From an uncultured Opitutales bacterium (GTDB taxonomy: Bacteria > Verrucomicrobiota > Verrucomicrobiia > Opitutales > Intestinicryptomonadaceae): a stretch of 32,029 nucleotides of DNA. Made by a program: the position numbers and the translations under genes. A model generated the notes under the pieces. It did no database searches. It was not told the DNA's origin and saw only the letters and a list, made by a program, of their open reading frames with translations. The stretch covers positions 1 to 32,029 of the forward strand of contig CALXLN010000059.1 in the NCBI GenBank assembly GCA_944389215.1, written 5' to 3'. Position 1 is the stretch's first letter. Each line of letters opens with the position of its first letter. This document shows positions 1 through 32,029 of the stretch, one piece after another.

Positions 1-2
1 GG

Positions 3-329
3 TATGACGAAAATAATCCCGGCTATAAAAATATAATTTTTGCTCCGAAACTCGGCGGCGGACTAACTTTTGCCAACGCTACGCATCTGACCCCATACGG
101 CATGGCGTCGTCTGGATGGAGAATTTCGGACGGAGTAATGGAGTGGTCTATCACTATTCCGGCAAATGCAACCGGCACAATTGTATTCCCGACTAAGCGC
201 ACCGATACGATAAGGCTCAACGGGCATCGTGTCGAAAGCAAAAAGTTTGCTGATGCCGGCGGTTGGCCGGCATTGGAAAATATGCCTTCCGGAAAATATC
301 AAATCTTATTAAGATACGAACAGAATTAG
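3..329 (+). CDS. GH78 alpha-L-rhamnosidase, C-terminal fragment
   Basis: This is the 3' end of a gene cut by the window edge; the frame is open from base 3 to the stop at 327-329. The roughly 108 residues look like the C-terminal beta-sandwich of GH78 alpha-L-rhamnosidases: an early PGYKNIIFAP stretch, then TPYGMASSGWRISDG, then the strand MEWSITIPANATGTIVFP, which matches the usual pattern of a W-x-I core followed by IPANTTATV-like and a final glycine-leucine rich turn. GH78 enzymes release terminal alpha-L-rhamnose from plant and bacterial glycans. The catalytic barrel lies outside the window. The next gene, a GH106-type rhamnosidase, begins 10 bases after this stop, so the two are probably co-transcribed. 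The family call comes from pattern recognition of one domain only. Confidence 0.72.
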   Translation, partial: YDENNPGYKNIIFAPKLGGGLTFANATHLTPYGMASSGWRISDGVMEWSITIPANATGTIVFPTKRTDTIRLNGHRVESKKFADAGGWPALENMPSGKYQILLRYEQN

Positions 330-339
330 TTTATATATT

Positions 340-3300
340 ATGAAAAAATACTCGTTCCCCATTTTGGCGGCCGCAGTTGTATCGTCTGTTTTTGCGTCAA
401 TTCAGAACCCCGATTCAAAGGACGAAAATTTCAGTTTGGACAACTTTAGAAATCCGCCTGCGGAATTTCGCCCCGTTCCTTTCTGGAGCTGGAACGAAGT
501 AATGGAGCCGCTCGAAGTGAAGCGGCAGATTCGCGAGATGAAAAACGCCGGCTGGGGCGGGGCGTTTGTGCACAGCAGAGTCGGGCTTGTTACGGAGTAT
601 TTGGGGCCGGAATGGTTTCGCGCAGTCGATGCCACAATCGAGGAATGCCAGAAACAGGGAATGCTTGTATGGCTGTACGACGAAGACAAATGGCCCAGCG
701 GATTTAGCGGCGGAACCGTGCCTTTGGCGAATCCCGACTACAGGATAAAGACGCTCTTTAGCCGCAATGTTTCAGAGCCCATTCCGGAGGGCGCAACGCC
801 GCTTGGAGTCCCGGTCGGCGGAATGCAGGTTTACTCTTATACGGCTCCCCTGGGAGAAGGATGGTTCAACGGCACATCGTACGCGGATATGATGTCAAAA
901 GAGGCAATGGAGGCTTTTAGAAAAGACGCTTACGACAGCTACCATAAGCGCTATTCAAAATACTACGGCTCTTTGATCGTGGCGGAATTTACCGACGAGC
1001 CTTGCGAAAGATATCCCTCCAAAAATCAAGCATTGAAAGGTTCGGTTGCTTACTCGAAGGATTTTGTCGAGACATTCAAAAAACGCAATTCATACGATCC
1101 TGTTCCACACCTTTACAAGTTGTTCTCCGACGTTAAGGGCGCGGAAAAATTCAGGCTGGACTATTACCGCACAATCGACGCTATGTTCGAGGATAATTTC
1201 TGGAAGTCCATAGGGCAATGGTGCGACGAACGCGGAATAGCCCTTACCGGGCACGCGATGGCGGAGACTCCTATGGTTTACACGCAGGCGTGGTCGGGAA
1301 GAATAATGCCGCGCTACCGCCACCAGGGAATTCCCGGCATAGACCATCTTTGCCGCAGAATAACCGAGGCCGCGACAGCCAAGCAGTGCGCCAGCGTCGT
1401 CAACCAATACGGGAAGCGCAGGATGCTTTCAGAGCTTTACGGCTGCACCGGCGGTTCTCTCTCATTCGAAGACCGCAAGTGGATTGCGCTGGAGCAAATC
1501 TGCCTGGGGGTAAACTTGCTTAATCCGCACTTGAGTCTCTATTCAATGAGCGGATGCAGAAAGCGCGACTATCCCCAAAATATTTTTTACCAACAGGAGT
1601 GGTGGCCGCTGAACAGATATTTGGACGACGGCCTTTCAAGGCTTTGCTATGCGCTTTCGGTCGGGAAATATGTTTCGGACGTTTTGGTAATCCACCCCTT
1701 TGAAAGCGTTCAAGCGGCTTGGTGCGCGAAAGAAAACGAGCATATGGACGCCTCTAAATCTTCGCGCGCAATAGGCGACAAAATAAGCGCTTCAACTGAT
1801 TCCGTCTTGTATTCCTTGCTGAACTCGCAAACATCGTTCGATTTCGGCGACGAGCAGCTTCTGGAAGAGGACGGCTTTATTAAGGACGACAAGATAGGCA
1901 TTGGAAAATCGGAGTACCGCGTGGTGGTTATTCCGCAGATGCTAACTATGAGGCCGTCGACGTTTAAAATGCTCAAGGACTTTCAGGCTGCCGGCGGAAA
2001 AATCATCCGCACCGGCGACGCAGTAAAAATGCTTGACGGGCAGGAAAGCCGCGAGCTCGAAGAATGGACCGCAAAATTGGAGCGCGTGGAGGTCGAAAAA
2101 CTCGCCGAAAAAATTGACGGGTTCGTAAAATCAGCCGTTAAAATAAAAAGTTCTGCGGCTGGAGACGCCTCGAAAATTTGGACCCACGCGCGCGATTTGC
2201 CCGATGGCACGCGCTTGGTGCTCTTAATCAACACCAGCCGCCAGAAAAAATTTGAGGGCGACGTGATTCTGCGCGGAGGGTTCACAAAGGCGCAAAAATA
2301 CGACTACAACACCGGCGCCGTGGAAGACGTATATGCGGAAGTCGCAAACGGCGAACTTGAAATGCCGCTGAGCCTTGATGTTGCAGACGGAATTTTGCTG
2401 CGTTTGGGCTCTGGAATTTCTCCGGTAAAGAAACCGGTTGTCGAAAGGGTATTCGCCGAGCAGGAATTGAAAAATTGGAGTTTGGAGGCGCTCGACGACA
2501 ATTCTTTGACGCTCGACTATGCAGTGTATTCCTGCGGGCGGGTGGGCGAAAAAGGCACGGGCGCAATTCCAGTAATCGAGATTCAAAAATACCTCAACGA
2601 ATGGAAATACGACGGCGAGCTCACCCTTACATATCCTTTTAAAGTGGCGGGGCTCGAAAAAGGGCGCAAGGTCCATCTGGTAATGGAATATCCTGAACGC
2701 TGCACAGTGAAAGTCAACGGGACGGAAGTAGAGTACGACGGCCTGCCGGCGTGGAGGGATTTCCGCTGGATGCCGATTGACATATCAAAGCACATTGTGC
2801 AGGGCGACAATAAAATCGAGCTCCATTACAAAAACTTTAAGCATGGCGATCCAACCATTGTAAAGCCCGCGTTCGACCGCTACGGCACGGAAATAGAATC
2901 CATATATTTAGTTGGAGATTTTTCAGTGTCGGCGCTGATTACCGGAGAGCGCCCTGTTCAAGGCGCGTTCAAAAGCTTCGGATTGAACATTCCAAAGGTT
3001 GAAGTGTTGAAGCGCGATTCCCTTGCCCTTTGCCCGCCGCGGGCTTTAAATAAAAACGAGGGAGACGTCGCTTTGCAAGGGCTGCCGTTCTATACTGGAA
3101 AACTGAAGTATTCGGCTTCAATTCGCGGTTTAAAGGTTCCCCACGGCGCGCGCGCGGTTGTTGAAATAGACTCGCTTGATTGCCCTGTCGCCGAGGTTGT
3201 AGTAAACGGCAAGCGCGCGGGAATCTTACAGTCGCATCCCTTGCGCGTTGATATAACCGATTGCATGGCGGGAGACATCACAAATATCGACATAATTTTG

Positions 3301-3540
3301 TACGCGTCTTTGCGCAATCTGCTTGGCCCACACCACAACAAGCAGGGCGAGATGGCTGCATGCGGGCCTACGGATTTCTCGTCGCGTTTTACGCATTCAG
3401 AAAATCTCCATGAAATAAAGGAAATGCTCGATAAATGGGGCCGCGGGGAATTTCAACCCAAAGACTGGAATGATGGCTATTGCGTGCATTCTTTGGGGAA
3501 TATCGGCAATGTGCGGCTAAAGATGCTGACGCGCCAGTAG
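340..3540 (+). CDS. Exported GH106-type alpha-L-rhamnosidase
   Basis: The protein has 1066 residues and starts with a signal peptide (MKKYSFPILAAAVVSSVFAS). The N-terminal catalytic part has hallmarks of the GH106 / GH2-like rhamnosidase family: RPVPFWSWNE near residues 44-53, an (alpha/beta) barrel strand with GWGGAFVHSRVG near 71-82, and YDEDKWPSGFSGG at 113-125. An FTDEP motif near 217 and GHAMAETP near 312 are candidates for acidic active-site residues. The C-terminal part holds beta-sandwich domains, including one around residues 760-830 with a CTVKVNG strand like the GH2 sugar-binding fold. Length is usual for GH106. GH106 enzymes cleave alpha-L-rhamnosyl links in rhamnogalacturonan and related glycans. 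The neighbour upstream is a GH78 rhamnosidase, which supports a rhamnose-glycan role. The exact substrate cannot be read from the sequence. A hairpin terminator follows at 3583. Confidence 0.85.
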   Translation: MKKYSFPILAAAVVSSVFASIQNPDSKDENFSLDNFRNPPAEFRPVPFWSWNEVMEPLEVKRQIREMKNAGWGGAFVHSRVGLVTEYLGPEWFRAVDATIEECQKQGMLVWLYDEDKWPSGFSGGTVPLANPDYRIKTLFSRNVSEPIPEGATPLGVPVGGMQVYSYTAPLGEGWFNGTSYADMMSKEAMEAFRKDAYDSYHKRYSKYYGSLIVAEFTDEPCERYPSKNQALKGSVAYSKDFVETFKKRNSYDPVPHLYKLFSDVKGAEKFRLDYYRTIDAMFEDNFWKSIGQWCDERGIALTGHAMAETPMVYTQAWSGRIMPRYRHQGIPGIDHLCRRITEAATAKQCASVVNQYGKRRMLSELYGCTGGSLSFEDRKWIALEQICLGVNLLNPHLSLYSMSGCRKRDYPQNIFYQQEWWPLNRYLDDGLSRLCYALSVGKYVSDVLVIHPFESVQAAWCAKENEHMDASKSSRAIGDKISASTDSVLYSLLNSQTSFDFGDEQLLEEDGFIKDDKIGIGKSEYRVVVIPQMLTMRPSTFKMLKDFQAAGGKIIRTGDAVKMLDGQESRELEEWTAKLERVEVEKLAEKIDGFVKSAVKIKSSAAGDASKIWTHARDLPDGTRLVLLINTSRQKKFEGDVILRGGFTKAQKYDYNTGAVEDVYAEVANGELEMPLSLDVADGILLRLGSGISPVKKPVVERVFAEQELKNWSLEALDDNSLTLDYAVYSCGRVGEKGTGAIPVIEIQKYLNEWKYDGELTLTYPFKVAGLEKGRKVHLVMEYPERCTVKVNGTEVEYDGLPAWRDFRWMPIDISKHIVQGDNKIELHYKNFKHGDPTIVKPAFDRYGTEIESIYLVGDFSVSALITGERPVQGAFKSFGLNIPKVEVLKRDSLALCPPRALNKNEGDVALQGLPFYTGKLKYSASIRGLKVPHGARAVVEIDSLDCPVAEVVVNGKRAGILQSHPLRVDITDCMAGDITNIDIILYASLRNLLGPHHNKQGEMAACGPTDFSSRFTHSENLHEIKEMLDKWGRGEFQPKDWNDGYCVHSLGNIGNVRLKMLTRQ

Positions 3541-3582
3541 CTGAAAAAACAGGCGAAATGGCATATTTGGCAAGTTGCATAA

Positions 3583-3618
3583 AGCGTGTGTCCGGGAAAT
3601 CCGGCGCATGCTTTTTTT
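3583..3618 (+). terminator. Rho-independent terminator of the rhamnosidase genes
   Basis: A 12-13 bp imperfect stem (arms 3583-3595 and 3601-3612, with G-U pairs and one bulge) closes on a GAAAT loop and is followed by a run of T (3612-3618). It lies 42 bases after the GH106 stop. Confidence 0.75.
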
Positions 3619-3712
3619 ATAAAAATCAAACAGCGGCTTTTTACAGTTTAAGTGTTTTATGCCGAATTGCGCGCCTCGGGCTTTGCAGTTTAATAAAATT
3701 GCGGGAAAAAAC

Positions 3713-3740
3713 TTGAAATCATCCCGTATGAAAGTATTAG
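3713..3740 (+). promoter_or_regulatory. Possible promoter of the first PEP-CTERM gene
   Basis: A TTGAAA box at 3713-3718, preceded by an A tract (AAAAAAC), is followed after 16 bases by TATTAG at 3735-3740. The same A-tract + CTTG(C/A)AA arrangement appears upstream of the pal-like and tolB genes. A Shine-Dalgarno GGAG at 3748-3751 and an ATG at 3762 follow. Confidence 0.35.
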
Positions 3741-3761
3741 TGGAAAAGGAGTGAATTTATA

Positions 3762-5662
3762 ATGGAAAAGCGGTTTTTTATAACAGCATATTTGGCTGTA
3801 TTTTTTCATCTACAGGTTTTGCCGAAACATATTTTATAAAAGATAATCCCGCAACGCCTTTGAATTGGGAGGATAAAATATGGAGTACGGGATCGTATTC
3901 ATCTCCGGTTGAGACAAATTATTTCCCCGGATATTATGACGAAAGCTCCGGAATTGACGCCCGCGACGCCGTTGTAATGTTCCCCGGCGGAACCTGCAAC
4001 GCCAATATGGTTTTGAATGTAAACGGCGACTACACCATCTCAAAGTTCGACCATGAAAATGGGCAATATGGCGTAACGATGGATATGGCGGGGAAATTGG
4101 ACGGCGGCGCGAAAGATTCATCCATAACACTAAAAGCCTCTGATTCTGCAGCTGAAACATACGATTTTATCTCCGTCGGAAGCGCAGTTGCGTACGCGGA
4201 GGGAAAGCACGAGTTGTCATATACGGCTTTTAACGGCGGAACGGTAAAATTGACGGGACTCGCAGACGGAGGAGTCGCCCAGATAAAAGTTTATTGCAAT
4301 ATGCCGGAGGTCTCGACCTTGTTGTCGCCGGACTCTTTGGTCTTTTCAGAAACTACCAATTTTATAAGCGAGTCGGATTTGAAGTTTATAGGCGATACAT
4401 CGTCGTCCACAATTCCCGAAAATTTGCGTTCGACAGTCGAATTGAACGGAACTACGATAGTCGGCGTAAACAGCGGAACGGACGAAAATCCCGCGTGGAC
4501 TTACAAGAATGTAACCGTAGGAAACTCCACAAGCTCCGTGCAGGGAACATCGCTTACTGTAAACGTCGGGGGAGATTTCACCGCAAACAGTTTGACGCAA
4601 AATGTAAAAACGGTTGTCAATCTCTCCGGGAATATGGATTTAACGGCTCCTTTGCCGGAATCCTGGAATGTGTCGAACGCGGAGGAAAATTTTGCGGTAT
4701 TGAAAGTTCTTGGCAACTTTACGGTAAAGGACGGAGGCGTTTTGAACATAAATTCGGAAGCCAGCAACAATAGAAACGGCGCCATATACGTTGGCGCAGG
4801 CGGTTCATTGGTAATGGAAAGCGGCTCGAAAGTCAACTTGACCAACGCGGCTCTGCGGTCTACGGCATACGGTTCCTCGACTGCCGCCAACATCGACATT
4901 CAAAACGGCTCCGAATTATCCGCGGCGGCTTTGTGGCTGGGGGACAACACCCAAATTTCCGTTTCAGGGAAAGTTAATGTTTCGTCAAGTTCCGGAATTT
5001 ATGTCTACGGCAAAAATACTGTGTTCACCGTGAAAAACGGAGCGGACATCTCCGCAAGAAACATGTCTTTGGCTTATTCCACAATGATTGTGGAATCCGA
5101 CGTCGCTGCGGGCTCCATAAAAACCAGCTATATCGGCATAGACAATAACAATGCAAGGCTTCAGCTTTACGCCTCAAACGCAGTTGTAAATCCAACGACG
5201 CTAAAATCCGACAATGTATATTTTCAGGCTTTCATCGGAGACTGCTATCTGGATATATTTGCCGACCAGACTTTCGATTCATTGCGTTTTCTTGCGCAGG
5301 AGAAGCGCGACGGCATAACGTCGATAGATTTCAACGTTTACATAGGCGACGCCGTTAATTTGATTTCTCTAAATACACTTTGCAACAATACATTGATAAC
5401 GCCCGAAGAAAACTATCTTGAGAGATATTTGATATTTGACAATTTCCGCAACGGAGTAATACACGTAGACTCGATCGACACCACATTGGATTTATCACTC
5501 GTAAGCAGCGCCGACGGCGATTGGGTTGATTTCAGGTTTGAGGAGGACGAGTTGAACGGGGGATACTGGCTGGCAGCAACCTATGTTCCCGAGCCTTCCG
5601 CGTGCGCTGCAATATTGGGCGCGGCGGCGATAGCGTTGGCTGTTTGTTTCAAGAGAAGGTAA
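3762..5662 (+). CDS. PEP-CTERM surface protein, signal peptide out of frame
   Basis: The body of this protein is open from 3755 to 5662. It is rich in Asn, Ser, Thr and Gly, has repeating short beta-strand patterns typical of beta-solenoid or autotransporter-like adhesins, and ends with VPEP, a hydrophobic helix and FKRR, a PEP-CTERM sorting tail. The frame has no ATG at its head; the first usable codon is TTG at 3860, which would give 600 residues and no signal peptide. However, ATG 3762, with GGAG ten bases upstream, begins MEKRFFITAYLAVFF, a clear signal-peptide start, and is in a different frame. One extra T in the run 3801-3806 would join it to FSSTGFAETYF, giving a normal cleavage site after FAE/A. 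So the sequence shows a one-base frameshift, or a sequencing error, in the signal peptide. The exported and sorted fate is inferred. A terminator follows at 5691. Confidence 0.7.
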
Positions 5663-5690
5663 TATTGGAAAGAAGATATGGTTTTTCGCA

Positions 5691-5716
5691 GCCTCCCCGT
5701 TTGGGGGAGGCTTTTT
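5691..5716 (+). terminator. Terminator, probably bidirectional
   Basis: An 8 bp G+C-rich perfect stem (5691-5698 with 5704-5711), loop GTTTG, then T run 5712-5716. On the minus strand the hairpin is followed by AAAAACC rather than T, but it lies between convergent genes. Confidence 0.85.
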
Positions 5717-5878
5717 ATATTTTTTCATGCGGCAGAATTTTTTAGTTTTTCGGATTTAAATTGTGCGAGGGATATTTCCGGTTGCCGGCGCGTTTGCGCG
5801 GCAGGACAAATAGCGCCGCCTGAAAAGATTGTGGTCAGGAAAGATTAACGTAATGTTTTTTTAAGATTTCAGGAAGTG

Positions 5879-6913
5879 TTAGGGAAATTTTGACGGGTTG
5901 GTAAAAAAGCTCTTGGCGTCTCTATGCGAAATTCCCTGCATGTTTACATATCTGGAACGCAGCAGGGAATGGTTGCGATGTCCCATGTTAATTTGAAGCC
6001 TGGAAAGGTCTTTAAAAAGTTTTGCGTGGTGGCTGGCGTAGGTATGCCTGAGTATGTCTTGAATCCAAAGGCCCTTAAACCCGGAGGCGTCGCGTATGTT
6101 CTTCCAGCGCCTGGACCAATTCGGGGGGCAGATATAATCGTTGGGCTGCATCTTGCACGGAAAGAGCTTGGATTTTAAAGCCGGACAAATTTCAATTTGC
6201 CTTACGCCGCCGGTCTTTGAGCATACCGAGCGCACCGTAATGGAGTTTTCTGCAAAGTCTATATCCCGCCATTTCATTCTTTTTATCTCGCATGGACGCA
6301 CTCCCGCGAGAACCAGTATTGCAACCGCCGGCAGACAGGCGCGGAATTTGTCTTTTTGGGCGGTGTTTAATATACATTTTGTCTGGGCTAATGAAAGCGG
6401 CTTTATTTCATTTTCTATTATTTTTTTTCTTTCCACAAGCTTGACTGCGTTTTTATCGCACCATTCTCTCCGCAGTGCGAATTCAAACAGGCCGTGAAGC
6501 ATTGTGCGCGCTTTGTTGTATTGGGAGGGCGTGTGGAATGCAAGGGATATGGCGGTTTCGCAGTCCGCTGCTGACAGGTCGGAAAAATTTCTGCATGAAA
6601 ATTCGGAATTGGTTTTTAATATTTTTTGCCCTAAATATTTTATGTCTTTAAAAGAATCCGGCCGCAAATGTCTTTTTGATTCCAAATACAGCATAAATCC
6701 GTTTTTCAGGGACATTTCTTTTGTTCTCAAATTGCGTTTTCCGGTTTCGATGATTCTTGAGCAGAATTCTATGTCCGAAAGGTTTGATGCAGCAGGTTTA
6801 AAGTCTAGAATGTTCTTTACCAGCCTTGCTGCGTCGAGTATGGATATTGAAGTGCTTTCCAATAAGGTTGCTGCCGATGAAACTTCGTTTGTCATGGTAT
6901 TGATAATACTCAT
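5879..6913 (-). CDS. Tyrosine recombinase / integrase
   Basis: The protein has 344 residues. The first half is a helical core-binding (SAM-like) domain, with QYNKARTMLHGLFEFALRR near 131-149. The catalytic domain follows: Arg206 in AGVRPCEIKRMKW, Lys233 in SKTGG, the box LRHTYASH with Arg289, His312 in MGHRN, and the nucleophile Tyr322 in RSRYVNM. The residue three before Arg289 is Asp286, where most family members have His. Family members cut and rejoin DNA through a 3'-phosphotyrosine link. No excisionase, phage or conjugation genes accompany it, so it is an orphan. It is divergent from the giant beta-helix gene at 7138 (224 bases between starts) and convergent with the PEP-CTERM gene upstream. 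A decayed copy of its C-terminus sits at about 27935-28065. Target site and job are unknown. Confidence 0.9.
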   Translation of the reverse strand: MSIINTMTNEVSSAATLLESTSISILDAARLVKNILDFKPAASNLSDIEFCSRIIETGKRNLRTKEMSLKNGFMLYLESKRHLRPDSFKDIKYLGQKILKTNSEFSCRNFSDLSAADCETAISLAFHTPSQYNKARTMLHGLFEFALRREWCDKNAVKLVERKKIIENEIKPLSLAQTKCILNTAQKDKFRACLPAVAILVLAGVRPCEIKRMKWRDIDFAENSITVRSVCSKTGGVRQIEICPALKSKLFPCKMQPNDYICPPNWSRRWKNIRDASGFKGLWIQDILRHTYASHHAKLFKDLSRLQINMGHRNHSLLRSRYVNMQGISHRDAKSFFTNPSKFP

Positions 6914-7024
6914 GTCAACATAAAAATCTAAAATATTTTGGAAGTATTTGAAATTAATTTTGTTATATGCCGATACATTTTACCATAAAAGCAGTTTTTA
7001 AAAAATATATAAGGAAATTATATT

Positions 7025-7073
7025 CTGTAATTTGTTATATATTAGAAGGTTGTAAATAAAAACAAGATTACAG
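7025..7073. repeat. Inverted repeat around the promoter of the giant beta-helix gene
   Basis: CTGTAATTTG at 7025-7034 is matched in inverted orientation by CAAGATTACAG at 7063-7073, with one extra base in the second arm. The second arm falls between the proposed -35 and -10 boxes, and the first lies just upstream of the -35. This layout suits an operator, or less likely recombinase binding arms. Confidence 0.45.
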
Positions 7074-7079
7074 TATTAT
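7050..7079 (+). promoter_or_regulatory. Possible promoter of the giant beta-helix gene
   Basis: TTGTAA at 7050-7055 and TATTAT at 7074-7079 are 18 bases apart in a strongly A+T-rich intergenic region. The start codon lies about 50 bases after the expected start of transcription. A strong Shine-Dalgarno, GGAGG at 7126-7130, precedes ATG 7138 by 7 bases. Confidence 0.4.
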
Positions 7080-7137
7080 CAATACCATAGCATCCTTACT
7101 TCAATTAAGTTTTAATGGAGTTTTTGGAGGCTACCAA

Positions 7138-10100
7138 ATGGGAAATAAATCTGTAATTAATCTGATAACAAGAGGAACTGGTATTGCTCTTGTAAATCTA
7201 TGCGTCTGTGCGGCGACGTTGGCAAATGATTTGCAGGGAGGCAGTTCTATCAATATAGACGGAGAGGAATATAAAGGCCAGCGCGTAGTAACCGGCGAGG
7301 ATGTATATGGCGCTGGTTTGGCTTTGGTTCAAGCAAAAGCTGGGGCCTCTTTAAATGTTGTAAATTCGACTTTTGAAAACAACTACGCAAAGTCTAACAA
7401 TACCGCCAACGGCACTTACGGCGTTGCGGTTTCCGCAACCGGTGCGAATGAAGTGGCAATGGACGCTGCGAAATTCAACTCCAACCAGGTTGAATCTGTC
7501 AGCCAGACTCAAGGCGTAGTTTACATAAGCGGAAGCGAAAATGTTTCCATAAAAAACTCGGAGTTTGTTTCAAATAAGGCGGGTGTCGAAGGCGGAACGT
7601 CTTATTCTGCGGGGGGAGCTTTATCCCTTTGGGGAAACAAAGCCGCGCTGGTTGAAAAAACAAATTTTGAAGGCACCCAAACCAACGGCGACGATTGGGC
7701 CGACGGCGGCGCATTGTACGCGCGCGGCGCAACTTGGGGCGGATACGAGCCGTCTTCCTTGTTGGTGAAAGATTCCAGCTTTTCCAACAATACGTTGCAG
7801 TCGGCGACATCTTCGAGAGGCGGCGCTTTGTTTTTAAAGTCCGACGGAAATTCCAACACACTGGAGGGCGAAATTGTCGACTCCGCTTTTACGGGGAATA
7901 AGTCCATTACCTTGGATGCCGAAAACGCCTACGGAGACCAAGGAGGCGGGGCAATATACAATGAAAGCTCCAAATTGAAAATTACGGCAAATAAAAACAT
8001 AACAAATGTTGGAAACTCTGTCGTTGTAGGCGGCAACAGCGACGACTCTAGGGGCGGATTTCTTTATATGTACAGCGGAGACAGCGGCAACGGCGCGCCC
8101 TCGACCGAGTTTGCAGTCGCTGAAAACGCAACTTTGACGATAGGCGACGGAACCGCCGGGCAAGATTCCATTGCCTCAAACGACTCAAATTCGTCTATAA
8201 CCAAAACCGGCGCCGGCACTCTTACTGTAAATTCTTCAATGGCGCACTATAAAGGAGCGCTGAAGGTTGCCGAAGGGGTCATGAATTCCAATAACGGGCT
8301 GTCGTCGGAAAATATAAATGTCGCCAGCGGGGCAACTCTAAATTCCGACAAGGGAACGTGGATCGGAATTGAGAGCCAGGCGTCGTGGTCGAACATTGAA
8401 TATTATCCGACCCCCATTGCGGAAGTTTCCGCCGGCGGAAGCTTGAATTTAAGCAACGCCACATTGAAGGACAACTCATTCATCCACAACGGCTCGCTGG
8501 CTTCTGGCGTGGGCTCGAAAGGTGCTATATGGGTAAACGGCGGCTCTTTGTCCGTGTCGGATTCTTTGATATCCGGAACGGAGTCTGTAACAAATCCGGG
8601 CGACAAAGATTCTTGGAACAGCACGCCGAATGCTCAGGGCGGCGCCATTCTATTTAACGGCGCCACAAGCTCGGGAACATTTTCAAATGTTGAAATCTCT
8701 AATAATTCCGCCTCTGCGATGAGCGTTCAAGGCGGAGCGGTTGCCGCTTTCGGCGGTAACTATAAAATCGAAAACGGAACTTCGTTTGCGGGAAATAAAG
8801 CCGTGGGACTTGAAGGCGCGACATCTTCCATCAGCGGCGGCGCAATTTACGCGACCGACAGTTGGAGCGACGGCAATATAATTCTCGACATCTCCGACGC
8901 CTCATTCACAGGCAATAGCGCCGAAGGCAAAATATCGAACGCCGGCGCCATAATATACGAATCCTACAACGAAGGCTCCGGCCTGACCGTGAAAGACACT
9001 GTGTTTGCCGGCAATTCCGCCAAGGCTGAAACTCGGGCGGAAGGCGGCGCTTTGAGAATATTTACAACTTCTTCGGCTGAAAAAACAGTGTTTAACGACG
9101 TCGTATTTACGGGCAATACCGTGGAGGTTGCCTCCCCGGAAGACACCCTCAGAAACGGCGGCGGCGCAATTTACGCAAACGCTTCGGATCTCGTTTTCAA
9201 TGTTTCCAAAGACGCCTCGTTTAGCGGAAATTCAGTTGCCGTCGGCGGCGAAAAATCCGACTATTACGGCGGATTCTTGAGGCTTGCCAGCTATAATGGA
9301 GAAGGCTCATCTTCAGAATTCAACGTTTCCGGCGGCGCTACCCTTACGATAGGCGACGGAACCGTCGGGCAAGATTCAATCGCGTCGACAGATTCAAATT
9401 CGTCTATAACCAAAACCGGCGCCGGCACTCTTGCCGTAAACGGCTCGATGAAGGACTTTACGGGAACTTTGAGCGTTACAGAGGGCACTATGAACGTTAA
9501 CAACGGTTTGGGCGCAACTAAAACGCTTGTCGACAATTCCTCCGCGAATATATCGGGCGCAAGCCTGTCCGGACAAAACTATGTTAGCAAGGGCGAATAC
9601 GGTTCAAGGCTTGCGCTGGTTGAGGCGCGCAACAATGCGCATCTTACAATTTCCGATTCGACATACTCCAATAATTCTGCGGAATATAACTTGAGCGATG
9701 TCAACGGTGTTTACGGCTCAGTGGTGTCCTCTACGGAATCGAGCACTTCCATAAAGAATACAGTTTTTGAAGGCAATACAAACTCCACAACCGCCCAGGT
9801 CCAAGGCATTGTGTACCTTAGCGGCGGAGATATGGAAATAGAGTCTTCAATCTTTAAGGGCAATGAAGGAAACGGCGGGGTAAACGCGACGGGCGCGGCA
9901 GTATCTACTTACGGCGGAGAACTTATTATATCGGGAACAACATTCGACGGCAATGTCGCAAACAGCGACGCCATGGCCCGCGGAGGCGCCTTGTACGGCG
10001 ACAATTACGCTCAAAGCCAAAACGGGACAATCATAACTGTTTCCGATTCGGTGTTTATAAATAACAAAGCCGTGTCGCAAAACGACGCTTGGGGCGGCGC

Positions 10101-11316
10101 CGCGCAGATAAGTTTTGCAAACGCAGACAACGGTTCGCTGACTTTCAAGGACACTGTATTTGCAAACAATACTGTCGAGGCTACCGCAGCCTCCGGAAAC
10201 GCTTTTGGCGGAGCGGTGGGTTCGCGCCGCGCGGATGTAACCTTTGAGGTCTCGGAGGGGAAACATATCGTAAACACGGGCAATTTGGCGATTGTAAACG
10301 GCGCGGCAAGCGACGCAAACGGCGGTTTCCTGTATATGCACAACGATACGGCTTTCCAAGAGGGCGGAAGCCGCTCTACCGCCACCTTCAACATAGCCTC
10401 CAACGCCAGCATGACGATAGGCAACGGCGCCGACGGATACGATTCCATTGCCTCCAGCGATTCAAACGCCGCAATATCAAAACTCGGCGCCGGCACTCTG
10501 ACCGTAAACAGTTCCATGGAATATTTTACGGGTTCGCTGTCCGTCAACGAGGGCGTCATGAGCGTCAACAATAAACTTGGCGCAAGCGGCATCGCAATTG
10601 CCAGCGGCGCAACGCTGGGTTTGAAAATCGGAGGCGAAAATGTACTCTCCAACGCTTCTTTAACTTCCGAGAACTTTTCAAACCAGGGAACGCTCGTGCT
10701 TTCCGCAAGAGCCGGCGTTTTGTCCGGGGACTATAATATTTCAGCGGGGGGAATTTCCGATTACGGAAACGTGAAAGCCTACGGAGGCTCTGTTGTGGGC
10801 GGAGTATTTAAGGCTTCCGAAGCAAAGCCGCTGTACATAGATATTCCCGGCGATCCTGTAACTGTTGTAAACAACGGCAGAGTTGCTCTCACTGACGGAT
10901 TTACACCGGACGTAAAAATCGAGATGGCCTTTAATAGCGCATCCGCAACTGTAAACAGCGTAAATACCACAACCGACAGCCTTAAGCAGGCGATAGGTTC
11001 GGATTTCAGCGCGATTGGCGCGTATGCGTTTGACGCGGTTATGGATTCCGGGGATACGGTGGTTCTCAGTTTCTTGGTCGGGGACTCTGCACTAAAAGCA
11101 TCCGATTTTACGGTGTACCGCAAGTCGTCCGGGGGAACTTGGGAAAAGGCCGACAATATCGACAATATCGAATACGACGGCGAGTATCTTTCATTCATAG
11201 TTTCCCACTTCTCCGAGTACGGTTATGCGGCAGTTCCCGAACCCGCTGCGCTGGCCGCTGTTTTGGGAGCCTTGGCGCTTTGCTTCGCGGTTTCGCGCAG
11301 GCGCGCGGGAAGGTAA
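7138..11316 (+). CDS. Giant three-module beta-helix PEP-CTERM surface protein
   Basis: The protein has 1392 residues and a signal peptide (cleavage near CAATLA/ND, residue 30). It is made of three long blocks with right-handed beta-helix character: many short motifs such as GGAI/GGAL, FSNN, FTGN and GGFLYM, which resemble chlamydial polymorphic outer-membrane repeats. Each block ends in an autotransporter-associated beta-strand repeat with GAGTLTVNSSM, at about residues 332-382, 735-785 and 1092-1142. The tail is VPEP, a hydrophobic helix and SRRRAGR (residues about 1366-1392), a PEP-CTERM sorting signal, instead of an autotransporter barrel. So it is probably exported and then processed by an exosortase-like enzyme, although no such gene lies in this window. 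An adhesin or coat role is inferred. It is divergent from the recombinase. The ATG has a strong ribosome binding site, and hairpins and a terminator follow. Confidence 0.85.
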   Translation: MGNKSVINLITRGTGIALVNLCVCAATLANDLQGGSSINIDGEEYKGQRVVTGEDVYGAGLALVQAKAGASLNVVNSTFENNYAKSNNTANGTYGVAVSATGANEVAMDAAKFNSNQVESVSQTQGVVYISGSENVSIKNSEFVSNKAGVEGGTSYSAGGALSLWGNKAALVEKTNFEGTQTNGDDWADGGALYARGATWGGYEPSSLLVKDSSFSNNTLQSATSSRGGALFLKSDGNSNTLEGEIVDSAFTGNKSITLDAENAYGDQGGGAIYNESSKLKITANKNITNVGNSVVVGGNSDDSRGGFLYMYSGDSGNGAPSTEFAVAENATLTIGDGTAGQDSIASNDSNSSITKTGAGTLTVNSSMAHYKGALKVAEGVMNSNNGLSSENINVASGATLNSDKGTWIGIESQASWSNIEYYPTPIAEVSAGGSLNLSNATLKDNSFIHNGSLASGVGSKGAIWVNGGSLSVSDSLISGTESVTNPGDKDSWNSTPNAQGGAILFNGATSSGTFSNVEISNNSASAMSVQGGAVAAFGGNYKIENGTSFAGNKAVGLEGATSSISGGAIYATDSWSDGNIILDISDASFTGNSAEGKISNAGAIIYESYNEGSGLTVKDTVFAGNSAKAETRAEGGALRIFTTSSAEKTVFNDVVFTGNTVEVASPEDTLRNGGGAIYANASDLVFNVSKDASFSGNSVAVGGEKSDYYGGFLRLASYNGEGSSSEFNVSGGATLTIGDGTVGQDSIASTDSNSSITKTGAGTLAVNGSMKDFTGTLSVTEGTMNVNNGLGATKTLVDNSSANISGASLSGQNYVSKGEYGSRLALVEARNNAHLTISDSTYSNNSAEYNLSDVNGVYGSVVSSTESSTSIKNTVFEGNTNSTTAQVQGIVYLSGGDMEIESSIFKGNEGNGGVNATGAAVSTYGGELIISGTTFDGNVANSDAMARGGALYGDNYAQSQNGTIITVSDSVFINNKAVSQNDAWGGAAQISFANADNGSLTFKDTVFANNTVEATAASGNAFGGAVGSRRADVTFEVSEGKHIVNTGNLAIVNGAASDANGGFLYMHNDTAFQEGGSRSTATFNIASNASMTIGNGADGYDSIASSDSNAAISKLGAGTLTVNSSMEYFTGSLSVNEGVMSVNNKLGASGIAIASGATLGLKIGGENVLSNASLTSENFSNQGTLVLSARAGVLSGDYNISAGGISDYGNVKAYGGSVVGGVFKASEAKPLYIDIPGDPVTVVNNGRVALTDGFTPDVKIEMAFNSASATVNSVNTTTDSLKQAIGSDFSAIGAYAFDAVMDSGDTVVLSFLVGDSALKASDFTVYRKSSGGTWEKADNIDNIEYDGEYLSFIVSHFSEYGYAAVPEPAALAAVLGALALCFAVSRRRAGR
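8131..8285 (+). repeat. Module-end repeat 1 of 3 (beta-strand repeat)
   Basis: This copy encodes the TIGDGTAGQDSIAS ... GAGTLTVNSSM segment. Copies 2 (about 9341-9495) and 3 (about 10411-10565) are in the same frame. Copies 1 and 2 share long identical DNA stretches, for example the run encoding SNSSITKTGAGTL, while copy 3 is more diverged. Confidence 0.8.
9341..9495 (+). repeat. Module-end repeat 2 of 3 (beta-strand repeat)
   Basis: Second copy, 1210 bases after copy 1. DNA identity to copy 1 is highest across the SNSSITKTGAGTL-encoding part, which suggests recent duplication or gene conversion. Confidence 0.8.
10411..10565 (+). repeat. Module-end repeat 3 of 3 (beta-strand repeat)
   Basis: Third copy, 1070 bases after copy 2. 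It has AAISKLGAGTLTVNSSM in place of SSITKTGAGTL and is the most diverged at the DNA level. Confidence 0.75.
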
Positions 11317-11358
11317 GGCGCGTATGCGCCCTTGTTGACTATCCGCAAATGCGCGGAT
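11317..11358 (+). other. Two tandem hairpins in the 3' untranslated region
   Basis: A perfect 5 bp G+C stem with GTAT loop (11317-11330) overlaps the end of the gene boundary, and a 6 bp stem (11341-11346 with 11353-11358) follows. They stand directly before the terminator hairpin at 11362, so three hairpins lie in a row after the giant gene. Confidence 0.5.
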
Positions 11359-11361
11359 GTA

Positions 11362-11395
11362 AGCGCGGCGTCGCGACTGTCGCCGCGCTTTTTTT
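11362..11395 (+). terminator. Rho-independent terminator of the giant beta-helix gene
   Basis: A perfect 9 bp G+C-rich stem (11362-11370 with 11381-11389), a 10-base loop and a seven-T run (11389-11395). Confidence 0.85.
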
Positions 11396-11418
11396 AATGT
11401 AAAATTTGGGTTTTGAAA

Positions 11419-11706
11419 ATGGAAGACAGCGGTATTTATTTTCTTTTTGAAAATCATCCGGAGTTTTGGACATTGTTGTTGTGCTCTTTTACAATAATGG
11501 TGTTTTTCCTGGTAAATTTTGCAAAGTTGTATATGCTGTGTTCGGATTCAGAATATTTGTGCGATAGAATTTCCTCCTCCGACAAGTACGACGAGCGTGC
11601 AAGGGAAAAATATATTAAAGGTTTTAAACTGAAATACGCGTTGATTGCCTCGGTTTCGGCTGCTGTTGCCGTTCTGTTTTATCTTGAGGCGCTCGGAGAA
11701 TTATAA
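11419..11706 (+). CDS. Small two-helix membrane protein, unknown function
   Basis: The protein has 95 residues from ATG 11419; an in-frame TTG at 11413 would add two. It has a hydrophobic helix at about residues 15-38 (WTLLLCSFTIMVFFLVNFAKLY) and a second at the C-terminus (YALIASVSAAVAVLFYLEAL), joined by a charged, probably cytoplasmic loop with DKYDERAREKYIKGFKLK. No family is recognised and no Shine-Dalgarno is seen. It stands alone between the terminator of the giant surface gene and the convergent ilvE-type gene, so context does not suggest a role. Base composition and hydrophobic pattern make it a believable gene. Confidence 0.6.
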   Translation: MEDSGIYFLFENHPEFWTLLLCSFTIMVFFLVNFAKLYMLCSDSEYLCDRISSSDKYDERAREKYIKGFKLKYALIASVSAAVAVLFYLEALGEL

Positions 11707-11736
11707 AAAAAGGGAAATCCAAATTTTGGATTTCCC
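11705..11736 (-). terminator. Terminator of the aminotransferase gene
   Basis: A 12 bp perfect inverted repeat (11712-11723 and 11725-11736). Read on the minus strand it is followed by seven T (11711-11705). It overlaps the stop of the convergent small membrane protein gene and lies 50 bases after the aminotransferase stop. Confidence 0.85.
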
Positions 11737-11786
11737 CCGCGATAATAATTTGGCGGAAATTTTCCGCCGTGCGCATTGCGCGCAAG

Positions 11787-12653
11787 CTAGATTTTTACGC
11801 CTTCAATCGGCGCGACTTCATTGAAAGCGTCGATTAGCTTGTTCGTGATTTCCCCGGGTTTGCCGTCGCCGATTTTTCTGCCGTCCAGCTCTACCAGAGG
11901 AATGAGCTTTGCGGCGGTTCCCGTGAGGAAACATTCGTCGGCTGTCCACACGTCGAAGCGCGTGAGCGGCTTTTCTTCAAGCGGAAGATTTAGTTTCTTT
12001 GCGAGTTCTATGACTGTTCCGCGCGTCATTCCGCCGAGGGAGCCGCAGCTTATTGGCGGCGTTATAATCTTGCCTTCAAATACGATAAACACGTTGTCGC
12101 CGCTGCATTCTGCCACGTATCCTTCGCTGTTAAGAAGCAGGCATTCCTGGTAGCCCTGGTTTTGCGCCTCGATTTTTGCCAAAATATTGTTGAGGTAATT
12201 GAGGCTCTTTACCATAGGCGGAAGCGCAGCGTGCGAATTTCTGCGGGTGGGAACGGTTATGGCTTTGAGGCCGTTCTTGTAAAGTTCGTCGGGATACAGC
12301 TGGATTTGGTCGGCTATGATTATGAGCTGCGGATCGGAACAAGTTTTTGGGGAGAGCCCCAGCGCGCCCTTGCCGCGCGATATAACCAGTCTAATATAGG
12401 CGTCGGTAAGGCCGTTTACGCGGCATGCGTCGCATACGGCGTCGATTATTTCCTGTTTGCTCCAAGGCAGGTCGAGTGCTATCGCCTTTGCCGAACGAAA
12501 TAGTCTGTCTATGTGTTTGGGCAGCTTGAACACATTGCCTTTGTAGAGGCGGATACCTTCAAAAATGCCGTCGCCATAGAGAAAACCGTGGTCGAAAACA
12601 GACACTTTTGCGTCGTCTTTTTCGTAATATTTTCCGTTGATATATACTTTCAT
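11787..12653 (-). CDS. ilvE: Branched-chain-amino-acid aminotransferase (class IV PLP)
   Basis: The protein has 288 residues, a usual length for the short bacterial/archaeal type. It catalyses reversible transfer of the amino group between glutamate and the 2-oxo acids of Leu, Ile and Val, in the cytoplasm. Visible class IV features: FDHGFLYGDGIFEGIR at 20-35, an RL-ISRG pattern near 88-94, the Schiff-base Lys149 in MVKSLNYLNN, GYVAECSGDNVF near 178-189, and the phosphate-binding FLTGTAAKLIPLVELDGR near 242-259. D-amino-acid aminotransferase and aminodeoxychorismate lyase share the fold, but the KSLNYLNN and GTA-x-I/L-P patterns favour IlvE. The gene reads away from apbE, with 185 bases between. 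A terminator follows. Confidence 0.88.
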   Translation of the reverse strand: MKVYINGKYYEKDDAKVSVFDHGFLYGDGIFEGIRLYKGNVFKLPKHIDRLFRSAKAIALDLPWSKQEIIDAVCDACRVNGLTDAYIRLVISRGKGALGLSPKTCSDPQLIIIADQIQLYPDELYKNGLKAITVPTRRNSHAALPPMVKSLNYLNNILAKIEAQNQGYQECLLLNSEGYVAECSGDNVFIVFEGKIITPPISCGSLGGMTRGTVIELAKKLNLPLEEKPLTRFDVWTADECFLTGTAAKLIPLVELDGRKIGDGKPGEITNKLIDAFNEVAPIEGVKI

Positions 12654-12666
12654 TTTTTATCTTGCG

Positions 12667-12834
12667 TTAATTGTGTTCGTTTTGTGGCGCGGAAGCTTTT
12701 TCAAGCCAAGGCTGCTTTGTGTCGTTTCTTCGGCAGGTTGTGTCTTTGACCTCCGAAGCGAAAAGTTTCCAAAAATATTTGCACTGCAGCGGATGTTCGT
12801 CAACTTTTTTTGTGCGGCTGGGACAAGCGTTTTT
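12667..12834 (-). other. Possible hidden small ORF between apbE and ilvE, no standard start
   Basis: On the minus strand a frame stays open for 55 codons, from a TGA at 12837-12835 to a TAA at 12669-12667, ending 13 bases before the ilvE start. The translation looks protein-like: CKYFWKLFASEV, then TTCRRNDTKQPWLEKAS, with Cys and Trp spaced like a small metal-binding protein. It has no ATG, GTG or TTG; CTG is the only near-start. It could be a decayed gene, a frameshifted small protein, or chance, because a second frame is also open here. Confidence 0.2.
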
Positions 12835-12838
12835 TCAA

Positions 12839-13675
12839 CTATTCTATTATTGTTATTTGCGAGTCTTCAGTTTTTTGTATTGCAGCGGAGAGGTTGTATT
12901 CGTCGCAGATTTGGCGGATTTGGGATTCGTCCAGCAGCATAAACGCGGTGGACATTGCATCTGCGATTGCGGCGCTCGCGCCAAAAGCCCAAGTGCGGTA
13001 GGGCAGAAAGTCCGGAACTTTGCCGGTGCGCGCGTCTATTATATGGGCGCCCTGCACGGCGGTTCCCGACGCCCCAACGGCGGCGTTGTTCAGGGGGATT
13101 CGAGTTTTGCCGTCTTCGTCAAGCGTTACGCTCCATTCTTGCGCGTCGTCGGGTTTGCCGTAAGCGTATATGGAGCTTGCCCCAAAAGAAATAAAGGCGC
13201 TTTCTATATCCCAAACCTCCATCAGCTTTTTTACGCAGCAGTCGACGGCGTATCCTTTGCCGATTGCGCCCAAGTCGAGCATTCCGTCCTCAATTTTTTG
13301 TATGAGGTAATTTTCGGGGTCTATTGCAAATTTGCCGCGGCGCGGAATTTTCGGGCGGTGTATGATATTGTCTTTCTTGGCATCGAGAAAAAATTCTCCC
13401 ATGCAGACATCCACTGCGCCCATGCTCATTTCCGAGGCGGTAAACGCCGCCAGCAAGCATTCCATTGCGCTGCCGGTAAGTTTGCAGACCTCCCCTTTGG
13501 GGCAGGTGTTTACCATTGATACATCGCTGCCGAGCCTGTACATGCTCAGCAAGTCCTCCAACATAAAAACCTCCGAAAAGCAGTCTTCCGCCGCGCTTCG
13601 GGCATAGTTAAAATCCGCGCCGCAGATTTTAATCTCGATTTCCGTGTTCATTGCCTCTTTGCTGAAAATATCCAT
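12839..13675 (-). CDS. apbE: FAD:protein FMN transferase (ApbE family)
   Basis: The protein has 278 residues. ApbE enzymes move FMN from FAD onto a Thr or Ser of target proteins such as NqrB/NqrC and RnfG subunits, using Mg2+. Family marks seen: LDLGAIGKGYAVD at 133-145, HIIDARTGKVP at 211-221, and the metal-binding ADAMSTA at 238-244. The N-terminus starts directly at the family's core (EAMNTEIEI in place of the usual MGT-x-x-x-I) and carries no signal peptide or lipobox, although many ApbE proteins are periplasmic lipoproteins. This copy therefore may act in the cytoplasm, or its true start lies elsewhere; no longer in-frame start is seen. A TAGAGT box lies 6 bases before the ATG. No Nqr or Rnf target gene is in the window. 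Confidence 0.88.
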   Translation of the reverse strand: MDIFSKEAMNTEIEIKICGADFNYARSAAEDCFSEVFMLEDLLSMYRLGSDVSMVNTCPKGEVCKLTGSAMECLLAAFTASEMSMGAVDVCMGEFFLDAKKDNIIHRPKIPRRGKFAIDPENYLIQKIEDGMLDLGAIGKGYAVDCCVKKLMEVWDIESAFISFGASSIYAYGKPDDAQEWSVTLDEDGKTRIPLNNAAVGASGTAVQGAHIIDARTGKVPDFLPYRTWAFGASAAIADAMSTAFMLLDESQIRQICDEYNLSAAIQKTEDSQITIIE

Positions 13676-13802
13676 AAGCAGACTCTAAAAGTTTTGGCAA
13701 ACACGATGGCGTTTTTTGGATTGTCTGGCAACTCTTAAAATATGTTTGCAAACGCCGTTTAATTAGATTGTAATTGCCGAGAATTTTTTAAGGTTGACGG
13801 GA

Positions 13803-14486
13803 ATGAAGGATCTACAGGGGACATTTATCTTTGCGGTTTGCCTGCTGGCTTTTACGGTGGTCGTATTGATTTTTAAATACGGCCAAGAGCGCGCGCAGTC
13901 TAGGATTCTCAAAGCCGAAAATCTTGCCACCCAAAACATTGCTTTGAGCGTGGAGATGGAGGCCGCCCGCAAAGCGCAGGAAGCTGACCGCCTAAGCCGC
14001 ATAGCCCAGCAGAGCGCGCAAAAGAACCTCGAGAACGTCCGCAAGGCGCGCGAAATGCTTGAGCGCGCCAAGAGCCAAAACTCATTGAGCCAAAAAGAAC
14101 TCATCGACAAATTGAACGCGCAGCTTGAGCGCGAGGCGGACGCCCGCTTGTCGGCCCAAAAGGCGTCGGAAGAGCTTTCAAAGCAGCGCGACGAATTGCG
14201 CAAGGCGGTCGAGAACACAAAGGAGGCTCTCGAAAAATTAAGGGCGCAAAAGCCCGTTGACGATTCTGCTTCAAAAATCGCCCAAATGCAGCAGTTGTTG
14301 CGCGAGCGCGAGGCGGAAATCGAACGCCTAAAAAAACGCCAGGCGGAGCTTGAGTTTTTGCGCCAGCAGGCGTACGAAGCCCAGCGCAGAACTGAAATGG
14401 AAATATCAGCGCGCGGCGGCACAATATCTGTTCCTCGCGCGAAATTGATACTTTCGCCGAATATTCGAACCGGCGGCAAGTACTAA
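13803..14486 (+). CDS. Membrane-anchored coiled-coil protein, unknown function
   Basis: The protein has 227 residues from ATG 13803; an in-frame TTG at 13794 would add three. One N-terminal transmembrane helix (about residues 6-24, FIFAVCLLAFTVVVLIFKY) is followed by a long charged region, residues about 30-205, with heptad patterns rich in Ala, Glu, Lys, Arg and Gln: a long coiled coil. The last 20 residues are basic and extended. No enzyme domain is seen. It precedes the pal-like and tolB genes by 350 bases and more, the place where a TolA- or CpoB-like envelope coiled-coil partner might stand, but there is no sequence hallmark of either. The opposite frame is also long and open, an effect of the repetitive composition. 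Confidence 0.75.
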   Translation: MKDLQGTFIFAVCLLAFTVVVLIFKYGQERAQSRILKAENLATQNIALSVEMEAARKAQEADRLSRIAQQSAQKNLENVRKAREMLERAKSQNSLSQKELIDKLNAQLEREADARLSAQKASEELSKQRDELRKAVENTKEALEKLRAQKPVDDSASKIAQMQQLLREREAEIERLKKRQAELEFLRQQAYEAQRRTEMEISARGGTISVPRAKLILSPNIRTGGKY

Positions 14487-14767
14487 TTTATTGTTTTGCG
14501 CTTGGAAGGTAAGGGGCGTTGTTGGCGCGGCTCAATTTTTTTTGCGGTGTGTTCCGCTTATATATTCGCCGTTTTTCCGTTTTTTGCCGATATTCTTCGG
14601 GTAAAAGCGATGGAATTTGTGTGTTTTAGCCGCTGTTATAAAAGAATTTTAATTTGAATTTAAACGATTATAGGCTTTTTGCCGAAAATCCAATTTGGAT
14701 GCGCAACGCAAAAGATTCGCAATAACCGCGCGCGTGGGCTCAAGTTGTAAATAATTATAGAAAAAAC
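14487..14767. other. Intergenic region before the pal-like gene
   Basis: About 350 bases separate the coiled-coil gene from the pal-like gene. I see no gene, tRNA or clear structured RNA here. The last part holds an A+T-rich stretch and the proposed promoter. Confidence 0.4.
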
Positions 14768-14796
14768 TTGCAAAAATCCAAAATCAAAGAAAGACT
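14768..14796 (+). promoter_or_regulatory. Possible promoter of the pal-like gene
   Basis: TTGCAA at 14768-14773 after an A tract (AAAAAAC), then after 17 bases AAGACT at 14791-14796. The tolB gene has the same A tract + CTTGCAAA upstream, with TAGAGT as the -10-like box. Confidence 0.4.
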
Positions 14797-14838
14797 AACC
14801 CTTGAAATTTTCCAAATAAATCCGTTAATATTAAAAAT

Positions 14839-15402
14839 ATGAAAAAAATACTGACAATCGCCGCTTTAGCGCTCTCTTTTATGTTCCTTACCGCATGCGA
14901 CAGTATGGATTCACCGTCTCCTCTCGACACGCGCGCTTCGGATACATCGGGCGAACTTAATCCCGACGGCCTTCCCGGCGACGCGACTATGGGCGCGGAT
15001 TCCGGCTTGCAGGACAGGGGTTTGAATTCAATCAACGGTTTTGACCCGGAAAACATCAATCCGGAAGACATAGTTTACACAATCTATTTCGGATTCGACC
15101 AGTATGCAGTTGGAAGCTCCGAGCGCGACAAGGTAAAGAGCGCAGCCGACTTTTTTGCCCAAAATCCGGATATGAAAATAGTTCTTGTTGGACATACCGA
15201 CTGGTACGGCACAGAAGAATATAATATGCTGCTTTCCGACAAACGCTGCAGGGCTGTTTCCGATTACATGGGCAACATTGGCACAGATCCGTCGCGCATT
15301 GAAATAATTGCGCGCGGCGAAGCGGGGGCGACTATGGATGTTGCAAAGAATTCTCCCGAAGCCAAGAAAGACCGCAGAGTCGATATCGTAAAGGTAAAGT
15401 AA
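14839..15402 (+). CDS. pal: Pal-like OmpA-family outer-membrane lipoprotein
   Basis: The protein has 187 residues. A lipoprotein signal with lipobox LTAC puts the lipidated Cys at residue 20, followed by Asp. A flexible acidic linker runs to about residue 74. The OmpA-like peptidoglycan-binding domain fills about 75-187: YTIYFGFDQYAVG, the core VLVGHTDWYGTEEYNMLLSDKR with the family's peptidoglycan-contact Asp and Arg positions, and a final KKDRRVDIV. Pal ties the outer membrane to peptidoglycan and works with TolB during division. tolB follows as the next gene, though with its own promoter and a terminator between. No tolQ, tolR or tolA is present in the window. Assignment as Pal rather than another OmpA-like lipoprotein rests on length and on the tolB neighbour. 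Confidence 0.85.
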   Translation: MKKILTIAALALSFMFLTACDSMDSPSPLDTRASDTSGELNPDGLPGDATMGADSGLQDRGLNSINGFDPENINPEDIVYTIYFGFDQYAVGSSERDKVKSAADFFAQNPDMKIVLVGHTDWYGTEEYNMLLSDKRCRAVSDYMGNIGTDPSRIEIIARGEAGATMDVAKNSPEAKKDRRVDIVKVK

Positions 15403-15416
15403 TATTTCTTAAATTT

Positions 15417-15457
15417 AAAAAAAGCGCATTTGCCTATTTGGGAAATGCGCTTTTTTT
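15417..15457 (+). terminator. Terminator of the pal-like gene
   Basis: A long stem (A run 15417-15423 plus 15424-15431 with 15443-15450 plus T run 15451-15457) around an 11-base loop. It is symmetric, so it can act in both directions. Confidence 0.88.
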
Positions 15458-15652
15458 GTAAAATTGTATGCCGCGCGCTGGGGTTGTATGGCGCGTCAAA
15501 TTTTGCGCAATATATTTTGTAGTTTTCTCCTTTGCTTAAAAAAGGTTTGAGCGGCGGCTGCCTTCCTGCGGGCGGAAAATTCTCCCTATGCGGGAAGGGG
15601 CTGGGAATCTTTCTTAAAATACATAGAATGGTTTTTGCGCATTATAAAAAAC

Positions 15653-15680
15653 TTGCAAAGGAACCGCCGAAAAGTAGAGT
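15653..15680 (+). promoter_or_regulatory. Possible promoter of the tolB-led operon
   Basis: TTGCAA at 15653-15658 after an A tract, then after 16 bases TAGAGT at 15675-15680. The tolB ATG follows the box by only 11 bases, so the mRNA leader would be very short or absent. Confidence 0.4.
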
Positions 15681-15691
15681 ATCGAAATAAT

Positions 15692-16888
15692 ATGATTAGA
15701 CGGGTATTTTTAGGTTTGTTTGCCGGCATAATATGCACTTCGGCTTTGTTTGCAGAGGACGCCGGTACCATAAGAAAAGACGCGGGACGTTTGAACGTAC
15801 CGATTTATAGGGTTGCAATAACTTCTTCCGACGCAGACACCGCAAATCTCGCAAAGCGTGCGTTTGGAACCCACGGCAGCTTCAGGCTTTCGGCGCCGTC
15901 TCAGGCCCAGTTTATTTTCGACTTTGCCCCGTCAGGAGGAAATTCGGTAAAGCTTACCATAAAGGGCGGAACGGTTTACGAGCAGGTATTTAGCGGCTCA
16001 AACAGCGTGGAAGCCTTGATGAAAGCTTGCGACGCCGCGGTCATGAAGACAATTAGAACTCCGGGGTATTTTGCGGGAAAAATCGTGTTTTCATATTCCA
16101 AAAACGGCGGGCAGACATCCGAGATTTGCACCAGCGACATGGTGTTTAGAAACGTCCGCGCGCTTACCCGAGACGGCAACGATTCCCTAATGCCGCACTT
16201 TTCGCCCGACGGCAGCAAGATAATTTATACGGGCTATTACCGCACGGGCTTTATGGATTTGTTGCTGATTGACTTAAACACAAATACCCGCAAGGTTTTT
16301 GCGGCGTATAAAGGCAGCAACACGGGCGGTTCATTTTCGCCCGACGGCACTAGGGTAGCCACAATTCTCACGTCCACAGGCAACGCCGAAGTATGGACTG
16401 CGTCCGCAAACGGCGGAGGGTTCAAGCGCATAACAAACACCAGCGCCACCGAAAGCACGCCGAGTTTCTCTCCGGACGGCAGAACTCTGATTTTTGCGGG
16501 GGACTATCGCGGCGCTCCTCAAATTTATACGGCTCCGGCAACAGGCGGCAAACCGTCGGTCGTGCGCACAAATATAAGCGGCTATTGTTCGGAACCTGTC
16601 TGGAACAAGGTCAATCCGGATTTGATTGCTTTTACGATAGCGCAGGGGAAAGGGTTCCAAATTGCAGTTTACAATTTTAGGACAAAGCAGACTAAGGTTG
16701 TAAGCCGCGGCGCAAGCACTTCCGGGCCAAAGTGGCTAAACGACGGCAGGCACATAATTTGCACGAAGTCAAACGGCGCTAACAGGCAGCTGTATATAAT
16801 CGACACTGAAACCGACAGCCAAAAACCGCTGCATACCACGTCTTTCGGATCGGCAAAAGAGCCCGATTTCGCTTACACCGCGCGCTAA
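15692..16888 (+). CDS. tolB: TolB-like periplasmic beta-propeller protein
   Basis: The protein has 398 residues from ATG 15692. An in-frame TTG at 15635 would put 19 basic residues before a normal signal peptide, and the promoter-like boxes fall inside that extension, so ATG 15692 is preferred. The signal peptide ends near LFA/ED (residue 22). Residues about 25-145 match the TolB N-terminal domain. From about 165 to the end runs a beta-propeller of WD40-like/PD40 repeats: FSPDGSKIIYTG, FSPDGTRVATI, FSPDGRTLIFAG, then less regular blades. TolB is the periplasmic part of the Tol-Pal system. It is the first gene of a compact plus-strand run: thrH starts 17 bases after its stop. TolB-like propellers exist in other roles, but the pal neighbour supports this call. 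Confidence 0.83.
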   Translation: MIRRVFLGLFAGIICTSALFAEDAGTIRKDAGRLNVPIYRVAITSSDADTANLAKRAFGTHGSFRLSAPSQAQFIFDFAPSGGNSVKLTIKGGTVYEQVFSGSNSVEALMKACDAAVMKTIRTPGYFAGKIVFSYSKNGGQTSEICTSDMVFRNVRALTRDGNDSLMPHFSPDGSKIIYTGYYRTGFMDLLLIDLNTNTRKVFAAYKGSNTGGSFSPDGTRVATILTSTGNAEVWTASANGGGFKRITNTSATESTPSFSPDGRTLIFAGDYRGAPQIYTAPATGGKPSVVRTNISGYCSEPVWNKVNPDLIAFTIAQGKGFQIAVYNFRTKQTKVVSRGASTSGPKWLNDGRHIICTKSNGANRQLYIIDTETDSQKPLHTTSFGSAKEPDFAYTAR

Positions 16889-16905
16889 TTCTTCCCACGG
16901 ATAAA

Positions 16906-17508
16906 ATGAATCTTGCAACTTTAGACCTCGAAGGCGTTCTCATTCCTGAGATATGGATTTCTTTTGCCGAAGCCGCCGGCATTCCGGAATTGCGCCGCAC
17001 AACCCGCGACGAGCCGGATTACGACAAGCTTATGCGCTATAGGCTCGATATTCTAGCCGACCGCGGGATAAAACTTTCCGACATATCCGCGGTCATAGAC
17101 ACGCTTGAGCCGCTCGAAGGAGCTCTGGATTTCATACGGTGGCTTCAATCTCGCACGCGCACGGTGATTTTATCTGATACGTTCGAACAGTTTGCCGCGC
17201 CGCTGATGGCAAAGCTTGGAAATCCTACTCTCTTCTGCCACGAGCTTGTAATCGACTCGCAAGGTTTTGTATCTGGCTACAAGCTTAGAATGCCCGACCA
17301 GAAGCGCAAAGCCGTCGAGGCGTTTAAAGGCTTAAACTTCAAGGTGATTTCGACGGGGGATTCGTATAACGACCTTTCCATGTTGCGGGCTGCCGATTGC
17401 GCGGTTTTGTATCGCCCGACCGACAAGTTTGCGGCGGAAAATTCTGACTTGCCCGTAGCGCGCGACTATGCGCAGCTGCGCGAGGCGTTTGAGCGCTTTA
17501 TGGATTGA
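16906..17508 (+). CDS. thrH: ThrH-type phosphoserine phosphatase / homoserine phosphotransferase
   Basis: The protein has 200 residues and closely resembles Pseudomonas ThrH along its whole length. It is a HAD-superfamily enzyme that dephosphorylates phosphoserine, the last step of serine synthesis, and can pass the phosphate to homoserine. HAD motifs: nucleophile Asp7 in DLEGVL (ThrH has Glu9 where most HAD phosphatases have Asp), Ser90 in ILSDTFEQF, basic Lys133/Arg134, and the metal-binding GDSYND at 151-156. The early segment [10 protein letters not shown] is also characteristic of ThrH as opposed to SerB. It sits between tolB and purM in a compact gene run and probably supplies serine; the context does not link it to Tol. 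Confidence 0.9.
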
Positions 17509-17564
17509 TTTTATTCAAAATATTCAACGCTGCTTTTTTATCCAACAAACAAGTTTTCTTATTT

Positions 17565-18767
17565 ATGGCATCCAAACAAAATACTGGAAGATACGCTGCC
17601 CGAGGGGTTTCAGCTGGCAAAGAGGAAGTCCATGCGGCGGTAGATAAACTCGACCAAGGGTTGTTCAAGGGGGCTTTTTGCAAGATTACCCAGGACTATT
17701 TGACCGGCTCCAAGTCGCGCTGCAACGTGATACACAGCGACGGCAGCGGGACAAAATCTATAATAGCCTATCTGCACTACAAAGAAACAGGCGACGCTTC
17801 CGTATTCCGCGGAATATCGCAAGATTCCATTGTGATGAATTTAGACGATCTTCTCTGCATAGGCGCGGCGGAACGCATATTGCTTTCAAACACTGTAAAC
17901 CGCAACGCAAAGAATTTTGGCGGGGCGGCTCTGGCGGAGCTAATATCCGGATCGGAGGCGTTTCTTGAGAAGCTCCGCAAGCTTGGGGTAAAGATATATT
18001 CCGGCGGCGGCGAGACTGCCGATGTCGGCGACCTTACCGGAGCGGTAGTGGTGGACAGTTGCGCTGTTGCCGTTATGCGCCGCGACAAAGTTATAACCGG
18101 CGAAGACATAAAGCCGGGGCTCGCCATTGTAGGGCTTTCGTCCGCCGGCAAGGCGGCATACGAAGACTTCGAAAACAGCGGCATAGGCTCAAACGGTTTG
18201 ACGAGCGCCCGCCACGATATGCTTTGCTCTTATTACGCCGAAACTTATCCCGAAACGTTCGACAAAAATACAGACAAGAAATTCGTCTATTGCGGTCCTT
18301 TCCGTCTGGACGACAAACTTGAAGGCTCCAATATGACAGTAGGCGAGGCTTTGCTTTCGCCCACGCGCACATATGCTCCTGTGATAATGAAGATAATAAA
18401 GAAGTATCCCGGTTTGATAAAGGGGCTTGTCCATTGCTCCGGCGGCGGGCAGACAAAGTGCCTTCGCTTCGGGAAGGGCGTCCACTTTGTCAAGGACAAT
18501 CTGATGGACGTTCCGCCGATATTTAAAGCCATACAGAAAGCCAGCCGCACTTCCGACAAGGAAATGTTCGAGGTTTACAATATGGGGCACAGGATGGAAG
18601 TTTACTGCAAGAAGTCCGACGCCAAAAAGGTTGTGGAAATATCTAAATCTTTCGGAATAGACGCGCAGGTAGTGGGATATACCGAAAAATCCGCGCGCGC
18701 CGACAAGAAAAACCACGTCAGCATTTTGTACAATTCAAAAACAATAGAATACGGTCCCAGGGACTGA
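17565..18767 (+). CDS. purM: Phosphoribosylformylglycinamidine cyclo-ligase
   Basis: The protein has 400 residues from ATG 17565. A longer frame starting with TTG at 17505 would overlap thrH and add 20 hydrophobic residues not seen in the family. PurM closes formylglycinamidine ribonucleotide to aminoimidazole ribonucleotide with ATP, in purine synthesis. Visible: the N-terminal [15 protein letters not shown], the ATP/metal loop HSDGSGTKS at 57-65, [17 protein letters not shown] near 97-113, [13 protein letters not shown] near 145-158, and the late [16 protein letters not shown] near 289-304. It is longer than the E. coli enzyme (about 345) and matches the roughly 390-400 residue form of Bacteroidota and relatives. 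The Cys-rich C-terminal part and NMGHRMEVY motif are part of that form. ychF starts 16 bases later. Confidence 0.88.
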
Positions 18768-18783
18768 TTTTTAGATTAAAGAG

Positions 18784-19887
18784 ATGTTAAAAGCAGGCAT
18801 AGTAGGTTTGCCGAACGTAGGCAAGAGCACGCTCTTCAACGCGCTTACAAGAAGCAGAAAAGCGGAGGCTGCAAATTATCCGTTTTGCACGATAGAACCC
18901 AACATCGGCGTCGTGGAAGTTCCTGACGAGCGCCTTGCGCCGTTGGCGAAAATCGCGAAAACCCAAAAGATAATTCCGGCTGCGATAGAATTTGTGGACA
19001 TAGCCGGTCTCGTGGCAGGGGCAAGCAAGGGCGAGGGCTTGGGAAATAAGTTTCTAGCAAACATACGGGAAGTCGATGCTATTGTCCAGGTGGTCAGGTG
19101 CTTCGACAACGACGATATTCTCCATAGCGTCGGTTCCGTAGACCCTATACGCGATATCGATATAATTACAACCGAACTAGTCTTGAGCGACCTTCAAAGC
19201 TGCGAGAAACAGCTTGAAAACAACGTCCGCAAGGCGAAGGGCATGGACAAAGAGGCGATAAAAAACGTCGAGATGCTCAAGCGCATAATCGCCCACTTGA
19301 ATGAGAACAAGCCCGTTACGACGCTTCCGGATGTTTCCGATGAGGATGCGGAAAGAATAAAATCTTATTTTCTCCTGACTTCAAAGCCCGTAATTTACGC
19401 CTGCAACGTAGGCGAAGACGATATTTCCAATGGCGGGAACGCATATGTGGACAGAGTTCGCGAATTTGTGCGCGCGGCGCACGGGGCGGGAACTTGCGTT
19501 ATTTGCGCGCGTTTGGAAGAGGAGCTTTCATCCCTTTCTCCGGAGGAGGCTGCCGAGTACCTTGCGGAACTCGGTGTGAATGACAGCGGAGTATCTGCGC
19601 TGATTCGCGAGACGTACGACCTGCTGGGCTTGGCAAGCTACTTTACCGCCGGCGAGCCGGAAGTTCGCGCGTGGACATTTAAAAAGGGCATGACAGCCCC
19701 GCAATGCGCCGGCATAATACACACCGATTTTGAAAAGGGCTTTATAAAGGCAGAAGTGGTTTCGTACGAAGATTTGATTTCCGCCGGCAGCGTCGCCCAC
19801 GCAAGAGAGGCGGGCAAATACAGGCTTGAGGGGCGCGATTATATCTTTAAAGACGGCGATGTTGCCCTGTTTAGGTTCAACGTTTAA
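18784..19887 (+). CDS. ychF: Obg-like ribosome-binding ATPase YchF
   Basis: The protein has 367 residues, full length for the family. YchF/OLA1 is a universal P-loop ATPase of the Obg group that binds ribosomes. Walker A GLPNVGKST is at 8-16, and the DIAGLV switch region with ASKGEGLGNKFL is near 75-95. The NKxD-type specificity motif is replaced by CNVGE near 206-210, the known YchF change that favours ATP over GTP. A coiled-coil insert runs about 130-165, and a C-terminal TGS domain occupies about 283-367 (CAGIIHTDFEKGFIKAEV ... FKDGDVALFRFNV). It lies in the compact run: 16 bases after purM and only 3 bases before the resB start, so expression is probably shared with cytochrome c maturation genes. 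Confidence 0.95.
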   Translation: MLKAGIVGLPNVGKSTLFNALTRSRKAEAANYPFCTIEPNIGVVEVPDERLAPLAKIAKTQKIIPAAIEFVDIAGLVAGASKGEGLGNKFLANIREVDAIVQVVRCFDNDDILHSVGSVDPIRDIDIITTELVLSDLQSCEKQLENNVRKAKGMDKEAIKNVEMLKRIIAHLNENKPVTTLPDVSDEDAERIKSYFLLTSKPVIYACNVGEDDISNGGNAYVDRVREFVRAAHGAGTCVICARLEEELSSLSPEEAAEYLAELGVNDSGVSALIRETYDLLGLASYFTAGEPEVRAWTFKKGMTAPQCAGIIHTDFEKGFIKAEVVSYEDLISAGSVAHAREAGKYRLEGRDYIFKDGDVALFRFNV

Positions 19888-19890
19888 CTT

Positions 19891-20670
19891 ATGAAGTCCA
19901 GGCTGTTGAAAAGAGCTTATCTTTTTGCGTCTTCACCAAAGTTGACGTTGGCGATTTTAGTTTATTCCACATTTTTGCTTTTCGGCGCAACTCTTATGCA
20001 GCCGCAGATAGGCATTGCCGAAATGCAGAGCAGGTATGTGGAAAGTTTTATATTTTTGGCGTCTCCGTTTTTTTGGAGCGATTCGTTTTTGTCTGCGATA
20101 AAGCTCCCTCTTTTGGGCGGGGCGTTTGTGGGAACTCTGGCGGTTATAAATTTAATAGCCTCGTGCATGCGCTATGCAAAGTTCGGATTGCAGGGATTTG
20201 GAGTTTCCATAACCCACATGGCGATAGTCTTGTTAATCGTTTCCGGCGCGCTGCAGTATTTTATGCGGGTCGAAGGGCGCATAAGCTTGCGCGAGGGCGT
20301 CCCGACAAACCTCGTTTATATTGGCAGCGGCTCAAAAACCATCGCACTGCCTTTTTCAGTGAGGCTTAAAGAATTTAAGGACGAAAAATGGGCGGGCAGC
20401 AATATCGCCAAAGAGTATTCCAGCCAAATTTATTTTGAGCGCGGAGACAACCGCGAGGAAGTTGAAGTGTCGGTAAATTCTCCGGCGTCGTTCGGAGGAT
20501 GGACTTTTTATCAGATGTCGTACGGAGACGGCGGCAAGACAAGCATACTTGGGGTTGTCCGCAATCCGGCGCGGCTGCTGCCTTGGCTGTCGGTGGGCGC
20601 GACGTTCTTGGGAATGCTGGTTATATTTTTACCGCGCGCGGTTTTTAGGAGGCGCAATAATGAAAACTAG
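19891..20670 (+). CDS. resB: ResB-like cytochrome c biogenesis protein (system II)
   Basis: The protein has 259 residues, short for ResB/CcsB (often 400 or more). Membrane helices are seen at about 18-38, 70-92, 103-125 and, near the end, about 226-246. Between the third and fourth is a periplasmic region of about 95 residues with ISLREGV, SVRLKEFKDEKW, EVSVNSPASFGGWTFYQMSYGD, the typical ResB pattern. ResB and CcsA together move heme outward and attach it to apocytochrome c. The next gene, ccsA, starts 11 bases before this one ends, so the two are translationally coupled. The pair resembles the split form of the CcsBA fusion seen in other groups, with the boundary placed early. Confidence 0.83.
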   Translation: MKSRLLKRAYLFASSPKLTLAILVYSTFLLFGATLMQPQIGIAEMQSRYVESFIFLASPFFWSDSFLSAIKLPLLGGAFVGTLAVINLIASCMRYAKFGLQGFGVSITHMAIVLLIVSGALQYFMRVEGRISLREGVPTNLVYIGSGSKTIALPFSVRLKEFKDEKWAGSNIAKEYSSQIYFERGDNREEVEVSVNSPASFGGWTFYQMSYGDGGKTSILGVVRNPARLLPWLSVGATFLGMLVIFLPRAVFRRRNNEN

Positions 20671-22528
20671 AAAACTGGTTTTGCTCATTTCTATTGCCGT
20701 TTCCATGGCGGTTTTGTCGGCACCCATTGCCATAAATTCCATATTTTGGGGCGACGATCTCTTTGACGCGGTCTTTTCTGAAAGTTTGGGGGGGCTTCCT
20801 GTGTCAAAGGCTGGGCGCGTAATGCCGATGTCGAGCGCGGCTGCCGATGTTCTAAGGTCAGTCGGCGGTAAGTCTTCCGCCAAAATCGACGGAGAAAAAA
20901 TGTCGGCGACAAAATGGATTTGGAACTTGGCTGCGCATCCTGAAAAAATCGGTTCCGCCAAGATAATCCGCTCAGACAACAAAGATTGGGCAGCTCTTTT
21001 AAAAGCCGACGGCAGGTATTTTTCCTATAGCGAGATATTAAAAAATTACGAGTCTCTCTATAAGGCGGCGGTTTCGTCGGAAAAAACTCCGCGCTCAGAT
21101 GCCGCCGCCAGTATTTTAAACGCAGGCGCCGAATATTCTGTTGCCGAGAACGCTCTTGCCATCTGCTTTGAAGAGTCGATGGGGGCAGCCGATTCAATCC
21201 GCGCGTGGGGCAATGCCGTAGCCGACGCCGCAAAAGAACTCGCCGACGCCGACGCAAAAAAACGCGAACCCGACAATTCCAAGCTTGTAAAAGCCAGCGA
21301 CTATCTTTCAAGGCTAAGATATATAGCCGATTTTGAAAACGATTATTCAAATGCCGTTTTGCGGATAATACATTCAAGCAGCGGATTCAAGTCTGTAGCG
21401 CAAGCACTGCTCGAACGCCCGCCGAATCCGTCGTCGATGGAAACCGCCGAAGATTACGCAAAGCTGCGCGACGCAATTGCCTCTGGCGACAAGCCCGCTG
21501 CAAGAAAATGCCTCGGGGAATTAATATTGCATTTAAGGCAGTCGGGCGGGATAAATTTCTTTAAGCTGAAAGTCGAAAATTTCTTTAATCTTTCCGATCC
21601 GTTTTTGGGCGGATTTATTCTTTACACGCTAGCGGCAGCGGCATTTTCGGCTGGAATGGTCTTGCGCAAGTTTTCAGCGCCGCTAAGGGGCTCAGGGGCA
21701 GTTTTTTTATTAGTTGCGGTTGCCGTGCACATATTGGCGATAATTGCCCGAATGTACATACAAGGGCGCCCACCGGTTACTAATTTATATTCCTCGATTG
21801 TCTTTACAGGAGCTGCCGCAGCCGCGCTGGGATATGTGATGTACATAAAAAAAGCCATGCCGACTCTCGCTGTATCCGCAAGTTTCGCCGGATTCATATC
21901 TTTGCTGGTGGCTATGAATCTTCCGTACGGCGGGGATACGATGGGGCAAATGCGCGCGGTTTTAAATTCCAACTTTTGGCTTACATTGCATGTTGTAACC
22001 ATAATGATTGGATACTGCGGAGTGTTTCTTGCGGGATTTTCGGCGGCCTTCAGATTGGTTGCGAATATTTTTGAGCGCAATAAAGTTGAAGAACGAACTT
22101 CTTTGGCTGCGGGCAATGTTTACGCCATTCTTTGTTTTGCGCTTTTATTTTCTTTTGCGGGCACCATGTTGGGGGGAATCTGGGCCGATATGAGCTGGGG
22201 CAGATTTTGGGGCTGGGACCCGAAAGAAAACGGTGCTCTCATGATAGTGCTTTGGTGCGCTGCGGCAATTCACGCAAGAGTTATGAGAGTTGTCGGTGAT
22301 AAGACATTTCTTGCGCTTGCGGTATTTGGGAACATAATAGCCGCGTGGGCGTGGTTCGGCGTAAACCTAATGGGAGTCGGGCTGCATGCGTATGGGTTTA
22401 TCGACGGCGGATGGTTTTGGTTTTTTGTTTTTGTGATATCGCAGGCTGCTGTTATACCGTTGGCCTTTATAAAGAAAAAGAAATCGGCGATATCGCTTGA
22501 AGATGGAAAAAATACCGTTATAAAATAA
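20660..22528 (+). CDS. ccsA: CcsA/ResC-type cytochrome c assembly protein (system II heme exporter)
   Basis: The protein has 622 residues from ATG 20660, which has AGGAGG upstream; a TTG-led extension at 20549 lies inside resB and is rejected. The N-terminus has one membrane helix (about 7-28), then about 285 residues outside the membrane, including the GRVMPMSSAAADVLRSVGGK segment known from long CcsA-type proteins. From about residue 317 come roughly eight membrane helices of the cytochrome c assembly domain. The heme-handling WWD motif reads WGRFWGWDPKE at about 513-523, and conserved His are seen in LHVVTIMIGY, AIHARV and GLHAYGF. The N-terminal domain resembles the C-terminal half of the ResB part in CcsBA fusions. 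It overlaps resB by 11 bases and is followed after 4 bases by a small lipoprotein gene. Confidence 0.9.
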   Translation: MKTRKLVLLISIAVSMAVLSAPIAINSIFWGDDLFDAVFSESLGGLPVSKAGRVMPMSSAAADVLRSVGGKSSAKIDGEKMSATKWIWNLAAHPEKIGSAKIIRSDNKDWAALLKADGRYFSYSEILKNYESLYKAAVSSEKTPRSDAAASILNAGAEYSVAENALAICFEESMGAADSIRAWGNAVADAAKELADADAKKREPDNSKLVKASDYLSRLRYIADFENDYSNAVLRIIHSSSGFKSVAQALLERPPNPSSMETAEDYAKLRDAIASGDKPAARKCLGELILHLRQSGGINFFKLKVENFFNLSDPFLGGFILYTLAAAAFSAGMVLRKFSAPLRGSGAVFLLVAVAVHILAIIARMYIQGRPPVTNLYSSIVFTGAAAAALGYVMYIKKAMPTLAVSASFAGFISLLVAMNLPYGGDTMGQMRAVLNSNFWLTLHVVTIMIGYCGVFLAGFSAAFRLVANIFERNKVEERTSLAAGNVYAILCFALLFSFAGTMLGGIWADMSWGRFWGWDPKENGALMIVLWCAAAIHARVMRVVGDKTFLALAVFGNIIAAWAWFGVNLMGVGLHAYGFIDGGWFWFFVFVISQAAVIPLAFIKKKKSAISLEDGKNTVIK

Positions 22529-22532
22529 TGCC

Positions 22533-22919
22533 ATGAAAACGTTGAAATATCTTTTGTTTTTAATCTTTTGCCTATCAACAGTCGCATGCACCACGAGAAC
22601 AGCCGAAATGAGCTATTCGTTGGGCGAACGCGGCAAATACAATACTGCGTTGAGTTTTTCGGCGGATAAGGCGCGTCTGACTTCCGCGACTCTAAGCGCG
22701 CTGTCAGAACGCGGATGGAATGTTTCTAAGCAGGGCGAGGTCATAAATGCAACTTTGTCCCGCGGAGGTGTCGACGCGAAACTTGCCATCACTGTATACG
22801 ATGGCTACATAAATATAAATTCAAAGGGATCCGTCGCGGACGATCGCCCGATAGTGCCTTTGCGTTGGATAGATATGCTTAAGAAATCAATCGCGGCTGA
22901 CTTGAGGCGAACAAGGTAG
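22533..22919 (+). CDS. Small lipoprotein, unknown function
   Basis: The protein has 128 residues with a lipoprotein signal; lipobox STVAC puts the lipid on Cys19. The mature part is about 110 residues: SYSLGERGKYNTALSFSADK, then alternating helix and strand, with SATLSALSERGWNVSK near 50-65 and VYDGYININSKG near 88-99, a fold like small alpha/beta lipoproteins of the periplasm. No family name is claimed; DUF3568-like proteins have a similar layout, but this is a guess. The start lies 4 bases after the ccsA stop, so it is the last gene of the tolB-thrH-purM-ychF-resB-ccsA run and may serve cytochrome or envelope assembly. Confidence 0.7.
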   Translation: MKTLKYLLFLIFCLSTVACTTRTAEMSYSLGERGKYNTALSFSADKARLTSATLSALSERGWNVSKQGEVINATLSRGGVDAKLAITVYDGYININSKGSVADDRPIVPLRWIDMLKKSIAADLRRTR

Positions 22920-22934
22920 TTTAGGGTAGTTTGT

Positions 22935-22983
22935 CCGAATCTCCGCGCGCAGCTGAGAGATTTTGGGCGGATAGATTTTTTTA
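22935..22983 (+). terminator. Possible terminator of the cytochrome c gene run
   Basis: TCCG at 22935-22938 with CGGA at 22969-22972, and AATCTC with GAGATT inside, form a broken stem followed by TAGATTTTTTT. The stem is interrupted, so confidence is moderate. Confidence 0.45.
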
Positions 22984-22992
22984 GGGCAATTT

Positions 22993-23020
22993 GCGCCGAG
23001 TCCGTTTAGAATCGGCGCAG
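22993..23020. other. Perfect 8 bp hairpin, intergenic
   Basis: TGCGCCGA (22993-23000) and TCGGCGCA (23013-23020) pair around a 12-base loop. No T run follows on either strand. The rest of the 22984-23347 gap shows no supported gene; another weak hairpin (GCTCC/GGAGC) lies at about 23227-23240. Confidence 0.4.
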
Positions 23021-23347
23021 GCACAGAAATTTATCTCGCGAAATATTGTATTTAGGCGCAAACGCAAGATTTGAAAACTTTGCCTGCCCGGGCAAATTTG
23101 CGCGTGCTTGCGGTCTCTTCAATTCCCGCAGCTTCGGCGAATTGCCGAATATTTGAAATTTTTTAGTTGCGATTGTTGGTATTGCAGCCCTTGCCGTTGT
23201 GCGGCATGCTAAAAACAAAGTTCGGGCTCCGCATGGAGCGGAAGACAATTATAAGACTTGCCGGTTTGCGGAAAATGAAAAATTTCACATAAAGATTGCG
23301 CCGTAATATTCCAATATTTTTTAGGTTGATTGCTCGGCTTGGGTAAA

Positions 23348-24658
23348 TCACGGACGCTGGTTGGCTATCTGGTAAAATTTTTTTGAACTTGCCGCCTTGG
23401 CATTGAGAATGTCGGACTCTTTCACTTTTGCGACACATATTTGGCGCTTGCCGTATCGCGAATGGTCGTAGCATATGTAAATGTCTCCGTTTTCGTCTTG
23501 GGAGGCGTCGGGATACGACACATCGCTTCTGCCGTCTATTTCCAAGCCGCCCACCCACGTCTTTCCGTCGTCCTTGGAAATATACGCCATTATTTTCTTG
23601 CGCGGGTATGTGCGCAGATTTTCGGGCCCGCGCGGCTTTCCCGCCATCCATTGTGCGTCGTCGGCGTCGTTCTTCACCAGAAGCAGATGGCCGGATTTCA
23701 ATCTGCTGATGTGGAATCTGGAGCCGCAGTGCGGAATTGCCGAGGCCTTTATTTCTCCGAACGTCTTTCCGCCGTCGTTTGAAAATGTTTCAAGGATTCC
23801 GTCATTGCCGTAGGTTATTTGCAAGGCGCTTTTCGAACCTTGCCTTGCGACTGTCCAGTCCGGTTGCGTGCGGGAAAGCAGCCAAATCGTGCCGTCGAGC
23901 TTTTCAATAAACATATGTTCGGTAAAGGGCACAAATGGTATTTTTACACGATTTACAAGCTCTAGATTTTTAGCGCCGAAATCCGAGGTATAAAGCAGGG
24001 CGCCTTCTTTTGCTGATGCGAGGTCGTTGATGTTTTCCATCTGAAATTTGCAGACGGGATAAGCCCATTTCCCATTCTTTAAAACAATGGGCTTGTTCAT
24101 CATTACGCCGTCGCATAGGCGGCGCGGATTCGACCATGACGGTTTTTCGCCTTCCGGATTTCGGCACACGCTGTACCATACTCCGCCTTTTCTGTCCCAT
24201 TGCCCCTGGTTGCCGGGGTCTTTGCTCCACAGCCATCCTTTGTTAATGTATTCTCCTCCCGATTGCGCCCAAAATAGCCATATGGAATCGTCGGGCGCCC
24301 TCCAAAGGCAGGGATCGAAAAGTCTTACCTCTTCCATATGCGGCGAACGCACAACCATATCCACTTTATTTTTCCATTTATTTCCGTCCCCGTAGGCCAC
24401 CATGATGTAATTTCCGGGACATTCTGTTTTAGCGTTGCCATACCACGCAAGGAATACTCTTTTGCCGGATTTGCTTGCGGCTATGCTTGGAATTCCCTGG
24501 AACAGTTTCGTTCCGGCTGCAAGCTCGCCGCGCGCCTCTATCATTTCAGCCGCAGCCATTGCAGGGCTTTCTTGTGCTGACTGAAAACTCTTGCAGGAAC
24601 AGAATAAGGCTGGCAATGCAAATGCTAGAAAAAAGCGGATAACGGAAAGCGCATTCAT
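23348..24658 (-). CDS. Exported lipoprotein of the sialidase/BNR-repeat superfamily
   Basis: The protein has 436 residues with a lipoprotein-like signal ending LFCSC (lipidated Cys22). The rest is a six-blade sialidase-type propeller: IPSIAASKSGKRVFLAWYG near 56-74, a second blade with DPCLWRAPDDSIWLFWAQSGG near 115-135, and Asp-box-like motifs SNDGGKTFGE near 296 and SKDDGKTW near 364. GH33 sialidases release sialic acid from glycans, and many BNR proteins of this shape are sialidases. The last blades carry YPDASQDENGDIYICYDHSRYGKRQI, typical of exo-alpha-sialidase-like proteins in Verrucomicrobiota and Planctomycetota. I could not place the full Arg triad with certainty, so activity is inferred. 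It lies on the minus strand with the OGG-like and second sialidase genes upstream. Confidence 0.75.
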   Translation of the reverse strand: MNALSVIRFFLAFALPALFCSCKSFQSAQESPAMAAAEMIEARGELAAGTKLFQGIPSIAASKSGKRVFLAWYGNAKTECPGNYIMVAYGDGNKWKNKVDMVVRSPHMEEVRLFDPCLWRAPDDSIWLFWAQSGGEYINKGWLWSKDPGNQGQWDRKGGVWYSVCRNPEGEKPSWSNPRRLCDGVMMNKPIVLKNGKWAYPVCKFQMENINDLASAKEGALLYTSDFGAKNLELVNRVKIPFVPFTEHMFIEKLDGTIWLLSRTQPDWTVARQGSKSALQITYGNDGILETFSNDGGKTFGEIKASAIPHCGSRFHISRLKSGHLLLVKNDADDAQWMAGKPRGPENLRTYPRKKIMAYISKDDGKTWVGGLEIDGRSDVSYPDASQDENGDIYICYDHSRYGKRQICVAKVKESDILNAKAASSKKFYQIANQRP

Positions 24659-24882
24659 TTAAAAATTATAAACTTTAACCGCGCAGCCCATCAAGAAAAT
24701 TGTTGGCTTTGCAAGCTTCGTTCGGGCTTGTTTTCAATTCGGAGCAAACGAGTCTTTGCCATGCGGGAAAAATTGCGGAAGGATTGTTTGTCTTTTTATC
24801 CTAACGCATCTGGGCATCCGGCTTTGCCTGTTGCGCTGTTTGCGGTTTTTATTGCGGCAGGGCGCCGCAATTTGCAGGCGTT
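24659..24882. other. Intergenic region with one hairpin
   Basis: No gene is supported. A 7 bp stem TTGCGGC/GCCGCAA (24852-24870) lies 13 bases after the end of the OGG-like gene and could be part of a weak terminator. Confidence 0.3.
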
Positions 24883-25734
24883 TTAATATCCGTCCATAAA
24901 TAGAACCATTCCGGCTCCCCATACATCCCATTCTTTGGCTATAGTTGTTCTTTTTGAAGTATCATAGAATGGCATAGGCGGATACCCGCAGGACGGAGTG
25001 TTTAAGATGTCGACGATTTCACGGACTAATTGGCTCCCCCAGAAATGGGATTCCCAAGTTGTAAGCTGGTTTTTTTTAGGTGTAAAATTTTTAAAGATTC
25101 GCATTCCGGTTCGAGTTCCTCCGCGCCCGGATGTCGTCAAGTACGAGGCGGAAAATTCTAATTTTCCGGCGATATTTTTCCAAATACTTGGAGTTGTTCC
25201 AAGCATATCCAATCTATGTATAATTGACGTGGACATTCTCGAATCCCAAATAGACTGGTGCGCAGTTGGCGGATTGCAATCGCCCATGCTCGCAAGCGCC
25301 GCGACTTTTGTCCAACCGCTATTCATGGGGATATTGCCTGCAACTTTTTGTCCTTGCGATTTCAATATCACTGATTTTGCCAAGGAGAATTTGTAATGCT
25401 TCTTTTGCAAGCCTCCCCAGACGATTGTTTGCATTGCGCCCAATTCGGGATTTTGGGATGATAAATTTTTTATTATGGGGGCTATGTCGCTTCTAATATT
25501 CTCAAAGGCAGGAGCCGGCACGGCTTTGGCGTAGGAGAACTGCTTGATTCTTTCGTTCCAGCCTTTGACAGTTGGAAATATTGGACTCCAATTATATTCA
25601 ATGCGCTTGTTTTTTTTATTCTTTCTGCCTACGGCAAATTCGTCTTTTTGAATCCAATCGACTAGCGCCTTTAGGATTTCGGTCCTGCTGGATCTGTCGG
25701 TTAATTTGGGAGCGTTGTTAATGTTTGGAAGCAT
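24883..25734 (-). CDS. OGG-like / HhH-GPD-like protein, unknown function
   Basis: The protein has 283 residues from ATG 25734. A TTG-led frame to 25788 is longer but contains the TATAAT box (25761-25756), so the ATG is preferred. The middle region, about residues 90-180, has TIVWGGLQKKHYKF, then NSGWTKVAALASMGDCNPP and SIWDSRMSTSIIHRL. The order W-T-K-V ... (P) ... I-W-D-S-R resembles HhH-GPD-like DNA glycosylase relatives, where the phrase is like S-K-x-L-x-F-x-x-P-x-x-x-x-I-W-D-S-R-V-A. These OGG-like proteins are mostly uncharacterised and are often found in accessory DNA. No catalytic Lys/Asp pair can be assigned with confidence. It stands alone between two sialidase-type genes with long gaps on both sides, which suggests insertion. 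Fold and function are a tentative guess. Confidence 0.6.
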   Translation of the reverse strand: MLPNINNAPKLTDRSSRTEILKALVDWIQKDEFAVGRKNKKNKRIEYNWSPIFPTVKGWNERIKQFSYAKAVPAPAFENIRSDIAPIIKNLSSQNPELGAMQTIVWGGLQKKHYKFSLAKSVILKSQGQKVAGNIPMNSGWTKVAALASMGDCNPPTAHQSIWDSRMSTSIIHRLDMLGTTPSIWKNIAGKLEFSASYLTTSGRGGTRTGMRIFKNFTPKKNQLTTWESHFWGSQLVREIVDILNTPSCGYPPMPFYDTSKRTTIAKEWDVWGAGMVLFMDGY

Positions 25735-25755
25735 TGGATATGATTTATATTTTCT

Positions 25756-25761
25756 ATTATA
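25756..25761 (-). promoter_or_regulatory. Perfect -10 box before the OGG-like gene
   Basis: TATAAT on the minus strand, 21 bases before ATG 25734. No convincing -35 box is seen at the normal distance. The box supports the ATG over the longer TTG start. Confidence 0.45.
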
Positions 25762-26186
25762 CAAAAAAGGGTTTCGTTTGTCGCACAATGTATATTATCT
25801 CTAATTTTAAAAGCATCGGTTTGGCGGAAATTGACCATAAAAAATAGCAGATTTTTTATGCGCAGGATATTTGGGGGCTAATTCCGCAGAGATGGAATTG
25901 CCGCAAATAATAAATTTTATTTCGGCTCTTTTTTACTGAATAAAAAAACGCAGCAACGAAAACGCAATGCCTTTCAAATATTTTTTGAAATATTTTACCC
26001 AGATTGCTCTCCCAATATTTGTTGTTTATCGAATTGATATGGCTGTCTTGCTCTAGTCAGTATGTGCATTCTCCGATTTCCGCAGGCGCGAAACTGAATT
26101 GAAAATCAAAAAGTTTCTTTGCCCGATTGCAAAAATCAGAGTGAGAAAATTAAAGAGTTCCGCGCGCGGCGCGAGAAAAATATAAA
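25762..26186. other. Intergenic region between the OGG-like and sialidase genes
   Basis: About 420 A+T-rich bases without a supported gene. It contains a palindromic TTTCAAA/TTTGAAA pair at about 25973-25990. It looks like insertion debris, not a coding region. Confidence 0.35.
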
Positions 26187-27899
26187 TCATTGGCCTTTTT
26201 CGGATACCGACAGCACATACATTCCCGCATCCGGAGACTTGCGTGAAGCTTGCAAGTGCAGATAGGAAATTCCTATCGGGGCTTTGCGCGAGATTTTGCA
26301 ATCGGAGATTTTTTTGCCGCCGCCAAAAAGCTCTGCCTTGCCGGTATCGGCGTCGAATTTTAGAACTAGCTCCTGCGTTGAGCCATTGCCGAACGATTCT
26401 GGAATTTCGGCAGAAAACAGCGCGTAATTTTCGGCGAATTCATCCGATGGATTTATCCAGCGGTCGTGGAGCATAATCTTTGCCCCCTTAAATCCTGATG
26501 GAATTTTAACTTTAAGTTTAATTTCGCCTTTTCGCGCCATTGGAAAATTCCAGACCGCCCCGCGCAAGTCGCTGACGAGCGAATCGTCGGGGGTATATTT
26601 TAACAGCAGGCATTTTTTGCCGGGCGAATCGGGGTTTTCCGCCAAATTGCAGCCTTCTATTCTGTCGTAGGCGCAATGTCCCTTAATTCCTTTTTTATAG
26701 TTGAATACGCTCCAATCGTCCAAGCCGTTTGAAAAGTCGCATTCGCGGGAATTTTCAAGAAGCCAATTGACGTCAAAAAGCACGAGCCTTCGGTGCAGTT
26801 TATTTTGCCCGATTGAAGCCAAAATTTTTCCGGGCGCAACCTCGATAAATTGCGACTGGTGGACGCTCTTGTCCATCCCGGGAGTTGAAGAAAAGTCCGC
26901 AGCGTTGCGGCGCGGGTCGAGCAGTACCTCGCGAAATCCGCGCCAAGTTTTGCCGTCGTCGTCGGAAATAGCGGCGTGGATTGCGCTTCTGTTTGTAAAC
27001 ACGTCCTCCCAGACGCCGTTTGCTCCTTCCACTTCGGGAAGCGCGGTGCAGTTCGACCACATCAGCATAAGCCGTCCGTCAGAAAGGCGTTTTATTTTTG
27101 GCATTACGCAAGTCCCGTAGAAGTTTGTTGGGACAGGCTTGCTCCAATTCAAGCCGCCGTCGCTCGAATAAGACTGCCAAAGGTTGTCAAGCGACGTGCG
27201 CAGGATGGTCCAAAGCCTTCCGTCTTTTAGACGGACAGCAGTGGGTTCCATGGCGTCGTGGTTCCAGCGCGTTCCCTTGTGCAGGCCGCCAGCTTTGTGG
27301 TGCGGCACATTCAAACGGCTCGATTTCTTCCATGTTTTGCCGAAGTCGTCGCTTATGAGAAAAATCGCCCCAAATACGAAGTCGAAATTTTGCGAGCTTG
27401 ATGTCCTCAACGTAACGGGCATCAGAATGCGCCCGTCGATTACCAGCGGTTCCGCGTTGAGTTCCATCCACCAAGGGCATATTTGCGTTTTTTCGACAAA
27501 CTCTCCGTTTGTTCCGCAGTCGAAAAACCAAGCGCTTTCGCCAATATTTAAAATATTAAAATATCTTCCGCGGGACTCGTCGAAAAATACGCCGAATTCT
27601 TTCCCTTTCGGCGCTTGTATTTGGCTCCAAGTAAAACCTCCGTCGGAGGACTCGATATACATTCTATTTGAAACCTTGCTATGCGAGCCCGGCATTAAAT
27701 TTTCTGCCTGCCCTCCATAATTGTAATGGCGTATTTTTCCGTCGGGAGTTTTGCAAAGTCCGAAGCCGGCATCGGCAGGTGGGATACCTACAATCGTCGG
27801 CGAATATATGTCATCCAACGACTTCGCCGCGCTCGCTGCCGCCGAACACGCGGCAAACAATAATATTCCTCCAATTCCATACATATTGATATTTATCAT
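26187..27899 (-). CDS. Exported sialidase-like BNR protein with C-terminal carbohydrate-binding-type domain
   Basis: The protein has 570 residues from ATG 27899; ATG 27884 is also possible (MYGIGGILLFAACSAAASAA, a signal peptide). A frame reaching 28004 runs back into the recombinase remnant and would bury the signal, so it is rejected. Residues about 35-385 form a sialidase propeller with four Asp boxes: SSDGGFTW near 83, SDDFGKTW near 185, SSDGGLNW near 244 and SDDDGKTW near 309. Blade motifs such as EPTAVRLKDGRLWTILR near 223-239 and MPKIKRLSDGRLMLMW near 262-277 fit. The segment RRLVLFDVNWLL near 370 ends the propeller; the last 190 residues form a beta-sandwich with no clear family name. 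GH33-like enzymes free sialic acid or related sugars; the substrate here is unknown. Confidence 0.78.
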   Translation of the reverse strand: MININMYGIGGILLFAACSAAASAAKSLDDIYSPTIVGIPPADAGFGLCKTPDGKIRHYNYGGQAENLMPGSHSKVSNRMYIESSDGGFTWSQIQAPKGKEFGVFFDESRGRYFNILNIGESAWFFDCGTNGEFVEKTQICPWWMELNAEPLVIDGRILMPVTLRTSSSQNFDFVFGAIFLISDDFGKTWKKSSRLNVPHHKAGGLHKGTRWNHDAMEPTAVRLKDGRLWTILRTSLDNLWQSYSSDGGLNWSKPVPTNFYGTCVMPKIKRLSDGRLMLMWSNCTALPEVEGANGVWEDVFTNRSAIHAAISDDDGKTWRGFREVLLDPRRNAADFSSTPGMDKSVHQSQFIEVAPGKILASIGQNKLHRRLVLFDVNWLLENSRECDFSNGLDDWSVFNYKKGIKGHCAYDRIEGCNLAENPDSPGKKCLLLKYTPDDSLVSDLRGAVWNFPMARKGEIKLKVKIPSGFKGAKIMLHDRWINPSDEFAENYALFSAEIPESFGNGSTQELVLKFDADTGKAELFGGGKKISDCKISRKAPIGISYLHLQASRKSPDAGMYVLSVSEKGQ

Positions 27900-27934
27900 A
27901 ATATTAAAATTATCTGCGCGACCTATGTCTGTCA

Positions 27935-28065
27935 ATGGGTTTATCCGCGCATGCTGACATATCTGGAGCGCAGAAGTGAAAGGTAGCGATGCCCCATAGT
28001 TCATTGGGGATACTTAAGCCAAGTGGACTTGCAGTGAGTCAAAGTCCTAGCGTATTTTTCTCTGG
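27935..28065 (-). pseudogene. Decayed C-terminus of a tyrosine recombinase
   Basis: Read on the minus strand this stretch gives MGHRYLSLLRSRYVSMRG, almost the same as MGHRNHSLLRSRYVNMQG of the recombinase at 5879-6913, including the catalytic His and Tyr (Tyr codon at 27961-27959). It continues past a stop with TH, as the intact gene has SH. Upstream of MGH the match is weaker and broken by a stop and indels, but an Arg-Thr pair near 28048 can be aligned with LRHT. The first 280 or so residues of a recombinase are missing. It lies just upstream of the plus-strand beta-helix gene and just before the sialidase start. Confidence 0.8.
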
Positions 28066-28103
28066 GTAAAGGAATATGGATGTCTATGATAAATATAATC
28101 ATA

Positions 28104-28132
28104 TTGACATATATAACTACGTTTGCTCAAAT
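28104..28132 (+). promoter_or_regulatory. Possible promoter of the duplicated beta-helix gene
   Basis: A perfect TTGACA at 28104-28109 and TCAAAT at 28127-28132 are 17 bases apart in a strongly A+T-rich stretch. The leader to ATG 28255 would be about 115 bases. Confidence 0.35.
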
Positions 28133-28254
28133 TTATTTACTCCCAATTAAAAAGTAATTATCGCATAATGCGCTAAAATTTTTTTTAGATCATGCAGTGT
28201 TTTTAATCTACTGGAGAATAGACTTTTATTATAACTTTGAGAATAAATATAGAT

Positions 28255-31050
28255 ATGAAATCGTTTAAAGTATTATTAAGCTTTTTCTTGTTAACATCAC
28301 AGCTTTGGGCTACGCAGATTTTCTATGTAAAAACTGCTGAGTATGGTGGAAACGATTCCAATGATGGCAGATCTTGGTCAACTGCATATGCCGATGTGCA
28401 AAAGGCAATAGATGCGGCGGCAGAGATAGCAACAGAGGCAGAACCCGCGCAAGTATGGATAGCAAAGGGTACATATACAGATGCTGGTGGATTTATTTTT
28501 ACAGCGTATGTAATGAGAAACAACGTAGAAATCTACGGCGGTTTTGCTGGGACTGAAACAAAACTAGAAGAACGAGTAAGCGGAAATGAAACAATTCTTA
28601 CAGCAACTGGAAATTATGTGTTTTATAACAGCTATTCGCCTTCCAACAAGCTTACAAATACAGCAAAGCTAGATTCTGTAACGATACTGAGAGGGAGAAG
28701 CGGAGGTATCTGTATCTATAACTCCTATGCTAGTCCTACGATCACGAATTGCACGATTTCTGGAAATGGCAGCGGTATCTATAACTCCTATGCTAGTCCC
28801 AGGATCACGAATTGCACGATTTCTGATAATCATTATGGCATCAAAAACTTGAACTCCTCAAGTCCGATGATCACGAATTGCACGATTTCTGGGAATGGTT
28901 ACTATGGCATCTACAACTCCTCCTCCAATCCCACGATCACGCATTGTACGATTTATGGGAATGATGGCGATGGCATCTACAACTTGAGCTCCTCAAGTCC
29001 GACGATCACGAATTGCACGATTTCTGATAATGCTGGCAACGGCATCTCCAACGGTTCATCCGGTACTATGATCATAAATTGTACTATTACTGAAAATAAA
29101 GAACAAGGAATTTCCAACACTTCTTCTAGCCTAATGATCATAAATTGCATAATTTGGGGAAATACTTTACAGCAAATATACAATTCTTCTTTTTATACAC
29201 CAATTGTATCATACTGTGTAATAGAAGGTGGATATTCAAGCGGCACAAACATAATTACAGAAGATCCACTGCTTGGAGAGCTTGGGAATTATGGAGGATC
29301 TGTTTATACAATTATAATAGCAAAGGGAAGTTCTGCTATTGGGAAAGGAACATCATCAGGAGCTCCAGAAGAAGATGCCAGAGGTATAATGCGTTTAAAT
29401 CCGCCATGTATAGGAGCCTTTGAAGCATCTACTGAAATTCCAACAGCAGTTTCGATAGTTGCAAAAGAAGTAATTATAGTAGGTAAAGAAACCGAAGTGA
29501 TAGCTTATAGCGATGGGAATCCAGATGAGTATATATTGTATAAAGACGGGGTAGAAATAGCGCGACAAGATACAAATGTCTTTAAGATAACTCCAACTGA
29601 AAGTGGATATCATAAATATTCAGTAGGTATTATTTATGATGGCAATATAATAATGTCAAAAAACATAAAAGAAGTACGGCAAATTTTAGGGAATATTATA
29701 TACGTAAAAGAAGATGGCAACGATTCAAGATCGGGAGATTCTTGGGATAATGCGCTTTTAGATGTGCAAAAGGCGATAGATGCGGCAGCATCACTTGCAA
29801 CAGACGTTAAACCGATACAAGTATGGATAGCAAAGGGCACATATACAAATGCTGGCGGAATATACAATTATTCTACGGAACTAAATACAACATATGCAAT
29901 GAGAAACAACGTAGAAATCTACGGCGGTTTTGCCGAGACTGAAACAAAACTAGAAGAACGAGTAAGCGGAAATGAAACAATTCTTACAACAACTGGAAAT
30001 TATGTGTTTTATAATTCATCAATTAATAATACAGCAAAACTAGATTCTGTGACTATAACTGGTGCGGTAAGCAGCGGCATCTCCAACTCCTTCTCAAGTC
30101 CGACGATAACGAATTGCACGATTTCTGGGAATGATTGCTGTGGCATCTACAACTCCTCTTACTCCAATCCCAGGATCACGAATTGTACGATTTCTGGGAA
30201 TGGCAGCGGTATCGACAACTCCTCCTCTGATCCCAGGATCACGAATTGTACGATTTCTGGGAATGATGGCGATGGCATCAACAACTGGAGCTCCTCAAGT
30301 CCTACGATCACGAATTGTACAATTTTTGGGAATGCTGGCAATTGCATCTACAACTCCTCCTCAAGCCCGACGATCATAAATTGTATAATTTGGGGAAATG
30401 CTTCGCAGCAAATATACAATTATTCTTCTTCAACATCTATTGTATCATACTGTGTAATCAAAGGCGGATATCCAGACGGCACAAACATAATTACAGAAGA
30501 TCCCCTACTTGGAGAACTTGGTAATTATGGTGGCTTTGTTGATGTAATTCCAGTTTTAAAAGGAAGTTCAGCTATCGGAGCAGGAACCACTGGAGAAAAT
30601 ATTCCTACAACAGATGCACGTGGAGTGAATAGAGCAAATCCGCCAACAATAGGTGCGTATGAGTATTTTGTTCAAACTTCCTTTGACGTATGGGCGCAAG
30701 ACAACAACCTAACAGGCGAAAACGCAAAGCCTGAAGCTATGCCGCATTCAGATGGCATAACAAACCTTGAAAAGTTCACCTTTGGCTTGGATGCCTCAAA
30801 GGCTACAAGTTATGCGGAAAGTGGGCTATTTAAGCAGATAAGCTACGGAACAAATGTAAGCTTCCAGTATCCTGTAAATAAGGCGGCAACAGATGTGGCG
30901 GTTAAAGCGTTAGTTTCTGAAGACCTTGTTTACTGGACAGAAGCCACAGCCACAAAATCAGGCGAGTCAGGCAATATGAACATCTTTGAAGTAAAAAAGC
31001 CAATCCCAGAATCTGGCAAATTGTTCTTCAAAGTGGAGGTAAATCAGTAA
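28255..31050 (+). CDS. Exported beta-helix protein made by internal duplication
   Basis: The protein has 931 residues from ATG 28255; TTG 28237 would add six and no strong ribosome binding site decides. A signal peptide ends near LWA/TQ. Two similar halves follow, at about residues 21-390 and 480-800. Each begins with a YVK...ND...SW..A..DVQKAIDAA segment, then VWIAKGTYT, then MRNNVEIYGGFA, and then a block of parallel beta-helix coils with ITNCTISGN repeats (about 20-23 residues each; residues about 152-305 and 605-722). An Ig-like segment (about 391-478) separates the halves. The C-terminal 125 residues have DGITNLEKFTFGLD, a pattern seen at the end of many Verrucomicrobiota exported proteins. 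The fold is that of pectate-lyase-like and POMP-like proteins; binding or lyase activity is not shown. It is A+T-rich compared with the rest of the window. Confidence 0.8.
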   Translation: MKSFKVLLSFFLLTSQLWATQIFYVKTAEYGGNDSNDGRSWSTAYADVQKAIDAAAEIATEAEPAQVWIAKGTYTDAGGFIFTAYVMRNNVEIYGGFAGTETKLEERVSGNETILTATGNYVFYNSYSPSNKLTNTAKLDSVTILRGRSGGICIYNSYASPTITNCTISGNGSGIYNSYASPRITNCTISDNHYGIKNLNSSSPMITNCTISGNGYYGIYNSSSNPTITHCTIYGNDGDGIYNLSSSSPTITNCTISDNAGNGISNGSSGTMIINCTITENKEQGISNTSSSLMIINCIIWGNTLQQIYNSSFYTPIVSYCVIEGGYSSGTNIITEDPLLGELGNYGGSVYTIIIAKGSSAIGKGTSSGAPEEDARGIMRLNPPCIGAFEASTEIPTAVSIVAKEVIIVGKETEVIAYSDGNPDEYILYKDGVEIARQDTNVFKITPTESGYHKYSVGIIYDGNIIMSKNIKEVRQILGNIIYVKEDGNDSRSGDSWDNALLDVQKAIDAAASLATDVKPIQVWIAKGTYTNAGGIYNYSTELNTTYAMRNNVEIYGGFAETETKLEERVSGNETILTTTGNYVFYNSSINNTAKLDSVTITGAVSSGISNSFSSPTITNCTISGNDCCGIYNSSYSNPRITNCTISGNGSGIDNSSSDPRITNCTISGNDGDGINNWSSSSPTITNCTIFGNAGNCIYNSSSSPTIINCIIWGNASQQIYNYSSSTSIVSYCVIKGGYPDGTNIITEDPLLGELGNYGGFVDVIPVLKGSSAIGAGTTGENIPTTDARGVNRANPPTIGAYEYFVQTSFDVWAQDNNLTGENAKPEAMPHSDGITNLEKFTFGLDASKATSYAESGLFKQISYGTNVSFQYPVNKAATDVAVKALVSEDLVYWTEATATKSGESGNMNIFEVKKPIPESGKLFFKVEVNQ
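28513..28629 (+). repeat. Long direct repeat, copy A
   Basis: This 117-base stretch, encoding MRNNVEIYGGFA to NYVFYN, matches 29899-30015 with about four differences, a spacing of 1386 bases (462 codons), in frame. Confidence 0.85.
28740..29160 (+). repeat. Beta-helix coil repeats, block A
   Basis: About seven tandem units of 60-69 bases encoding (S)PTITNCTISGN-type coils, with a conserved core ATCACGAATTGCACGATT. Units become more diverged near 29060-29160 (ATCATAAATTGTA). Confidence 0.8.
29899..30015 (+). repeat. Long direct repeat, copy B
   Basis: Second copy of 28513-28629. The region around 30430-30530 likewise matches 29190-29300 (YCVI-GGY...NIITEDPLLGELGNYGG), so the whole half was duplicated. 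Confidence 0.85.
30100..30400 (+). repeat. Beta-helix coil repeats, block B
   Basis: About five tandem units of 60-69 bases with the same ACGAATTG(C/T)ACGATTTCTGG core as block A, at about 30106, 30175, 30238, 30307 and 30373. Confidence 0.8.
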
Positions 31051-31111
31051 GATTGCCTGAAATATTCCTCCCAAAAACAAAAGATGGTGCATGCTTATGT
31101 GCCAATTCCGT

Positions 31112-31136
31112 CGCCAACTTGAGGTGCCAAGTGGCG
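31112..31136. other. Hairpin after the duplicated beta-helix gene
   Basis: CGCCAACTTG (31112-31121) pairs with CAAGTGGCG (31128-31136), with one bulge and a short loop. No T run follows, so it is not a clear terminator. The rest of the 31051-31301 gap is A+T-rich with no supported gene. Confidence 0.35.
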
Positions 31137-31301
31137 GTTGCAGTTTAGTTGCACGTCTGGTGTGCTCGGTCTTCTTTTGAACTTTAATAATCAAACAATT
31201 AAAAATAGGTGTGTTGTCTTATGAATAAGATAAGTTAATATTTCTTATATTAAGATAATTAATTAGTTATTTATTATATCATGTAATTTATGTAATTATC
31301 T

Positions 31302-31772
31302 CTATAATTTCTTTGACATTAAGTAGTTCACTAGAACACTCCCGTCCCTTTCAATTTTTTGCTTTTTAATAATATTATATCCTCTATTTATAAAAAATGG
31401 CTTGGAGGTTATTGAAGCATGAACAAAGATTGTTTCACTTTTTACAATGTTTTCAAGTTTATCACAAATAAGTGTACCTATTCCTTCGCCTTGATAATCT
31501 TTGTGTACAAAAATTCTATCTAAATAACCAGATTTATCAATATCACCGAATCCTACTATTAGATGATTTATTTCTGCAACATAAGAATAATGTAAACTTA
31601 AAGAATCATCCCAAACTCTTTCATCAATATCCTTTCTTGCCCAGGCATCAAGTTGTTCTTTTGTATAATCTTTTGCATTTATTGTGTGCACTGTATCATA
31701 AAAGAGTCGGGTTACGTTTTTTATATCTGTTGAATGATATTTCCTTATATTTATATTATATCTGTTTATCAT
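31302..31772 (-). CDS. GNAT-family N-acetyltransferase
   Basis: The protein has 156 residues, usual for a single GNAT domain. The acetyl-CoA-binding motif A reads YQGEGIGTLICDKLE at 93-107, preceded by the strand DRIFVHKD. An N-terminal helix (IKNVTRLFYDTVHTIN) and strand SYVAEINHLIVGFGDID (about 63-79), and a final YNIIKKQKIERDGSVLVNYLMSKKL, complete the fold. GNAT enzymes move an acetyl group from acetyl-CoA to an amine; the substrate is not readable here. The gene is strongly A+T-rich and reads like genes of low-GC gut bacteria, so recent transfer is likely. It faces the beta-helix gene convergently. No Shine-Dalgarno is seen. Confidence 0.85.
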   Translation of the reverse strand: MINRYNINIRKYHSTDIKNVTRLFYDTVHTINAKDYTKEQLDAWARKDIDERVWDDSLSLHYSYVAEINHLIVGFGDIDKSGYLDRIFVHKDYQGEGIGTLICDKLENIVKSETIFVHASITSKPFFINRGYNIIKKQKIERDGSVLVNYLMSKKL

Positions 31773-31962
31773 TATCTATTGGCTTTATAAAGCATTTCTC
31801 TGTTATATCTTGACTCAACTTCAATGTTGTGAATTTATTTAATCTATTTTATAGAAGATGAAAAATATTTACAATCTTATACAAAGATCATCATAAAAAA
31901 AACGCTCTACGTCAAAGATTGTGGAATGGGAGAAAAAAAAGAGGGCAAAGAGAATAAAAAAT

Positions 31963-32029
31963 GTTCTACAATGCCCAATGTGTTAATCAAGGGATATAAG
32001 ATACTCAGGACGGTAAGAGTTGGTCAAGA
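31963..32029 (+). pseudogene. Possible decayed transposase zinc ribbon, cut by window end
   Basis: In one plus-strand frame the sequence gives NVLQCPMC, a stop, SRDIRYSGR, a stop, ELVK, which looks like the C-P-x-C-x-S-x-x-I-x-x-x-G-R start of IS1/IS1595-type transposases. The stops at 31984 and 32014 mean it is broken, if real. A different frame has a short open stretch from ATG 31926 to the edge (34 residues), with no recognised similarity. Confidence 0.25.

Follow-up and report, generated by a model that had tools for sequence, protein, structure and literature searches.

The question raised by this locus is why, twice within one stretch of DNA, a tyrosine recombinase or the remnant of one lies on the minus strand beside a large divergent gene for an exported protein on the plus strand. 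The window, meaning the whole 32,029-nucleotide stretch that was analysed, corresponds to contig 59 in the 2.4-Mb draft genome (80% complete) of an uncultured Opitutales bacterium. An earlier note on this DNA took the arrangement, which is indeed found at both loci, for a mobile or recombining cassette of recombinase and displayed protein. This loose idea gives way here to a more concrete one, namely that the recombinase, together with the ~190 bp upstream of it, acts as a phase-variation promoter switch for the divergent surface gene, a reading to which sequence comparison lends a probability of about 0.9. The intact locus comprises the following features.

5879-6913, minus strand: tyrosine recombinase, the proposed invertase; 344 aa as an ORF, Pfam Phage_integrase E=2.2e-8
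6897-6909, no strand: recombinase-side recombination site GTATT-GAT-AATAC, from a motif search
6913-6918, minus strand: -35-like TTGACA at the recombinase end of the segment, pointing away from the cargo in the assembly
6897-7085, no strand: putative invertible segment of 189 bp including both sites, proposed from the inverted sites, their matched asymmetric core and an orientation that differs between related copies elsewhere
7073-7085, no strand: cargo-side recombination site GTATT-ATC-AATAC, from a motif search
7086-7093, plus strand: -10-like stretch CATAGCAT outside the segment, at a place with a TATA-like consensus across 39 invertons
7138-11316, plus strand: proposed switched gene for a 1,392-aa exported protein with autotransporter-type repeats and a PEP-CTERM-like tail

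Translation of the recombinase is likely to start in reality at the ATG at 6895, which lies just beyond the recombination site. Residues R206, K233, R289, H312 and Y322 are kept in nearly all of 32 aligned recombinase copies, in which the first box II position is occupied by D in place of H. The protein has the same catalytic domain as XerA, XerC and XerD (NCBIfam XerA 43 bits; PDB 5hxy, E=0.0076), but falls far below the cut-offs of these families, and no dif site is involved here. The product of the divergent gene matches autotransporter/PATR repeats and contains no Pfam beta-helix, so that the description of both large neighbours as beta-helix proteins holds for the one encoded at 28255-31050 (Pfam Beta_helix, E=2.9e-64) and not for this one. 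Positions 6925-6960 of the segment contain a palindrome-like stretch, ~CAAATACTTNCAAAGTATTTT, which is common to many segments, sits ~20-30 bases inward of the TTGACA end and is possibly the site of an accessory protein. Folded as single-stranded DNA, the switch region shows chiefly the pairing of the inverted repeats, which adds nothing further.

The host genome holds four further full or partial copies of the recombinase, and about 40 copies, fragments included, are found across the 19 genomes of the bacterial family. The association suspected from two examples turned out to be general, since the first upstream gene is divergent in 30 of the 31 family copies with upstream sequence, typically across a gap of 140-280 bp, against 33% (131/399) of background genes with a divergent neighbour; the corresponding probability of ~6e-14 is an arithmetic guide only, the copies being related. 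In the lone exception, L062, a short doubtful ORF comes first and the divergent gene lies beyond it. The earlier note named an excess of divergent beta-helix or PEP-CTERM genes beside the recombinases as support for its idea, and for PEP-CTERM genes such an excess is present (11/29 divergent neighbours vs 17/455 background ORFs, Fisher p=5e-8). Other divergent neighbours encode autotransporter-like proteins, lipoproteins, glycosyltransferase-like proteins, a kinase and small P-loop proteins, product guesses which, the kinase apart, were made by reading the sequences. The predicted targets of the switch are PEP-CTERM, autotransporter and other mostly surface genes, and the genes downstream of the recombinase copies are mixed and often convergent. 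A tRNA attachment-site reading was rejected, as in an ARAGORN search the window proved free of tRNA genes, and so did the surroundings of most copies.

Between recombinase and divergent gene, two 13-bp GTATT-NNN-AATAC sites are present in 31 of the 31 testable copies, which, being related, do not amount to 31 independent events; a few of the pairs carry one or two mismatches. Outside these 31, a complete pair is missing from two damaged loci (L011 and L075) and from one at a contig end (L071). One site lies at the recombinase start codon and the other 140-179 bp upstream, near the start of the cargo, with spacings often near 162-168 or 172-179 bp. The asymmetric 3-bp cores differ between loci, with at least 11 triplets (GAT, TAG, GAG, CAG, ACG, AAG, TAA, TGG, TAT, GCC and CCT), whereas within a locus they are exact reverse complements in all 31 recombinase-linked pairs and in 9/9 orphan pairs that lack a local recombinase, as judged within the stretch taken around each pair. 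Matched inverted asymmetric cores are what a tyrosine recombinase needs for inversion of a segment. An exact-pattern search of the 19 family genomes returned 37 pairs, spread over 13 of them; in the 353 other genomes of the order there were no pairs, and a reversed control pattern gave zero pairs everywhere in the same genomes. Eight of the nine orphan pairs have a PEP-CTERM gene directly downstream of them, and one genome (G008) has two site pairs and only a fragment of the recombinase. Adjacency, co-occurrence, shared range and the intact active site suggest that the recombinase acts on the neighbouring sites. No shared attachment sequence of the kind proposed in the earlier note was found at the far end of the cargo; what the copies have in common is an inverted pair of sites between recombinase gene and cargo, a layout that argues for inversion of the promoter and ON/OFF switching. 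At L011:6471-7634 a second, distantly related integrase lies divergently beside the C35 recombinase copy, from which the cargo-side site has been lost; an island may have inserted into the switch module there.

Comparison of diverged copies indicates that segments occur in both orientations. The spacers of L062 and L070 align when one is inverted (z=11.7) and not directly (z=0.3), as do those of L062 and L063 (7.3 vs 0.2) and those of L067 and L076 (7.0 vs -0.3), the latter two loci occupying the same chromosomal site in two species. The recombinases of L062, L070 and L063 are 81-88% identical at the DNA level, their spacers aligning only after one is reversed. TTGACA, or a sequence one base off, is found 8-10 bases from the site within one end of nearly every segment, and only in two recombinase-linked loci, L062 and L076, does it lie on the cargo side, which agrees independently with the reversed spacers. 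Both orientations are thus seen by comparison of related loci in L062/L070 and L067/L076 as well as, by the position of a TTGACTT, in the Akkermansia-side pair L177/L178. The consensus immediately outside the cargo-side site reads TATAT, and the site plus three bases makes a 16-base spacer; the matching place on the recombinase side is occupied by the start codon (CATGGACAA) and lacks a -10. A -10-like match of at least 4 of 6 positions is present on the cargo side in 72% of cases vs 41% in shuffles, a moderate enrichment, and the box is weak at the intact locus of the window. With the -35-like TTGACA inside the segment and the -10-like box outside it, the promoter is probably assembled by flipping.

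It is proposed that the recombinase binds the two inverted sites and flips the segment between them, which carries TTGACA near one site, while the -10-like box stays outside near the divergent gene. In one orientation, presumably ON, the two halves of the promoter would join and drive the surface gene, the site itself making up most of the 16-18-bp spacer between the -35-like and -10-like elements. In the other, presumably OFF, TTGACA would face the recombinase start codon, where it finds no -10. By this logic the window's intact locus appears to be OFF in the assembly, and the stretch at 7086-7093 would pair with TTGACA once the segment is inverted; across 40 loci the predicted assembly states are 4 ON, 34 OFF and 2 unclear. 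Related modules would control many genes of the family, some of them in trans without a local recombinase.

Alternatively, the paired palindromes could be looping operators of a repressor, perhaps the recombinase itself, that governs the divergent promoters with no recombination. Palindromic sites between divergent genes, at spacings that recur near the two ranges given above, would suit such operators; these need no matched asymmetric cores, however, and here the cores vary between loci yet match within the locus in 40/40 pairs, while related spacers are found in opposite orientations, so this explanation is regarded as very improbable. Still less credence can be given to an integron-like platform, in which a recombinase with a divergent promoter has cassettes inserted beside it. 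The recombinase does diverge from variable cargo and bears a weak similarity to the NCBIfam integron integrase, but its score is 22.7 bits against a family cut-off of 265, there is usually one large gene and no cassette array, and both sites flank the promoter segment and not the cargo; the integron reading was rejected on this score and because no repeats of the recombinase end are found at the cargo ends. A mobile cassette in which recombinase and surface gene move together or recombine, thereby swapping surface proteins, is improbable as well, although near-identical units with different neighbours do occur within one genome. Two copies in one near-complete genome, L052 and L053, have 1,278 bp in common at 97% identity with different neighbours on both sides, and in L083/L084 and L077/L080/L081 the divergence begins right at the recombinase stop codon. 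The L052/L053 identity also ends at that codon and, on the other side, near the ribosome-binding site of the cargo, so that the copied unit consists of recombinase and switch without cargo. Moreover, the inverted sites predict inversion and not excision, and a search for direct repeats between the recombinase end and the far end of the cargo gave nothing convincing. Such copies indicate that recombinase and switch can be copied to new genes. The supposed spread of the recombinases is accordingly borne out, whereas the swapping or remodelling of surface proteins finds no support. The 97% identical units lie at L052:9245-10520 and L053:9452-10729, their cargo and downstream genes being different. 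No empty site was found with hisI and the U32 peptidase gene, two conserved genes, as flank markers, because synteny is poor.

The promoter-switch reading also offers an account of the second locus, for which three features can be listed.

27944-28006, minus strand: remnant of a second recombinase from this family, corresponding to its 3' end; nhmmer E=6.8e-11, tblastn 24 aa at 67%
28007-28254, no strand: presumed former switch region, its recombination sites gone
28255-31050, plus strand: presumed former cargo, encoding a 931-aa beta-helix, choice-of-anchor Q protein with a Beta_helix match

The resemblance of this remnant to the C-terminus of the intact recombinase, noticed in the earlier note, is confirmed. 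A DNA profile made from the other recombinase copies, with the window copy left out, matches positions 27998-27944 of the minus strand (envelope 28007-27924) at the E-value listed, whereas the best match in 20 shuffled windows has E=0.72; the same profile matches the intact gene at E=2.4e-230. The remnant (27935-28006) corresponds to the last ~20 codons of the recombinase and spans the last conserved motif with the tyrosine nucleophile (MGHRYLSLLRSRYVSMRG, then stop), nothing being left upstream of this motif. It lies 250-310 bp from the start of the divergent beta-helix gene. The interval 27935-28254 also holds the upstream region of a minus-strand sialidase-like gene (26187-28004), whose signal-peptide start lies near 27899. 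From 27,557 to 29,107 of the window, nothing matches a site at 8 or more of its 10 positions, and for this reason the second locus is not a live switch. The decayed-module reading is supported by the beta-helix protein, the first 163 aa of which are 52% identical to the cargo of L063, an intact module in another species. As no site survives there, it has to be inferred, and is considered likely, that the second locus is a decayed switch module upstream of the beta-helix gene, the remnant being what would be left of a second module that lost its sites and with them its switching. An origin of 27935-28006 as the end of another mobile element, or as a fragment from some other event, is unlikely; short 3'-end fragments of the recombinase without a clear module do exist elsewhere (L017 and L085, the former beside a different integrase), but the E-value rules out a chance match, position and orientation are those of intact modules, and the beta-helix neighbour resembles the cargo of one.

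Two further observations concern the borders of these elements. L017:1-550 (G000:C118) is 96% identical to a stretch from another species (L048) in which a different integrase is accompanied by the final 78 bases of the recombinase gene; the 3' end of that gene may serve another mobile element as its border. Just past the beta-helix gene of the window, at 31103-31229, lies a repeat of ~130-180 bp that is 75-83% identical to sequences in L012, L013 and L048, the L048 copy adjoining a tRNA-Ser; as the other end of the element it was rejected, being found at four places only and absent from the far ends of most modules.

A genus that appears to be Akkermansia is rich in homologs of the recombinase, at about 29-43% identity; its assignment follows from the 16S primer sequence cited in Akkermansia papers, which occurs in 3 of the 23 genomes, with three copies in each of two closed ones. 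In Akkermansia muciniphila the published inverted-repeat motif of invertons is CGGATT..AATCCG (PMC13343947, after Jiang et al. 2019), assigned to inverton group 138, and its invertons are enriched near PEP-CTERM genes (PMC11892184). The cps1 inverton, a capsule switch, flips in culture and in mice, and the main text of the paper describing it makes no mention of a recombinase or invertase (PMC13343947); among the papers covered, systematic inverton-invertase links are reported in Clostridia and Bacteroidia only (PMC11892184). Pairs of the CGGATT type were found in 13/23 of the Akkermansia-like genomes, at up to 35 per genome and with zero in the control, and 18 of 18 inspected pairs (CGGATT-NNN-AATCCG, sites 154-180 bp apart) have matched inverted cores. 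A pair lies just upstream of a recombinase homolog in L155, L170 (one mismatch) and L152 (CGAATT arms), and no local pair was found at most of the sampled Akkermansia-side homologs. In many Akkermansia-side pairs TTGAC adjoins one site, and TTGACTT is at opposite ends in L177 and L178, which precede the same acyltransferase gene in two different genomes. No -10-like box is obvious at these sites, and therefore the split promoter is proposed for the Opitutales family only. In a de novo pair search at the Akkermansia-side loci the reversed-sequence control was an invalid null, as reversing keeps the pairs, and the count was ignored.

The two systems share phylum, homologous recombinases, palindrome-core-palindrome sites with matched inverted cores and PEP-CTERM genes as targets (PMC11892184), but differ in their arms (CGGATT/AATCCG vs GTATT/AATAC) and order, and in that the recombinase is usually directly beside the switch in the Opitutales family, unlike in Akkermansia. 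Membership in the CGGATT..AATCCG invertons was rejected, the motif here being GTATTNNNAATAC, in favour of a sister system. Homologous recombinases and equivalent sites place the switch in a known kind, the Verrucomicrobiota invertons, with a candidate invertase here that is also a candidate for the Akkermansia invertons. A more distant parallel is Tsr19/BF2766 of Bacteroides fragilis, a tyrosine recombinase that inverts a local and a distant promoter controlling surface structures (PMC4747536); it belongs to another phylum, acts on another promoter type and is set against the present family by mechanism and not by sequence or repeat motif. A literature search, with most subscription journals outside its coverage, returned no paper in which Opitutales and invertons are both named. 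What is new is the lineage, the motif of the sites, a recombinase family tied to this motif, a probable trans network and a probable split promoter. The proposed switch is met with about 40 times among related gut bacteria and in Akkermansia. For the uncultured Opitutales of the gut, the findings point to a widespread network of phase variation that acts on PEP-CTERM proteins and other proteins of the surface. It may tentatively be suggested that a self-contained, copyable module of recombinase and half-promoter settles upstream of unrelated genes and imposes ON/OFF control on them, with the recombination site serving as spacer between -35 and -10 and cross-talk limited by a 3-bp core specific to each locus, and that the same recombinase family is the missing Akkermansia invertase. 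Among the Akkermansia-like genomes, one of 2.2 Mb (G531) carries the 35 CGGATT-type pairs, about twice as many as the next genome sampled.
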